Part shown: positions 1-53,555 of the stretch, one piece after another
Layout of the letters: the number at the start of each line of letters is the position of its first letter
Numbering within the stretch: position 1 is the stretch's first letter
IMG/VR virus record: IMGVR_UViG_3300010935_000132
Location: 1 to 53,555 of that record
DNA from: a virus
DNA length: 53,555 bases
Strand: one strand, 5' to 3'
Translations under genes and position numbers: made by a program
The notes under the pieces: generated by a model
Seen by the model: only the letters and a program-made list of their open reading frames with translations
Databases searched by the model: none
Told to the model about the DNA's origin: nothing

Positions 1-252
1 AAAGGTGAATTAAACTATAATTTTAAAGGATATTATTGCACTCCTAATGGTATATACTCATCAGCATTAGAAGCTAGCAAGTATATACCATTAGGAGATT
101 CTGCAATAAAAAAATATTGCAAGAATAATAAAAAGACTTTAACTAAATGTGGAGAAAAGCGTAGTCATTATTTTACATTTAATGATGTAGGAAAATCATT
201 CAGTGAACTAGGCTTCTCATTTAACCCCGTAGCTTGTGCATCACTTTCTTAA
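1..252 (+). CDS. Homing endonuclease, C-terminal fragment (gene starts outside the window)
   Basis: An open frame enters from the left edge and ends at TAA 252, giving 83 residues. The motif GYYCTPNGIYSSALEASKY followed by an AIKKYCKNN helix resembles the small DNA-binding repeats (IENR1/NUMOD type) at the C-terminus of phage GIY-YIG and HNH homing endonucleases. The nuclease domain is not visible, so the class is unknown. The gene converges on the RNase H fragment and overlaps its last 32 bases on the opposite strand, so its last ten or so residues are read from antisense rnh sequence. This is what an insertion into rnh would leave. The family call is by motif recognition only. Confidence 0.6.
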   Translation, partial: KGELNYNFKGYYCTPNGIYSSALEASKYIPLGDSAIKKYCKNNKKTLTKCGEKRSHYFTFNDVGKSFSELGFSFNPVACASLS

Positions 253-712
253 CAGGTGCATATTGGTCGGCATATGGAAGTAGCTGCAACAAATCCCTAT
301 CATTTGACACAATCAGAATCTTTTCACGTGTATGATACTTACGCGCCAATGCTGCAATTGTATCATCAGCTTCAGCAAACTTAACACGAATAACCTTAAA
401 TGGAAAAATTGTATCCATTTCATCTACTAGATTATTCACCCACGTATAGATAGTATCCCAGGGAATTTTGTCGTCTTTAGTCTTTTTACGATTCTCTTTA
501 TATTCAGTTTGTACATCTTTGCGCCAATATGGTGCACAGTCAATACAAAGCACAAGTTCACCATAAGTTCCTTCAAAACGTACTTTATGTGAACGTAATG
601 AGTGTAGTATGGAATGCTTAAAGTATTCCTCTGTATAATCGTCCTTATGCATTGTTTTAATTTCGGCATGGACGTTCGCCATTGCGATTCCTGAAAAGTC
701 GACGAGTATGAT
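221..712 (-). pseudogene. rnh: RNase H (T4 Rnh, FEN-family 5'-3' exonuclease), N-terminal fragment
   Basis: The frame matches the N-terminal half of T4 RNase H, which removes RNA primers at the replication fork. Visible are the metal-binding ILVDFSG strand, LVLCIDCAPYWR, and the EADDTIA and SNDRDLLQL motifs. It stops after about 163 residues, where the family is about 300 long, and a homing endonuclease gene occupies the adjacent sequence. No ATG precedes the essential Asp strand. The first ATG (680-682) lies after it, an in-frame TAG lies upstream, and a strong AGGAG sits 6 nt before an ATC codon at 710-712, which would give (M)ILVDFSG. I therefore place the start at AUC 712. The rest of the gene may lie to the left of the window. 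Confidence 0.7.
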
Positions 713-865
713 AGTAATCTCCTAATGTATTCATAATTATTGGTTATCCTATTCCTTGTTAAATCTAATTTCAAGGAATTATTGTTTTTTCTTCTTATAT
801 GCTTTAATTTTAGCGAACACATCATACATAAAATTCTTATCTTCGTCGCTTAGTTTAAATATGCT

Positions 866-979
866 CTAGTAGAATCTATCTCCACCTGTTATAGGGTCAA
901 CTCTAACAACCTTTGTAGTACACATATCACTAGGAAACGTTGATTTATAATGTATACATTTTCGACAAACTTTAAGCAT
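866..979 (-). CDS. Small Cys-rich protein (37 aa), possibly the front half of an amber-split gene
   Basis: An ATG at 979 overlaps the end of the upstream gene. It encodes a 37-residue protein with a CRKCIHYK pair and a third Cys (DMCTTKVV), suggesting metal binding, then DPITGGDRFY and a TAG stop at 866-868. The frame stays open for 28 more protein-like codons after the TAG (to TAA 779-781: SIFKLSDEDKNFMYDVF and a Lys-rich tail). The original gene may thus have been 66 residues. TAG is used as a normal stop elsewhere in the window, so this is either a nonsense mutation or readthrough. Function unknown. Confidence 0.5.
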   Translation of the reverse strand: MLKVCRKCIHYKSTFPSDMCTTKVVRVDPITGGDRFY

Positions 980-1196
980 TTCTCAACTCCATACTCCTTC
1001 TACTACTAACATTATGGCGGCTATCTCTTGCCATTTCTTTATTCAATAATTTAACATCAGACAAAGCTGCATAATTTCCACCACATGAATGCACGCGCAT
1101 AGTGGATGCCTTAGATAGGTGGTTACATTTAGGACAGCGCACAAGTATTTTTGTGCTATGATTTTGCCCATCGTAAAATGGATATTCTTTAGCCAT
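972..1196 (-). CDS. Small zinc-finger-like protein (74 aa)
   Basis: The protein has RCPKCNHLSK followed by VHSCGG, a Cys2-His-Cys arrangement that could bind one zinc ion. The C-terminus is basic. Its start overlaps the end of the topoisomerase gp52 gene, and its stop overlaps the start of the next small Cys-rich protein, so the three are probably translated from one transcript. No family or function is recognised. A nucleic-acid-binding accessory role would fit but is inference. Confidence 0.7.
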   Translation of the reverse strand: MAKEYPFYDGQNHSTKILVRCPKCNHLSKASTMRVHSCGGNYAALSDVKLLNKEMARDSRHNVSSRRSMELRNA

Positions 1197-2526
1197 CTTT
1201 AGACACTTCCTTTAATTCACTCAAATACTGTTCTTTGAAATTTACATTGCGCCACATAATAACGTCTTTGTCTAATAAATCAATCTCTGATTTCAATGAT
1301 AATATTTCATCAACACAGAAAGAGCCAATGTTAATCTTCAATAGGCGCGAACCATGCTTAAATTTAAGACCAATAAGTTCATCTAATAATATTGCTGATG
1401 ACTTACCTTTAAGCTTAATCTTATCATTAACTACCAACATGATAAACCTGCCACGCTCCATTAGCCATTCTCGACGCACCAATGCCTCTAGAATCAATTT
1501 TTCGTACCGTTCCGCATACATTGTATACCTGAAGTCACAGAAGCCCTTTAGGATGTCTATGCTGCTCTCAAAGATTTTAAGATTTCCATCCTCATCAATA
1601 ACTGTCAAATTCTCATTCAGGTTACGCTTAAGTTTAAACATGGTGATAATTTTAGCATCGGTCAGGTTATGACCTCTTGGTAAAGTTACGATAAACTCAA
1701 ATGTGTCTGAACACTTATCAATGTAGCTGATAATCTTTCCATCCAACTTAAGCTTATTGAGAACACCACGCATAATACCTTTTGGTGTCGTGTAACCAAT
1801 ATAGGATTTCATATCGAAACCAATTGGAACTTCTGTGATATGAAGCTTGGTTGGTGTTGTTAGTTTGTACGTGCCATATGATACCCATTTATCATCTTCT
1901 CTAACAATTTTACCTGTATAGCTTGGGTATGATGGTTTTAAATCTTCTTCTGTTATTTCTTCACCACTCAAATACTTAACACACGCCTTAGCTAAGTCTT
2001 TAGGGTCGTGGGCTAGAATATCTGTTGCAAACCCTGTAGCAATACCTGATATACCATTAACCAATACCCATGGGATAATTGGAAGGTAATATTTTGGCTC
2101 AGGGTTTTCGGGGTCAATTTGCTTAGGTGCTAAGTTTGAATCAGAAAACCACTTATCCATTTCCTTTTTATTGAACTTAACTGATGTGTATCGTGTTGCT
2201 GCAGCTTCAGGTACAAGGCGTGAACCAAATGAACCTTCACCTTTAAGCATACACACATTATTATTGTAATCAGCCGCAAGTTTATTAACTGCATCTTCCA
2301 TACTCGCACTACCATGATGATAGTTTGATGATAGGATTGCAGCACCTGCAAATGAAAATGTCTTGGATAGGCTTGTAGATGACCCTAGAGCAGAATAAAA
2401 CACCTTACGATGTACAGGCTTGAAACCATCAATCAATGATGGAATAGCACGTGAGTAAATCGTATATAATGAAAAGTCTTTTACCGATGAATTGAGTAGG
2501 TCTGATATTGCAATTTTATCTACCAT
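1189..2526 (-). CDS. 52: DNA topoisomerase II medium subunit (T4 gp52-like, GyrA/ParC type)
   Basis: At 445 aa (T4 gp52 is about 440) this is the DNA-cleaving subunit of the phage type II topoisomerase. Hallmarks are DGFKPVHRKVFYSAL near residue 33, NYHHGSASMEDAV (about 68-80) and EAAATRYTSV, with the probable catalytic Tyr113. The Arg before it and the GISGIATGFATDILAHDP loop are also type IIA features. Its partner, the ATPase/Toprim subunit, is at 18977-20797. ATG 2526 overlaps the stop of an upstream 35-aa ORF. Together the subunits relax DNA and support origin initiation in T4-like phages. Confidence 0.96.
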   Translation of the reverse strand: MVDKIAISDLLNSSVKDFSLYTIYSRAIPSLIDGFKPVHRKVFYSALGSSTSLSKTFSFAGAAILSSNYHHGSASMEDAVNKLAADYNNNVCMLKGEGSFGSRLVPEAAATRYTSVKFNKKEMDKWFSDSNLAPKQIDPENPEPKYYLPIIPWVLVNGISGIATGFATDILAHDPKDLAKACVKYLSGEEITEEDLKPSYPSYTGKIVREDDKWVSYGTYKLTTPTKLHITEVPIGFDMKSYIGYTTPKGIMRGVLNKLKLDGKIISYIDKCSDTFEFIVTLPRGHNLTDAKIITMFKLKRNLNENLTVIDEDGNLKIFESSIDILKGFCDFRYTMYAERYEKLILEALVRREWLMERGRFIMLVVNDKIKLKGKSSAILLDELIGLKFKHGSRLLKINIGSFCVDEILSLKSEIDLLDKDVIMWRNVNFKEQYLSELKEVSKDG

Positions 2527-2627
2527 CTAAATCTAAGCCTTCTTAATTTCTGCGCTATAGACTCTTTGGGTCTAAGAACTTTTATAACAGTTTCAAGTTC
2601 CTCAATACGCATCTGTAAATTAGTCAT
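2520..2627 (-). CDS. Small basic, helical protein (35 aa)
   Basis: This ORF runs from an ATG overlapping the upstream stop (ATGA) to a TAG overlapping the gp52 start. Its N-terminal half (NLQMRIEELETVIKVL) has a heptad-like pattern, and the C-terminus is Arg-rich (LRRLRFRW). The exact fit between two genes with overlapping stop/start pairs supports translational coupling and a real gene. Function unknown; a gp52-associated peptide is only a guess. Confidence 0.55.
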   Translation of the reverse strand: MTNLQMRIEELETVIKVLRPKESIAQKLRRLRFRW

Positions 2628-3082
2628 ATGGCTACTACTTGGTAGCGTACTACCGTACTCCACTTAATATCGCATACAGGCATCACTTCAAATGTGCCAT
2701 CCTTACTACGTACTAAAACCATCTGTTCTTCTGTTAATTCATCAGGGCGCATACCATTACAAAACTGTGGCTGTGATGGGTGGATTGTACAATGTGCGGT
2801 ATGACCATAATCTGAATAAAAAGGTGTATCACAACACCAACCATTTTCACGGAATCCAAACCCATTAATACCTTTTAGTTTAGCAATACGCTCACCCCAA
2901 AGTGTACTCACTACACAGATAAGCCCTTCAGATATAACCAGTTCCCATTGTTCCAAGGTGAGTCCATCATATAGCTTAGGTGCTGATTTATCAGCAAGCC
3001 ACTTATCATAACCAACTCGATGTATACTCAAGCAATTCTGTGCATATGCTATAGCATGCTCTTTAATTTCTTCAGGTGTCAT
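2624..3082 (-). CDS. Conserved-looking hypothetical protein (152 aa)
   Basis: The start at 3082 (MTPEEIKEHA) is chosen because AAGGAG lies 9 nt upstream; a longer frame would place that SD inside the gene. The protein contains a YDGLTLEQWELVISEGLICVVS segment (broken by LCVVS hydrophobics), three Trp and a Cys/His-rich centre (WCCDTPFYSDYGHTAHCTIH) that could bind metal. No family was recognised. It ends in the overlap with a 35-aa ORF leading into gp52. Confidence 0.75.
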   Translation of the reverse strand: MTPEEIKEHAIAYAQNCLSIHRVGYDKWLADKSAPKLYDGLTLEQWELVISEGLICVVSTLWGERIAKLKGINGFGFRENGWCCDTPFYSDYGHTAHCTIHPSQPQFCNGMRPDELTEEQMVLVRSKDGTFEVMPVCDIKWSTVVRYQVVAI

Positions 3083-3105
3083 CCTTCTTTTCTCCTTAAT
3101 TAACA

Positions 3106-3207
3106 CACAATCCAATAGAATTTACATATTCAACTAACCTTGATGTTAAGGTAACCAAATAATGACGTGAGTGCTGTTTACGTTCAAATGTACCTACTAT
3201 CTACTAT
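3106..3207 (-). pseudogene. Open frame without a start codon (gene remnant)
   Basis: Thirty-three protein-like codons (GTFERKQHSRHYLVTLTSR... ending in IGLCVN) have no ATG, GTG or TTG at the expected place and follow an in-frame TAG. Just upstream, other frames read MFDGLLVAFNR and VDGDIVDSR. That pattern fits one small gene broken by two frameshifts. Its TAA lies just before the SD of the 3082 gene. Treated as a decayed gene or an assembly artefact. Confidence 0.3.
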
Positions 3208-3242
3208 ATCACCATCAACGGTTAAATGCCACTAGCAAGCCA

Positions 3243-3395
3243 TCAAACATACTTACTTCGTATCCTTTTTTGGTCTATATCTTCATACCGTTTTGCATGT
3301 TCACTCATTTCAGAAAAGGATGTAGGCATTTCAATCACAAAGGAACTAATAGGATGTGGTGTATCGATAACTTCTATTGCGCCATCTTCGCTCAT
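3243..3395 (-). CDS. Small acidic hypothetical protein (50 aa)
   Basis: ATG 3395 to TGA 3243 encodes a 50-aa protein (MSEDGAIEVIDTPHP...) without a clear SD. The frame continues upstream as IVEWQRL, preceded by a TAG and then EQHETIKK. The true gene may have started near 3444, overlapping the neighbouring stop, and lost its start plus one codon (Trp to amber). Function unknown. Confidence 0.4.
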   Translation of the reverse strand: MSEDGAIEVIDTPHPISSFVIEMPTSFSEMSEHAKRYEDIDQKRIRSKYV

Positions 3396-3444
3396 CAGGC
3401 GTTGCCACTCGACTATCTATTTTTTAATGGTTTCGTGTTGCTCA

Positions 3445-3792
3445 TTACTCTAACAAATCTGTGATTTTTGAACTATAATCATAAATAGATAATGTACCAT
3501 TAGGGGTAATCTTAAATGTTACATAGTCAAGTTCAATAATGATACTTTCTTCCTCATCATCAGAATCTGCTTGTGAGCGATAGATATCTTTAACATCTTC
3601 TGTAGATAGCTTGAATGATTCATCACGTTCAGCGATGGATAGTTGATAAACATCTACGCTTGCCTCACATCCAGGATATTGTGCATCTGGACCAGTTTCC
3701 GCAGCTTCTGCAGGTTGATATAATACAGTTGCATCTAGCTTGATATCGTGGTCAAATAGGTCGACCCAAATTGTTTCAATTGATTGTGACAT
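3445..3792 (-). CDS. Acidic hypothetical early protein (115 aa)
   Basis: The protein is strongly acidic (SQADSDDEEESIIIELDY) with no recognised domain. It sits directly behind an early promoter (3827-3854) and a GAACGGAGAATATTAAC leader whose GGAG is 9 nt before the ATG, so expression right after infection is expected. Small acidic early proteins of T4-like phages often take over host processes, but nothing in this sequence identifies a target. Confidence 0.8.
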   Translation of the reverse strand: MSQSIETIWVDLFDHDIKLDATVLYQPAEAAETGPDAQYPGCEASVDVYQLSIAERDESFKLSTEDVKDIYRSQADSDDEEESIIIELDYVTFKITPNGTLSIYDYSSKITDLLE

Positions 3793-3826
3793 GTTAATAT
3801 TCTCCGTTCGATGTTTGATGTGTCGA

Positions 3827-3854
3827 ATTATAAGGTGGCTAAAACTAATTGCAA
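3827..3854 (-). promoter_or_regulatory. Early sigma70-type promoter
   Basis: On the minus strand: TTGCAA (3849-3854), 16-nt spacer, TATAAT (3827-3832). It is preceded by AAAGC and followed by a leader ending in GAACGGAGAATATT. It drives the 3445-3792 gene and matches the promoter module repeated through the window. Confidence 0.75.
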
Positions 3855-3858
3855 GCTT

Positions 3859-4239
3859 TTATTTTTTGTTAAGTTCATCACTCAACAATTTTACAGCTAA
3901 GGCTACTGCTTGGATACGTGATAATCCATCATCCATACCAACAACAGCATTATGACTAATATCATTCCATGATACATACCATCGCGCACCCGTATAATAT
4001 TTTCGGGTGCATCGAATCTCTATACCATGATTCTCAGCCAAAACAATAGTAACATCACGTTCATCTTCGGCAAATTCAATATTGAATATTCTTGCAGTTT
4101 TAATTGCTGTATTTACAGCAACCAAATCTAGACCATCAAAATCTTCATCTTCAAGACCTCTGATGTCTGTACCTGTCCAAAGAAAAGGCTTAAGACCACA
4201 TAGCTTAGCAGCATCCATATTTGTTTTTGTATCAATCAT
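3859..4239 (-). CDS. Hypothetical early protein (126 aa)
   Basis: No domain was recognised. The protein has an acidic N-terminal half (GLEDEDFDGLDL), a Trp/Tyr-rich middle (YYTGARWYVSWND) and an alpha-helical C-terminus (LSRIQAVALAVKLLSDEL). The start overlaps the stop of the HTH gene upstream (4 nt), so the two form one early unit under the promoter at 4539-4566. Confidence 0.8.
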   Translation of the reverse strand: MIDTKTNMDAAKLCGLKPFLWTGTDIRGLEDEDFDGLDLVAVNTAIKTARIFNIEFAEDERDVTIVLAENHGIEIRCTRKYYTGARWYVSWNDISHNAVVGMDDGLSRIQAVALAVKLLSDELNKK

Positions 4240-4499
4240 ACTAAATCCAATGATGCTTGAGATTCTGCAATAATCAATTCATACTCAGCATGGACACCAG
4301 GATTTCCCAAACGATTAATATGTGTGCGCTCATGTGTAAAGATATTAAATCCTTCAGCACGTAGATTGTAGATGATAGCGGATAGTCGTGTTATACCATA
4401 ATCAGACCATGCATCGTTTGATGTAATCATCCTACCTTGTAGTAGGTGGTCGCATACCAAATCTTTCTGTGTTAGTTTCTTCTTACCGAATTTATTCAT
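4236..4499 (-). CDS. Helix-turn-helix protein (HTH_39-like, 87 aa)
   Basis: The pattern LTQKDLVCDHLLQG-RMITSNDAW-YGITRLSAIIYNLRAEG matches small winged helix-turn-helix proteins common in phages, in which Ala-Trp and Gly-Ile-x-Arg-Leu mark the recognition helix region. It probably binds DNA as a regulator. It follows an early promoter and a GAACGGAGAATATCACG leader with GGAG 9 nt before ATG, and is coupled to the next gene by overlap. The target is unknown. Confidence 0.75.
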   Translation of the reverse strand: MNKFGKKKLTQKDLVCDHLLQGRMITSNDAWSDYGITRLSAIIYNLRAEGFNIFTHERTHINRLGNPGVHAEYELIIAESQASLDLV

Positions 4500-4538
4500 C
4501 GTGATATTCTCCGTTCAAATATTTTGTTCCTGAAGCGA

Positions 4539-4566
4539 ATTATAACGTGGTGAAAACTAATTGCAA
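4539..4566 (-). promoter_or_regulatory. Early sigma70-type promoter
   Basis: Minus strand TTGCAA (4561-4566), 16-nt spacer, TATAAT (4539-4544), for the HTH operon. It lies directly downstream of the terminator of the preceding transcript, with an A-tract between them. Confidence 0.75.
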
Positions 4567-4604
4567 CAAAAAAAAAAAGCACGCCAAATTAATGACGTGC
4601 TTTC
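4566..4604 (-). terminator. Rho-independent terminator
   Basis: On the minus strand AAAGCACG and CGTGCTTT (4596-4603 and 4576-4583) pair around a 12-nt loop. An uninterrupted T-run (4568-4578) follows. It ends transcription of the late gene at 4634-4993 just before the next early promoter. Confidence 0.85.
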
Positions 4605-4633
4605 TAGTAGCATTCCTTGTCGGGTTAGCTAAC

Positions 4634-4993
4634 TTATTTTGTTAAGAATGCAACCTTACATGCATCATACACATTACCACTTTTAAGCATTGTGCCTAAA
4701 TCTTCTTGTGCGCGTGCAAAGGTCAACCAATCAACACCATTACCTGATGCAGCTAATGCCAACTGAATCAACGAACGTGCGCCATGACCATCAGTTAGAT
4801 GCATTTCGCCTCTATCTTTCCACCATTCCGCAAATTTAGCTTCATCAACAACAGCAACAGGTTCTACTACCTTTGGTTCTACAACTTCAACAGGTGCATC
4901 AGCGACAGGTTCTACAGGTGCATCAACAACAACAGGTTCATCAGCAACAGGTTCTACTACCTTGGGTTCTACAACTTTTTTTGGACGTGCCAT
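4634..4993 (-). CDS. Late protein with Pro/Val-rich repeat N-terminus (119 aa)
   Basis: MARPKK is followed by about 45 residues of degenerate (V/A)-(V/D)-E-P-(K/V)-V repeats, then a globular helical domain (EAKFAEWWKDRG, ARSLIQLALAAS). The extended, charged repeat resembles a linker or stalk. The gene has a T4 late promoter (5022-5029), an AGGAG 9 nt before the ATG and its own terminator, so it is an independent late unit. A virion-associated protein is plausible, but no family is recognised. Confidence 0.75.
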   Translation of the reverse strand: MARPKKVVEPKVVEPVADEPVVVDAPVEPVADAPVEVVEPKVVEPVAVVDEAKFAEWWKDRGEMHLTDGHGARSLIQLALAASGNGVDWLTFARAQEDLGTMLKSGNVYDACKVAFLTK

Positions 4994-5021
4994 AATTTAA
5001 TTCTCCTAAGCGTTTATACGC

Positions 5022-5029
5022 TATTTATA
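5022..5029 (-). promoter_or_regulatory. T4-type late promoter
   Basis: An exact TATAAATA on the minus strand, 28 nt before ATG 4993, with a normal leader containing AGGAG. It lies at the end of the resolvase gene. Confidence 0.8.
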
Positions 5030-5648
5030 TATTTTCTGACTCTGACAATATTTTGTGATGCATTTTACATATGAAATATGCATCGGCAATATCATCTATT
5101 GGGCTTGGTATCTTATCCATAGAGTGTTTGATTGGACAAAAAGGTAACTCAAACAAATCATACAAATTGATACCAACTTCTGCATGAAATCTATCTACCA
5201 TCTGATGCTTTTTAGCAGCACCTTTACCCTTGGCATTATCAAAAGCAAATTTCTTAACTTCCCCTGGGGAAGGCGTACCACTTTGTGCTATGCTATTCTT
5301 AAATAATTGAGACTTTAGAATACCTGCATTTTCTCCTAACTGAAATACTTGACCATTACCACTAAAGGAATAACCTTCTATACAGTAACTTTCAGCACCA
5401 TGTAAGGTAATAAAGGATTCGCATGTTTCGGCTAGATATGTCATACGTTCAATACCAAAGACCTTAGCACCCATATTCTCAACCATATAGTATTGTGCAT
5501 TACCATACACAGGTTCAAAAGGTGTTCTTTTCTTAAATGATGGTATAGCAAGGAATTTGCACGTACTTGGTGTAAATTCCTTACCAATACCTGTATGGAC
5601 GCATACAGCAGGACTGCTAATTGAGTAGTCTATACCACATGAAATCAT
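5025..5648 (-). CDS. RuvC-like Holliday junction resolvase (RNase H fold)
   Basis: At 207 aa the protein shows the RuvC-type layout: GIDYSISSPAV (first acidic residue, Asp7), YCIEGYSF (Glu near residue 91), PGEVKKF...GKGAAKKHQM, and a final PIDDIADAYFICKM with the last acidic pair. This order matches phage RuvC-like resolvases that trim branched replicative DNA before packaging. T4 uses the unrelated gp49 endonuclease VII for this. ATG 5648 overlaps the stop of the zinc-ribbon gene upstream. Cleavage specificity cannot be read from the sequence. Confidence 0.8.
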   Translation of the reverse strand: MISCGIDYSISSPAVCVHTGIGKEFTPSTCKFLAIPSFKKRTPFEPVYGNAQYYMVENMGAKVFGIERMTYLAETCESFITLHGAESYCIEGYSFSGNGQVFQLGENAGILKSQLFKNSIAQSGTPSPGEVKKFAFDNAKGKGAAKKHQMVDRFHAEVGINLYDLFELPFCPIKHSMDKIPSPIDDIADAYFICKMHHKILSESENI

Positions 5649-5806
5649 TCAGCTTCGCCTTCATCTTCATGATATACTTCAATCCCTTCCTCACCACAAT
5701 TCATACAAAATTTAATACCTTTTGCATTTGATGCATTTGCAATATACACAGTTTCATTACACTCTGTACACTCGCATCTGATGTGTTCTGTACCATTTAT
5801 TGACAT
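5645..5806 (-). CDS. Zinc-ribbon protein (53 aa)
   Basis: Two Cys clusters (RCECTECNE and FCMNCGEE) are about 20 residues apart and form a classical zinc-ribbon pattern, followed by an acidic tail (YHEDEGEAE). ATG 5806 is followed by a stop that overlaps the resolvase start (ATGA). It probably binds nucleic acid or a protein partner and may work with the resolvase; that link rests only on gene overlap. Confidence 0.75.
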   Translation of the reverse strand: MSINGTEHIRCECTECNETVYIANASNAKGIKFCMNCGEEGIEVYHEDEGEAE

Positions 5807-5830
5807 CTTAATTCCTCTTCTTTATTGGTG

Positions 5831-7432
5831 TTATTTAGTGTTGTTATACACCCACTTAGTAACACCACAGTCATATATTCTATAATATCCTCTTTCATTC
5901 ATTATTTCCTTTTCTGTTTTATTTTCATCATAGCCTTGTCTGACTAGAATATGTTTCATACATTGGCTTCTGCTTAAAGTGTCATCACTATCCTTAGTGT
6001 TGAAATACCTGTATGATGCAGGGCTTACACTATGAAATGTAAATCCTATCTTCTCATAGGTCTTTCCTAATCCATACGCATTATCAGAATATGATAGTAT
6101 AGAAGCGTGTGCATGACTTTTCTTGAAGTGTGATAACATCTTGCTAACACCACCAACAACACTCAATCCAATTTTAGTACAGCTTCTTATAATCTCATAA
6201 TCATAAGATTTATCATACCTTGGTTTTTTGAATGTCATGCACCCAATCAACTCACCATTTAAAAACATACCAACATAATCAGATGACCCACAAAACCCTT
6301 GAATATGATTATCATTAATAAATTTAGAGGCAGTCTTAGAATCAATGTTTATACATGATGTTTTTCTAGCGTATATTCTTTCGCTCATGCCTAACATGTT
6401 CAATAGCCTACCCTTAACAATATCCTTTTTGTTGCTCCACATAGTATCAAAAATAGTAATCAATGTTACACCTTTATCAGCACACATTTGCCACTTCATT
6501 TGATGATATTTCTTATCCCTGTTGGTTTGTTTATTATCAGGTGAATGCCAATAAGAACCGCAAAATTCAATAGCAATCTTTAGTTCAGGTAAAAATATAT
6601 CCAACTCATAAGGTGCGATTAGTTTTCTATCACCACTTCTAATCTTTCCTTTGTAGTTACTCTTTATAAAATTCAATAGACCAAGTTCGGTGCGTGATTT
6701 ACAATACCAAGTTCCTTTTGGTTTAATTATGTTATGCCTTTTCATGAATCCGTCTAGGATTTCTACCGTAACATCTAATAACTCACATGTATGAGTGAAT
6801 GTTAAATTATCTAGCATGTCTTGTAGTTTAGAGGACATACACAAATCGTATGTATATTGACCCTGTTTCTCTATGAACTCTTTATCCAATCTAGCAAGTT
6901 GTTTATCCATATCCTGCATAGATTGACCATACTTTTCTCTTTTTGCAGAAACAATTTTAGAAAACCTAGAAGTCTTTTCTCCTTCCGTCAAAGACTCATG
7001 AAAATCCTTTCTTTTCTTTATAGCGTTTGGGGTTGTTCCATTTTTAAAAGATTCTTTATCTTTAGCCCTACATGAGCAAGAACAATATTCATAATAACCA
7101 TGTGAAATTTGTTTGAATGCTGTATCTTTATCACACACAGCACATACACCTTTTTTATTCCCTAGAGCTAGGTATAGTTCTTCGCCTTCCCATTCTGTTA
7201 TATTCATTCTTTTTAGTAAAGGTTTGTAGGACTTTGGGTAAGTATTATATATTATTATCAACTGTTCTTTTTTTGATAACTGACCATCTACTAATAATAG
7301 GCTATCTAATCGAATATCGGTCATGTCTTTGCCAAACTTATTCTTTATTTTTGTCAAGACTTTTGATGTGGTTAAATTGTATTTGCTTGCTAACTGACCT
7401 AGTGATAGTTTTAGTATGTCATTAATTTCCAT
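5831..7432 (-). CDS. Homing endonuclease, Vsr/EDxHD-like nuclease with C-terminal GNAT-like domain
   Basis: At 533 aa, the N-terminal third is helical with a Cys cluster (CAVCDKD, YCSCSC) likely to bind zinc. Residues about 265-345 hold YELDIFLPELKIAIEFCGSYWHS followed by HQMKWQMCADKGVTLI-IFDTMW, the signature of Vsr-like (EDxHD) homing endonucleases. The last 170 residues carry the associated domain with GELIGCMTFKKPRYD, VVGGVSKMLSHF and SYSDNAYGLGKTYEKIGF. It is free-standing downstream of nrdB, and its neighbours look intact. Its start sits behind a long hairpin and a late-promoter-like ACTAAATA. It would spread itself by cutting alleles that lack it. Confidence 0.85.
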   Translation of the reverse strand: MEINDILKLSLGQLASKYNLTTSKVLTKIKNKFGKDMTDIRLDSLLLVDGQLSKKEQLIIIYNTYPKSYKPLLKRMNITEWEGEELYLALGNKKGVCAVCDKDTAFKQISHGYYEYCSCSCRAKDKESFKNGTTPNAIKKRKDFHESLTEGEKTSRFSKIVSAKREKYGQSMQDMDKQLARLDKEFIEKQGQYTYDLCMSSKLQDMLDNLTFTHTCELLDVTVEILDGFMKRHNIIKPKGTWYCKSRTELGLLNFIKSNYKGKIRSGDRKLIAPYELDIFLPELKIAIEFCGSYWHSPDNKQTNRDKKYHQMKWQMCADKGVTLITIFDTMWSNKKDIVKGRLLNMLGMSERIYARKTSCINIDSKTASKFINDNHIQGFCGSSDYVGMFLNGELIGCMTFKKPRYDKSYDYEIIRSCTKIGLSVVGGVSKMLSHFKKSHAHASILSYSDNAYGLGKTYEKIGFTFHSVSPASYRYFNTKDSDDTLSRSQCMKHILVRQGYDENKTEKEIMNERGYYRIYDCGVTKWVYNNTK

Positions 7433-7438
7433 AGTATC

Positions 7439-7446
7439 TATTTAGT
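7439..7446 (-). promoter_or_regulatory. Late-promoter-like element
   Basis: ACTAAATA on the minus strand, 6 nt before the homing endonuclease ATG (7432). It differs from TATAAATA at the first two positions, so it is a weak candidate. Its position within the hairpin arm is what makes it notable. Confidence 0.35.
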
Positions 7447-7526
7447 ATAATAATTTTTTAGGTGTTGTTATAACAATAATAATTATATCATATAACAACA
7501 CCTAAATATTAAATAATTATACTAAA
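7441..7526 (-). promoter_or_regulatory. Long inverted repeat between nrdB and the homing endonuclease gene
   Basis: A perfect 14-bp arm pair (TAGGTGTTGTTATA at 7459-7472, complement at 7491-7504) is extended by a second pair (7443-7456 with 7511-7524, 13 of 14). In a transcript reading through from nrdB this folds into a long hairpin reaching almost to the endonuclease start codon. It could act as a transcription attenuator or a translation block. Confidence 0.6.
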
Positions 7527-7553
7527 TTATGTAACCTATTGATAAACTTGACT

Positions 7554-8522
7554 TTAATCCCATACATCATCCCATTTACCACTCATACCGCCCTTTGAAT
7601 ACGATGTTACAGCTACTTCAAAGAAATTCTCATGTGCAGGAAGCCCTACAAGTTCATCAAACCAAGTCATAGGGTTGGTTACATTATATTCCTTTTTAAA
7701 GCCCATCATAGTTAAACGACGGTCAATGAGGTATTGGATATACTGCTTAACATCTTCCTTATTGATGCCTTCAAGAGTATATTGGTCAAATGCTAGGTCG
7801 ATAAACTTAGCTTCAAGGTTGTAGGTATTCCTAGCCATGTCGTAGATGGACTTTTTGAAATCATCGGTAGCAATACGTGGGTGTTCATCCATATACTCTC
7901 TGAAGAGGCGTACAAGCCCTTCACAATGGAATTGCTCATCAAGGATAGACCATGTATTGATTTCACACATGCCTTGCATTTTACCACGGCGTTGAAAGTT
8001 CAAAAGCATCACGAACGAACCAAACAATGATACGCCTTCTGCAAAGATATTTTTGCATAGTGCTTGTGCCTTACCTGTTTGAGTTGATACATCACAATCT
8101 TTCCAAAAGTCAATCTTATCTGACATTTCTTTATACTCTAGAAAGGCAGTAAATTCGCTGTCAGGCAAGTTTAACGTTTCAATCAATGCAGCATAAGCAC
8201 GCTGATGGATTCCTTCACGTGCGGCGAACGACATCAGCATATTCTGAATTTCATTGTTCTTGAATGTTGGTAGCAAGAATGTGGTATAATTGCTTCCAAC
8301 CTGAACATCTGATTGGGTGAATAATTTAAGGACTTGAGTAATGAAACCCACTTCATCCTTGGTTAGATTCATCTGCCAATCCTTAACATCCTTGTCAAGA
8401 GATACTTCACCATGAATCCAATGCATCTTTTCGTGGTTTTCTGCCATTTGCATAGCCCACGGATAAGCAAATGGCTTATATGATACGCTTTCTTTTAAAA
8501 CACTTGTTGTTTGTTCAGTCAT
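7554..8522 (-). CDS. nrdB: Ribonucleotide reductase class Ia small subunit
   Basis: At 322 aa the protein is a ferritin-like diiron R2 subunit. It holds the tyrosyl radical that feeds the catalytic thiyl radical in NrdA. Diagnostic are the acidic/His motifs AAREGIHQRAYA, NIFAEGVSLFGSF and LDEQFHCEGLV, and the C-terminal tail used to dock NrdA. The gene overlaps the end of the P-loop ORF upstream. With the split nrdA just upstream it supplies dNTPs for replication. No intron or intein was seen in nrdB itself. Confidence 0.95.
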   Translation of the reverse strand: MTEQTTSVLKESVSYKPFAYPWAMQMAENHEKMHWIHGEVSLDKDVKDWQMNLTKDEVGFITQVLKLFTQSDVQVGSNYTTFLLPTFKNNEIQNMLMSFAAREGIHQRAYAALIETLNLPDSEFTAFLEYKEMSDKIDFWKDCDVSTQTGKAQALCKNIFAEGVSLFGSFVMLLNFQRRGKMQGMCEINTWSILDEQFHCEGLVRLFREYMDEHPRIATDDFKKSIYDMARNTYNLEAKFIDLAFDQYTLEGINKEDVKQYIQYLIDRRLTMMGFKKEYNVTNPMTWFDELVGLPAHENFFEVAVTSYSKGGMSGKWDDVWD

Positions 8523-8898
8523 AATAATAATTTTCTCCTAATTCGTTTAATTCTGTTACTACCATATCGTTTAACCCTCTAAGCTTCATATCAACCTCGT
8601 TTCTATCGCGACACACAATAAACCTAACCATTTTATCACCTAGATGATATTCATGTCTAGGTGTGTTTCTAGTTTTGTATAGTGATATATCATACTCAAC
8701 CGCAATATCTTTAAGCATAGTAAGCATCCATTCGATGTATTGTGTACATGGAACAACTATAGCCACATCCAGACCTAGCATAGTATAACCACAAACACAA
8801 TGTAAAAGATACGTTGTTTTTCCTGAACGTCTAGGTAATGCGATTCCATCCCGAATCGCATCACCTACTCTATGTAGCCTATCCAAATCAGTGTTCAT
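8515..8898 (-). CDS. Small P-loop protein (127 aa), function unknown
   Basis: The protein has a Walker A-like PRRSGKTTYLLH (about residues 23-34) followed by a strand DVAIVVPCTQY and a later VVTELNEL that could be a Walker B-like strand. RRSGKTT resembles the P-loops of terminase and helicase families, but the protein is far too short for either. It lies between the nrdA and nrdB pieces, overlapping both neighbours by a few bases. It may be a stand-alone NTP-binding factor or a remnant. Confidence 0.65.
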   Translation of the reverse strand: MNTDLDRLHRVGDAIRDGIALPRRSGKTTYLLHCVCGYTMLGLDVAIVVPCTQYIEWMLTMLKDIAVEYDISLYKTRNTPRHEYHLGDKMVRFIVCRDRNEVDMKLRGLNDMVVTELNELGENYYYD

Positions 8899-9127
8899 TT
8901 CTAACCACCACCTGAAGGATTTTATTACCCAAAATAAGTGTATATGGAACTACAGATTTCTTGGCTAAAATCAACTGCCTTCTGAATCTCCAAAACAATA
9001 TTTCAGCTTCGTATGCATCCTTAGCGTAGCAGGTAACCAAAAGGTTACCTGCCTTGGTTAGTTGTTCGAGATACTCACCGATAAAGGATGAGTCTTCCTC
9101 TTTATAGATTTCGCTTACGCTGAGCAT
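8888..9127 (-). CDS. Hypothetical protein (79 aa)
   Basis: The start at 9127 (ATG, MLSVSEIYKEED) is preferred to the GTG at 9136 because AAGAG lies 8 nt upstream. It overlaps the end of nrdA. The protein contains LEQLTKAGNLLVTCYAKDAYEAE and a hydrophobic strand near the C-terminus (PYTLILGNKILQVVV). No family recognised. Confidence 0.65.
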   Translation of the reverse strand: MLSVSEIYKEEDSSFIGEYLEQLTKAGNLLVTCYAKDAYEAEILFWRFRRQLILAKKSVVPYTLILGNKILQVVVRNEH

Positions 9128-10209
9128 GCAACACACTCTTCATTTTCTACATCTTGTGATGCATAATCTTTTAGGCTATTTCTAACAATAACACCATCAA
9201 CTTTTTCCATCTTGGCAGACTTAGTAGCACGACAGTAGTATAAAGACTTCAATGGAACACCACTACCCTCTTTTGAGAAGGCGTAAAGATGAACTTTATG
9301 CACATAACGTTTTGGTGCGCCTTCAGTAAAGAACAAGTTCACACTTTGCGCTTGACAAATGAACTCTTGACGAATCCTTGCTTGCTCAACAACAAACATC
9401 ATATCAATCTCATTAGCGGTTTTAAAGACTTTCTTCTGATGGTCATCCATCCATTCTAAACCTTGAACAGAACCATCAGCCTTGATAACTTCCATCCATT
9501 GTGCATCAATCCACTCTTGACCAAATACCATTGTGAAAGCGTGTGCTTCAAATGCCTTCTGTAGGTATGGATTCTTGACCACATGTGAACCAACACGCAA
9601 CTTATGCACGTACGCATTAGCTTTGATTGGCTCAATTGATGCTGATGTGTTGCCAATGATAGACGAATTTGCATTAGGTGCAATAGCAAATATCGTAGCA
9701 TTACGCATACCTGTACCAATTAAGTCCTCGGGTTCACCACGTTCTAATGCAAGTTGCTGTGATGCTGCAATACCTTGCTTATTCATGTGGCTGAAAATCT
9801 TGCTAGTCCATTGGCAACCTGAATCAAATCCACCTGATTCAAAAGCAATGTTATTCTTCATGAGGAAGTAATGCCAACCCATACCACCGATACCGATATC
9901 ACGTGACTTGGTAGCAGAATTAACAGCACGCCAAAGTTCTTTAGGTGCATTGTCGATAAACCATGTCAAGACATTATCCAACAAGTAGACGATATCAGCA
10001 ATCATTGTTGTATCTTTCCACAATTCAAACCACTCAATATTAGGTGACGATAAGCAACATACAGCAGTACGCTCTTCATTAATTGGAATAATGATTTCTG
10101 TACAGTTATGAACCACTAGACCGTTGGCGTAAAAGTTATGATTACCTGATACGTTTATATCATAAACGCTTACCTTCTTATTTATTTTCTTTCTTGTTAT
10201 CTTTAACAT
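9115..10209 (-). CDS. nrdA: Split-intein C half (35 aa) fused to the NrdA C-terminal half
   Basis: Residues 1-35 are an intein C-terminal segment: VYDINVSGNHNFYANG followed by LVVHN, with the terminal His-Asn. Splicing would join the next residue, Cys of CTEI, to the N-extein SSNI made by the 11136-12329 gene. The remaining 329 residues are the class Ia reductase C-terminal half with the ICQAQSVNLFF, YCRAT and C-terminal CVACSA redox Cys pair. Ligation at NI-CTE rebuilds the conserved N-x-C-x-E active site, so the +1 Cys of the intein is also the thiyl-radical Cys of the enzyme. The start overlaps the homing endonuclease stop by 7 nt. Confidence 0.92.
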   Translation of the reverse strand: MLKITRKKINKKVSVYDINVSGNHNFYANGLVVHNCTEIIIPINEERTAVCCLSSPNIEWFELWKDTTMIADIVYLLDNVLTWFIDNAPKELWRAVNSATKSRDIGIGGMGWHYFLMKNNIAFESGGFDSGCQWTSKIFSHMNKQGIAASQQLALERGEPEDLIGTGMRNATIFAIAPNANSSIIGNTSASIEPIKANAYVHKLRVGSHVVKNPYLQKAFEAHAFTMVFGQEWIDAQWMEVIKADGSVQGLEWMDDHQKKVFKTANEIDMMFVVEQARIRQEFICQAQSVNLFFTEGAPKRYVHKVHLYAFSKEGSGVPLKSLYYCRATKSAKMEKVDGVIVRNSLKDYASQDVENEECVACSA

Positions 10210-11099
10210 ATATCTCCATTCTTATGTTTTATATAGTCATTTCTACTTTTTCTGATGTTGTTCTTTTGCCTAATGGAGCGTACATTACCATATTTGTAAT
10301 CAGTACCATTAGTTTGGTTCAATTCATTAACTATGGCGTTTAAAAGGTCTTTCTGAGTACCGCCTTTACAGAAATTGTTACTAACCCACACCATAGACAC
10401 TTTCTTAAACTCCGTAAACTCTAATTTTATTTCCTTTGTAAATATACTCGTTTTAATGTATCCATCTTCTATGGCTCGCTCGGCACATAATAATACACGC
10501 GCTCTCCTTTCTATAGTCATTTCTTTATAGTTACTGTTTCCAGAACCTTTATACTTCTCGCTATATTCTTGCTTTCTTGATTCTGAAAAAGTAGAACCTT
10601 TGGAATGATGTACGTATTCGCCGCTTATAACTCTAGGGTCACTACACAACATTCTACCATAATAAACACCTGTTAAGGCATGTCTAACATTAATCTTACC
10701 TTTATTAATATTAGACATGGATTTTGCTCCAACTTCCCTACAATACTCATAAAATCTTGAGTTTGAACCCCTAAAATTTATGCTTCTTGTATGTTTGTTC
10801 ATCACCTTAGAAAAAAAGAAATTTAATGCTGCTCCATGTTGATAACCATACCGCTTACCATCGTGTATTTTAAAGAGTAAGATATGGGATAATATATGTT
10901 CTCTAGCAGTTAAAAGCACTAAATTTACTTTATCGTCTGGGTCTCCAGGAAGATGTCCTTTTTGACCTTCTCTACTACGCGCATAAAACATAAAATCAGG
11001 TATGATGTGGTGCTTCTCATAATAAACACCACACCCCTTTTTCCTTCCCTCTTGTTTAGCCCTAGTCATTAGTTGTTTATAAATTTTTAAGTAGTTCAT
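10203..11099 (-). CDS. HNH homing endonuclease between the two split-intein halves
   Basis: At 298 aa the protein has YYEKHHIIPDFMF followed by DKVNLVLLTAREHILSHILL, the HNH layout of phage free-standing homing endonucleases. The C-terminal part carries repeated small basic segments typical of their DNA-binding regions. It replaces the endonuclease domain that a normal mobile intein would hold inside its own frame. It has its own T4 late promoter ending 5 nt before ATG 11099, and its stop overlaps the start of the C-intein gene, so it can be translated with NrdA-C. Its target is presumably an uninterrupted nrdA. Confidence 0.88.
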   Translation of the reverse strand: MNYLKIYKQLMTRAKQEGRKKGCGVYYEKHHIIPDFMFYARSREGQKGHLPGDPDDKVNLVLLTAREHILSHILLFKIHDGKRYGYQHGAALNFFFSKVMNKHTRSINFRGSNSRFYEYCREVGAKSMSNINKGKINVRHALTGVYYGRMLCSDPRVISGEYVHHSKGSTFSESRKQEYSEKYKGSGNSNYKEMTIERRARVLLCAERAIEDGYIKTSIFTKEIKLEFTEFKKVSMVWVSNNFCKGGTQKDLLNAIVNELNQTNGTDYKYGNVRSIRQKNNIRKSRNDYIKHKNGDIC

Positions 11100-11104
11100 A
11101 CTCC

Positions 11105-11112
11105 TATTTATA
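11105..11112 (-). promoter_or_regulatory. T4-type late promoter for the HNH endonuclease
   Basis: An exact TATAAATA on the minus strand, followed by GGAGT and then ATG. The predicted transcription start falls on or next to the A of the start codon, so the mRNA would be leaderless. The GGAG is only 1 nt from ATG. Confidence 0.75.
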
Positions 11113-11135
11113 CAAAATGATAATTTCAGTTCAAA

Positions 11136-12329
11136 CTAACTCACTAGAACGTCTGTACTGACAAGTTCTCCTGCCGCAACATAACCCCTATTTTTTGTTA
11201 AAACTAGATGTTCTGGTGTACATTCAATAACTTTACCATCAAATTCAATAACCATAAGTTCATCTACAATCGCCGTTTCAGCCGAAGCCACAACCAAAGA
11301 AAATTCTTCTTTGTGTGTTTCGGTATTAAATGATTTTACGTAAATTTCGGTGTAATATCCCATGTTGAACATTTCGTTAAATTTATCTAACTCAATAACA
11401 ACTGGATTCGCTCCATCTATAGTTTCACTTATAGTTATTTCAGTATTACCGACCAAGCATATGTTGGATGACTTAACTTCAAGACCCATTGCTTTTAATG
11501 CAGCATTCATCTTGTCGTTTGATTCATCTACATTATGAAGATATGGTTCGCCTGTTCTAAAGCGTGTTTCAAGAATTTCTTGCCATAATTCACGGGCTGA
11601 TGGTATAGTTTCTACAACTTCACCTGTGTCAGGCGCAATCAAATCCCACGACTCATCATTAATACAAGCATCCATAAATGCATATGTGAGATTAACCCCA
11701 ATATTAACATTATGTGCTTTACGGTTAATATCGCCACCAGTAGGGTTACGGATACCAATAAATTCTTGGATATCAGGGTGACTAATATCAAGGTATGATG
11801 CTACAGAACCACGGCGTGTTCCTGCTTGATGATAATACATGATATTAGAATCTTGTGTTTTAGCGTAGGGAATAGCACCAGGAGATTTAGAAGTGATACC
11901 GCGCATACCCAAGTATGAACCTACACCACCACCTGCACATGATAGGTTAGCCAATTCCTTAGCAGCTTCAATCTGACCCTGTAGTGTATCAGGTACAAAT
12001 TGGATGAAACAGCTAATAGGCATGCCTCTAATCTTATCACTATGCATGTATACACCATTTTCCCAAGTTCCCATAACTGAATTACTCAATAGTGGCGATG
12101 CAAAGGACATCCAACCTTGTGAAACATAATCATATAGCCGCTGTGCAAGTTTCATATCACCTGCACAAAAGTTAATAGCTGTTCTTGCGTATGCTTCTTG
12201 TGGTGATTTTTCGTTTTTCTTTAAGTAGTAGCCAACCACAAGTGACTTGCCTACCGTATTTAGATTATCATCCCTAGAATAGTCGATGGTTAATCCGTGA
12301 TATTTCTTAATTGTCAAAATTTTCTCCAT
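11136..12329 (-). CDS. nrdA: NrdA N-terminal half fused to split-intein N half (107 aa)
   Basis: Residues 1-290 are a class Ia ribonucleotide reductase large subunit. They include SFASPLLSN, the GMPISCFIQF redox Cys and GVGSYLGMRG. Residues 291-397 are an intein N-terminal segment beginning with Cys (CLVGNTEIT), with block B CTPEHLVLT and GYVAAGELVSTD near the end. It stops at 11136 without a C-terminal intein block, which is supplied in trans by 9115-10209. The spliced enzyme would be about 619 residues, shorter than E. coli NrdA (761). About 150 residues are missing at the N-terminus, including the allosteric ATP cone. The start overlaps the primase stop. Confidence 0.92.
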   Translation of the reverse strand: MEKILTIKKYHGLTIDYSRDDNLNTVGKSLVVGYYLKKNEKSPQEAYARTAINFCAGDMKLAQRLYDYVSQGWMSFASPLLSNSVMGTWENGVYMHSDKIRGMPISCFIQFVPDTLQGQIEAAKELANLSCAGGGVGSYLGMRGITSKSPGAIPYAKTQDSNIMYYHQAGTRRGSVASYLDISHPDIQEFIGIRNPTGGDINRKAHNVNIGVNLTYAFMDACINDESWDLIAPDTGEVVETIPSARELWQEILETRFRTGEPYLHNVDESNDKMNAALKAMGLEVKSSNICLVGNTEITISETIDGANPVVIELDKFNEMFNMGYYTEIYVKSFNTETHKEEFSLVVASAETAIVDELMVIEFDGKVIECTPEHLVLTKNRGYVAAGELVSTDVLVS

Positions 12330-13408
12330 GTTGTAAATTTAATTCGTGCGGTCAATCCTTGGTATGTGTGTTTTCTTATGATTTCATTTACGTTGACTCC
12401 TGATAATATCATATCATTTATGTCTTTTTGCTTAACTTCTTTAGGCCAGATTATTACTGATAAGCCAGCCTTGATAGCAGAATCCATACGTTTTACAATC
12501 TGTTTATTTCTAGGCTCATTATCGAACCCATAAACATACTCATCTGTTTGATATGTATCTATATGTAGTGTCTGTGAAACAAGGTCAGAACCACATACAG
12601 CAATTGCATTCTCTACGAAGGTAGCATCTACTGGACCTTCAAACACGATTATAGGCTTGGCTTTGTCTACTCTATCCAATCCCCAAATCTTACCTTCATT
12701 CTCGTTTAACTTGATGGTGATGTATTTAGCTTGTGCCTCAGAATTGGGTAGCCTCCTACCTTGGAATCCAACACACTCACCTGTCTCATCAAACATCAAT
12801 ATCACAATTCTAGGCTCATCAAATGCAGCAACAGCACCTTCTGAAAACATTGCAGGAATATGTTTATTCGTGTATGCCATAAATTCATCAGTATAGAATA
12901 TATATTTTTTAGCAATGTCCACTGGTATCTTGCGCTCATACAGATATTTCTGAATAGATATTGGTGCATTCATAATAGGCGTTAGATGTTGCAATACACG
13001 TCGATTCGCTCTTGGAATTGTAGGAGGTTCGCTAGAAGCCTCTGTAACAGCTTCTAGCTTCGGTTTCCTTACTGTGTATTGTAAAACAGGTTCTACGTCC
13101 TCATGGCGCGGTTTAGTAGGCTTGTGGTTAGCTTCTAGGGAATCAAAAGCACGCTCTTTTTTATAATCAGCATAGACTGCAGGCGCGTACAACTTAATGA
13201 ACGTTCCAAGAAGCATATTAGCATCACAGTTATGGCAAAAATAGTTCATACGCTTACGCTTTCCATTTATAATGAAATAACCGCGCATCTTTGATTTGTC
13301 TCTTTGACTATCACCACATATAGGACAACGACAAACCTTATGGTTGCCTTTGTCTACTATTTTAAATTTTGATGTTATTATTGATAGATATTTCTTATCT
13401 ATTAACAC
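12314..13408 (-). CDS. 61: DNA primase (T4 gp61-like)
   Basis: At 364 aa the protein has an N-terminal zinc module, CRCPICGDS and FCHNCD, then a Toprim-like catalytic region with IIVFEGPVDATFV and DNEPRNKQIV. It ends in the LTARIKFTTWRKF segment typical of T4 gp61. It makes the pentaribonucleotide primers for lagging-strand synthesis together with helicase gp41 (23269-24675). It overlaps nrdA-N downstream and a hypothetical gene upstream. Confidence 0.95.
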   Translation of the reverse strand: MLIDKKYLSIITSKFKIVDKGNHKVCRCPICGDSQRDKSKMRGYFIINGKRKRMNYFCHNCDANMLLGTFIKLYAPAVYADYKKERAFDSLEANHKPTKPRHEDVEPVLQYTVRKPKLEAVTEASSEPPTIPRANRRVLQHLTPIMNAPISIQKYLYERKIPVDIAKKYIFYTDEFMAYTNKHIPAMFSEGAVAAFDEPRIVILMFDETGECVGFQGRRLPNSEAQAKYITIKLNENEGKIWGLDRVDKAKPIIVFEGPVDATFVENAIAVCGSDLVSQTLHIDTYQTDEYVYGFDNEPRNKQIVKRMDSAIKAGLSVIIWPKEVKQKDINDMILSGVNVNEIIRKHTYQGLTARIKFTTWRKF

Positions 13409-13745
13409 AGACTACATCTTTTAGTTTCTCTTGATTGGTCATTTTTTGCTGATAACATATAGGCAGTTCAGGTACTTCAATCTTCATTACATGTGTTGGG
13501 TATGCTCTTCCAAGCCCCTTATGGTGCTCATGTTCATCCCAACGACCAGCCCATACTCCTGCAATGTTACCGAACCATACACGACTACCATGTTCAATTT
13601 TTGGATGTGTGTATAGGTCAATCCAATCATCAGATACCACATATACCTTATCACCGTGCTTCATTTGGCTATAAGCATGTTCATCGAATATGATATCACC
13701 ACCACGCAAACTTTCTTTATCTACAACTCCAATAAATGTCTTCAT
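13395..13745 (-). CDS. Hypothetical protein (116 aa)
   Basis: The protein is His- and Trp-rich (VWAGRWDEHEHHKGLG) with beta-rich flanks (GDIIFDEHAY, KVYVVSDDWIDLY). It overlaps the primase start by 14 nt and touches the gene upstream, so it is part of the primase operon. No family is recognised. Confidence 0.75.
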   Translation of the reverse strand: MKTFIGVVDKESLRGGDIIFDEHAYSQMKHGDKVYVVSDDWIDLYTHPKIEHGSRVWFGNIAGVWAGRWDEHEHHKGLGRAYPTHVMKIEVPELPICYQQKMTNQEKLKDVVCVNR

Positions 13746-14038
13746 TTCAATTTACTCGCATCAAAGGATGGGTATGTTATTATAGCTTGCTCACGCTGAA
13801 TCTTACCATCTTGGTAGTATTCAATCCAAGCATCATCAACACCTGAATCACATTTTAGAACAAACACCAAGTCACTATACCTCTTAGAGAAATCTTCGAG
13901 TTCAGATATACGTGTTGTCCATGAGGAACATTGCTCTAATGCGTATCTAGCATGTGGGTGCTCTTTAAAAAATTCTTCTACTGGCCAGACAACATCACTA
14001 CCCAATATTGACAAATCATAATTGACATCTATCGACAT
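13742..14038 (-). CDS. Hypothetical protein (98 aa)
   Basis: The start at 14038 (MSIDVNYDLS) is chosen because the longer frame runs into the divergent late gene on the other strand. The sequence before it (GTATTTATAGGG) holds only a weak AGGG. The protein contains WPVEEFFKEHPHARYALEQC and is acidic. It starts the leftward operon leading to primase, back to back with the late unit at 14061. Function unknown. Confidence 0.65.
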   Translation of the reverse strand: MSIDVNYDLSILGSDVVWPVEEFFKEHPHARYALEQCSSWTTRISELEDFSKRYSDLVFVLKCDSGVDDAWIEYYQDGKIQREQAIITYPSFDASKLK

Positions 14039-14047
14039 TTTCAACCC

Positions 14048-14055
14048 TATAAATA
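14048..14055 (+). promoter_or_regulatory. T4-type late promoter
   Basis: An exact TATAAATA on the plus strand, followed by CTTGC and ATG 14061. The predicted start of transcription coincides with the start codon. It drives the three-gene plus-strand block 14061-15262. Confidence 0.8.
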
Positions 14056-14060
14056 CTTGC

Positions 14061-14432
14061 ATGAACTTTGACGTTATAACAAGTGAGAACTTTTTAATAT
14101 ATGCAACCAAGGCATATAATAACCCTTCCTGCACAACATTGGAAGAGTTTAATGATGACCTACGGTTATTTGTTAATATCAAAAGATGGTTGAATAAACC
14201 AACTAAGAATACCAATATTCGTATTCTAACAAACCAATTTATTATAGCAACAAATATATTCGGTGTTGAAGCTGTACCTAGATTATTGTTCTGTTATAAT
14301 GAGCAAAAGACACACGGAAAAATTAAGGCTATACTCGAATACCTGAATATGCTACCTGAGTCTATGACTGAAGTTGTGCTTGGTGAGATAGAAAGCTGTG
14401 TTGGTATCGTCAAGGAATTAGAATCACTATGA
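14061..14432 (+). CDS. Conserved late protein of T4-like aquatic phages (123 aa)
   Basis: The pattern MNFDVITSENFLIYATKAYNN-EEFNDDLRLF-IKRWLNK followed by LTNQFIIATNIFGVEAVPRLLF resembles a small helical protein seen in many cyanophage-like T4 relatives, of unknown function. The ATG at 14061 matches the start of those proteins. The gene abuts an exact late promoter. The plus-strand late context suggests a virion or assembly role; that is inference. Confidence 0.8.
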   Translation: MNFDVITSENFLIYATKAYNNPSCTTLEEFNDDLRLFVNIKRWLNKPTKNTNIRILTNQFIIATNIFGVEAVPRLLFCYNEQKTHGKIKAILEYLNMLPESMTEVVLGEIESCVGIVKELESL

Positions 14433-14444
14433 GGTACACTTACC

Positions 14445-14981
14445 ATGTCTGATGCATTAGGACTCTATTACGCATACAAAACAATTAAATTGATGTCTAC
14501 ACCCTGGGATAAGTGGCATGCTTTCGACTTAGGGTTGATTGATGCTGATGGTAAGACACTCAAGAAGGCATCTACACCTGATGAGAAAGATGCCATGGGT
14601 AAATTTGGTATCCTTGTACGTAACTTGAAACGTATGTTAGAGCGTCTACCTTTTGGTAAGACACGTACAGCATCACTAGCTGCAGCATTGTACCTGTTAA
14701 AGGAAGATGATGAAGCGGTTAAATATGGGGTTGAGAAAATAGCATACCAAATTATGAAAGAAATCAACGAAGGTGTTGCATCTGCAGATTTATTAGAATC
14801 ATGCGTTGATGAGGATTTAGCCTTAAAAGGTACGGTTGAAATTGACTGTGTATTATCTGAACATGCTTGTAGAAAATTCCATGCTACAGATGAAACCTTT
14901 CTAGGGTATATCGTGTATGAAGGTAAAGACTTATTGAGTGGTAAAACCATTCGATTTCTTAAGGAGTCAATCAAATGTTGA
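14445..14981 (+). CDS. Conserved hypothetical late protein (178 aa)
   Basis: The layout YYAYKTIKLMSTPWDKWHAFDLGLIDADGKTLKK followed by FGILVRNLKRMLERLPFGKTRTASLAAALYLLKE is familiar from T4-like aquatic phages, where it stands beside structural genes. No enzymatic motif is visible. A GAGGT lies 9 nt before the ATG. It overlaps the next gene by 7 nt. Confidence 0.78.
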   Translation: MSDALGLYYAYKTIKLMSTPWDKWHAFDLGLIDADGKTLKKASTPDEKDAMGKFGILVRNLKRMLERLPFGKTRTASLAAALYLLKEDDEAVKYGVEKIAYQIMKEINEGVASADLLESCVDEDLALKGTVEIDCVLSEHACRKFHATDETFLGYIVYEGKDLLSGKTIRFLKESIKC

Positions 14982-15262
14982 ATGAAGAATCAAGCGTAGG
15001 AACTACAATGGCTTCTAGCAGCCCTTCAGACGGTAGAACACCTAGCGGTAAGGTTGCAGGTAAAGCTTACTTCACGGTCAACTCAGACATCTTCCATGGT
15101 GCTATTAATGGTCGTAAGAAGGGTCAACGATGGGATAAGGCTCTAGGTAAGTCAGAAGTGGTTAAAGGAATTAGGGATTATGCACGTAAGAACAAAAATC
15201 CCTCTATCCTATTGAACAAGGCAGGAACTCAAGAGTTTCTATCTGTCCAAGGTGGCTTCTAA
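14975..15262 (+). CDS. Small late protein with disordered N-terminus (95 aa)
   Basis: A Ser/Gly/Thr-rich N-terminal 30 residues precede a basic segment (GAINGRKKGQRWDKALG) and a C-terminal LLNKAGTQEFLSVQGGF. It is the last gene of the late block, with its stop overlapping the convergent gene at 15259. Function unknown; a virion-associated or DNA-binding role would fit its basic middle. Confidence 0.7.
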   Translation: MLNEESSVGTTMASSSPSDGRTPSGKVAGKAYFTVNSDIFHGAINGRKKGQRWDKALGKSEVVKGIRDYARKNKNPSILLNKAGTQEFLSVQGGF

Positions 15263-15438
15263 AACTCTACAGCAACACGTTCAGTTGTCCATTTAATCTC
15301 ATCACCATCATCACATTGGATGAAGCCTGATTCTTTACCTTCAGCAATGGCAGCAGCCACATCAGAAAGCATACCACTTGCTACTTGGATAGACAGTGAT
15401 TCCATGACCACTGTTAGTGTTACTTTTTGTGCTTTCAT
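15259..15438 (-). CDS. Small hypothetical protein (59 aa)
   Basis: The protein is acidic, MKAQKVTLTVVMES then SGMLSDVAAAIAEGKESGFI and DDGDEIKWTTE. It resembles short proteins of T4-like aquatic phages of unknown function. ATG 15438 overlaps the upstream stop (ATGA), and the TAG stop overlaps the convergent late gene tail to tail. Confidence 0.7.
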   Translation of the reverse strand: MKAQKVTLTVVMESLSIQVASGMLSDVAAAIAEGKESGFIQCDDGDEIKWTTERVAVEF

Positions 15439-15584
15439 ATCTTATCCTGTAATTTGATTATTTTGTTCTGAGCATTCTTAATTGTTTGAATAGCACGCGG
15501 TGTTATCAAATCATATTTGAATACATATAGGATTGCACTTATAGCAACTCTACATTCTCTTACTGTTTTTAGTCGTGAAATCAT
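15435..15584 (-). CDS. Small basic helical protein (49 aa)
   Basis: MISRLKTVRECRVAISAI is followed by a Lys/Asn/Gln-rich C-terminal helix (IQTIKNAQNKIIKLQDKI). It is coupled by overlap to the 59-aa gene downstream, and the stop of the frameshifted gene upstream lies 1 nt away. Function unknown. Confidence 0.65.
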   Translation of the reverse strand: MISRLKTVRECRVAISAILYVFKYDLITPRAIQTIKNAQNKIIKLQDKI

Positions 15585-15585
15585 A

Positions 15586-15770
15586 TTAGCCTTCCATGTT
15601 TAAGTTAAGTTTTCTCATATAAGAAATAAAGGTTAGATATGATTTAGTATTATTATCATAAGTAAGCCTAAGCTGACCTTTACTTTTATGAGAAATAGCT
15701 TTCCAAGTAAGCAAATCTGCTTTTTACCTACATACACACGCCTCAACATCTTTGACTGTTTACCGTTCAT
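15586..15770 (-). pseudogene. Frameshifted small gene (61 aa if corrected)
   Basis: ATG 15770 overlaps the uvsY stop (TAATG) and starts MNGKQSKMLRRVYVGKK. The protein-like continuation ADLLTWKAISHKSK...MRKLNLNMEG is in the -1 frame and ends exactly 1 nt before the next ATG. The switch lies at T-AAA-AAG (15719-15725 region). One extra A (six instead of five) restores a continuous 61-aa frame. It could be a sequencing slip, a true mutation, or -1 frameshifting at AAAAAG. Confidence 0.55.
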
Positions 15771-16180
15771 TAAAAACACCCTGATTGAAATTTGCGCCAA
15801 TCCACAGCATTCTTGATTAAATAACTACGCTGTTCAATCATCTTCATAACCTTTTCAGTGTACTCCAATGTTTCACGGTAATACACCAATATCTTCAACT
15901 TCGCACCAATGTCTTCATCACCCTCAATCAAAAGGTTTATTTCAGATGCATTTTTAGGGATAATATGATAGTCATTACGATAGTAATAATACTTATCAGA
16001 ATACAACTTCTTATACTCAAGGTCATGCTTCTCATATACCAATTTTATGTCTGTAAAAATACCAAGAAATTTATGGTATATCATAGGAGTAACCATAGCT
16101 GCAGAATCTAACTTATCAGGGTCAATATATAAATCACGTTCAGCACGCTTCATAATATCTTCAAGTTTGTGTGTAGCCAT
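15770..16180 (-). CDS. uvsY: UvsY recombination mediator
   Basis: The protein (136 aa from 16180) matches the T4 UvsY layout: KLEDIMKRAERDLYIDPDKL at the N-terminus, a Tyr/Lys-rich DNA-binding middle and VDWRKFQSG near the C-terminus. UvsY loads the UvsX recombinase on single-stranded DNA coated with gp32. The start at 16180 (MATHKLED) is preferred because the family starts just before KLED. ATG 16207 is a possible longer start. Confidence 0.85.
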   Translation of the reverse strand: MATHKLEDIMKRAERDLYIDPDKLDSAAMVTPMIYHKFLGIFTDIKLVYEKHDLEYKKLYSDKYYYYRNDYHIIPKNASEINLLIEGDEDIGAKLKILVYYRETLEYTEKVMKMIEQRSYLIKNAVDWRKFQSGCF

Positions 16181-16182
16181 CT

Positions 16183-16233
16183 TTATTCTTTCTCCGTACC
16201 TGTCCATGTTCGTTTACATTGTCTACATTTCAT
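16183..16233 (-). CDS. Micro-ORF with a CxxC pair (16 aa)
   Basis: MKCRQCKRTWTGTEKE lies between the 39-aa membrane ORF and uvsY and ends just before the uvsY ATG. The CxxC and Trp resemble one half of a zinc knuckle found in other very short phage proteins. It has no strong SD. Coding is uncertain. Confidence 0.3.
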   Translation of the reverse strand: MKCRQCKRTWTGTEKE

Positions 16234-16239
16234 CAATGG

Positions 16240-16359
16240 TCATACCAATACACTACACAGAACCAACAAGACAGCAACATCAAAAATAGCAATATAATGA
16301 TAATCAGTACCTCTATAAGAAAAGTATCGGTCACCTAGCCATACAATTAATGTGAACAT
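16240..16359 (-). CDS. Small membrane protein (39 aa)
   Basis: MFTLIVWLGDRYFS is followed by a C-terminal hydrophobic helix (YIAIFDVAVLLVLCSVLV), with one predicted transmembrane segment. It starts 1 nt after the stop of the 75-aa gene upstream, so coupling is likely. Function unknown. Confidence 0.5.
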   Translation of the reverse strand: MFTLIVWLGDRYFSYRGTDYHYIAIFDVAVLLVLCSVLV

Positions 16360-16360
16360 A

Positions 16361-16588
16361 TTAACTCAATAGACCCTTTAGATTATCTAACTCACCTGCA
16401 GCCATCATAGTAGCCATAACAGCTTTCATCTGTGAACGTTGTGCACGCTGTTCAGGTGTCATTGCAGCTAGTCTTGCTTCCTCTTGCTCTTTACGCAGCT
16501 TAACCATGGCTACATGACGTTCCTCATTAACAATAATAGCCTTAGCCTTACGTTCTTCATATGTTCCGCGTGCATTTGCTTGACCCAT
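16361..16588 (-). CDS. Small charged helical protein (75 aa)
   Basis: MGQANARGTYEERKAKAI leads into a long predicted helix (VKLRKEQEEARLAAMTPEQRAQR) and a Met/Ala-rich C-terminus. AGGAG lies 10 nt before the ATG. Its leader contains a 22-bp perfect inverted repeat (16610-16702). No family function is known to me. Confidence 0.75.
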   Translation of the reverse strand: MGQANARGTYEERKAKAIIVNEERHVAMVKLRKEQEEARLAAMTPEQRAQRSQMKAVMATMMAAGELDNLKGLLS

Positions 16589-16609
16589 CTTAATATTCTC
16601 CTATTGTTG

Positions 16610-16702
16610 ATTCTTACTGATGATGACTAGGTGGTGACAAAGCAATTCAGCTAGATAGGAGACAGTTACTAAAAAAGCTTCCTAGTCATCATCAGTAAGA
16701 AT
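16610..16702. repeat. Perfect 22-bp inverted repeat with 49-nt loop
   Basis: ATTCTTACTGATGATGACTA plus GG (16610-16631) is perfectly complementary to 16681-16702. In minus-strand RNA it forms a very stable hairpin in the leader of the 16361-16588 gene, ending about 22 nt before its start codon. Confidence 0.85.
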
Positions 16703-16730
16703 GCTAGGTGACAATTTTTGTCACCTAGCA
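16702..16730. repeat. Perfect 12-bp hairpin (bidirectional terminator candidate)
   Basis: TGCTAGGTGACA pairs with TGTCACCTAGCA around ATTTT. It abuts the 22-bp repeat and follows the stop of the SPFH gene. There is no real U-run on either side, so it may be an RNA processing or stability element rather than a terminator. Confidence 0.6.
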
Positions 16731-16744
16731 ACACACTTATTTAT

Positions 16745-17614
16745 TTACTTCTGATACATTCGCATCTGTGCGCCAGAAGAATTGACAGCACCATAAGGAA
16801 TGAATACGGTAGTCACATCATTTTCGCTGATTGCATTAACCAAAGCTTCTTGTACTTCCAATTCACGTAGCTTGAGCAATGCAGGTGTGACACCATCGCC
16901 AATCATTTTATTGTAATCACGAATACGCTTGGCTTCTTTCATCTTGATACGATAGTTACCATCTGCTACACGCTCTTTACCTTTCATCTTAGCTAGTTCA
17001 ACTAAAATATCAGCTTCAGCTTGTTTGATAGATAACTCACGTGATGCAGCACCCAAAATTGCAGCGTCAATAACATCAGGATAGTCCAATTTACCTAGAG
17101 CAACATTACTAATTGATAGTGGCGTAGGTTTAAATTCTTCAGTTATTTGATTATAGATATCACTTGAAATTTTCTTGAAGTTTTGCTGTACTTCATTGAT
17201 ATTATATTCAGTTAAAATTTCGCGTGCTACTTTATTAACAATCATCTTACCGTAGGTGTTATAGACCTGCATCAAAGTAATAAGTTGACCATCACCAGGT
17301 TTAATATCATTGAATACAGCATTAAGTGAGTTTGGCTGTGTACCCATACGTAGTTGGAAACGAATTTGCACACCAAGATTCATATCATCTTTCATACGAA
17401 TTGTAATTGGTTCGTTGATAGTCTGTGTTGTTGTATCAACCAATACTAAATGACCAAACATACCCGTATTCACACGTGATGGTGGATACACTTCAGGTTG
17501 GAAACCACCACGGTCTAGAACCTTTCCTTTTGCACCCTGTGGAACAGTTTCATGACCACAACCAGTCAACCCCAATAAAATTACTACCATGATAGGCAAA
17601 ATATACTTATTCAT
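16745..17614 (-). CDS. SPFH/prohibitin-like lipoprotein (289 aa)
   Basis: Residues 1-19 form a lipoprotein signal (hydrophobic run then LTGC, Cys19). A prohibitin/Band-7-like domain follows: QGAKGKVLDRGGFQPEVYPPSR, VDTTTQTINEPITIRMKDD, a regular beta-region and an SISNVALGKLDYPDVIDAAI segment. It ends in a long helical, KE-rich stretch (AEADILVELAKMKGKERV). SPFH proteins form ring-like membrane scaffolds. A phage-encoded lipidated version could guard or remodel the host envelope, for example against lysis or superinfection. It overlaps by 4 nt with a membrane protein gene upstream, its likely partner. Confidence 0.8.
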   Translation of the reverse strand: MNKYILPIMVVILLGLTGCGHETVPQGAKGKVLDRGGFQPEVYPPSRVNTGMFGHLVLVDTTTQTINEPITIRMKDDMNLGVQIRFQLRMGTQPNSLNAVFNDIKPGDGQLITLMQVYNTYGKMIVNKVAREILTEYNINEVQQNFKKISSDIYNQITEEFKPTPLSISNVALGKLDYPDVIDAAILGAASRELSIKQAEADILVELAKMKGKERVADGNYRIKMKEAKRIRDYNKMIGDGVTPALLKLRELEVQEALVNAISENDVTTVFIPYGAVNSSGAQMRMYQK

Positions 17615-17958
17615 TTGTTTAATTCCTCTTCTATTTTTTTATTTTTTGCATCATATTTTGCGTCTGAGATTGCAAGACGTTCTTCCAAATTAAGAACCTT
17701 TCGTTGTACAGGTACATTCAATTCTTCTGACTGTGATTCATATTTACTAGATTGATATTGCTCTTGGTAAACATGATATGATGTGCTGTTTGTGCCATCA
17801 ATTTTTAGTGGTGACATGATGTATAAAATAGTCATGATTGTAATGTACGCGCCTGCTATTTTATAATGCTTATTCTTAAGCAGTAAATAAGCGGCGTATA
17901 GTGCAGATGCAATTGCCACCAGTTTTAAGATTGGGTAGTATGCTACCATAAAATCCAT
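17611..17958 (-). CDS. Membrane protein with two TM segments (115 aa), partner of the SPFH lipoprotein
   Basis: Two hydrophobic helices at about residues 8-26 and 32-50 are followed by a polar region and a coiled-coil-like tail (LNLEERLAISDAKYDAKNKKIEEELNK). AGGAG lies 9 nt before the ATG. Its stop overlaps the start of the SPFH gene, which argues for joint production and a shared envelope function. No family recognised. Confidence 0.75.
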   Translation of the reverse strand: MDFMVAYYPILKLVAIASALYAAYLLLKNKHYKIAGAYITIMTILYIMSPLKIDGTNSTSYHVYQEQYQSSKYESQSEELNVPVQRKVLNLEERLAISDAKYDAKNKKIEEELNK

Positions 17959-18076
17959 ATTGTTATTTCTCCTAATATTGAGACAGCAATAATGCTGTAT
18001 CTTTTTCTTCTCTTGATACTAAACCAAGTGACTCACTTTCACTATAACTTTGTCGTACTATTCTCCGTTCAATATT

Positions 18077-18406
18077 TTATTTGTTGATGTCCAACATGAT
18101 ACGCTCTACAAACATTTCTCTAAAAGTTTCCCAGGGTACTGAAACACAAGGGATACGACAAAAATCAGCAAGTGAGGTTATAAATGATACACCATCTTTT
18201 GTTAGTTCTTCGCTTGAGGTTAGATAAGATACTTGCATATCACCATTCCAATGCTCAGGAACTTCACGTGAATATGCATTAGGAAAGTTACCAAACTGCT
18301 TGCCACACTCATTAAAGAATCTAGCTTGCTGATGGTCATCCATATCACAAAACACGGTAGCAATCTGTTCAGGTGTTAGGTCTACAGCCATACTAAATTG
18401 GGTCAT
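18077..18406 (-). CDS. Hypothetical protein (109 aa)
   Basis: MTQFSMAVDLTPEQIATVFCDMDDHQQARFF... reads as a helical protein with a C-terminal VERIMLDINK. GAAGGA lies 9 nt before ATG 18406. The frame is open for 48 codons upstream (to 18550) without a stop and looks protein-like. The present gene may therefore be the back half of a longer one whose start was shifted by a GAAC duplication at 18545-18552. Function unknown. Confidence 0.7.
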   Translation of the reverse strand: MTQFSMAVDLTPEQIATVFCDMDDHQQARFFNECGKQFGNFPNAYSREVPEHWNGDMQVSYLTSSEELTKDGVSFITSLADFCRIPCVSVPWETFREMFVERIMLDINK

Positions 18407-18597
18407 GTTGTTATTTCCTTCTCTTGATTTTCGTTGGTCAATTCGAGTGAACTGTTTAGCTTTAATCTTATGCCTATCATCACGATGATATGGGTTGATG
18501 GCTCTTCCAATGTTCTCTAAATTATTCCATTGGCTAGCGTACTTGTTCGTTCATAATGATAATCTCCGTTCAATGTTTTGTGTAGCTGATATGGAGA

Positions 18598-18625
18598 ACT
18601 ATAAGACCAAGAAAACTAATTGCAA
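18598..18625 (-). promoter_or_regulatory. Early sigma70-type promoter
   Basis: Minus strand TTGCAA (18620-18625), 16-nt spacer, TATAGT (18598-18603). The downstream leader has ATTGAACGGAGATTATC before ATG 18554, which now opens only a 6-codon frame. The promoter belongs to the 18077-18550 gene region. Confidence 0.7.
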
Positions 18626-18635
18626 GTTTTTATTT

Positions 18636-18980
18636 TCAATCCTCAAAAAGCATATCCAAATCTATAACAGGTGTTTCATAATTCCTTCTTGGTAACCCAC
18701 ATAAATCATCCATCGCGTTTATAGACCTGATGGTGCTATTCAATTGTGTCCTTAGTATCACTAAACGCCTCATACGCCTAGCTAGGTAGGACTTTCGTGC
18801 CTCATCTATAGTTGGATAACAAAACCGCTTCTTAGACGTATTAGAAACCCATTTAGTCGACATACCATATGTATCATATACCCATACACCTTTTGGTGTG
18901 CTCTTGATATATCTACATTTGACCAAAGCAGGCATATAACTACTATTCGTGATGTATCGGTAATATAATGTATCGCTCAT
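18636..18980 (-). CDS. Hypothetical basic protein (114 aa)
   Basis: The start at 18980 (MSDTLYYRYI) is chosen because AAGGA lies 9 nt upstream and the ATG overlaps the gp39 stop. The protein is rich in Arg and Tyr (RKSYLARRMRRLVILRTQL) and may bind nucleic acid. It is co-transcribed with topoisomerase gp39. Function unknown. Confidence 0.7.
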   Translation of the reverse strand: MSDTLYYRYITNSSYMPALVKCRYIKSTPKGVWVYDTYGMSTKWVSNTSKKRFCYPTIDEARKSYLARRMRRLVILRTQLNSTIRSINAMDDLCGLPRRNYETPVIDLDMLFED

Positions 18981-20797
18981 ATTAACCAATCCTTGCGTAG
19001 TTCTGCAGACTTTCCATACACCACTTCAAGCATATGTGCAGCGTCAACATCTAAATCAACCACTAATGATTTTGGACTATGGATTAGTAACGAATATTCT
19101 TCTTTATCCATGCTACCTAACCCTTTGTAATATTTTGTAGTCCAACCTTCTAGCTTTCCTTGGTCTGCTTCATATTCATCCAAATGATAGTACCGTTTTA
19201 CCTTAGTACCCTTTCGTGCAATAATGATAGGTGCAAGGATGATAGAAATCTTACCTGACTTGTACATTTCTGGCCAGTAATAGAATAAGTTAGTAAGTAG
19301 ACCCTGAATAGATGCACCATCAGTGTCGGCATCAGTCATGATAGCAATATGACCATAATTAAGGTTCTCAGCCAACTCACCAAACTTTAATCCCATAATG
19401 GATAGTATAGATGCTACTTCTACATTCTTAACGATATCAACAGGCTTACAGTCGCGTACATTCATAGGCTTACCCTTTAATGGGAATGCACCATGGATAT
19501 CACGATTACATACAGATAGGAAATGTGATAGTGCTGATGCACCTTCAACCAAGAATAAAGTACACCTTTGACGCATCTTATGGTTAGCATGGATGTAGCT
19601 ATCAACAACCTTTGATTTTTGCTTCTTTTGCTCACGGCGTAATTCAAGCAAATCATCTTTACGCTCTTTAGCTGCAATCCAATCTAAAATAGTTTGAATA
19701 ATACTTGATGAGCATAGTTCACTTACACAAGATTTTGACACCTCATAAAGATGAGTCTTGTAGTCGCTAGGTAAGGTTACCAAGTTGTCTTTGGTCTGTG
19801 AATCATACCTTGGGTTGATAATCGTAGCATCAATAAACAGCATCAGTTGATTCTTGATGTCAGAAGGCTTTACATCGACCTTATGCTTAGTTTTTAGGTA
19901 ATCGCGTACACTTTGTATAATCTGTTTCAAAACATACTCTACATGCGTACCACCCACCTTAGATGCTGTACCATTGACGAATGAAACATGTTCAAAGCCA
20001 TATACTGAAGGTGCAATGGTAATATTCCAATCTTTTTGATTATCAACTATGGTATCTTGATGAACATACATTGTAGCGTAATCAGAAAATGACTTATATG
20101 AAATCTTAGTTCCATTGTATGAAATCTTAAGCTTTGGATTACACGCAGCAAGTTCATGCATACGTTTTTCTATCAGCAACATGGTATCATCTGATAATAC
20201 AGTACCAAGACGCTCATAATCAGGCAACCAAGATACACTGGTAAAATGTTTTCCTGATAACATTATGGTTGGTTCATGCTTAATGGATAGGTTATTTTCG
20301 TATAGGATAGAGAAGAATTTCTCACCATCTGCTGTTTCAACTCTGAACATTGTACTGAAAATATTAACCAAGCTAGAGCCTTCGCCATTTTGACCTGCTA
20401 AGGCTTGCTCTTCATCATCATCAAAATTACTACCTGAACGCAATTCACCGAAAATCATATCAGGAATCCATATATGGTGCTCATCATGCATCTGTACAGG
20501 TATTCCACCATTATCTTCTACACGAAATTCACCACTAAGTTGATTGACGGTTACAGCAATAGAGTTTAATTTAGAGCCTTTACGTTTGGACTCATCTGCA
20601 GAATTGGTAACTACCTCATCAAACATCTTTAAAAGTGCAGGATTGTAGTTCAATGACTTGATGATAAATTGGTTATCTTCTTTTGATAATATGTAGTCAT
20701 CTGATGTTTGGTCTACACATGCTCCAAGATATCTAGCAGGTCTTTTCAAGCAATGTTCTATATCCGTTAATTTGGTGTATTTCTTCGATGCATTCAT
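18977..20797 (-). CDS. 39: DNA topoisomerase II large subunit (T4 gp39/gp60-like, GyrB type)
   Basis: At 606 aa the protein is a complete ATPase plus Toprim subunit. It has a GHKL ATP-binding region (DEVVTNSADE, VEDNGGIPV, GQNGEGSSLVNIFS), a transducer domain and a Toprim core (LFLVEGASALSHF; later IMTDADTDGASI). The end matches gp60 (KYYKGLGSMD). In T4 this polypeptide is split into gp39 and gp60; here it is one chain. Together with gp52 (1189-2526) it forms the phage type II topoisomerase. Confidence 0.96.
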   Translation of the reverse strand: MNASKKYTKLTDIEHCLKRPARYLGACVDQTSDDYILSKEDNQFIIKSLNYNPALLKMFDEVVTNSADESKRKGSKLNSIAVTVNQLSGEFRVEDNGGIPVQMHDEHHIWIPDMIFGELRSGSNFDDDEEQALAGQNGEGSSLVNIFSTMFRVETADGEKFFSILYENNLSIKHEPTIMLSGKHFTSVSWLPDYERLGTVLSDDTMLLIEKRMHELAACNPKLKISYNGTKISYKSFSDYATMYVHQDTIVDNQKDWNITIAPSVYGFEHVSFVNGTASKVGGTHVEYVLKQIIQSVRDYLKTKHKVDVKPSDIKNQLMLFIDATIINPRYDSQTKDNLVTLPSDYKTHLYEVSKSCVSELCSSSIIQTILDWIAAKERKDDLLELRREQKKQKSKVVDSYIHANHKMRQRCTLFLVEGASALSHFLSVCNRDIHGAFPLKGKPMNVRDCKPVDIVKNVEVASILSIMGLKFGELAENLNYGHIAIMTDADTDGASIQGLLTNLFYYWPEMYKSGKISIILAPIIIARKGTKVKRYYHLDEYEADQGKLEGWTTKYYKGLGSMDKEEYSLLIHSPKSLVVDLDVDAAHMLEVVYGKSAELRKDWLI

Positions 20798-20798
20798 A

Positions 20799-20999
20799 CT
20801 ATGCGACTCTATAAGGGTTAATTTTAGTTATGGAAATACTCAAGGTGTGTTTTGGCATACCATATCGAGTCATACGCATAGTTCTATTAACAGCCATTTC
20901 AGCACCTTCAAGTGTATCAGGATGCCTAGATGAAATTAATTTAATTGGTTGTTTTGTTGCAGGACAAATTACTTCGCATACTACATATAATTTTGACAT
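20799..20999 (-). CDS. Small early protein (66 aa)
   Basis: MSKLYVVCEVICPATKQPIKL and a C-terminal SISITKINPYRVA suggest a small beta-rich fold. It has its own early promoter (21031-21058) and an ATTGAACGGAGATT leader. The stop TAG is followed 1 nt later by the gp39 ATG, so it probably leads the topoisomerase operon. Function unknown. Confidence 0.75.
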   Translation of the reverse strand: MSKLYVVCEVICPATKQPIKLISSRHPDTLEGAEMAVNRTMRMTRYGMPKHTLSISITKINPYRVA

Positions 21000-21030
21000 A
21001 GTGTTTTTAATCTCCGTTCAATTTAGCCGT

Positions 21031-21058
21031 ATTATGATACCTCTAAAATAATATGCAA
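21031..21058 (-). promoter_or_regulatory. Early sigma70-type promoter
   Basis: Minus strand TTGCAT (21053-21058), 16-nt spacer, CATAAT (21031-21036), upstream of the 66-aa gene and gp39. Confidence 0.65.
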
Positions 21059-21088
21059 GCTTTATTTTAGAGGCATCAAATCAAGGGT

Positions 21089-21655
21089 TTATTTTGCTAG
21101 ACGTTTAATCTCTTTAACATCATCAGGTCGACGTTTCATGAAATCACCATTAACCAATTCTTCAATGTCAATGTTGCTCATTCCTGTCTGTGTGTATTGG
21201 AGAGACTTTTTCTTACCGCCAACTTCAAGACGCATTAACTGATTACCATTGGTATCACGCGAAAGACCGATAATACCTATACCATCACCTAAGTCAGCCA
21301 CAGATTTCAAGGTTTTCATCTTACCCTTCATTGACCAACCTTTAGCTTCGTTGATAATTGCATTTCCTGCTTCAATAGCTTCTTCCAAAGAACTATAAAC
21401 GCCATTCTTAACATCTAATAAAAATGCATCAGCCGCTTTCTGCATACTTAGACTACCTGATGGGTTATACTTAGTGAAGAACCAATCTGATGTATCAGGA
21501 TGAATACCTTTAATTGCTTGCGCCTTACTAAAAAAATCAGACCCATTTTTCGATTTTTTAGCGACATCAACAAACTGTTTCATTTCTTTAGGGATTTTAG
21601 TTCCCTCATTAATAGAGCGTGCAGCTTCCTTAATAATTTCTAATCTTCTACTCAC
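21089..21655 (-). CDS. Hypothetical protein, probably late (188 aa)
   Basis: The gene starts with GTG 21655 behind AGGAG (8 nt). The N-terminal two thirds are helical and Lys-rich (EAARSINEGTKIPKEMKQFVDVAKKSKN). The C-terminal third has a beta-rich GLSRDTNGNQLMRLEVGGKKKSLQYTQTG segment. A late-like GATAAATA (21687-21694) lies 31 nt upstream. A structural or internal virion protein would fit this expression pattern; no family is recognised. Confidence 0.7.
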   Translation of the reverse strand: MSRRLEIIKEAARSINEGTKIPKEMKQFVDVAKKSKNGSDFFSKAQAIKGIHPDTSDWFFTKYNPSGSLSMQKAADAFLLDVKNGVYSSLEEAIEAGNAIINEAKGWSMKGKMKTLKSVADLGDGIGIIGLSRDTNGNQLMRLEVGGKKKSLQYTQTGMSNIDIEELVNGDFMKRRPDDVKEIKRLAK

Positions 21656-21686
21656 GATTTTATCTCCTATTTCAAATATTAGATAT

Positions 21687-21694
21687 TATTTATC
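21687..21694 (-). promoter_or_regulatory. Late-promoter-like element
   Basis: GATAAATA on the minus strand at the end of the HD hydrolase gene, with a normal leader (AGGAG) to the GTG start at 21655. One mismatch to TATAAATA. Confidence 0.5.
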
Positions 21695-22163
21695 TTCGTT
21701 CAAAGTTTTTTCTAGCCTTACCAAGCATAATATATGCTTTATGGTATTTTACCACACGTGCAATATCCTTATCTGACACAGTATCACTTTTTAGTCGTGT
21801 GATGCAAGAATTTTGATTCAAATCTATGCGCTTAACCCTAATAGTATCTAGATGCAAAGCAATACGTGGAATATACACAGTTAGATAGTCATCTTTAGGG
21901 TCATGGGTCAATACATCAAGAGCATTACACACACGTGAACTAAACCCTGCTACAAGAAGCTGTTCTATTGTCCATGAACTATCTTCAACAACATCATGCA
22001 TAACACCAATTGTAGCCAACTGAATATCATACATCAACTGATTCATGACGTGTAATGGGTGAAGGATGTATGGCTTACCACCCTTATCAAATTGACCCTT
22101 ATGTGCTTGGGTTGCAATTTCAATACCTAAAGCAAGTTGTTCATATTTACTTAATTTGGTCAT
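21690..22163 (-). CDS. HD-domain hydrolase, SpoT/Mesh1-like ((p)ppGpp hydrolase candidate)
   Basis: The pattern IATQAHKGQFDKGGKPYILHPLHV followed by ATIGVMHDVVEDSSWTIEQL and then RIDLNQNSCITRL matches the metal-binding HD hydrolase domain of SpoT/RelA and the stand-alone Mesh1-type hydrolases: His of AHKG, HP, HD-x2-ED, and a late N. The 157-aa length fits a single-domain enzyme. It may remove the alarmone (p)ppGpp to prevent a stringent shutdown during infection. The start at 22163 (MTKLSKYEQ) is chosen because GGAGG lies 5 nt upstream. Confidence 0.75.
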   Translation of the reverse strand: MTKLSKYEQLALGIEIATQAHKGQFDKGGKPYILHPLHVMNQLMYDIQLATIGVMHDVVEDSSWTIEQLLVAGFSSRVCNALDVLTHDPKDDYLTVYIPRIALHLDTIRVKRIDLNQNSCITRLKSDTVSDKDIARVVKYHKAYIMLGKARKNFERR

Positions 22164-22178
22164 ATTGACCTCCAAGTA

Positions 22179-22754
22179 TTAGTCAGATACCGTTAATCGG
22201 ATACAACCGATACAATGTTTGTCTGTTCTTTTGTTTACGTTTCCACAGGAAACTTCTTTAGACCAATCAGTTTCTTTATCACCTTCTTTTCGTAGAAGAT
22301 GCATAGGGTATGTATTATGACAAGCATACTCTGTTTGTGATTTCAGAATTTTACCTAAGCGACCTTCATCATCATCAAAACAACCAAACTTTACTGCATG
22401 TGGTTCAAGTGAGTTATTTTCGTTCAACATCCAATATTTTATACCAAATTGATAAGGGTTACTAATATGTAAACATCTAAGTTCTGCTATTGATAAATCT
22501 AAGATGCTTTCATTTTGTGTTAATGGGTTATGATGAAATCCTCTTACAGTTTTTAATATTATGTCGAACTCATCTTCATCAACAAAATCTTTAAAGGTTT
22601 CTGCCGTAGATAATAGACCAAGTTTCCAACGGTCTACCATATCAATCATCTCGTTTCGCATACCTTCATCAATAAAGGCATCACCTGAAAAGATTGCAGC
22701 ATCAATATTGTCTACTGCATCTTCAATATATTTTGGAAATTCTACGTCACTCAT
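22179..22754 (-). CDS. Hypothetical early protein with C-terminal Cys pair (191 aa)
   Basis: The start at 22754 (MSDVEFPKYI) follows a GAACGGAGAATAATGTT leader (9-nt spacing). The protein is acidic, with SIAELRCLHIS, FGCFDDDEGRLGKILKSQ and a C-terminal HCIGCIRLTV that could bind metal together with a preceding CGNVN. No family recognised. It leads the HD hydrolase gene (15 nt apart). Confidence 0.75.
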   Translation of the reverse strand: MSDVEFPKYIEDAVDNIDAAIFSGDAFIDEGMRNEMIDMVDRWKLGLLSTAETFKDFVDEDEFDIILKTVRGFHHNPLTQNESILDLSIAELRCLHISNPYQFGIKYWMLNENNSLEPHAVKFGCFDDDEGRLGKILKSQTEYACHNTYPMHLLRKEGDKETDWSKEVSCGNVNKRTDKHCIGCIRLTVSD

Positions 22755-22789
22755 AACATTATTCTCCGTTCGATGTTTCAATACAGCGA

Positions 22790-22818
22790 ATCTTACACTA
22801 GCGAAACACTCAATGCAA
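22790..22818 (-). promoter_or_regulatory. Early sigma70-type promoter
   Basis: Minus strand TTGCAT (22813-22818), 17-nt spacer, TAAGAT (22790-22795), upstream of the 22179-22754 gene. It lies inside the end of the 22793-23194 gene. Confidence 0.55.
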
Positions 22819-23194
22819 ACTTTTCTTTTGCTGATAGTTTTTCGTTGATAGAATCTAGCTGTAATTGGTGTGCTTTATCAGTCGTGTATATCTTCACGAC
22901 TTCCAAACCACTTTCTCGTAACTTAACCAATAATGCAGGTAGATATGTTATATCAGATTTAATCTTCATACCAATAGCACCATCAGGTATAGTATCTTCG
23001 TATACTGATATAAGATTACCAATACAATCTAGCATCACATTAGGCTTCGTCACGCGAAATGATAGCGTAGCCTTATTAATCCTACGCTCAGGTATAGCAG
23101 TTAGGTCAAATTGTTCTTCAACCTCACATAGCTTAGCCGTGGTGTAGTTATTGTTATACCATTCTTCAAAGGACACAAAGCCGTATGAGTTCAT
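22793..23194 (-). CDS. Hypothetical protein (133 aa)
   Basis: MNSYGFVSFEEWYNNNYTTAK opens a mixed alpha/beta protein with VMLDCIGNLISVYED and LPALLVKLRESGLEVVKIYTTDK. No catalytic motif is apparent and no family is recognised. It lies between gp41 and the early 191-aa gene. Confidence 0.75.
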   Translation of the reverse strand: MNSYGFVSFEEWYNNNYTTAKLCEVEEQFDLTAIPERRINKATLSFRVTKPNVMLDCIGNLISVYEDTIPDGAIGMKIKSDITYLPALLVKLRESGLEVVKIYTTDKAHQLQLDSINEKLSAKEKFALSVSLV

Positions 23195-23268
23195 TTTAAG
23201 TTATTCTCCATACCAACACATCTTTATTCGTTAAAAAGCTGTCTACGTGGACTACACGCTTCATAGCA

Positions 23269-24675
23269 CTATACTGTGAAGCCAGCAAATCCATTCTTTT
23301 TCTCTTCTTTGGCTTCCTTAATATAATTAGGCATGCCTTCTGAATCATCATCACTACCACTTATAAAAGTTTGATTTGAGTCAAACATACGCATCTTAGA
23401 GTAATCTAAACCAACAACAAATCTTTTGTTCACTGAAATATCACCAAACCGATTCTTCAATTGTGATACAATAAGTTGATTAGATTTCTTTAAATCATCA
23501 TTGGTGTATAGACCAAGGATGATATCAGCGGTCATAGTGATACCAAATGAGTCAGCGATAGAATCCAAGTCAAATTCATTATCACCATAACCACCACGGT
23601 TCACCTGTGCGCCTGTAATTAAAGCAAAATCATGTACCACAGCCAAACCACGTAAATCTTCAGCAACCTTCTGAAGTGCAGTATTGGTATTATCACCTTT
23701 AGAAGCACGTGCTGAAATACAAATACCAAGGTAGTCGATATAGACCTTATCAGGTATCATGCCTTTTTTAATCTTCAATTCACGTAATAGATGCGTAAAA
23801 TGACCTGAATGTGCTGATACAGGTGGATATTCTTTAACAAATAACTCACCCATTGTTTTTTCTCTAGCACCACCCATAGCAGCCATATATTGCTTCTCTG
23901 TGAGGTTTTCCAACTCATCCATAGTCACGTCAAGAATATTGGCATCAATACGCTCTGAGATACGCTCTTCAGCCATTTCCATAGTGATATATAAAACACT
24001 TCTACCCTGTAACAAATCTGCCGCTGCCATATGGCACATACATGCTGTTTTACCTGTACCTGTAGCACCAAGTAAAATAGTTTCTGTTTTCTTAGGTAAA
24101 CCGCCATGGGTTATTTTGTTTAGCATATCAATATCAAAAGGAATACGTGGTGTATCACGATGATAAAACTGATAACGCTCTGATGCATCAGCAAAATAGT
24201 TATGACCAACATTAGCATCCAAACAGACTGCCAAGGCATCATTTAATAGTTCAGGAATTTCACCATTACCTCTATCAGAATCTTCAATCACTTCGATTGA
24301 ATCCATGATAGCAAGATATACGGCACGCTCTTGAATATATTTTTCAGTGGTATCGGTTAGCCATTCGATATCAGGTTTATCAGTATTATGATAAATTTTG
24401 TGGCATTGGTTAATCTTTGCGAACGCACCTTGTACCTCATCCTCTTCTAAACCACCACGCACTTCTAACTCTAGTAACAATGCCTCTTTTGTAGGCATAC
24501 TAGAATATTTCTTGGAATACGCATCAATTTCTTCAAAAACGACTTGCACCGCTCTATCAGTAAAATATTTTGGCAAGATATGAGGAATCACTTTACGTGA
24601 AAATGATTCCTCATTCAGGATGTGAGACAAGATAAGGTCTTCTACTTCGATAGTAGAGGATTTCTCATCTGACAT
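23269..24675 (-). CDS. 41: Replicative DNA helicase (T4 gp41-like, DnaB family)
   Basis: At 468 aa the protein is a RecA-fold hexameric helicase. It has Walker A GATGTGKTACMCHMAA, the DnaB-type strand VLYITMEMAEERISERIDANI, Walker B VYIDYLG, and the helicase motif ITGAQVNRGG with its following catalytic region. An N-terminal helical domain precedes them. It unwinds the replication fork and recruits primase gp61. It stops with TAG. Confidence 0.95.
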   Translation of the reverse strand: MSDEKSSTIEVEDLILSHILNEESFSRKVIPHILPKYFTDRAVQVVFEEIDAYSKKYSSMPTKEALLLELEVRGGLEEDEVQGAFAKINQCHKIYHNTDKPDIEWLTDTTEKYIQERAVYLAIMDSIEVIEDSDRGNGEIPELLNDALAVCLDANVGHNYFADASERYQFYHRDTPRIPFDIDMLNKITHGGLPKKTETILLGATGTGKTACMCHMAAADLLQGRSVLYITMEMAEERISERIDANILDVTMDELENLTEKQYMAAMGGAREKTMGELFVKEYPPVSAHSGHFTHLLRELKIKKGMIPDKVYIDYLGICISARASKGDNTNTALQKVAEDLRGLAVVHDFALITGAQVNRGGYGDNEFDLDSIADSFGITMTADIILGLYTNDDLKKSNQLIVSQLKNRFGDISVNKRFVVGLDYSKMRMFDSNQTFISGSDDDSEGMPNYIKEAKEEKKNGFAGFTV

Positions 24676-24711
24676 TTATTGTGTCCTTTTTAAGTAGTTT
24701 CAGTATCTGGT

Positions 24712-24930
24712 TTAAGCTAAAGACATCATGAATCTGCAAAGAGCATGCTCAAATTCGTCAATATCGCTAGGCATAACATCATCAGTGATAGAATATTCGA
24801 CTATTAGATTATGTTCTGTATCCCCTTCTTCATGGTCTTCAACTCGAATATCAGTAACGATAATGTTAATGCCTTCAAGGGTTAATGAACCATTTCCATG
24901 TAGTGCAAATGTAGGAATATCAATACCCAT
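24712..24930 (-). CDS. Small hypothetical protein (72 aa)
   Basis: The protein is acidic and beta-rich (GNGSLTLEGINIIVTDIRVEDHEEGD), ending in FEHALCRFMMSLA. It overlaps the uvsX stop by 1 nt, so it is translated with the recombinase. Function unknown. Confidence 0.7.
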   Translation of the reverse strand: MGIDIPTFALHGNGSLTLEGINIIVTDIRVEDHEEGDTEHNLIVEYSITDDVMPSDIDEFEHALCRFMMSLA

Positions 24931-25946
24931 TAGAATAAGTCCGTAGAGTCGATTCTATTGTGCTTAAAGGAGTATTTCTTTTCGAAGTATTGATGGAATT
25001 TCTCATCTTCCAATAGAGGCTTCCAAAATTCTTCAGCATTATCCCAAATAGTCTTTTCGCGCCATGACTTATCATCAGCAACAATTGGACGCGAATACCA
25101 ACCTTGTTTAGGCTTGATAACAAAACCACCTGCTAATGCATCTTCCAAGATACCGTAATATGGATGAATACCACCATCATGCTTAATCATATATTTCAGT
25201 TTTGCATGCTCAATAGCATAACGACCTTTCTGCACTTTAGCCGTAATGATAGCACCGTCAATCTCATCACCATCTTTAGAGCGTGCTTTAGAGGTACACA
25301 TAACAATTGAACTACATGCAAAGTATGCACCTTTACCACCACCAACAGCCAATGGGTTATACTGGTCCATTGTTGAGATAACATGGTTCACAATTAGAAC
25401 TGTACAACCAAGACCTGTTAGGATACGTGCAAAGCTATTCTTTTTCTTAGCTGCAGTCATATCAGAAACATCTTTTCCATCCATAGCATCTTTTACTGCT
25501 TTAGAAGTATTAACATTACCCCAGGAGTCGATTACCAAAATTAGATGTGAGCGTTCTTCTCTATCCAATTCATCAAGCATATTAACAACTGCTGTCTGAA
25601 CTTCTTCAAGCTGATTGTTTTGGACAACAATCATTCTATCACTTTTAACGCCGATAGTTTCAGCAAAAGATTGACTAAATGCAAATTCAGTATCAATCAA
25701 AGCAGCATCCATATCATATTGGCGTTGTGCATTGGCAATAATCTTATTAGCTACAAAGGATTTACCCAAGGCAGAATCAGCGGCAATCATGGATACCTGA
25801 CCACGTGGAATACCACCATACAATTTACCACTAAACAATACGTTAATTGGTAGACAACCTGTAGAGATAAATTCAGGGTCTTTTTGAACATGCAAAGATT
25901 CCTTCACAATCTTGTTCTTTAATAGTCGTTGTGTGATGCTACTCAT
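24930..25946 (-). CDS. uvsX: UvsX recombinase (RecA/Rad51 family)
   Basis: At 338 aa the protein has a Walker A AADSALGKSFVANKII near residues 56-71, Walker B SHLILVIDSWGN, and an Asn/Gly-rich loop (VNHVISTMDQYNPLAVGGGKGAYF) for DNA binding. It performs strand exchange, the basis of recombination-dependent replication in T4-like phages, with UvsY (15770-16180) as mediator and UvsW (45584-47080) as branch-migration helicase. Confidence 0.95.
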   Translation of the reverse strand: MSSITQRLLKNKIVKESLHVQKDPEFISTGCLPINVLFSGKLYGGIPRGQVSMIAADSALGKSFVANKIIANAQRQYDMDAALIDTEFAFSQSFAETIGVKSDRMIVVQNNQLEEVQTAVVNMLDELDREERSHLILVIDSWGNVNTSKAVKDAMDGKDVSDMTAAKKKNSFARILTGLGCTVLIVNHVISTMDQYNPLAVGGGKGAYFACSSIVMCTSKARSKDGDEIDGAIITAKVQKGRYAIEHAKLKYMIKHDGGIHPYYGILEDALAGGFVIKPKQGWYSRPIVADDKSWREKTIWDNAEEFWKPLLEDEKFHQYFEKKYSFKHNRIDSTDLF

Positions 25947-26230
25947 GATGAAGTCTCCGAATCCATATCGGCATCATATTCAGTTTCTTGTTCATCACCC
26001 ATACGGAAGTCTTCAACATTATCATCAAAATATTGCATAATGTGCTTCATATTTTCTTCGCTACGTAGGAAGAAATGGATAGCTGCAATATCATATGAGA
26101 AAGCAGGTGCTTCGGTTAGTGTGTGGTATGATTCAGGAATATGTAAATCAATACTATATCCTGTCATTTCGTCGTTAATCGGAATGAATAATAGACTAAT
26201 TGGTTCTTTTGGTGTTGCTAATTCTGTCAT
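25943..26230 (-). CDS. Acidic hypothetical protein (95 aa)
   Basis: The start at 26230 (MTELATPKEPISLLF) is preferred because the longer frame overlaps the upstream gene by many codons. The C-terminus is strongly acidic (EQETEYDADMDSETSS), and the frame overlaps the uvsX ATG by 4 nt. No family recognised. Confidence 0.7.
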   Translation of the reverse strand: MTELATPKEPISLLFIPINDEMTGYSIDLHIPESYHTLTEAPAFSYDIAAIHFFLRSEENMKHIMQYFDDNVEDFRMGDEQETEYDADMDSETSS

Positions 26231-26231
26231 G

Positions 26232-26690
26232 TTAAATGAACTCCTGCATGGCTTTTGAAAAATCATATGTTATTTTATTTTGACCGTATAGGTCGATTAG
26301 TTTTTCGATAAATTGTTTGCCTGTGATAATGCCTGCATCCATACTAGCATAATGCCAAGCTGATGCAATAAGTTTTGTTTCGATGGAGTTTAGCCCAACT
26401 TCAGTTAAGATAACCTCTGTATCATCTTGATTTATAATGAGTGAGGAATTAAATACCAACCCTGCAGTATCATCACCAAAATGAGAATATACTTGGTCGA
26501 TATTTAGTTTTGACTCTTTTATTAATGGCATGAAGTAGACTACTGCAGCCTGAATATCAGACCCACCATTTAGCTTGATAAGCTTTTCAACTTCTTCTAA
26601 AAACTTACACTGTTTAGTGGTAAGTTCAGCTAAAGCTATCTCTTTAATCTCATCTAATATTTTTGTGTTACCTTTATTATGTAATATCAT
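26232..26690 (-). CDS. Hypothetical protein (152 aa)
   Basis: A mainly helical protein with KCKFLEEVEKLIKLN and a C-terminal SAWHYASMDAGIITGKQFIEKLIDLYGQ. It heads the uvsX operon. No motif points to a function; a replication or recombination accessory role is suggested only by position. Confidence 0.75.
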   Translation of the reverse strand: MILHNKGNTKILDEIKEIALAELTTKQCKFLEEVEKLIKLNGGSDIQAAVVYFMPLIKESKLNIDQVYSHFGDDTAGLVFNSSLIINQDDTEVILTEVGLNSIETKLIASAWHYASMDAGIITGKQFIEKLIDLYGQNKITYDFSKAMQEFI

Positions 26691-26734
26691 AAGCTAGATG
26701 ATAACACCACAAAACATTAAAGCAACAATTATTA

Positions 26735-27001
26735 TTAGTTGTTTAATTCAGCCTCATACCGTTTAAGCAAGGCATCATCAAGCGGCGAAATATCACCAGA
26801 TGCTTTCTTAAAGTTCAATATGAATATCTTATCTTCTAGGTCTTTGTGTCGTAAGTTATGGATATCAGTTTGGATTAATTGAACCTGAGATTTCTGATTA
26901 TAACGCTCTTCAGCGAATAGAACACTTGATACAAGGCTACCAAATACAGCAATAGTTCCTGTAATAACCTTTACAGGATTAGCTTTAATAAAATCAAACA
27001 T
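26735..27001 (-). CDS. Small late membrane-anchored protein (88 aa), lysis candidate
   Basis: An N-terminal hydrophobic segment (about residues 10-29, VKVITGTIAVFGSLVSSVLF) precedes a charged, coiled-coil-like domain (DIHNLRHKDLEDKIFILNFKK). The layout resembles inner-membrane spanins or small holins. It has an exact late promoter (27028-27035) and lies next to the lytic transglycosylase gene, which supports a lysis role. The specific class cannot be decided from the sequence. Confidence 0.65.
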   Translation of the reverse strand: MFDFIKANPVKVITGTIAVFGSLVSSVLFAEERYNQKSQVQLIQTDIHNLRHKDLEDKIFILNFKKASGDISPLDDALLKRYEAELNN

Positions 27002-27027
27002 AGGTCACCTCGCATAATAATTGGTTA

Positions 27028-27035
27028 TATTTATA
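27028..27035 (-). promoter_or_regulatory. T4-type late promoter
   Basis: An exact TATAAATA on the minus strand, 26 nt before ATG 27001. The leader contains GAGGTGACC, a moderate SD. Confidence 0.75.
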
Positions 27036-27053
27036 CGATGTTTGTTTTGGCAT

Positions 27054-27626
27054 TTAGAATGACCAAACAGTTTGTGCAAATATCTTTAATGGATACTTAT
27101 CACTACCAACACTACCATTATATTTAGATAGTGCCACAAACATGTCGTTGTCACTCTTTTCAAGATATATTTTAAGGATGGTAGAGCCATAATGAAGGTT
27201 TACTCGAAGGTCGTGTAGGTTATCGTTTGGCTTGCCTAATTCTTCTTTCCAAAATGGCATGACCTGAAGAAGACCTTTAGCACCTACACAACTCTTGGCA
27301 TCAACGTTAAAAGACGATTCTGATGCAGCAATAGCAAACAATAGCTTTGGGTCTAAATCCTGATATAGCGCAGTTAGTAGAACCTTATCGACTATCTCTT
27401 CAGTATTTCCAACATGATAGCTATTCACATAGTCTATATATTTCTGCTTATTTGGAAATGTGCGTAAGTAATGCATCACATTATTCTCAAGATATTCTAC
27501 GTGGGCTACAGGTTTTGTATGCTCTGCTACCCATTTATTTAAGAATGCATATGGTATTGCCACAAAACATAATGCTAATATTGCAGTTATTGATGCATTC
27601 TTAAGGAAAGATTCAAACTTAGTCAT
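27054..27626 (-). CDS. Membrane-anchored lytic transglycosylase (SLT type)
   Basis: An N-terminal transmembrane or signal-anchor segment (residues about 12-30) is followed by a Slt/goose-lysozyme-like domain: PKLLFAIAASESSFNVDAKSCVGAKGLLQVMP with the catalytic Glu in ASESS, then NLHYGSTILKIYL and ALSKYNGS. It would cleave the peptidoglycan glycan strands from the periplasmic face. The anchor suggests an uncleaved, signal-anchored lysis enzyme or a virion-independent cell-wall factor. An early promoter lies 26 nt upstream, and a late promoter at 28051-28058 could also transcribe it. Confidence 0.85.
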   Translation of the reverse strand: MTKFESFLKNASITAILALCFVAIPYAFLNKWVAEHTKPVAHVEYLENNVMHYLRTFPNKQKYIDYVNSYHVGNTEEIVDKVLLTALYQDLDPKLLFAIAASESSFNVDAKSCVGAKGLLQVMPFWKEELGKPNDNLHDLRVNLHYGSTILKIYLEKSDNDMFVALSKYNGSVGSDKYPLKIFAQTVWSF

Positions 27627-27651
27627 AGTAGTCTCCGTTCAACTTTTGGGA

Positions 27652-27679
27652 ATACTACAAACTTTTACCTTCTCGTCAA
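27652..27679 (-). promoter_or_regulatory. Early sigma70-type promoter
   Basis: Minus strand TTGACG (27674-27679), 16-nt spacer, TAGTAT (27652-27657), followed by TTGAACGGAGACTACT and ATG 27626. Confidence 0.6.
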
Positions 27680-27801
27680 ACTTTCTTATTTGCATTATAG
27701 CCCTTGCTAAACCAATAGTTGTTGGAGCAATGACGGAATCTAACCGACATCTTCACATGCTGCATGTGCGTGCTATTCATTTGACACTAATCACTCCAAA
27801 C

Positions 27802-27877
27802 TGGAGCCTTGTGCAAGGGTCGAACTTGCGGCATCGTCATTACAAGTGACGTGCTCTACCAACTGAGCTAACAAGGC
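27802..27877 (-). tRNA. tRNA-Thr(UGU)
   Basis: A 76-nt cloverleaf with acceptor GCCTTGT/ACAAGGC, D arm GCTCAGTTGGTAGAGC, anticodon stem CGTCA/TGACG around loop CTTGTAA (anticodon TGT), T arm GCAAG-TTCGACC-CTTGC, discriminator T and encoded CCA. It reads ACA, a common Thr codon in this AT-rich genome. Confidence 0.93.
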
Positions 27878-27884
27878 TTATTTA

Positions 27885-28045
27885 CTATACTCCTCCCTAA
27901 AGGAATATAGTAGTCGTAACCTCTGACCTAGAGGACATAACTTGATGGGGTTTGGATACTCGTCATGTGTACAATATCCAAATCATTAACAGACTGCCAA
28001 CATATGACTAGGGATGTCACTGTTAGATTTACTTGCCCACTATTG
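27885..28045 (-). ncRNA. Hairpin-rich intergenic segment upstream of the tRNA
   Basis: No ORF is seen. Three hairpins are visible: TACTATA-TCCT pairing with AGGA-TATAGTA (just 5' of the tRNA), CCTCT with AGAGG, and TTTGGATA with TATCCAAA. In T4, stable RNAs of unknown function are co-transcribed with tRNAs, and this segment is positioned like one. That it is a separate RNA is inference. Confidence 0.3.
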
Positions 28046-28050
28046 TATTC

Positions 28051-28058
28051 TATTTATA
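28051..28058 (-). promoter_or_regulatory. T4-type late promoter
   Basis: An exact TATAAATA on the minus strand at the 3' end of the 28054-28359 gene. Downstream lie the hairpin-rich segment, tRNA-Thr and the transglycosylase gene. Confidence 0.6.
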
Positions 28059-28359
28059 CTAAAATATAAGCCATTTCAGTGAGCGCAACACCAGGATGGA
28101 TATGTACTGTGGTGACATGTATGTTCTCATCATGACTTCCTGCCTCATATAGACCTGATGGAAGCTTCTTCACATACATGTTACATATGAGCATTAAATC
28201 AGCCCAATCACGACGATGTTTGCAAGGGTTACACTCAATGCGACCATTTAATAGAATTGTTACCTCTTGTGAGTGTGCATGGGTAGTTCCCATACTAACA
28301 ACACAATCAGGATTCATAATCTCAACTACACGTAAGGTTTTACGTAAATCACACACCAC
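28054..28359 (-). CDS. Hypothetical protein (101 aa)
   Basis: The start is GTG 28359, 5 nt after AGGAG, giving MVCDLRKTLRVVE. The protein contains a Cys/His cluster (RIECNPCKHRRDW) and several His residues (THAHSQ, VHIHPG), suggesting metal binding. A tiny upstream ORF (MAKLGE) overlaps the SD. No family recognised. Confidence 0.65.
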   Translation of the reverse strand: MVCDLRKTLRVVEIMNPDCVVSMGTTHAHSQEVTILLNGRIECNPCKHRRDWADLMLICNMYVKKLPSGLYEAGSHDENIHVTTVHIHPGVALTEMAYILV

Positions 28360-28427
28360 TCATTCTCCTAGTTTAGCCATAATAATCTTTATCTTTCTTT
28401 GATAATTTATGACGTTATTCATCAATA

Positions 28428-28463
28428 TGTTGCGTATTATATCAACAAAGAAATAATACGCAA
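28428..28463. terminator. Perfect 12-bp hairpin after dda
   Basis: GTTGCGTATTAT (28428-28439) pairs with ATAATACGCAAC (28452-28463) around a 12-nt loop, just past the dda stop. There is no U-run, so it may protect the 3' end or pause polymerase rather than act as a strict terminator. Confidence 0.5.
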
Positions 28464-28474
28464 CACTAACACTT

Positions 28475-29830
28475 TTAACTATATATCAATTTTCCTTTAT
28501 TTCTTGAAGCTGCTACATAAGCTGCATTCACAGCATAACCTGTAAAGTCACCTACATCCATGTAGACATCCCTAAAAGTGCTTCCTTGTGACTTGTGTGA
28601 AGTCATAGCGAAAGGATGAGCAAACTTCAATATAGCATTATCAATATCAAAGTAATCACGCCATGCTGATTTACGTTCCTCTTCCATACCACGTGCTGCA
28701 GCATAATCACCAATCTTCTTATACTCACTTGATTTCTTTTGAAGTGCTCTAGCTTCTCTCAAAGCCTTCTTCAATTCAACTTGATACTTCGATTCAGGGT
28801 CATCAGCACTTGGATGATAGAACACGTCATATAGTATCACACCTGACTCAGATTTAATAGTCAACTGATAACCAAATGTCTCATTCCAAACATCAGTTTT
28901 CTCAACCACTTCGATATAATCAAAGTTGTTGATAGCACCATCAGCTAATGTAGCTGTACAGATAACGATTTGACCTTTTTCTAGACCAAACCTATCATGA
29001 CCATACAATTTCATACAAGCATTGTCTAGGACGTGATTAACGACCTTGTTGGTATATCCAATGAATACATCCATACCCAATTCTGTTTCAGCGCATACAC
29101 CACTTTCAGGTTGTACAACAGCTTCAATAAAAGCTTCTGATGCATTGTCTACTTTAAACACAGCATCATCAATAGGTTTAATAGAATCAGCACCATTGAG
29201 TCTAACATCATTTAGCATCGCTAGATACTCAATATTGGTATTTCGCTGTGCCACAGTAAGGACATTACGACTTGGGATATTATCCAAATCAATAGGCTCT
29301 TGCTTAACAGGTGCTAATTGAAATGGGTCGCCAACAATGATAATCTTAAAGCCATACTCTTTAGCCATTTTATAAAGCTTGATGAGGGATTCACGTGAAA
29401 CCATCGAAATTTCATCAATGACTAAAATATGTGGAGTTTTATTCTCCAATATAGCTTGACCACCTGCACCAAACTTTGTGTTGCCTTCGTCATCAACATA
29501 ATCAGGTGCAATACCCAACATTTGCGCGATAGTTCCAACAACAACACTTTTACCGCTCCAATACTTCACAGTAAAGATTGGTACAGGTCGCTCAATATCA
29601 ACTTCACCTTTCAGATTTGCTATAGAAATCTTCAAAGCTTTATTAGTTGGCGCACAAAGCATAACTGACATTTTTTTAGTCTTAACAAGATACTTAATTA
29701 ATCGTCCTGTGGTGTATGACTTACCTACACCTGGACCACCATATAGTGAACTTATTATAGCCTTTTCATCATCAATCATTTTCAGTATATTAAATACTGC
29801 CACTTTTTGTGATGAGTCAAGAGTTTTCAT
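28475..29830 (-). CDS. dda: Dda-like DNA helicase (SF1B, RecD/Pif1 family)
   Basis: At 451 aa (T4 Dda is 439) the protein has motif I YGGPGVGKSYTTGRLI, motif II HILVIDEISMVS, motif III VGDPFQLAP, and the late motifs MTSHKSQGSTFRDVYMDVGD and AYVAASRNK. Dda moves 5' to 3', helps early origin opening and displaces proteins from DNA. It overlaps the GroES-like gene by 1 nt. Confidence 0.93.
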   Translation of the reverse strand: MKTLDSSQKVAVFNILKMIDDEKAIISSLYGGPGVGKSYTTGRLIKYLVKTKKMSVMLCAPTNKALKISIANLKGEVDIERPVPIFTVKYWSGKSVVVGTIAQMLGIAPDYVDDEGNTKFGAGGQAILENKTPHILVIDEISMVSRESLIKLYKMAKEYGFKIIIVGDPFQLAPVKQEPIDLDNIPSRNVLTVAQRNTNIEYLAMLNDVRLNGADSIKPIDDAVFKVDNASEAFIEAVVQPESGVCAETELGMDVFIGYTNKVVNHVLDNACMKLYGHDRFGLEKGQIVICTATLADGAINNFDYIEVVEKTDVWNETFGYQLTIKSESGVILYDVFYHPSADDPESKYQVELKKALREARALQKKSSEYKKIGDYAAARGMEEERKSAWRDYFDIDNAILKFAHPFAMTSHKSQGSTFRDVYMDVGDFTGYAVNAAYVAASRNKGKLIYS

Positions 29831-30117
29831 TAAACAACGACATACAAAATATCAGTATCTTCTACAACACGCTGTGTGTCGCTGATAATTTGACCATTAT
29901 TTGTGGTGATGGCAACTGTAGCACCAACTTTGATATCGGAATCCATAGGAATACGATTACCCTTACCATCCATTTTACCTTCACCTACAGCCAAAACAAC
30001 ACCTGTTTCAGTAGCTGATTTACCTGCGGTATGTAGGAGAAGAATACCGCCTTCAGACTTTGCTTCTTCTGTGATGATTTCTAACAAAACCATATTATTT
30101 CTTAGTCGAATATTCAT
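29830..30117 (-). CDS. 31: GroES/gp31-like co-chaperonin (95 aa)
   Basis: IRLRNNMVLLEIITEEAKSEGGILL is followed by the mobile-loop-like Lys/Ser/Thr segment (HTAGKSATETGVVLAVGEGK), then DIKVGATVAI and EDTDILYVVV, the order of GroES. T4 gp31 replaces GroES so that GroEL can fold the large capsid protein gp23. This protein is closer to bacterial GroES than T4 gp31 is, so the host chaperonin could be served directly. It is coupled to rdgC upstream (2 nt). Confidence 0.88.
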   Translation of the reverse strand: MNIRLRNNMVLLEIITEEAKSEGGILLLHTAGKSATETGVVLAVGEGKMDGKGNRIPMDSDIKVGATVAITTNNGQIISDTQRVVEDTDILYVVV

Positions 30118-30119
30118 TG

Positions 30120-30962
30120 TTATTTGTTACCTTCTAAGGCGTTAATTAGTAGATTGAATACTTCCATGATGGCATCACGAACGATTAATAGGTCAGCTTC
30201 AACAGATTCACCATCAAATTCAACATCATACTTAATACCTTTCAAGGTCAAGTCATCTACCAACGTGAAGCTAACAGATTCAGTACCCATTGCAAGCTGA
30301 TTAACACGGTAACCACCATTAATCAATTTCTGAACATTTTCTTGCTGCATGATTTGATTCTTGAATGTAGCTTTTTGCTTATCGTGGGTCAAAACACCAC
30401 TATCCAACACACTTAATTCATCAATACCAACCAAAGAATTATCTTCAATAACCATACGTGTCATAAGCAACATAGGGTCTGATGGTAGGTTTGGAATGGT
30501 TAATTGCATACCAAGTGATTTTAGTAGTAGTACCATGATTGTATCACATTGATTTTTAGACGTACTAGACATCAAAATCTGATTAGTGTTTTGTAGAATC
30601 ATAACCTGTACTGATTTTGTTACTGTTAGTGCATTAACCATCAAGTCAGCCAATACCAAATCTTTCAGTTCTGAACGCTCAGAACGACTAGGTGTATGAC
30701 CATTTGATGCTTCAAATTTAACAATACGTTTATCAAGTGCACTACGGATAGCTGATGCAGGTATCATCTTTTCGCTTAATGTATACCGTAGAGAAATAAT
30801 ATCTTCTGATACAATATATCGTGTTCCATTTTGTACATCCCAACCTGCATGTGCTAATTCGCTTGGGTTTAAATCACGTGATGCATATGCCTCAAGTTTA
30901 TTTTCCAACGAAGATAGGCTAAGGTCTTCAACTCTATAATTATATAACGTACATTTCTTCAT
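30120..30962 (-). CDS. rdgC: RdgC-like DNA-binding recombination modulator
   Basis: At 280 aa the protein follows the RdgC pattern along its length: LYNYRVEDLSLS, LNPSELAHAGWDVQNG, IPASAIRSALDKRI, ELKDLVLADLMVNALTVTKSVQVMI, then VLTHDKQKATFKNQIMQQENVQKLINGGYRVNQLAM. Bacterial RdgC forms a ring dimer round DNA and restrains RecA. In a phage with its own UvsX, it could shield phage DNA, restrain host RecA or regulate strand exchange. It is shorter than E. coli RdgC (303 aa) but spans the whole protein. Confidence 0.85.
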   Translation of the reverse strand: MKKCTLYNYRVEDLSLSSLENKLEAYASRDLNPSELAHAGWDVQNGTRYIVSEDIISLRYTLSEKMIPASAIRSALDKRIVKFEASNGHTPSRSERSELKDLVLADLMVNALTVTKSVQVMILQNTNQILMSSTSKNQCDTIMVLLLKSLGMQLTIPNLPSDPMLLMTRMVIEDNSLVGIDELSVLDSGVLTHDKQKATFKNQIMQQENVQKLINGGYRVNQLAMGTESVSFTLVDDLTLKGIKYDVEFDGESVEADLLIVRDAIMEVFNLLINALEGNK

Positions 30963-31023
30963 GTTTATTCAATTCCTATATATTGGTATCAATTTTTATT
31001 TTAAATCGGTTTAATGCATACTA

Positions 31024-31054
31024 GAGCGTGCCACAAGTATATCATGACACGCTC
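31024..31054. terminator. Hairpin between the 31069 gene and rdgC
   Basis: GAGCGTG (31024-31030) pairs with CACGCTC (31048-31054) around a 17-nt loop. It lies just past the stop of the 31069-31371 gene. CCTTTT follows only on the plus strand, so its action as a minus-strand terminator is uncertain. Confidence 0.45.
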
Positions 31055-31068
31055 CTTTTAGCTTATTG

Positions 31069-31371
31069 TTATGCAGTCAATAGTTTTGGGGTAGGTGGTT
31101 TAATGATAACACTAAACTGATTACTATACACGCCAACTAGATTTTCTGTTGGTTCAGCAACAAACATAATGTTTTCTTCATCAATTACAATAGTACGATT
31201 TTTAACAAAACCACACCAAGGAACTAAGGCAGATTCAAGCTGCTCAGTTTTTTCATTGATACGTTGAGAAACAACAACAGGATTCTCAACTACAATACCT
31301 GTATCAGTTTCTTCAACTACAGCTACGAACTCTTCACCGTTAGCCAATTTTACAAATTTTACTTCACTCAT
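31069..31371 (-). CDS. Small conserved beta-rich (Sm/Hfq-like) phage protein (100 aa)
   Basis: The pattern KFVKLANGEEFVAVVEETDTGIVVENPVVV followed by VPWCGFVKNRTIVIDEENIMFVAEP resembles a family common in T4-like aquatic phages with an Sm-like barrel at the N-terminus. Sm-like proteins often bind RNA, but that function is not shown for this family. It lies just downstream of ligase. Confidence 0.7.
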   Translation of the reverse strand: MSEVKFVKLANGEEFVAVVEETDTGIVVENPVVVSQRINEKTEQLESALVPWCGFVKNRTIVIDEENIMFVAEPTENLVGVYSNQFSVIIKPPTPKLLTA

Positions 31372-31401
31372 ACTTCTGTTTCTCCTTTTATTAGTTAAAA
31401 T

Positions 31402-32829
31402 TTATGCATCCAAACTACGTTCAAGTCTGAACATTTCTTCGATTTCTTCAAAGGTATTAGCCTCTGTTTTTTCATTACGCACTTCAATGAAGATTGGTAA
31501 GTCAAGGCTAAAAGCACCTGTTTTAGAATTGCTTGTAATACCGACAGACTTAATTGTTATAATCTGACCACGCAGGTCTAGACCCCAAAATTCTTCTCGC
31601 TGTTGCATTGACAGACCAGAACCAACACCTGTAGAAATTATACCATCTTTTGACTTTACCTGAAACGCACCTAGCTTTCCCAAGCAATCGTTTTTCCCTT
31701 CTTCAAGAGCAACAATTTCCATTTCAAACTCAACAAACAACTTAAGTTTAACTTGGTCTACAGAACGTGTATTAGACCAAAAGCCTAGAAGATTTTTAAG
31801 TACGCTACCTTCTTTACCAAGTTTAATCATCTTACGGAAGAATGTTTTAGCTTCTTCGATGTTATTAACCATGGTAGTTTCAGGAAGACCAATGATAGGA
31901 TGTGAACCCAAATGTAAAGTATCAGATACAATACTCCAACGTTGACTATAAGGCACTTCAAATGGTGCTGCATCCTTGAAGTTACTCATAGGGATAGCAT
32001 CCCAAATCACAAATCGAACACGACTTAATTCATCGGTACTTAAAACATCCTTGTTCAAAATACCATTACCTATCTTACGCTCTAGTATATCACCTTTTTC
32101 ATCAACCACAAGCAATTCTCCATCCAACACCAATTCGCTTACTGAATAGGCAGATAGAACTGAAGCTAAATTTACTGATGCATGAATAGAAAGTTCTTTT
32201 GCATAGGCGATAATAGCTTTATCTAAAGCACCATTAAGCATAATAGGTTTACCTGAACGACCATTTACTTCAACCTTACCGCTATTGATACTAACTAGGA
32301 AGTTGACTCGCATACCATCCATTTTTTCTTGAATCAAAGCAGGATATCGAATTTTAGCGATATTATCTTCATTGTATGATTCAGCAAGCATACAAGGATA
32401 TACAGGAATCAAACCAACCCACACTTTATTAATTGTTGATACTGAGAAGCCTGAACGTAGGTTTTTAAGCACAACCTTTTCCAATACTTCAGCATCATCA
32501 CCTTCTACTGATTCCAATACACGTGCTAAAAATTCTGATGCTTTACCACCTGTTAATTGACGTGTGTGAATCACACTAAGTTGTTTTAGTGCTACCATCA
32601 ATGAGATACCAAACCCAGCAGGCTGTTTAGTATAAGCAGGAATTTTACGCATGAAGAAATTGATGTATGGGTTATTAGCCAAATAACAAACCCTTTCTAG
32701 GGTCGTATTATTCTTATTTGCTTCAAGAATAGCTTCTTTTTCCTTTTTCTTTGGTGTTGCTGCAATAGCATCCAAAATCTCTTTAGTTGTATGATACCGT
32801 GTTGGCATCTCGTATTCTTGTTTAGTCAT
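31402..32829 (-). CDS. 30: ATP-dependent DNA ligase (T4 gp30-like)
   Basis: At 475 aa (T4 gp30 is 487) the protein has the nucleotidyl-transfer motif I EKMDGMRVN with the AMP-accepting Lys, motif III/IIIa ELVLDGELLVVDE, motif IV GKEGSVLKNL and motif V VDQVKLKLFVEFEMEIV, followed by an OB-fold. It joins Okazaki fragments and repairs nicks. It has its own early promoter. Confidence 0.93.
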   Translation of the reverse strand: MTKQEYEMPTRYHTTKEILDAIAATPKKKEKEAILEANKNNTTLERVCYLANNPYINFFMRKIPAYTKQPAGFGISLMVALKQLSVIHTRQLTGGKASEFLARVLESVEGDDAEVLEKVVLKNLRSGFSVSTINKVWVGLIPVYPCMLAESYNEDNIAKIRYPALIQEKMDGMRVNFLVSINSGKVEVNGRSGKPIMLNGALDKAIIAYAKELSIHASVNLASVLSAYSVSELVLDGELLVVDEKGDILERKIGNGILNKDVLSTDELSRVRFVIWDAIPMSNFKDAAPFEVPYSQRWSIVSDTLHLGSHPIIGLPETTMVNNIEEAKTFFRKMIKLGKEGSVLKNLLGFWSNTRSVDQVKLKLFVEFEMEIVALEEGKNDCLGKLGAFQVKSKDGIISTGVGSGLSMQQREEFWGLDLRGQIITIKSVGITSNSKTGAFSLDLPIFIEVRNEKTEANTFEEIEEMFRLERSLDA

Positions 32830-32850
32830 TATATTCTTACCTCAATTTTC

Positions 32851-32878
32851 ATGCTAGGGTTATTTTGGTCGTTTGCAA
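32851..32878 (-). promoter_or_regulatory. Early sigma70-type promoter
   Basis: Minus strand TTGCAA (32873-32878), 16-nt spacer, TAGCAT (32851-32856). The ligase ATG follows a GAGGTAAGA leader, which differs from the GAACGGAGA type. Confidence 0.55.
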
Positions 32879-33594
32879 GTTTTATTTTTAGGTTCTTTCT
32901 TGAAAGCATACTTATGGTCAAAACCATGAGCCTGTTTAATTGATTCGTTTGACATAGGTGGAATGTCTTCTTTACTACCTAAGACCCCAAATAGATACAT
33001 AGAAATCTCTTGATAGATTGTATATGCATCATACTGCTCTTTTACATATAGTGCTGTTAAATCAGGGTTTGTTTCAAGCCAAATCGTCTTGCCTATTAGT
33101 TGTAGACTAAAATATGGAACATGTAGTTTAATGAATACTTCATTTAAGAATGTATATTCTGTGTTGAAAAATGTACTGAACATATTCATATCTATATGCT
33201 TGTCTTTTGGCTTCGTTTCTGATAAAAATGAAACCATTCCATCATAGCTTCTGATTACAACATCATTCTTTAGTTTCTTAAAACCACCATAGGTTGAAAA
33301 TTCTTTATCAGGTACAGCAATAATCATAGGGTAGATTTTACCACAAAAACCAAATAATATAAAATGAAGTGTATAATTCCTCACATAACTATCTCTACGC
33401 CGTCTAGAGAAAATCTTATTGATTGCATCATAATCGCTTTCATATGCATATGGTTGTGTTTTGAGTATATTATTGATATCCAAAGTTTCCCATGGGTCTA
33501 CTGTTTCTCTCTCACGACACCAAACATCAGATTTTTCTAAATCAATTCCTTGTACACCATCATAATATTCTCTAACTTTTGATATGATTCTCAT
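32860..33594 (-). CDS. Widespread phage/bacterial protein of unknown function (244 aa)
   Basis: The opening MRIISKVREYYDGVQGIDLEKSDVWCRE and the centre LHFILFGFCGKIYPMIIAV belong to a widely distributed family whose members start MKIISKF-YYD and carry a Gly-Phe-Cys-Gly-Lys segment. The function is not known to me. It is translated from a GAACGGAGAATATT leader, 6 nt before the ATG. Confidence 0.75.
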   Translation of the reverse strand: MRIISKVREYYDGVQGIDLEKSDVWCRERETVDPWETLDINNILKTQPYAYESDYDAINKIFSRRRRDSYVRNYTLHFILFGFCGKIYPMIIAVPDKEFSTYGGFKKLKNDVVIRSYDGMVSFLSETKPKDKHIDMNMFSTFFNTEYTFLNEVFIKLHVPYFSLQLIGKTIWLETNPDLTALYVKEQYDAYTIYQEISMYLFGVLGSKEDIPPMSNESIKQAHGFDHKYAFKKEPKNKTCKRPK

Positions 33595-33746
33595 AATATT
33601 CTCCGTTCAATATAAATCAATGCATGCCGCGATAAGGTACTTTTATGCAACTGTTGGTAGGTTTCATTGGCTACCTTGTAATTACGACCTGTTTCCGCAT
33701 GCTCTCGTTTGAGCGTGGTGGTTGACTGATGTTCGACATTACTCGT
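33591..33746 (-). pseudogene. Protein-like open frame without a standard start (51 aa)
   Basis: From ACG 33746 to TGA 33591 the frame reads TSNVEHQSTTT, EHAETGRNYKVANETYQQLHK, then LIYIERRIL. The stop overlaps the ATG of the next gene, as real coupled genes do here. No ATG, GTG or TTG is near its beginning. Either an ACG start is used or the start was lost. Confidence 0.35.
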
Positions 33747-33836
33747 TAAGATTCTAAGTCAACCAACATTTAAAATAGCAGCTAAGACCATATAAGGCGG
33801 TTACTAACCAAAACCTATGGTTCACTTAGCTGCTAT
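33720..33836 (-). ncRNA. Structured leader/intergenic RNA
   Basis: Two strong hairpins are seen: ATAGCAGCTAAG (33775-33786) with CTTAGCTGCTAT (33825-33836), extended inside by ACCATA/TATGGT, and GGTTGACT (33720-33727) with AGTCAACC (33757-33764). They lie between the 2OG oxygenase and the 244-aa gene in a 350-nt region that lacks a clear gene. The region may hold a regulatory or processing element. Confidence 0.4.
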
Positions 33837-33880
33837 CGGTTACACTCCTTGTCTTTCTATTTACTCTTTGGTTTAAATAA

Positions 33881-33898
33881 TTAAGCCTGAGCTTTCAT
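33881..33898 (-). other. Micro-ORF (MKAQA) with perfect Shine-Dalgarno
   Basis: AGGAGG (33904-33909) lies 5 nt before ATG 33898, followed by five codons and TAA. The frame goes on LFKPKSK to a TAG, so it may be the remnant of a longer gene or a short leader peptide controlling the structured region downstream. Confidence 0.35.
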
Positions 33899-33950
33899 AT
33901 TAACCTCCTATAACTCGACATTAAGAATCGTAATTATATCACATCAAATA

Positions 33951-34502
33951 TTAATTACAACTATTATAATGAAGATAACCACCAATAATATACTTATCAC
34001 CTGATATTGGCATTTCACCTGCATGTGGATACGTCCATGTAGGAGGAAAAATCAGCACACGACCACGCTTAGCTTTAACCTTAACACCATAGTCAGTGAA
34101 TGAAGTTTCGCCACCTTCCTCGACATCATTTAGGTATAGGAAGAAAACAAGGAATCGCCGATTATCATGTAGGTTATTAACATCAACGTGTGGGCTGAAT
34201 TGACCATACCCTGCATCATACTTCTTCATACGAAAATCTTCGAACCTAACTTCATCTGGCCATTGGTATTCTTTAACACCACAATCATCACAGTATTGTT
34301 TTATGACCTCGATGAATTTATTCACTACCGCATCTCTCACATCATCAAATGCATCGTTAAGTGTTGTATCAACCACACGAAAAAAACGGTGACCTTCTAC
34401 AATATCAAGTTCTGATTTAGCTGATTCGAATAGACTGATTAGTAATCCACAGTCATCTTCCGAAAACACATCATCGTAAACCTTTACATATGGGATATTC
34501 AT
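33951..34502 (-). CDS. 2-oxoglutarate/Fe(II) oxygenase (prolyl-4-hydroxylase-like)
   Basis: The protein (183 aa from ATG 34502) has the Fe-binding HVD in YGQFSPHVDVNN, a double-stranded beta-helix core (RFLVFFLYLNDVEEGGETSF), and the distal His-Arg/Lys region (RVLIFPPTWTYPHAGEMPISGDKYIIGGYL). Such enzymes hydroxylate proteins or nucleobases; T4-like aquatic phages often carry one of unknown substrate. AGGA lies 8 nt before ATG 34502. It follows the polymerase stop closely. Confidence 0.82.
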   Translation of the reverse strand: MNIPYVKVYDDVFSEDDCGLLISLFESAKSELDIVEGHRFFRVVDTTLNDAFDDVRDAVVNKFIEVIKQYCDDCGVKEYQWPDEVRFEDFRMKKYDAGYGQFSPHVDVNNLHDNRRFLVFFLYLNDVEEGGETSFTDYGVKVKAKRGRVLIFPPTWTYPHAGEMPISGDKYIIGGYLHYNSCN

Positions 34503-34512
34503 ATTCATCATC

Positions 34513-37095
34513 CTATTCAAACATACTTTCTAGTGTTGCAACTTTCTCCGATTTCCAACCAACCGCACTAAGCATTGCTTCCATTGGGTCAAGAAAGGTT
34601 TTCTGATACATAGTAGGATAATCAATACAGCTATCCAAGTCAAACACTTTAGGTAAATCAAGATGTGATGGGAATCCAACCACCTCATACTTGATATGAT
34701 TTGGTAACCGCAAATCAACAAATTTAATCTTATCAGCATCAACAATTGGTTTACTATCACTAAGACCATATTCTTCAATCAAGTGGTTGTACATTAGAGC
34801 AGCTTTAACCTGCTTAGGCGCACCTTTAGCATGTATGGTTGATGAACCCTTATACTTTTGAATGTTATTAACACCACGTGGATATGCGATGGATTCAACA
34901 GGTAGGGTCTTAAACTCTTTCTTGAATAGTGCGATGTAATCTATAACGGTTTGTTCATCAGTGGTTAGCATTAGGCGTACAGCTTCTTTAAGCACCTCTC
35001 GACACTTCTTAGGTGTTGATGATTTAACGATTTCAAGACCCATGATTTTAAGCTTAGGTTCAGTGTATCGAACACCTTCGGAATCATGCACCAACATAGC
35101 ATAACGCTTCTTAGCAGTCCAAAAACTCTTAGAAGTGATATTCTCACGACTCATGTTCATCTTTTGCTCTCTAGCGTTCATGATATCAGCTAACTCTTGA
35201 TACCAAATATTAAGTTTCTTCTGTATGATATCAGCAAAGAACTTGTCAAGGAAATTAACCCTATCTTCGGTAGTTCCTTTATCAGGATTAGGAAATACTT
35301 TAGCTACGATACCTTCCATATTAACGTACACTGAATCGGTGTCAATTGCTACAATATAATCAACTCCAACAGTACCTAAAGCCTTATTGATAAATTTGTT
35401 AATCTTGTTCTCAATCCATCTAATAGATAACTGACCCGATGTTGTAATAGCAGTAGCAATACGGATATCATAGAATTGGAATGATGATTGACCGATTGCC
35501 CCGTAACCACTATTCAAAAGTACCTTAATACCCTTTTGCGCATTATCACCTGTTGAAATCTTCTGTTCTAAATCATGTATAACTTTAGGGTCATTATTAC
35601 CTGCTTTTTCATTAACCAAAAGCTGCTCATTATGAAGCATCTCTTTCTTAATAGTTTTTCGTGTGGCATACAACATCTTCATCAGGCTAGAGAAGAATGA
35701 CTCTACTTCGCGTCTAAACAACTCACCATTTGCAGTAACACAAAGGTCTTTGTCAACTAATGATGAGGTGTCTATTGTCTTATCAATAATAGCATCAATA
35801 TTCTTATTGAAGTCACCTGAAAATTGGTCTTGAATTGGCTCTTTACGCTCATGAATAGTGTCTGGACCTAGATTATATTGAAAAATAAGATGTGGATATA
35901 GACCATCCAAATCTAATGATGAAACCCAATTATACATGTTTCCAATCGTAGGCTCTTTGACGTAACCACCAGGATACTGTTCTTTCTCTTTTGGTGAACC
36001 TTTTACTTCGGCTTGCTGACCACGTTCACGCAAGAAGTGGAATATTAAAGCTTCCCAGGTCTTAACAGGTGAAAAGGTATCGTTGTATGGCTGTTTACAG
36101 TGATAGGAAAGGTATAGAACCAAATCCATTAGGCTCATTTTCTCATCAAGTTCTTTGACCAATCGAACATCATGTATATTGTAATCACAGAATCTTGAGT
36201 GGTCTTTTACATATAAGTCTTTAATCGTACCCAAATCAGAATAATCAAGCTTCTGTGACCCTAACTCAAAGTTTGAAATGAAGTCTAGACTATATGACTC
36301 TTTTCCTGTATAGGTATACTTCTTATAGAGCATCATATAGTCAAGGATTGATACACCTACAATATCCCAGTTGACGACAACATTCTTAAAGTTGTCTAGT
36401 GTTTCTCTAGACTTAAGCTTACCCCATGGAGATAGGTAGTTTGCTGCGTCTTGACCCAATACAGCACGGATACGATTAATGATGAATGGAATATCAAACC
36501 CTTCGATGTTCCAACCTGTTACCACATGTGGCATATTAGTGTGCCAATACTTCAACACGCTTGATAGTAGGTGCTTCTCATCCCTACAGTTATGTACAAT
36601 TACTTCAGGGTCATCCGAAGAGTATTCTTCTCTAAAAGCCCAAATATGGTACTTCTGTTCAAATGAATCATGTATGGTGAATGTAACAATTGGATGTGTT
36701 GCTTCGTGTGGGTCAGGAAACCCAGTGAGCGTCAAAGAAATAGTCTCAATATCAAAATTGAATACTCTAATCTTGCTCATATCATATTTTAATTCTTGGT
36801 CATACTCACGTGAAATAAACTGAGTAATCCAATTTGAATTACCGTATACTTTGTATCCTTCAACACCTTTATATTGGTCGATATGTTGCTTAGCATCATA
36901 GATGGTATCAAAATTCTTAGTCTGTAATGGTTGACCCTCTAGGGTAGCATACTGTCCATCTACAACTTCTCTTGCAGGTACATACAATTCAGGCTGAAAC
37001 TTAACCTTTCGGTTGACGTGACTAATACCATCAAATTCTCTTACTAAAAGTGTGTTGCCTTGTCTATCTATATTTGTGAAAAATCGCGTCATCAA
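34513..37095 (-). CDS. 43: DNA polymerase (T4 gp43-like, family B)
   Basis: At 860 aa the protein has 3'-5' exonuclease motifs FNFDIETIS, WNIEGFDIPFIINR and YNIHDVRLV, and polymerase motifs SLDLDGLYPHLI (A), KVLLNSGYGAIGQ (B) and AIDTDSVYV (C). The C-terminal residues form a hydrophobic clamp-binding tail. It replicates the phage genome with clamp gp45 and loader gp44/62, is a natural target of RegA repression in T4, and stops with TAG. Confidence 0.97.
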   Translation of the reverse strand: MMTRFFTNIDRQGNTLLVREFDGISHVNRKVKFQPELYVPAREVVDGQYATLEGQPLQTKNFDTIYDAKQHIDQYKGVEGYKVYGNSNWITQFISREYDQELKYDMSKIRVFNFDIETISLTLTGFPDPHEATHPIVTFTIHDSFEQKYHIWAFREEYSSDDPEVIVHNCRDEKHLLSSVLKYWHTNMPHVVTGWNIEGFDIPFIINRIRAVLGQDAANYLSPWGKLKSRETLDNFKNVVVNWDIVGVSILDYMMLYKKYTYTGKESYSLDFISNFELGSQKLDYSDLGTIKDLYVKDHSRFCDYNIHDVRLVKELDEKMSLMDLVLYLSYHCKQPYNDTFSPVKTWEALIFHFLRERGQQAEVKGSPKEKEQYPGGYVKEPTIGNMYNWVSSLDLDGLYPHLIFQYNLGPDTIHERKEPIQDQFSGDFNKNIDAIIDKTIDTSSLVDKDLCVTANGELFRREVESFFSSLMKMLYATRKTIKKEMLHNEQLLVNEKAGNNDPKVIHDLEQKISTGDNAQKGIKVLLNSGYGAIGQSSFQFYDIRIATAITTSGQLSIRWIENKINKFINKALGTVGVDYIVAIDTDSVYVNMEGIVAKVFPNPDKGTTEDRVNFLDKFFADIIQKKLNIWYQELADIMNAREQKMNMSRENITSKSFWTAKKRYAMLVHDSEGVRYTEPKLKIMGLEIVKSSTPKKCREVLKEAVRLMLTTDEQTVIDYIALFKKEFKTLPVESIAYPRGVNNIQKYKGSSTIHAKGAPKQVKAALMYNHLIEEYGLSDSKPIVDADKIKFVDLRLPNHIKYEVVGFPSHLDLPKVFDLDSCIDYPTMYQKTFLDPMEAMLSAVGWKSEKVATLESMFE

Positions 37096-37141
37096 GCCCT
37101 CTTGTGTTGTTTATGGGTGTGTTGTGTATATTTGATTGGAA

Positions 37142-37170
37142 AAGCTGCTAGCATCAAACGCTAGCAGCTT
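37142..37170 (-). terminator. Terminator hairpin before gp43
   Basis: AAGCTGCTAGC and GCTAGCAGCTT pair perfectly (11 bp) around a 7-nt loop, 10 nt past the stop of the 37180-37944 gene. A short TTTT follows on the minus strand. It would separate the gp1-region transcript from gp43. Confidence 0.6.
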
Positions 37171-37179
37171 ATGATGGTA

Positions 37180-37944
37180 TTAATACTTATTTAATTCTCC
37201 GCGCTTAGCTTTGAACTTGTGTAGTTCGACCCAAGCGGTTAATTGACGCTTGATATCTTCCTTACATTCTCTCATTAGAGTAGCCACAATTAATGATGTA
37301 GGAAATCCATCAATAGTACCTAAAGATTGTCGTGTAATCATCTTATCCTTAACATGTTTGAAAAAGATATTATGGCTTAGGATGTCTGCAATCGGTCCAG
37401 AATATTTTACAGGTGAAATACCACATGTGTAGACTGAACTAACAGTGGTACATTGTGCCATATAATGCTTAGCAAACTTAACACCCATATTATTATCTGA
37501 TGGTCGACGAATAACCCTTGGTGAAGGTAGTTTGGCATCGTCAAATAAATGTAGATAACCGCGATTAAGGATATGATGCACCAACTGATGAAACATAACC
37601 CTCGTTCGAATACCATCAAACGTCAATCGGTACAATGTACCAAGTTTGTTACATGGCTGTGATTCATAACCATCTTTGTCGATGATTTGACATCTTTGAA
37701 GGTCATAGTTGATATCATCAGGTAAAACAATAATATCAGATACAGGATTGGCTGATAAGACTGACAATATGTATCGAACATCATAAGTCTTTTTACGACC
37801 TGCTTTAGGTGTAGATAATCTGATTGTTCCACTCTTGGTTAAACTCATAGGAGTCATATTTCGAATTGATACAATCTCACCTTTAACTAGAGTGTAGTTT
37901 TTCTTTATTATTGTGTACTCTTCTAATGAGTCAATTATATTCAT
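37180..37944 (-). CDS. Hypothetical protein (254 aa)
   Basis: A basic protein with the segment GTIRLSTPKAGRKKTYDVRYIL, QLVHHILNRGYLHLF and a Lys/Arg-rich C-terminus (RQLTAWVELHKFKAKRGELNKY). A nucleic-acid-binding role is possible. No motif or family is recognised. It closes the operon DHFR-methyltransferase-CmoA-kinase. Confidence 0.75.
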   Translation of the reverse strand: MNIIDSLEEYTIIKKNYTLVKGEIVSIRNMTPMSLTKSGTIRLSTPKAGRKKTYDVRYILSVLSANPVSDIIVLPDDINYDLQRCQIIDKDGYESQPCNKLGTLYRLTFDGIRTRVMFHQLVHHILNRGYLHLFDDAKLPSPRVIRRPSDNNMGVKFAKHYMAQCTTVSSVYTCGISPVKYSGPIADILSHNIFFKHVKDKMITRQSLGTIDGFPTSLIVATLMRECKEDIKRQLTAWVELHKFKAKRGELNKY

Positions 37945-37954
37945 TTGACTTATG

Positions 37955-38479
37955 CTACTCCATCATTAACAATGCGTCAACATTTTTGTACAACTTATCT
38001 AATGAGCCATCATTAAGGATAAGTTCATCTGTATGATGTGTAATGATTCCTGATTCAGAACTATGAACATTTACAAGTTCTTGGTTAGGTCTTATGATGT
38101 GAACAATAGTGCCACCATTATCACGAATCCAATCAGCTTCATTATCGAAACGAACATCACTGATGACATTATTTGCTTCGAAGTTCAAGCCTCTAGATAG
38201 TCGCTTAATCCAAAAGTCTTCACCAAATACATCACGTGTACTTTCTGTACCAAATTTCTGAAGCAACTGACGAACCGTAGCATCATATTCAGGAACAATA
38301 CGTGTGTCCTTTTCGTCATCGTAACACCATGCAACAGGAATACCAAAATAGATTGCTGCAGACTGTTTAAGTGCATCAGCAAAGGCAAATTTCAAATACC
38401 CACTTCTATTCATTTTATCAGCTAAGGTATCCTTACCACTACGCGCCAAACCTGTTAATCCATATAATTTCTTAGTCAT
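37955..38479 (-). CDS. 1: Deoxynucleoside monophosphate kinase (T4 gp1-like)
   Basis: The protein has a P-loop GLARSGKDTLADKM followed by FAFADALKQSAAIYFG, RQLLQKFGTESTRDVFGEDFWIKRL and VISDVRFDNEADWIRDNGG, the T4 gp1 kinase pattern. In T4 it phosphorylates dTMP, dGMP and the hydroxymethylated dCMP. The start at 38479 overlaps the CmoA-like stop (ATGA). Its place beside a possible DNA-modification pair is notable; a modified-nucleotide kinase role here is speculative. Confidence 0.85.
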   Translation of the reverse strand: MTKKLYGLTGLARSGKDTLADKMNRSGYLKFAFADALKQSAAIYFGIPVAWCYDDEKDTRIVPEYDATVRQLLQKFGTESTRDVFGEDFWIKRLSRGLNFEANNVISDVRFDNEADWIRDNGGTIVHIIRPNQELVNVHSSESGIITHHTDELILNDGSLDKLYKNVDALLMME

Positions 38480-39144
38480 TTTATCGCCATCCATCCACAA
38501 AAATTATGATTTTGCCAAAATTGAAAACACTTGGAAAATCCACACTGTCTAATATAACCATTTTCACCAACCAAATCATCTAGGATGTTAGGTCGCATTA
38601 TCTCACGTAAAGAATACTCTTTGTCTAAAATATCACTGTCAGAAAAACTCTTCCGTTTGAAGTCATAATGTATTGATGAAATTATACTCTGTGTTCTAGC
38701 ATCATCAATGAAAACTTTCTCTGAAAATACGAATACACCACCAGGATTTAATCCATCATATATCTTGCGTACAAGATTTATTCTATCTATAGTGTTCATA
38801 AATTGTAAAGTGAATATAGAACTAATAAATGATGCATGACTCCAATCATCATAAGCGCAGGCATCACCCTTATAGAAATCAACATTAAGTGAGTTATGAA
38901 GGTCTTTTGTGAAATTTTCTTCTATCTCTATACCAACATAACTCACATTAGTCTTACTATTACTATCTTTCAACCTATGAAGCATTTTTCCTGTTGAACA
39001 TCCAATATCAATAACCTTACTATGGTCTTCAATAAAGAATCTAGAAATATCACAAACATCATCAATTAATGATGAATAGCCGCGAATAGACTTGTCGATA
39101 TGACTATCAAAATTTTCCACTGTTGAAAACGAAAAATCACTCAT
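38476..39144 (-). CDS. CmoA-like enzyme (carboxy-SAM synthase candidate)
   Basis: At 222 aa the protein matches E. coli CmoA over its length: SIRGYSSLIDDV near residue 19, the SAM-binding VIDIGCSTGKML (44-55), FTLQFMNTIDR (111-121), GLNPGGVFVFSEK (131-143) and the distinctive HYDFKRKSFSDSD (159-171). CmoA converts SAM and prephenate to carboxy-SAM, normally used to modify tRNA wobble uridine through CmoB. There is no cmoB in this window; the partner here is an overlapping C5-cytosine DNA methyltransferase. The residue aligned with CmoA Arg199 appears to be Tyr, so carboxy-SAM production is likely but unproven. It could also be a plain methyltransferase. Confidence 0.75.
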   Translation of the reverse strand: MSDFSFSTVENFDSHIDKSIRGYSSLIDDVCDISRFFIEDHSKVIDIGCSTGKMLHRLKDSNSKTNVSYVGIEIEENFTKDLHNSLNVDFYKGDACAYDDWSHASFISSIFTLQFMNTIDRINLVRKIYDGLNPGGVFVFSEKVFIDDARTQSIISSIHYDFKRKSFSDSDILDKEYSLREIMRPNILDDLVGENGYIRQCGFSKCFQFWQNHNFCGWMAIK

Positions 39145-40327
39145 TAATAGATAACTCCTTATAAGGCTTTATTATAGTATTATATAATTGTGTTGATATC
39201 GCCTTATACATTTTTGGTGCAACCATACGACCAATTCTCTCAGCTTGTTGGTTGAACTTTCCAGTTAGAACTAGGTCATCAGGTAACCCCTGAATCCTCT
39301 TCAACTCATCAATGGAAAATTTTCTATCTTCATCATAATGTACCGTACCTGCTACGCTAGTCTGTACACCTCTTTGTGTTAATGTTGGGCATGGTAGAAA
39401 TGGGCTACTTCTAGTTAGGTTAAAGTAAGAGCCTTTTGGATGAACATCAGCACCACTACCTATAGATATTTGATTTTTTGGTATGAGTGAAGTCCATCTT
39501 AGTAATTCACCAGTAACACCTAACATACTACGCTCTTCGTCTGTAACAACAATATCATCAATTGCATTACAAAGAGGAACAAATGTACTATTATTCCAAC
39601 CGATAGGAAATACCTCATTAGCTAATGAGAAATCATCAATATCTAAGACTTCAGCCACATCGTCACGAACACAAACAAAAATTAATCTTTCCCTTCTTTG
39701 AGGTGTTCCATAATGCTGAGCAAATAATGTCTTAGCAGTTACAATATAACCACAAGATTTCAAAGACATTATTATTTCGTTGAATTTCTTCTTAGACTTC
39801 CCAAGTAATAATCCTGGTACATTTTCAGCTATGATAATTTTAGGCTTTAGCCCTTCAGCAATACGAACATATTCAAAGAATAAGTCTTCAATGTTAGTTA
39901 CTGTTTTTCCATCAGAATACTTCTTTTCTTTACCCCAACCATCACTACCCTTCCCACATACAGAAAAGGCTGAACATGGTGGACTACCATCCAATATATC
40001 CAACTCGCCTACTTCCATACCAGAAGATTTTAGAAAGTCTTCTGGAGTGAAACTCTTTATATCACCATGTAATACTGTGGTGTCTTTAAAGTTTTCTAGG
40101 TAAGTGGCTACAGCCTCATCAACAAACTCATTAACTGTTCGTATATCACCACCACCTAGCTTATACCCAATAGAAGAACCACCACCACCAGCAAAGGTAG
40201 ATATAACGGTAAATAGCTTTCTATCTGCTGATGCATTAACATCAGATAGTGTATATGGCTCATAAGGCATAAAATTATACTTATGAGCCATATGTTCTAA
40301 GTTCTGTTCGTATGTTAAAGCACTCAT
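39137..40327 (-). CDS. C5-cytosine DNA methyltransferase, candidate carboxymethyltransferase
   Basis: At 396 aa the protein has all C5 motifs: I FAGGGGSSIGYKLGGG (45-60), IV DGSPPCSAFS with catalytic Cys118, VI AENVPG with Glu168, VIII QRRERLIFV, IX RIQGLPDD and X QAERIGRMVAPKMYKAI (361-377). The target-recognition region between VIII and IX is about 125 residues. Motif X has Arg367 where most enzymes have Asn (IGN). In the CpG methyltransferase M.MpeI an engineered Asn-to-Lys change here lets it use carboxy-SAM. The 8-nt overlap with the CmoA-like gene argues for joint function. Confidence 0.9.
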   Translation of the reverse strand: MSALTYEQNLEHMAHKYNFMPYEPYTLSDVNASADRKLFTVISTFAGGGGSSIGYKLGGGDIRTVNEFVDEAVATYLENFKDTTVLHGDIKSFTPEDFLKSSGMEVGELDILDGSPPCSAFSVCGKGSDGWGKEKKYSDGKTVTNIEDLFFEYVRIAEGLKPKIIIAENVPGLLLGKSKKKFNEIIMSLKSCGYIVTAKTLFAQHYGTPQRRERLIFVCVRDDVAEVLDIDDFSLANEVFPIGWNNSTFVPLCNAIDDIVVTDEERSMLGVTGELLRWTSLIPKNQISIGSGADVHPKGSYFNLTRSSPFLPCPTLTQRGVQTSVAGTVHYDEDRKFSIDELKRIQGLPDDLVLTGKFNQQAERIGRMVAPKMYKAISTQLYNTIIKPYKELSINE

Positions 40328-40863
40328 GGTTTAATACCACCCAAATCAACAAACTCTACAATGTAGCCATGTTCTGAGGTGAACATGTTTTCAGACCCAC
40401 GAATAATAGGCAAAAACTTATTGATATAAGCCACAGTTTCACTATTAATACTAACATCACCTTTAAATTCATCGTGGAAGACAGTTAAATGGACGCAAGA
40501 ACACTCTTTAATGAACTCATCATACATTGTGCCGCCACCAATAAGAAAAACCTTGCTACGTGGCTCTACGTGCTCCTTAAGAGCATCTATTGATGTGATG
40601 ATGTGGTTATTATCGCCTACCATACCTTTAACGTTGTCAACATGCCGTGTAAGCACGATATTTTTACGGTTTGGTAGTGGTCTATATTGAGGTGGTAATG
40701 AATCCCATGTAGCGCGACCCATCAAAACGGTATGACCTTCTGTAAGGTTTTTAAATCGTTTCATATCTGCAGGTTCATGCTTCCATGGTAAGGCACTACC
40801 GTTTCCGATAGTGTGGCTTAAATCCATAGCTAGAATTGCTCTGAAATCATACTCGGAAAACAT
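40324..40863 (-). CDS. frd: Dihydrofolate reductase
   Basis: At 179 aa the protein has ILAMDLSHTIGNGSALPWKHEPADM (Met20-loop region), the catalytic acidic residue, VLMGRATWDSLP and VFLIGGGTMYDEFI. It regenerates tetrahydrofolate for nucleotide synthesis, and in T4 is also a baseplate component. It overlaps the methyltransferase start by 4 nt and the dUTPase stop by 1 nt, so it sits in the same operon. Confidence 0.95.
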   Translation of the reverse strand: MFSEYDFRAILAMDLSHTIGNGSALPWKHEPADMKRFKNLTEGHTVLMGRATWDSLPPQYRPLPNRKNIVLTRHVDNVKGMVGDNNHIITSIDALKEHVEPRSKVFLIGGGTMYDEFIKECSCVHLTVFHDEFKGDVSINSETVAYINKFLPIIRGSENMFTSEHGYIVEFVDLGGIKP

Positions 40864-41393
40864 TATAGTTTACCCGTAGAGCCAAATCCACCAGTACGAT
40901 TTCCATCATTGGTTGGTGCTTCATCAATGAATCCAATAGGTGAACGTTTAACAGTAACCAATTCACCTTGACAGATTCGTTCACCATCTTTGATGACAAT
41001 ACTAGACTCAGAAATATTCACCAACATAACAAATGTTTCTGCTACATAATCTGAATCAATCACACCTTCACCATTTGCCAACATCAAGCCTTGCTTAAGT
41101 GCAATACCCGAACGCATATGCAGGCGTAAAGATTGACCTTCAGGAACATCAAAAATGATACCTGTAGGAACAAGAACGCGCTGCTTTGGTGAGATAATAA
41201 TAGACTTGCTTTTATCACTATCAACTCGAACAGAATTAGACTCTTTTCTGTTATATCCACTATAAGCTAAAACAGAATCCTTGTGTTCTAGGCATGCTCT
41301 AATATCAAAGCATGCGGCTTCATCAGTTGCATAATTAGGCAATTCAACTGATTCGTGTAGTGGGTGTACACCCAAACCTTGGTTCATATTCAT
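40863..41393 (-). CDS. dut: dUTPase (dUTP diphosphatase)
   Basis: The protein carries the trimeric dUTPase motifs: ATDEAACFDIRA, LRLHMRSGIALKQGLML, GVIDSDYVAETFVML, ERICQGELV and the C-terminal GNRTGGFGSTG. It keeps uracil out of DNA and makes dUMP. The start at 41393 (MNMNQGLG) follows AAGG about 11 nt upstream; the longer frame overlaps regA. T4 gp56 is an unrelated dCTP/dUTPase, so this is a different solution. Confidence 0.95.
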   Translation of the reverse strand: MNMNQGLGVHPLHESVELPNYATDEAACFDIRACLEHKDSVLAYSGYNRKESNSVRVDSDKSKSIIISPKQRVLVPTGIIFDVPEGQSLRLHMRSGIALKQGLMLANGEGVIDSDYVAETFVMLVNISESSIVIKDGERICQGELVTVKRSPIGFIDEAPTNDGNRTGGFGSTGKL

Positions 41394-41398
41394 TATTA

Positions 41399-41800
41399 TT
41401 ATACCTTTACTTTCGGAAATAGCTGCCAATCTTGCTTCAAGGCATACTTTAATACAAATACACGCGGGCGGTTTACATGGTCAAACGGAATAGGGTCTAC
41501 AGCTTCTAGTAGATTCCAAGTCTGAAGCATGTCAATAATACAATTACGACGTTCTTCATCTTCGATACCAAAATCAGACTCTTTACCTTCCATCAAGAAT
41601 ATTTCTTTGAAATGCACCACATAATACAGACCATTTTCTTCGATGATGTGGCAAGACTGCCAAAGCTTATGCTCTTTTACATTAACGACACCCATACGTG
41701 TTAGTGTTTCTTGGACTCGGCGGTAGAAATCAGGATTTTTAAGTTTTACCTGAATGCGTTTTTCTTCTGTCCATTCTTCAACTCTATTATCTTCGCTCAT
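41399..41800 (-). CDS. regA: RegA translational repressor
   Basis: At 133 aa the protein follows T4 RegA after a short extension: QVKLKNPDFYRRVQETLTRMGV, LWQSCHIIEENGLYYVVHFKEIF, and a C-terminal KYALKQDWQLFPKVKV. RegA binds start regions of early mRNAs and blocks ribosomes. Here, as in T4, it lies near gp62/44/45. The many recurring leaders in this genome could be its targets. Confidence 0.93.
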   Translation of the reverse strand: MSEDNRVEEWTEEKRIQVKLKNPDFYRRVQETLTRMGVVNVKEHKLWQSCHIIEENGLYYVVHFKEIFLMEGKESDFGIEDEERRNCIIDMLQTWNLLEAVDPIPFDHVNRPRVFVLKYALKQDWQLFPKVKV

Positions 41801-41852
41801 TTTAACTTACTTCCTTGTAATTATTTACTTCATTTTCTCTATGATATCAACA

Positions 41853-42251
41853 TTATTCTATAATGCAATAACTAATAATATCACTATTAACGTCAAACTT
41901 TAGTGCTATTATTTTGAACTCGTTGTTTTCGCGTGCAAGCATGTATCCAATTGAAAATATATTAGCTATAACTCCATGGTAATATAAAAACTCAAATGGA
42001 ACACGTGCACGCTTCATAACAACTTGAGTACATATATCAGAAATATCAAATGTTGCATTCTTATAATCAATATCTTTTTCGTACCTAACAGGAAGTGGAA
42101 TCGGTCTTTTAAAGTAATGCATAAATACAGGACTAGGTGCTTCTATAACCTCACACCCTAATATCGCACCAATCTCTTCATAGGTTGGTGGTCTAAACAG
42201 ACCACGCCCAATTCCAATGTTTGGTGGATGATAATAATAATCATCACTCAT
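41853..42251 (-). CDS. Hypothetical protein (132 aa)
   Basis: MSDDYYYHPPNIGIGRGLF with a Pro-rich middle (EAPSPVFMHYFKRPIPLPVRY) and a beta-rich end. It lies between regA and the clamp loader gene and overlaps gp62 by 4 nt. No family recognised. Confidence 0.7.
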   Translation of the reverse strand: MSDDYYYHPPNIGIGRGLFRPPTYEEIGAILGCEVIEAPSPVFMHYFKRPIPLPVRYEKDIDYKNATFDISDICTQVVMKRARVPFEFLYYHGVIANIFSIGYMLARENNEFKIIALKFDVNSDIISYCIIE

Positions 42252-42703
42252 TTTGTTCTTCCACCTATATCACAATCTGCTCTGATGTCAATCATATCAT
42301 CATCATCTAACAATGCAACATATTGTTCTGCTACACGCTCATTAACCTGATAATATTCCATCATTAGTAGTACATCTTCTTCTTTCTTATTAGCCTTAGC
42401 CCAAGGATTGAATTGTTTACCTTTTCTTACGCCATGAATATAGAAATCATACACCATTTGTTTAGATGTATTTGGAAATCTGTTCATTTCATTGGCATAG
42501 AAAATCGTACCCATACCCATAGAAAAGAACTTGTTGATAATGTATGATGAAAAATCCTTGTGGGCTTCATCATCCATTCTTAATATGTTCTTTTTGTCTA
42601 TGGTCAAATCAGGGATGAAGTCACCAAATAGAGTAAGCTTCTTGCGCTTATAATCCTCTTCAGGCTCTAGTTCGGTGACTTCTTCACCAAAGACATTCAT
42701 CAC
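42248..42703 (-). CDS. 62: Clamp loader small subunit (gp62-like)
   Basis: At 151 aa the protein has LFGDFIPDLTIDKKNILRMDDEA, IFYANEMNRFPNTSKQMVYDFY and KGKQFNPWAK, the pattern of gp62 in T4-like aquatic phages; T4 gp62 itself is longer (187). With gp44 it loads the gp45 clamp. It overlaps gp44 by 4 nt. Confidence 0.85.
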   Translation of the reverse strand: MMNVFGEEVTELEPEEDYKRKKLTLFGDFIPDLTIDKKNILRMDDEAHKDFSSYIINKFFSMGMGTIFYANEMNRFPNTSKQMVYDFYIHGVRKGKQFNPWAKANKKEEDVLLMMEYYQVNERVAEQYVALLDDDDMIDIRADCDIGGRTK

Positions 42704-43653
42704 TTAAATGAACACTCTGACATCAACTCAGTGAGCATTGCCATGGTGTTTATTGACTGATTTGATACTACCGCTGACTTGGCTTGATACTCAGCTAGAA
42801 TCAAAACAGATTGAGGTACAGATTGTGGTGAAAGTACATGATACAGGCTATCATACAATTGTTCGAAAATAACTGCAGGGTCACACGATTCATTATCCTC
42901 TACCCACTTACGCAACTCCTTAAAATTCTTACCCTTGATAAGAATAATAGCACTATCAATATTAACGCTTGATAATGATGTTAAGATTCCTGCATTGATG
43001 CTACCTTGTTTTGAATAACGTTGTAACTCACCAAGAGTACGACGAAAATCAGGAAAGAAGGTCTTAACCAATTCAGCAACTACTTTCTGTTCAAATTCTA
43101 CATCATTATCTTTAAGGATAATACATATACGTCTGAACATAGCAGCTTGAAGCTTAGGTGTTTCTTTATTACTATAATTAAAGTCAACAACAGCACATCG
43201 TGAATGCAATGGCTTGATGATACGATTCTTCATATTACAGGTCAAGATAAATCTACAATTGCTTGAAAATTGTTCCATGAAACCACGTAATGATGACTGA
43301 GCATTTGGTGTTAAGTAATCAGCTTCATCTAGGATGATAACTTTCTTCAAGTCAGAACCTGACATAGACACCGATGATGCATACTGAGCAATCTTAGTAC
43401 GAATAATATCAATACCATTTTCTAGCGATGCATTGATTAGGATATAATCACACCCAATTTCATTACATAAGGCTTTAGCAATTGTGGTCTTTCCTGTACC
43501 TTGAGTACCTGCCAATAGTAGATGAGGTATTTCAGCCTCATCTACATATTGTTGCATGACAGATTTAATAGATTCAGGAAGGACACAATCTTTAATTTTT
43601 TGTGGACGATAACGTTCAACCCACAGATTATTTACAATTTTACCTTCCGACAT
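42700..43653 (-). CDS. 44: Clamp loader large subunit (T4 gp44-like, AAA+)
   Basis: At 317 aa the protein shows WVERYRPQKIKDCVLP, Walker A AGTQGTGKTTIAKAL, Walker B VIILDEADYLT, sensor 1 FILTCN and the SRC arginine finger (LHSRCAVVDF). Four copies with one gp62 form the T4-type loader that opens the gp45 ring at primer ends. Confidence 0.96.
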   Translation of the reverse strand: MSEGKIVNNLWVERYRPQKIKDCVLPESIKSVMQQYVDEAEIPHLLLAGTQGTGKTTIAKALCNEIGCDYILINASLENGIDIIRTKIAQYASSVSMSGSDLKKVIILDEADYLTPNAQSSLRGFMEQFSSNCRFILTCNMKNRIIKPLHSRCAVVDFNYSNKETPKLQAAMFRRICIILKDNDVEFEQKVVAELVKTFFPDFRRTLGELQRYSKQGSINAGILTSLSSVNIDSAIILIKGKNFKELRKWVEDNESCDPAVIFEQLYDSLYHVLSPQSVPQSVLILAEYQAKSAVVSNQSINTMAMLTELMSECSFK

Positions 43654-43659
43654 AATACC

Positions 43660-44325
43660 TTACCCTTCCACAAAAGTTGAAGAGTGTTCGATAGCGATGT
43701 AGTATTCAACATCAGTACCAACAAAACGACCTGCAGGACTTTTAATAGATACTTCATAATCACCAGGAAGGACTTTAAGGTTTTCTGATTTGAAGACGAA
43801 GTTGATTTCATCGACTTCATTAGCGTGTTCACCAACCTGTATATCATAGGTATTTGTTGAATCAGATTGTGTATCAGATGCAACCAAAATCAAATCAGAA
43901 CCTTTACGTGATACAACCAAATCAGCCAAATCCATTACAGATGAAGCACGTTGAATCTTAGCCAAAACATCACCCTTAAGTGAAAATTCGACGTTAGAGC
44001 CATTGAACTTAGGACGCTTATCAGTGAACACAATAACGTTCTTAGGTGCATAGCTATAACGACATGATGTTGTAGCATCAGTGATGGTAAACTGTTTAGT
44101 ACCAAAGTTAATTTCAGGGTCATCGAACAAGGTTAGTGTATTAAGGAACTCACTCAAATCATAGATTCCTGCTTCCATAGGAAAGGATTCTTCAATTGTT
44201 GCAGTTGCAAAAATGTTACCACTATGTGATACTGTACGTTGTTCATTACCTTCACGAAACAGCATAGAGTTATTAATTTGCGAGAAATTCTTTAGAACCT
44301 CAAGCGTCTTTTTTGAAAGTTTCAT
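43660..44325 (-). CDS. 45: DNA polymerase sliding clamp (T4 gp45-like)
   Basis: At 221 aa (T4 gp45 is 228) the protein has LSKKTLEVLKNFSQINNSMLF at the N-terminus, then EFLNTLTLFDDPEI, FSLKGDVLAKIQRAS and the C-terminal GTDVEYYIAIEHS, the standard clamp pattern. It forms a ring on DNA as processivity factor and, with gp55, activates late promoters. The start overlaps a small upstream gene. Confidence 0.96.
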   Translation of the reverse strand: MKLSKKTLEVLKNFSQINNSMLFREGNEQRTVSHSGNIFATATIEESFPMEAGIYDLSEFLNTLTLFDDPEINFGTKQFTITDATTSCRYSYAPKNVIVFTDKRPKFNGSNVEFSLKGDVLAKIQRASSVMDLADLVVSRKGSDLILVASDTQSDSTNTYDIQVGEHANEVDEINFVFKSENLKVLPGDYEVSIKSPAGRFVGTDVEYYIAIEHSSTFVEG

Positions 44326-44483
44326 TGTTTATTGTTCTCCATTTTAATTTTCACCCAAATTCTCTCAGTTTTTGGAATGTCTTCTTCATCATCATACACA
44401 CAACCTGTAGGTTCTATTTCTGTAAATAGTTTACAATTTTCTGTACACTGGTTTGGCTTTGAACAAGCCCAATCAATACTCAT
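44322..44483 (-). CDS. Small Cys-rich protein upstream of gp45 (53 aa)
   Basis: MSIDWACSKPNQCTENCKLF carries three Cys, followed by PTGCVYDDEED and a basic tail ending in a TGA that overlaps the gp45 ATG. Cys spacing suggests metal binding. The coupling suggests a role in setting gp45 translation or acting with the clamp; the function is unknown. Confidence 0.65.
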   Translation of the reverse strand: MSIDWACSKPNQCTENCKLFTEIEPTGCVYDDEEDIPKTERIWVKIKMENNKQ

Positions 44484-44530
44484 TTCTTACTCCATTGCAA
44501 TATCGTTACTGGATGGTACTACCGACTCCA

Positions 44531-44558
44531 ATCGTAGTGTAACACATTGCATATGCAA
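44531..44558 (-). promoter_or_regulatory. Early promoter for the gp45 operon
   Basis: Minus strand TTGCAT (44553-44558), 16-nt spacer, TACGAT (44531-44536). The -35 region is part of an 18-bp palindrome ACATTGCATATGCAATGT, a possible operator. Confidence 0.55.
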
Positions 44559-44597
44559 TGTAACCTTCCTTATACGTATATAAGTTGCTTACCCTGT

Positions 44598-44635
44598 CAT
44601 GATACAGAAAGGTGCGCTAACCTTTCTGTATCATG
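44598..44635. terminator. Perfect 16-bp hairpin
   Basis: CATGATACAGAAAGGT (44598-44613) pairs with 44620-44635 around GCGCTA, between the 56-aa gene and the gp45 operon promoter. The U-run is missing; it probably ends or insulates transcripts from the 44892 promoter. Confidence 0.6.
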
Positions 44636-44684
44636 GTGTTTCCTAAGCTAACCTACCAGTAACGATACTGCATTGTTAATATTT

Positions 44685-44855
44685 TTACACGAAGCCTAAA
44701 CTACCACCACATAGTGATGATACAACTTCATTTAAATCTGATGAATCCATAAAATATGATGAAGTAGAAACCTCATCCAAAAAGGATACATCATCTAGAA
44801 CTTCTTGACTTACGCCTAAGATATCTAATTCTTTTGTAGTTAATTGTGTAGCCAT
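44685..44855 (-). CDS. Small acidic early protein (56 aa)
   Basis: ATG 44855 lies 9 nt after GGAG of the GAACGGAGAATATTATC leader and has its own early promoter and downstream hairpin, so it forms a single-gene unit. The protein is acidic (LGVSQEVLDDVSFLDEVS) and ends in SLCGGSLGFV. No family recognised. The dedicated regulation suggests an early host-directed role. Confidence 0.7.
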   Translation of the reverse strand: MATQLTTKELDILGVSQEVLDDVSFLDEVSTSSYFMDSSDLNEVVSSLCGGSLGFV

Positions 44856-44891
44856 GATAATATTCTCCGTTCAAGTTATTTCAATATGCGT

Positions 44892-44920
44892 ATTATGACT
44901 ACACCAAAAACTAAAAGCAA
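44892..44920 (-). promoter_or_regulatory. Early sigma70-type promoter
   Basis: Minus strand TTGCTT (44915-44920), 17-nt spacer, CATAAT (44892-44897), with AAATAAAGC before the -35. Confidence 0.65.
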
Positions 44921-44923
44921 GCT

Positions 44924-45517
44924 TTATTTAAAGAGGTCTGAATCTTCACACACATTTATCAAAACTTTCTCTTTCTTTTCAGTAACTTGCGGTAATACTG
45001 TCTCATCCAACCCACGTAGGAAGTCGACATAGTTGTTGCTAAAATTAACATCTGCATCATGTGTCTGTTGAGTTATTGAGTCAATATCACACATACCTGA
45101 TGTTTGTAGGTACTTAGCCTTGATGTTAATCTCATTCTGCTCAATCTTAATTCTCTTTAGAAAGGCTCGCTCTGATACGGTAGTAAAATAGGCAAATGGG
45201 TTATCATAGGTGAATCCATCATATCTATTTGCATAGAGCATACAGGTGTAAATAGCATCACCAATCATTTCATCTTTCCAAGTATATCTGTAAAATTTAT
45301 GACAAGATGCATAGCGGCGAACAATTTTTGTTATCATAGTTGCAATATCGTTTGGCAATTGTGGTTCAGGTTTACAATCAAAGCGTGCTGCCATTCGTGC
45401 ATAAGCCCACTTAACCATAGCTGCATGGAATGCTTTATTATTTACATAATTCGTATCGCCTTCTTTTTGTCTAACCCTTTTACGAATTGGTTCAACTTTT
45501 GTTATTTCATCTGTCAC
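44924..45517 (-). CDS. 55: Late-transcription sigma factor (T4 gp55-like)
   Basis: At 197 aa the protein shows NYVNNKAFHAAMVKWAYA, FYRYTWKDEMIGDAIYTCMLYANRYDG and NPFAYFTTVSERAFLKRIKIE, the reduced sigma region 2 of T4 gp55. A short C-terminal hydrophobic tail (SDLFK) could bind the gp45 clamp. It directs host polymerase to TATAAATA promoters, several of which lie in this window. It starts with GTG 45517, behind AGGA. Confidence 0.9.
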   Translation of the reverse strand: MTDEITKVEPIRKRVRQKEGDTNYVNNKAFHAAMVKWAYARMAARFDCKPEPQLPNDIATMITKIVRRYASCHKFYRYTWKDEMIGDAIYTCMLYANRYDGFTYDNPFAYFTTVSERAFLKRIKIEQNEINIKAKYLQTSGMCDIDSITQQTHDADVNFSNNYVDFLRGLDETVLPQVTEKKEKVLINVCEDSDLFK

Positions 45518-45543
45518 GTATCCATCCTATAATATTTTTTTCT

Positions 45544-45571
45544 AGGATAACATTATAAAAACTAATAGCAA
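45544..45571 (-). promoter_or_regulatory. Promoter for gene 55 (weak early type)
   Basis: Minus strand TTGCTA (45566-45571), 16-nt spacer, TATCCT (45544-45549), with AATAAAGC before the -35 as in the other modules. The -10 is poor, so it may be a middle or activator-dependent promoter. Confidence 0.4.
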
Positions 45572-45583
45572 GCTTTATTATTA

Positions 45584-47080
45584 TCACAAGAGATTGACCT
45601 TCTTAATCTCATAATCAAATTGTTCCTTATCATAATGCTCACATCTTTCTATGAAATGCTTGATACCATAATTCTTGAACTTCTTGTATGACATATCATC
45701 GACGATATCATAAAGGATAACAGATAACTTAGTGCCATTCAAACGTAGACCACGACCAATAGATTGTAGCACACGAATCTTCGATTTGGTTGATGAACAA
45801 AACATCACGCTATGTAGATTCTTCAGTGAGAATCCTGTTGAAATTGTAGCGTATGTGCCAAGCAATATAGCATTAGTATGTGTTTCCATTAGCTGACGTA
45901 TTCTTTCGCGTTCAGCACCCTTCACACTACCCTTAATTTGATATACAGGTCTATCAGGGTCATCAGATTCTGCTACAAGAGCTTGTATACGTGCTAATAG
46001 GTCATCACCCTGTATATGACGGTCATACAATAGCAGGGTGTTTTTCTTTTGTGCTACAGCCATCTTAGCTATAAATTCTTGTCTATCGGGGTTTGTTATT
46101 AACCAATCAACTTCATCCTGATATTTCAATCCTCTACACGCACGCGAATATTCCTCACTATACATCAACTGTATAGCTTTAATTTTAAGTTGGGCTACTG
46201 AACCTCTATCCATAAGGTCTTTAGTTGATATAATCTTACTCACATCACCAAACAACCCTATAAGCTGCATTTCAGACGCTTTAGCATCTTCTAATGTACC
46301 TGTTAAGCCTATTCGATATGGACAAACCAATAGCTTGTTCATGATGGATGAAATACTTGCTGCTGTGGCTAGATGAGTTTCATCACATAATACAGCACCG
46401 AATTGCTTCCAATATGCCATTGGCATTTTATAGATACTTTGCCATGTTGAAATGTAGATATCTCTATCAGCATTCTTTGCTTTACCACTCATGATTAAAT
46501 GACAATGTGATTCAGCATCCCATTCATCATGTGAACTATAATCTTGGAAATCACCTGCAAGTTGATGTACCAGACCAACGTTAGGTACAATAATTAGGGT
46601 CTTTTTATTCGTGATGTGTTTAAGCATTCTACATATAAGGTATATCATCAAACTCTTACCGCTTGATGTTGGACTTAGGAGAAGCCTACGCTTGTTTTTG
46701 ATAGCAGCATACACAGCAAACATTTGGTAGTCGTGTGGCTCAATCTTAGTGCCTTTAGAGCGTATATCTAAATTGTTTATGAAGTATTTAATTTGCTTAG
46801 GGGATACAGGATTTACTGCGTGATACACATTAGAAATATCAACAGTATAGTCTTCAAATTTAGCGAACTTCTTTAGTTCATTTAGTAAACCAACAGGAAG
46901 AGTCCTGTCATTATGGTTGAATAATCTAATCCTACCATCCCAAAATCCGTTGCGGTATTTTGGCATGAATTGATATCCAGGAACAAGGTAAGAAAACCTT
47001 TCTGAGATTTCTCTAGTAATACCTTTGTCGCAATTTACTAATAAATTCACATCGTCTAATTGTTTAACTACTATATCCAT
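45584..47080 (-). CDS. uvsW: UvsW helicase (SF2, branch migration)
   Basis: At 498 aa (T4 UvsW is about 500) the protein has an N-terminal domain, then SF2 motifs LLLSPTSSGKSLMIYLI (I), VLCDETHLA (II), RIGLTGTL (III), LLGTYATISTGFSLKNL (V) and QSIGRGLRL (VI). It unwinds R-loops and moves Holliday junctions, switching T4 replication from origin- to recombination-dependent mode. Confidence 0.93.
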   Translation of the reverse strand: MDIVVKQLDDVNLLVNCDKGITREISERFSYLVPGYQFMPKYRNGFWDGRIRLFNHNDRTLPVGLLNELKKFAKFEDYTVDISNVYHAVNPVSPKQIKYFINNLDIRSKGTKIEPHDYQMFAVYAAIKNKRRLLLSPTSSGKSLMIYLICRMLKHITNKKTLIIVPNVGLVHQLAGDFQDYSSHDEWDAESHCHLIMSGKAKNADRDIYISTWQSIYKMPMAYWKQFGAVLCDETHLATAASISSIMNKLLVCPYRIGLTGTLEDAKASEMQLIGLFGDVSKIISTKDLMDRGSVAQLKIKAIQLMYSEEYSRACRGLKYQDEVDWLITNPDRQEFIAKMAVAQKKNTLLLYDRHIQGDDLLARIQALVAESDDPDRPVYQIKGSVKGAERERIRQLMETHTNAILLGTYATISTGFSLKNLHSVMFCSSTKSKIRVLQSIGRGLRLNGTKLSVILYDIVDDMSYKKFKNYGIKHFIERCEHYDKEQFDYEIKKVNLL

Positions 47081-47086
47081 TATGTT

Positions 47087-47114
47087 GTGCTAGCAGAACC
47101 AAACTTTATATCAA
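47087..47114 (-). promoter_or_regulatory. Promo­ter candidate for uvsW
   Basis: Minus strand TTGATA (47109-47114), 16-nt spacer, TAGCAC (47087-47092), with AAATAAAGC before the -35. The ATG follows within 10 nt of the -10 box, so this too would give a very short leader. Confidence 0.35.
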
Positions 47115-47117
47115 GCT

Positions 47118-47573
47118 TTATTTATTATGAGTAAGCTGAACACACTCAAGAGTCAATTGTGCTACCTGAACTTCAGATGCCTCTTGACCATTTGAGAAGG
47201 ATAATTCGCTTAGGAACGTAGGAAAACACCCTTCCATCACAAAGTCAAATAGGCGTATAGAATTATTATTGAATATCACCATAGTTGCATCAGCCACACT
47301 ATCAGCATATGTGACGCTATTAGTGTTCTTGCATGACAACATCCAATCGAATATCTCAAGATAGTTACCAAGGTCTTCATCCACTAAAAATGAAAGCTGA
47401 ATAGGGTCAGTCATGATACTATCACCAGGTCGTTTAATCTGTTTGAATGGTGATGGTTGGTTAGATTCACCTAATTGCGTAGCAGGCAATACAATATCAG
47501 TAATCGTACCTTCTGTTAATGGCATCTTAGAACAAGTGAATCCAAAGTTACGTTTTAGGGTTGTAGAAGTCAT
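47118..47573 (-). CDS. Tail-tube-like late structural protein (gp19 type fold)
   Basis: At 151 aa the pattern FTCSKMPLTEGTITDIVLPA, then ...IKRPGDSIMTDPIQLSFLVDEDLGNYLEIFDWML and CFPTFLSELSFSNGQEASEVQVAQLTLECVQL, is that of gp19-type tail tube proteins and related tube-fold proteins (gp48/54). It has its own late promoter ending 5 nt before ATG. Exact identity (tube versus tube initiator or completion protein) is uncertain. Confidence 0.65.
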   Translation of the reverse strand: MTSTTLKRNFGFTCSKMPLTEGTITDIVLPATQLGESNQPSPFKQIKRPGDSIMTDPIQLSFLVDEDLGNYLEIFDWMLSCKNTNSVTYADSVADATMVIFNNNSIRLFDFVMEGCFPTFLSELSFSNGQEASEVQVAQLTLECVQLTHNK

Positions 47574-47578
47574 ATCAC

Positions 47579-47586
47579 TATTTATA
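47579..47586 (-). promoter_or_regulatory. T4-type late promoter, abutting the start codon
   Basis: An exact TATAAATA followed by GTGAT and ATG 47573. The predicted transcript starts at or next to the AUG. Confidence 0.8.
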
Positions 47587-47667
47587 CCATTACATATATC
47601 TTACTTGGTGATACAATGTTATTATTTTAGGTGTTCGCAATACATGTCAATGAGTATGCGTAATTGA

Positions 47668-47737
47668 TATGTAGAAATAACTATGTAGAAATAACTATGT
47701 AGAAATAACTATGTAGAAATAACTATGTAGAAATAAT
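47668..47737 (+). repeat. Five tandem copies of a 14-bp unit
   Basis: TATGTAGAAATAAC is repeated at 47668, 47682, 47696, 47710 and 47724; the last copy ends in T instead of C. No ORF crosses it. Iteron-like arrays of this size are typical of protein-binding sites such as replication origins. Confidence 0.9.
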
Positions 47738-47747
47738 TGCCCAACCT

Positions 47748-47906
47748 GTCACAAAGCGCGAAGCGCGTGTGACTTGGTTCGTAAGCGCGAAGCGCGTCTA
47801 CTTCAAGACCAATCGACATGTGTTCAAATGTGTTTAATATTTAAGCAACATACCATACATATTTATTAGGTGGCTTCGCCACTAGAATCGAACGCGCTTC
47901 GCGCTT
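47748..47906. repeat. GC-rich palindromic repeat cluster in an AT-rich spacer
   Basis: AGCGCGAAGCGCG occurs at 47755-47767 and 47784-47796, and an inverted copy CGCGCTTCGCGCTT at 47893-47906. GTCACA/TGTGAC encloses the first copy (47748-47773), and GTGGC-TTC-GCCAC lies at 47870-47882. They can all form small hairpins. The segment 47587-48076 has no credible gene; apart from these and the tandem array I see nothing in it. Confidence 0.8.
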
Positions 47907-48076
47907 ATCAATTACTACTTACTATAACTATTAAAACAATTTACAAACAAGGCTTAGTAAGTTATTGAAGGGTACTATATGTAATTGTAAACTAAACGAT
48001 ATATTGAACCTGAATTTTAGGCACAAAAATATACCGTCAAAGACAGTACCAGTAATTTAAAGATGTGCAGAACCTT

Positions 48077-49384
48077 TTAGGCTTGTAAATGCGCCATTGC
48101 GTTTATATTGATAAATCTTTTAGATGCGGCAACAATACACAAAGTTTGTGATGTGATGTTGTCGTATGCTGCATTGATTACACGCTTGAAGTTTCTTGCT
48201 ACATTGTTGTCTACTAAAGAAGGTGCATTATTAGAAGCAAGGTCAATCTCTGTTACCCTTGTGACTTCATTTGAATGAACTTTACTTTTTCCTAATACTC
48301 TTGCATCAGTAGAACAGTATATATTTGGGCGAACCCTAATAAGATAATAAACATGAGCACCATCAACCAATCTTTTACCAATAGTAAAATGACCTGTTTC
48401 TGATGGTGAATTGTTATGTTTAATTTTTTCCTTGATAATTGTATCTTGGTCAGCACTAGACATTATTTCTTCGTATGAACCAATTCTACGGAAATTTGCT
48501 TTTGATAGCATATTACCAATTGTTCCACTTGAAAGACCTGTATGTTTTTGGATAGTGTAACGTGATACTTCAACCAACAAATTTGAATTGTCAGTGCTTA
48601 ATGTTAAGTTTAAATGGTCAATTAACACTAAAAGCTGATAACGCTTGAATGCTGATGTTCCTTGCTCTAGATGTTCGATTGGATGTGTACGCTTATGTGC
48701 TTTGTTTAGTTCAGCTTTAGTGGTCACCAATAGTTGCATTGTTGTTCTAATTTTATTTAGTTTAATGCGCCATGCTAGATTTGTGGTGCACTTTTTGTAG
48801 TTAGAACCAACAGCATTTTTATATGCTGTAATTGATTTATCCAACTCTTGAATATGAACCTTACTATCTTCACGGTCTGATGTTACTTTTGCATGAAGAA
48901 CTTCAATACCTAACAATCTACTATAATCAAATGCCGAATTAGCAACTTTAGATTCAACGAATGCTAAAGCACGCGATAAAATCATATCATCATTCTTTAT
49001 GTAGAATAGTTTTGTTTTTTTGTTATAATCCCAAATAGCAACATCACGTGTTTCAGCAATCCAATTAATAAGACAATCAATCTTGTCTTCATCATTATGT
49101 AGCTTTCTATTCTTAATTTTCAAATCCATACCACAAGCTTCAACAACCATTAACATCTGTTCGTGATTGATAAAATCAATGTATATATTTTCATTAGAGT
49201 CATTATGCTTAGCTACAATAGCACTAGCCATCAACTTAAGTTGATATAGGCGCGTGCATTGTTCTGATAATGGATGTTCTTTAATAATTGATAATGTATA
49301 TGGATTACTGATGTATGTTTTTGGACGCAAACTAACTGAACGAAGGATGGTTTCAAAAGATGTATAAATAGTTGTAGCTGACAA
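48077..49384 (-). CDS. Orphan protein with putative helix-turn-helix (435 aa)
   Basis: The gene starts with TTG 49384, 7 nt after a perfect AAGGAGGT. The protein is helical and Lys/Asn-rich. Around residues 275-300 it has VSRYTIQKHTGLSSGTIGNMLSKANF, which reads as a helix-turn-helix. No family is recognised; it could be a replication initiator, a transposon-related factor or a regulator. It is transcribed by a perfect TTGACA/TATAAT promoter, unlike the phage's own early type, and is flanked by repeats, so a foreign origin is likely. Confidence 0.7.
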   Translation of the reverse strand: MSATTIYTSFETILRSVSLRPKTYISNPYTLSIIKEHPLSEQCTRLYQLKLMASAIVAKHNDSNENIYIDFINHEQMLMVVEACGMDLKIKNRKLHNDEDKIDCLINWIAETRDVAIWDYNKKTKLFYIKNDDMILSRALAFVESKVANSAFDYSRLLGIEVLHAKVTSDREDSKVHIQELDKSITAYKNAVGSNYKKCTTNLAWRIKLNKIRTTMQLLVTTKAELNKAHKRTHPIEHLEQGTSAFKRYQLLVLIDHLNLTLSTDNSNLLVEVSRYTIQKHTGLSSGTIGNMLSKANFRRIGSYEEIMSSADQDTIIKEKIKHNNSPSETGHFTIGKRLVDGAHVYYLIRVRPNIYCSTDARVLGKSKVHSNEVTRVTEIDLASNNAPSLVDNNVARNFKRVINAAYDNITSQTLCIVAASKRFININAMAHLQA

Positions 49385-49451
49385 ACTTTGTACCTCCTTC
49401 GGTATGTGTTAGATTGGTTGGGGCTGTCACCCGCGAACCATATTTATTTTC

Positions 49452-49473
49452 TATACACTTATTTATGTGTATA
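49452..49473. promoter_or_regulatory. Palindrome between promoter and TTG start (operator candidate)
   Basis: TATACAC (49452-49458) and GTGTATA (49467-49473) flank an 8-nt AT-rich centre, just downstream of the -10 box. A dimeric repressor, possibly the 435-aa protein itself, could bind here. Confidence 0.45.
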
Positions 49474-49483
49474 TTTTGTGTGC

Positions 49484-49511
49484 ATTATAGTAAAGGATTT
49501 TGCTATGTCAA
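49484..49511 (-). promoter_or_regulatory. Consensus sigma70 promoter
   Basis: Minus strand TTGACA (49506-49511), 16-nt spacer, TATAAT (49484-49489). Both boxes match the bacterial consensus perfectly, unlike other promoters in the window. It overlaps the plus-strand late promoter region of gp48. Confidence 0.85.
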
Positions 49512-49529
49512 GTAAATATATTTTTGGGA

Positions 49530-49537
49530 GATAAATA
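49530..49537 (+). promoter_or_regulatory. T4-type late promoter for the baseplate operon
   Basis: GATAAATA on the plus strand, 6 nt before ATG 49544 (one mismatch to TATAAATA). GGGAG lies upstream but too far to act as an SD. Confidence 0.65.
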
Positions 49538-49543
49538 CTTATT

Positions 49544-50353
49544 ATGTCTAACAACAAAATACTACAATTTCCTGCTGATATAGAGTCAAAGGCTAACTTC
49601 TCCTTCTTGTCTTTTAGTGCCTTTGTTAAGGTCGCTGAAAAAAGTGACTCAATAGCAACTGATAAAGCTAATGGTTCTATAGAAGGAACGCAATCACAAA
49701 CTGACTACTCAAATCCACATACAGCTTATTTGTACATTCCTGGAACTATGTCAGATAATACTTCATTCACATATGAAGATGAAAGTTTGGGTGCTATGGG
49801 TAATTTGGGTAACTTAAATGTTACATACGATGAATATTTATCTAAAGCCGCATCGCGGTCTTTGTCTGCCATGGGTCAGAATGCATTAGGCGCGGTTGAA
49901 GGTCTTACAGGTCTTAAAGTCAAGGGTGCATGGGAATACAATAGTAAAGCTGTATTGAATCCTCAGATGGTTGTTCTATTCAAGAATGTTGGCTTTCGTG
50001 AGCATAGCTTTACTTTTGATATGTTTCCTAAGAATGCATCAGAAGCTAGAGAAATTAAGAGTATTGTTCGTATGTTCAAGTATTATGCACACCCATATAT
50101 TAGCGGCGATTTTATGCAATACCCTGCATGGTGGCAGATTGAAGCTAAACGTGGTAAGTCTAGAACACCTATTAGAAAGTTCCATAGAGCGGTAATCACC
50201 TCATGTAATGTAGAAGAGAATCCTACAGGCGTTTGGGCTACGTTTGAAGATGGTAGCCCTATCAATACCAAGGTCACTTTGAACTTCAAAGAAATCAAGC
50301 AGACTATGCGCGATAACATTAGCCTTGATATTACTGATGTGGAGTCTTTCTAA
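49544..50353 (+). CDS. 48: Baseplate tail-tube junction protein (gp48-like)
   Basis: At 269 aa the protein has YDEYLSKAASRSLSAMGQNA, a central KAVLNPQMVVLFKNVGFREHSFTFDMFPKNASEAREI and a C-terminal GVWATFEDGSPINTKVTLNFKEI, the pattern of gp48/gp54 tube-initiation proteins. It caps the baseplate hub and starts tail-tube growth. It overlaps gp53 by 1 nt, beginning the rightward baseplate operon. Confidence 0.85.
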   Translation: MSNNKILQFPADIESKANFSFLSFSAFVKVAEKSDSIATDKANGSIEGTQSQTDYSNPHTAYLYIPGTMSDNTSFTYEDESLGAMGNLGNLNVTYDEYLSKAASRSLSAMGQNALGAVEGLTGLKVKGAWEYNSKAVLNPQMVVLFKNVGFREHSFTFDMFPKNASEAREIKSIVRMFKYYAHPYISGDFMQYPAWWQIEAKRGKSRTPIRKFHRAVITSCNVEENPTGVWATFEDGSPINTKVTLNFKEIKQTMRDNISLDITDVESF

Positions 50354-50868
50354 TGGCACTATATGAAAATTTCCAAACTATTAATTGGAATGGTTATGTC
50401 ATCAAAAACTTGACAGTCAAGTTAGGTATCATCAATCATCTTAAAAATATCATTTCTGTATATTCTGATTATATAGTTGAAGGTGAGGATACACCTGAAG
50501 ATTTAGGCAATAAATTTTATGGTGATTCAGAACTTCATTGGGTTATTCTATTGATGAATGATATCATTGACCCATTTTTTGATTGGGCTTTACCTAATGA
50601 TGCATTATCTGCATACGTGACAGCAAATTATGGTGTAGGTAATGAGCATAAGCCAAATCATTATGTACGAGATGGTCGTAGGGTATTTTATACTCCACCT
50701 GATATCAATAATCCTTATGTTGGTCTTCCAATAGGAACAACCTTAGTCACTAATTATGAGCATGAAGAATTTTTGAATGATGAGAAACGAAAGATTAAAA
50801 TTCTTGATAAGCAGTATATCTCATTCATAGAATCAGAACTAAAAACTGTGTTATCTTCTAATGTCTAG
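50353..50868 (+). CDS. 53: Baseplate wedge protein (gp53-like)
   Basis: At 171 aa, MALYENFQTINWNGYVIKNLTVKLGI then DTPEDLGNKFYGDSELHWVILLMNDIIDPFFDW is the gp53 pattern, including a LysM-like segment. In T4, gp53 holds the wedges together around the hub. Overlaps with both neighbours (1 and 8 nt) show a tight operon. Confidence 0.92.
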   Translation: MALYENFQTINWNGYVIKNLTVKLGIINHLKNIISVYSDYIVEGEDTPEDLGNKFYGDSELHWVILLMNDIIDPFFDWALPNDALSAYVTANYGVGNEHKPNHYVRDGRRVFYTPPDINNPYVGLPIGTTLVTNYEHEEFLNDEKRKIKILDKQYISFIESELKTVLSSNV

Positions 50869-52129
50869 TTCAGGTGTACAACAAAATCAGCTTCAGATTA
50901 AGAAGCTTATGTTGACCAGTGGAAAATCTCAAGTTGATTTGACTCATATATTCACCACCATGACGATTTATGAAGACTTGTTTGCTAATTGTATGTCAGG
51001 TAATATAAGCCTGAATGATGCGCGTGCTCTTATGGAAGTGATACCTATCATGGGTGAGGAAACCCTAGAGGTTGAATATACAACATATTCTAAAGGAAAA
51101 GGAACAGAAGTTTTCTCAAAGACTTTTGATGTATATAAGTGTGGTGATTATCAACCATCTGATGATAATACCACGCACTCATATACCTTACATTTTCAAA
51201 GTCAACTGATGAGTATAAACTTGAAGAACAGATACAGGAATGCATTTGGCACTTCATCAAAAATGATTCGCTCTAGTGATATCGTCAATACAGTATGTAC
51301 TAAAATGCTTGGTATTAAAGAAGCTAACCTTGTCATTGGTGAGACATCAACATATAAGCATCTTGTGTGTGCTAATTGGACACCCTTTCAACTTATAAAT
51401 CACTTAGCTGAAACATCTGCTCCATCAGTGAACCTAAACCTGTTTGATAAGGATGTTTCATACCTATTTTTTGAAGATAGAATTGGTGTTAAATTTGTTC
51501 CTCTTAGTATGCTTATCGAGAATAAGTTACATAAGGATTCTGCATTACATGTCAAATCACTCACAATGCGTCAAGAGTCGGTTAGAAAGGATAAAGTAGG
51601 CACTATCAAGTCTGATATAAACAAAGTGCTTGAGTGGCGTTCTATTGGCTTGTTTGATAACAATACTAACACACGCCATGGTATGTATGCATCAACTACG
51701 CATTATTATGACCCAATGAAGAAATCATTGGTATCTACTACATATGATTATGATGTAGATTTTGCTAAGCAAGCACACCTTAAATCTAGCATTAATTTGA
51801 CTCGAAATAGAGATAATCTTCCAAGCGAAGCTACCTATATGTATAATGCTGAACACAATCAGAACAATCTACAAAGCATTATGAAGTCTAAGCATCAACA
51901 GATGGAAAATAATACCATAGTGGTAAGTGTAGTAGGATGTAGTGGATACCTACTTGGTCAGACTTTGACTTTTGATATACCATCAACCTTGATAAATAAG
52001 AATAAGAGACAAAATATAGCTTTCTTGTCAGGTGAGTTTTTGGTTAGTAGAATCAAATCAACTATGACACGTGAGAGTATCACTAATGACTTGGAACTTA
52101 GAAAAGGGTGTAGAGGTAAGGTATCATGA
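50861..52129 (+). CDS. 27: Baseplate hub protein (gp27-like)
   Basis: At 422 aa the protein has VDLTHIFTTMTIYEDLFANCMSGNISLNDARAL, FTLHFQSQL-type strands, a KHLVCANWTPFQLINHLAETS segment and a C-terminal GEFLVSRIKSTMTRE. These fit the gp27/gpD family whose trimer connects the spike gp5 to the tail tube. Position directly before gp5 supports the call. It overlaps gp53 and gp5 by 8 and 4 nt. Confidence 0.82.
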   Translation: MSSSGVQQNQLQIKKLMLTSGKSQVDLTHIFTTMTIYEDLFANCMSGNISLNDARALMEVIPIMGEETLEVEYTTYSKGKGTEVFSKTFDVYKCGDYQPSDDNTTHSYTLHFQSQLMSINLKNRYRNAFGTSSKMIRSSDIVNTVCTKMLGIKEANLVIGETSTYKHLVCANWTPFQLINHLAETSAPSVNLNLFDKDVSYLFFEDRIGVKFVPLSMLIENKLHKDSALHVKSLTMRQESVRKDKVGTIKSDINKVLEWRSIGLFDNNTNTRHGMYASTTHYYDPMKKSLVSTTYDYDVDFAKQAHLKSSINLTRNRDNLPSEATYMYNAEHNQNNLQSIMKSKHQQMENNTIVVSVVGCSGYLLGQTLTFDIPSTLINKNKRQNIAFLSGEFLVSRIKSTMTRESITNDLELRKGCRGKVS

Positions 52130-53112
52130 ATCCGTTCTTTGGTGCTGATGGTCTATTCATGTGGCAAGGTGTTGTTGAGGATAGACAAGACCCTTTAAAA
52201 GCTGGTCGTGTGCGCGTGCGTGTGATAGGTCTTCATACCGATGATACAAGCGATAGTGGACTACCTATAGACTCCTTGAAATGGGCGCAAGTCTTACAAT
52301 CAGGTGCTGCTATGAATGGTGTTGGTGAATCCTTATCAGGGTTTGTTGAAGGCACTTGGGTACTTGGTATTTCACGTGATGGTAGACTATGCCAAGATTT
52401 AGTTATCATTGGGTCATTAGCAGGTAAGCCTAATGCATCACCAAATAGCGTCAAAGGCTTTGGTGACCATAATAAGACCTATGATATCAATAAGCGACCA
52501 AAACGCCGTGGTGATGCGTCTGAGCACTATCCTAAGAAAGCCTATTTGAATGAAGCTGATGTTAATCGGTTGGCTAGAAATGAGAAAATTGATAAGACTA
52601 TCGTTGCCATAAAAAAAGCCAACCTAGATAAATGCGCACTATTCTCAGAACCTGTTACACCCTATGCTGCAGTTTATCCATACAATGTCGTAAACGAATC
52701 TGAGTCTGGTCATATTACTGAGATAGATGACACACCTAATGCAGAAAGATTGCATTCATATCATAGAATGGGTACATTCGAAGAGGTTCATCCAAATGGT
52801 ACTAAAGTTACTAAAGTCGTTAAAGATAATTATGAAATCACCTTGGGAAGTGACTATGTTCATATTCACGGCAATTGTTCTGTGGTTATTGATGGAAATT
52901 CTAACATCATAACTAATGGAAATTCTACACAGATAACTAAAGGAAATTCTACACAGATAACCAACGGTAATACTACTATTGATGCCACATCAGGAACAGA
53001 ACATAAAGGAACTATCAATGTTATCAATGGTGATGTTATTGCTGATGGTATAAGCGTAAAACATCATACTCATATTGGTAATCTTGGTGCTCCTGTATCT
53101 GAACCTAGTTAA
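52126..53112 (+). CDS. 5: Baseplate central spike (gp5-like, without lysozyme domain)
   Basis: At 328 aa the N-terminus is an OB-fold (FMWQGVVEDRQDPLKAGRVRVRVIGLH), a linker follows and the C-terminus is a beta-helix with octad repeats (NGNSTQITKGNSTQITNGN). It ends in a His-rich SVKHHTHIGN near the C-terminus, which may bind a metal at the needle tip as in other contractile tails. T4 gp5 has an internal lysozyme and is 575 aa; here only about 60-100 residues with no lysozyme motif lie between the domains. Confidence 0.88.
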   Translation: MNPFFGADGLFMWQGVVEDRQDPLKAGRVRVRVIGLHTDDTSDSGLPIDSLKWAQVLQSGAAMNGVGESLSGFVEGTWVLGISRDGRLCQDLVIIGSLAGKPNASPNSVKGFGDHNKTYDINKRPKRRGDASEHYPKKAYLNEADVNRLARNEKIDKTIVAIKKANLDKCALFSEPVTPYAAVYPYNVVNESESGHITEIDDTPNAERLHSYHRMGTFEEVHPNGTKVTKVVKDNYEITLGSDYVHIHGNCSVVIDGNSNIITNGNSTQITKGNSTQITNGNTTIDATSGTEHKGTINVINGDVIADGISVKHHTHIGNLGAPVSEPS

Positions 53113-53117
53113 TTTTG

Positions 53118-53125
53118 TATAAATA
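53118..53125 (+). promoter_or_regulatory. T4-type late promoter
   Basis: An exact TATAAATA on the plus strand, 8 nt before ATG 53134 (gp25). The predicted leader is only about 3 nt. Confidence 0.8.
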
Positions 53126-53133
53126 GATATGTT

Positions 53134-53523
53134 ATGATACTAAATAGAATTTTTTCAGATGTGAATCCTAATATGATTGTTCATCCTGCGACTAAGCAAT
53201 TAGTCAAGCAGTTTGATGTTAATTCCATCAATTTCTCAATTAAGAATTTGGTCATGACCAACTTCTATGATGCTCCTTTTCAGCCTAATAAAGGCTCATC
53301 TGTTAGAGCATTATTATTTGAGAATATGACAACAATTGTAGAGGATGCTATTGAACGTGCAATCAAACTATGTATTGGTTTGTATGAGCCTAGAGTGTCT
53401 GTTATCGGTGTGTTAGTTCAAGGAAACCCTGATATGAACTTATATAATATTTCGCTCACTTATAAGATTTTGAATCAAGAAGCACCTTATACTGTAGATT
53501 TAGTGCTCAATAGGATTAAATAA
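53134..53523 (+). CDS. 25: Baseplate wedge protein (gp25-like)
   Basis: At 129 aa, VNSINFSIKNLVMTNFYDAPFQPNKGSSVRALLFENMTTIVEDAIERAI is the gp25 signature, present in all contractile systems, followed by EPRVSVIGVLVQGNPDMNLYNISLTYKI. It forms the wedge core that triggers sheath contraction, with gp6 and gp53. Start ATG 53134 is favoured; ATG 53129 gives only MLstop. Confidence 0.94.
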   Translation: MILNRIFSDVNPNMIVHPATKQLVKQFDVNSINFSIKNLVMTNFYDAPFQPNKGSSVRALLFENMTTIVEDAIERAIKLCIGLYEPRVSVIGVLVQGNPDMNLYNISLTYKILNQEAPYTVDLVLNRIK

Positions 53524-53525
53524 TT

Positions 53526-53555
53526 ATGCCAACTCTAGACATTTCAGAAGTAGAC
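53526..53555 (+). CDS. Start of the next baseplate gene (gp6 candidate, partial)
   Basis: ATG 53526 opens MPTLDISEVD, 2 nt after the gp25 stop, behind AGGATTAAATAATT. In T4-like phages gp6 follows gp25. Only ten codons are visible, so the identity is by order alone. Confidence 0.5.
   Translation, partial: MPTLDISEVD

Follow-up and report, generated by a model that had tools for sequence, protein, structure and literature searches.

The CmoA-CmoX-CmoY pathway has been demonstrated for Synechococcus phage S-B43 (Yang et al., Nat Commun, December 2025; PMC12783734). The S-B43 CmoA (SpCmoA) makes carboxy-SAM (Cx-SAM) with a kcat of 2.33 per s, compared with 0.23 for E. coli CmoA, and SpCmoX, a DNA cytosine C5-carboxymethyltransferase whose structure was solved with Cx-SAM (8YF3), uses it to carboxymethylate cytosines that lie in a GC context (PMC12783734). 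Arg350 of SpCmoX, which replaces Asn304 of M.HhaI, contacts the Cx-SAM carboxylate, and the wild-type enzyme accepts Cx-SAM only; glycine is then added by CmoY, and the glycyl-carboxymethyl base was found in S-B43 virion DNA (PMC12783734). In E. coli CmoA, the cofactor carboxylate is bound by Arg199 through a salt bridge (PMC3663124).

The window analysed here is a 53,555-bp stretch that makes up one entire IMG/VR viral record and is probably a piece of a T4-like phage genome. Its minus strand carries a cmoX-like gene for a putative DNA cytosine C5-carboxymethyltransferase (39137..40327, 396 aa) and a cmoA-like gene for a putative phage-type carboxy-SAM synthase (38476..39144, 222 aa), which lie where the initial annotation placed them and show the 8-nt overlap that it described. 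That annotation had proposed a route from Cx-SAM to DNA cytosine that does without CmoB, and this proposal is supported by the identical scheme of S-B43, by shared diagnostic residues, by gene linkage and by protein identities of 45–48%. The idea was already published in December 2025, and the pair is a divergent new member of the known CmoA-CmoX pathway to 5-carboxymethylcytosine (5cxmC). We infer the activity of the pair itself from its homologues, its conserved residues, the linkage of the two genes and their genomic surroundings, and consider it very probable that this CmoA would make Cx-SAM and that this CmoX would write 5cxmC in the phage's own DNA.

The pair is situated in a tightly packed gene run inside a T4-like replication block, in the order sliding clamp, clamp loader genes, regA, dUTPase, DHFR, cmoX, cmoA, deoxynucleotide monophosphate kinase (dNMPK), a 254-aa orphan and DNA polymerase. 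Most genes of the block were named by Pfam (regA by PF01818), while the putative clamp and clamp loader names come from sequence and comparison with cyanophage S-CRM01. DHFR (40324..40863, minus strand; PF00186, 9e-35) lies upstream of cmoX with a 4-nt overlap (ATGA), next to dUTPase (40863..41393, minus strand; PF00692, 7e-18), and dNMPK (37955..38479, minus strand; PF21448, 1e-25) follows cmoA with another 4-nt ATGA overlap; a Shine-Dalgarno-like AAGGAG for cmoA sits within the end of cmoX. The initial annotation had taken DHFR, dUTPase and dNMPK as a hint of the pathway, and their Pfam matches confirm that they share the gene run with cmoX-cmoA, but the known pathway needs none of them; they are ordinary T4-like nucleotide genes, and a modification made on finished DNA does not require them.

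An independent contig, L004 (IMG/VR 3300009408_000207), also has the arrangement dUTPase-DHFR-CmoX-CmoA-dNMPK, with protein identities to the window of 76% for CmoX and 66% for CmoA. Nucleotide identities at codon positions 1, 2 and 3 are.78,.88 and.51 for CmoX and.75,.79 and.50 for CmoA, and the better conservation of positions 1 and 2 indicates that the two genes are genuine and that purifying selection acts on them. The pair is neither an assembly accident nor a product of chance open reading frames. The 254-aa orphan of the cmoX-cmoA operon (37180..37944, minus strand) had no match in Pfam, PHROG and phage searches and is matched only by L004 (6476-7291), where its homologue is 41–46% identical; the C-terminus (TAWVELHKFKAKRGELN) is strongly conserved between these two contigs, the only ones in which a homologue was found. 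Directly downstream of the DNA polymerase gene, the window contains a 2OG-Fe(II) oxygenase gene (33951-34520, minus strand), and a 2OG-Fe(II) oxygenase is also annotated near uvsX in S-CRM01. An RdgC-like gene (30120-30962, minus strand; PF04381, 3e-32) is also present in this T4-like phage.

As in S-B43, the CmoA and CmoX homologues of the window belong to one operon of a T4-like phage. The arrangement is different, since the S-B43 order is CmoA-CmoY-CmoX, whereas CmoX and CmoA of the window overlap directly, with no CmoY between them or nearby in the fragment, and are inserted in the dUTPase-DHFR-dNMPK block, which has regA on one side and the DNA polymerase gene on the other. Synechococcus phage S-CRM01 (HQ615693) resembles the window in that its CmoA and CmoX genes overlap near regA and DNA polymerase and its complete genome has no CmoY match, but the order there is CmoA-CmoX and the window proteins are just 45–48% identical to those of S-CRM01.

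The partner of the cmoA-like gene, described initially as a C5-cytosine DNA methyltransferase, indeed matches PF00145 (4e-48). In a search of all PDB sequences, SpCmoX ranked first (8yf3_A; E=2.1e-101, residues 24-386), far ahead of M.HaeIII in second place (1.8e-17), and the window protein is 47–48% identical to the S-B43 and S-CRM01 enzymes. In the alignment, the catalytic Cys118 of the GSPPC motif (codon 39974..39976, minus strand) falls in the column of SpCmoX Cys98, while Arg367 in the GRMV sequence of motif X (codon 39227..39229, minus strand) corresponds to SpCmoX Arg350 and M.HhaI Asn304. The Cx-SAM contacts F25, E47, F48 and D69 of SpCmoX are F45, E67, F68 and D89 in the window, and every contact checked is conserved. 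The protein combines the features by which a CmoX was recognised, namely the SPPC Cys, the motif-X Arg, which was also the criterion of Yang et al., the Cx-SAM contacts and a linked CmoA. A basic residue mirroring the Cx-SAM-binding Arg is also found in the DNA carboxymethyltransferase M.MpeI N374K, according to Yang et al. (PMC12783734); that enzyme is engineered and has CG specificity, whereas the Arg of the window CmoX is natural.

A tree of 43 CmoX representatives and four distant relatives grouped the window with L004 alone (support 100/100), on a branch apart from the S-B43/S-CRM01 pair, with modest support for the deep nodes and long outgroup branches. The GC dinucleotide ratio is 1.10 in the window, which is no depletion, compared with 0.79 in the S-B43 stretch and 0.70 in the S-CRM01 stretch; although specificity cannot be read from such ratios, this difference suggests that the target site of the window CmoX may differ.

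The resemblance of the cmoA product to CmoA along its full length, as noticed at the outset, was borne out by TIGR00740 (3.3e-32), phrog_4752 (6e-54) and the PDB entries 1im8 (H. influenzae YecO), 4gek and 4iwn (both E. coli CmoA; E values of 1e-22 to 2.5e-26). The same entries are the leading PDB matches of the predicted fold (pLDDT 82.9), with TM scores of about 0.8, and the window protein shares both the fold and the Cx-SAM-binding scaffold with bacterial CmoA of the tRNA cmo5U pathway. Unlike bacterial CmoA, it has Glu and Arg in place of Arg199 and Glu203, lacks a CmoB partner in the window and falls below the equivalog cut-off. With TIGR00740 (curated cut-off, 193 bits), the window CmoA scores 112 bits, SpCmoA, to which it is 45% identical, 116 bits, the S-CRM01 CmoA 119 bits and E. 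coli CmoA 455 bits. As the proven SpCmoA is also below the cut-off, this threshold divides bacterial from phage CmoA and not active from inactive enzymes.

The residue aligned with Arg199 of E. coli CmoA had been read initially as Tyr, and this reading did not hold, as the aligned residue is Glu176 (codon 38617..38619, minus strand) and Tyr177 comes next. The supposed Tyr was accordingly rejected as a case against activity, since active SpCmoA likewise has Glu at this position, as do all phage relatives with a residue in the column (154/154, SpCmoA included). Four residues past the Glu, in the column of E. coli Glu203, an Arg is again present in 154 of 154 phage relatives; in the window this is Arg180 (codon 38605..38607, minus strand), a candidate replacement carboxylate-binding residue. 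Glu176 and Arg180 share one predicted helix (169-180), which would shift the Arg by one turn relative to bacterial CmoA, and Arg180 may, as judged from position only, replace Arg199 in carboxylate binding. SpCmoA is active without Arg199, so that its absence is no argument against the window CmoA. An apparent objection is thereby removed, as the missing Arg199 would lead annotation from sequence to reject a phage CmoA; the main text of Yang et al. (PMC12783734) holds no mention of Arg199. The cofactor-site pattern of SpCmoA in E. coli numbering (Y39, D62, G64, S66, E89, E164, Glu199 and Arg203) is complete in the window protein, and Asn132 of E. coli CmoA is Ile110 in the window and Leu in active SpCmoA. 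Distant phage CmoAs differ: PaBG retains Arg199 and Glu203, while TurkishDelight and two Staphylococcus phages have Arg in the 203 column without Arg199.

The presence of the same gene pair in other phages was examined in 160 loci, comprising 157 from three IMG/VR scans together with S-B43, S-CRM01 and the window. CmoX and CmoA occur together in 152 of them, a count biased towards typical members by retrieval with CmoX or CmoA profiles. In 135 of these 152 two-gene loci, CmoX comes first and CmoA follows within 150 nt; the two genes usually overlap (median -16 nt, measured on stop-to-stop frames). Arg occupies the motif-X column in all 174 related CmoX proteins with a residue there; a 'GNLA' motif picked up by regular expression in 34 CmoX proteins was a false match, as the alignment columns give Arg in all. 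Motif X also has Arg in named phages that bear CmoA, as GRSV in PaBG, GRAV in TurkishDelight, GRMV in Mcat8 and GRIC in Dickeya AD1, while Leu (Melnitz) or Met (Fpv5 and phi18:3) takes its place in the CmoX relatives of named phages in which no match to CmoA was found. This co-variation covers few lineages and carries no statistic, and since the Mcat8 CmoA was identified solely by reading the neighbouring open reading frame, distant CmoAs elsewhere may be missed.

In the proposed mechanism, CmoA would convert SAM and prephenate, a metabolite of the host shikimate pathway, to carboxy-SAM. In the double-stranded DNA of the phage itself, CmoX would flip out a cytosine, Cys118 would attack C6, and the carboxymethyl group would be moved from carboxy-SAM onto C5, with Arg367 of motif X picking carboxy-SAM over SAM via its carboxylate. 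The product would be 5cxmC at a short target sequence (GC in S-B43). Restriction enzymes that recognise the modified sites should be blocked by this base, and restriction protection is the presumed benefit.

Both proteins come from large SAM-dependent families and bacterial CmoA serves tRNA modification, so the pair might be regarded as an ordinary 5-methylcytosine methyltransferase that adjoins a CmoA homologue for tRNA (cmo5U) or other use. This explanation is already largely refuted and retains only a slight chance, given that the motif-X Asn of the SAM user M.HhaI is Arg here and wild-type SpCmoX takes Cx-SAM only, that CmoX and CmoA are linked in 152 of the 160 loci, and that no CmoB is encoded in the window, as the initial annotation had stated (best tblastn hit E=0.8, with the E. 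coli control detected). The tRNA content of the 53.5-kb window, with tRNA-Thr(UGT) as the sole tRNA gene, also counts against this explanation. SAM depletion was raised as a possibility by Yang et al. (PMC12783734), and the ten times faster SpCmoA, relative to E. coli CmoA (PMC12783734), would suit an anti-defence enzyme that mainly consumes SAM, comparable to phage SAM lyases, with DNA carboxymethylation being secondary. Such a main function is highly improbable, as CmoA so consistently accompanies a CmoX that has the motif-X Arg and uses the product of CmoA.

A further explanation refines the CmoA-CmoX reading and does not displace it: 5cxmC would be an intermediate, from which a CmoY-type ligase or another tailoring enzyme on the remaining genome makes an amide, for example 5-glycylcarboxymethyl-cytosine as in S-B43. 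The chances of this are about even. A CmoY-like gene is present in 85 of the 160 loci and accompanies both CmoA and CmoX in 81, and in a 157-kb contig (G002) CmoX and the non-adjacent ligase are some 17 kb apart; the absence of a ligase from a 53.5-kb piece of a T4-like genome is therefore weak evidence. On the other hand, the window gave no match to SpCmoY, Asn_synthase (PF00733), GATase_7, RimK or ParB, and S-CRM01, whose genome is complete at 178 kb, likewise had no match to any of these five; L004 had none to SpCmoY, Asn_synthase or GATase_7, and a 139-kb contig (G003) had none to SpCmoY. It is conceivable, at somewhat less than an even chance, that the lineage of the window and L004, perhaps with S-CRM01, has no CmoY-type ligase, that 5cxmC is the final base there or is tailored by an undescribed enzyme, that the sequence context is other than GC, and that the carboxylate-binding Arg of CmoA is one helical turn off. 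If so, the finished modification would be a negatively charged base. The lineage bears on whether 5cxmC may itself be the end product and not merely a handle. With it, the pathway described in 2025 reaches T4-like phages of another, separate branch, whose gene arrangement has yielded no ligase.

Elsewhere in the window, a 533-aa protein (5831-7432, minus strand), whose C-terminal part weakly matches the Mom family, was considered as a Mom-type tailoring enzyme and rejected, since its match to phrog_3339 (1.5e-99) identifies it as a homing endonuclease. The ribonucleotide reductase large subunit (9115-12329, minus strand) is split into the open reading frames 11136-12329 and 9115-10209, the latter of which has an intein splicing domain at its start (E=8e-6), and a homing endonuclease (10203-11099, phrog_655) lies between the two; the gene appears to be fractured and to contain a split intein.

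Several variations on the gene pair were observed among the relatives. In 17 of the 152 loci (L007, L013, L027, L043 and others), there are two CmoX genes in tandem, each of which has Arg in motif X; they perhaps reflect two sequence specificities. In Staphylococcus phages vB-SscS-F1 and SPbeta-like (L165:5986-8504 and L166:5968-7667), CmoA lies beside a C5-methyltransferase with Gly in motif X (VGGVI), and a filter on Arg would overlook such pairs. Methylophilales phage Melnitz (L167:4001-6185) lacks a CmoA match, and its CmoX relative with Leu in motif X is followed by a protein of 328 aa. By eye this protein resembles a TET/JBP-like dioxygenase, which makes the two a candidate pair for conversion of 5mC to 5hmC. 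A gene for an adenine methyltransferase of the MT-A70 family (PF05063, 2e-30) is located immediately upstream of CmoX in 23 loci (for example L096:5919-6479, L097, L105 and L110), and an uncharacterised gene of about 120 aa immediately downstream of CmoA in 26 loci of this type; this arrangement occurs in CmoX-CmoA fragments without CmoY and in none of the ligase-bearing loci. Moreover, a Mom-family gene (PF25680, 1e-55; L057:11783-12601) lies a few kb from CmoX-CmoA, with the family present in 4 loci, and phages of this type possibly combine adenine carbamoylmethylation with cytosine carboxymethylation.
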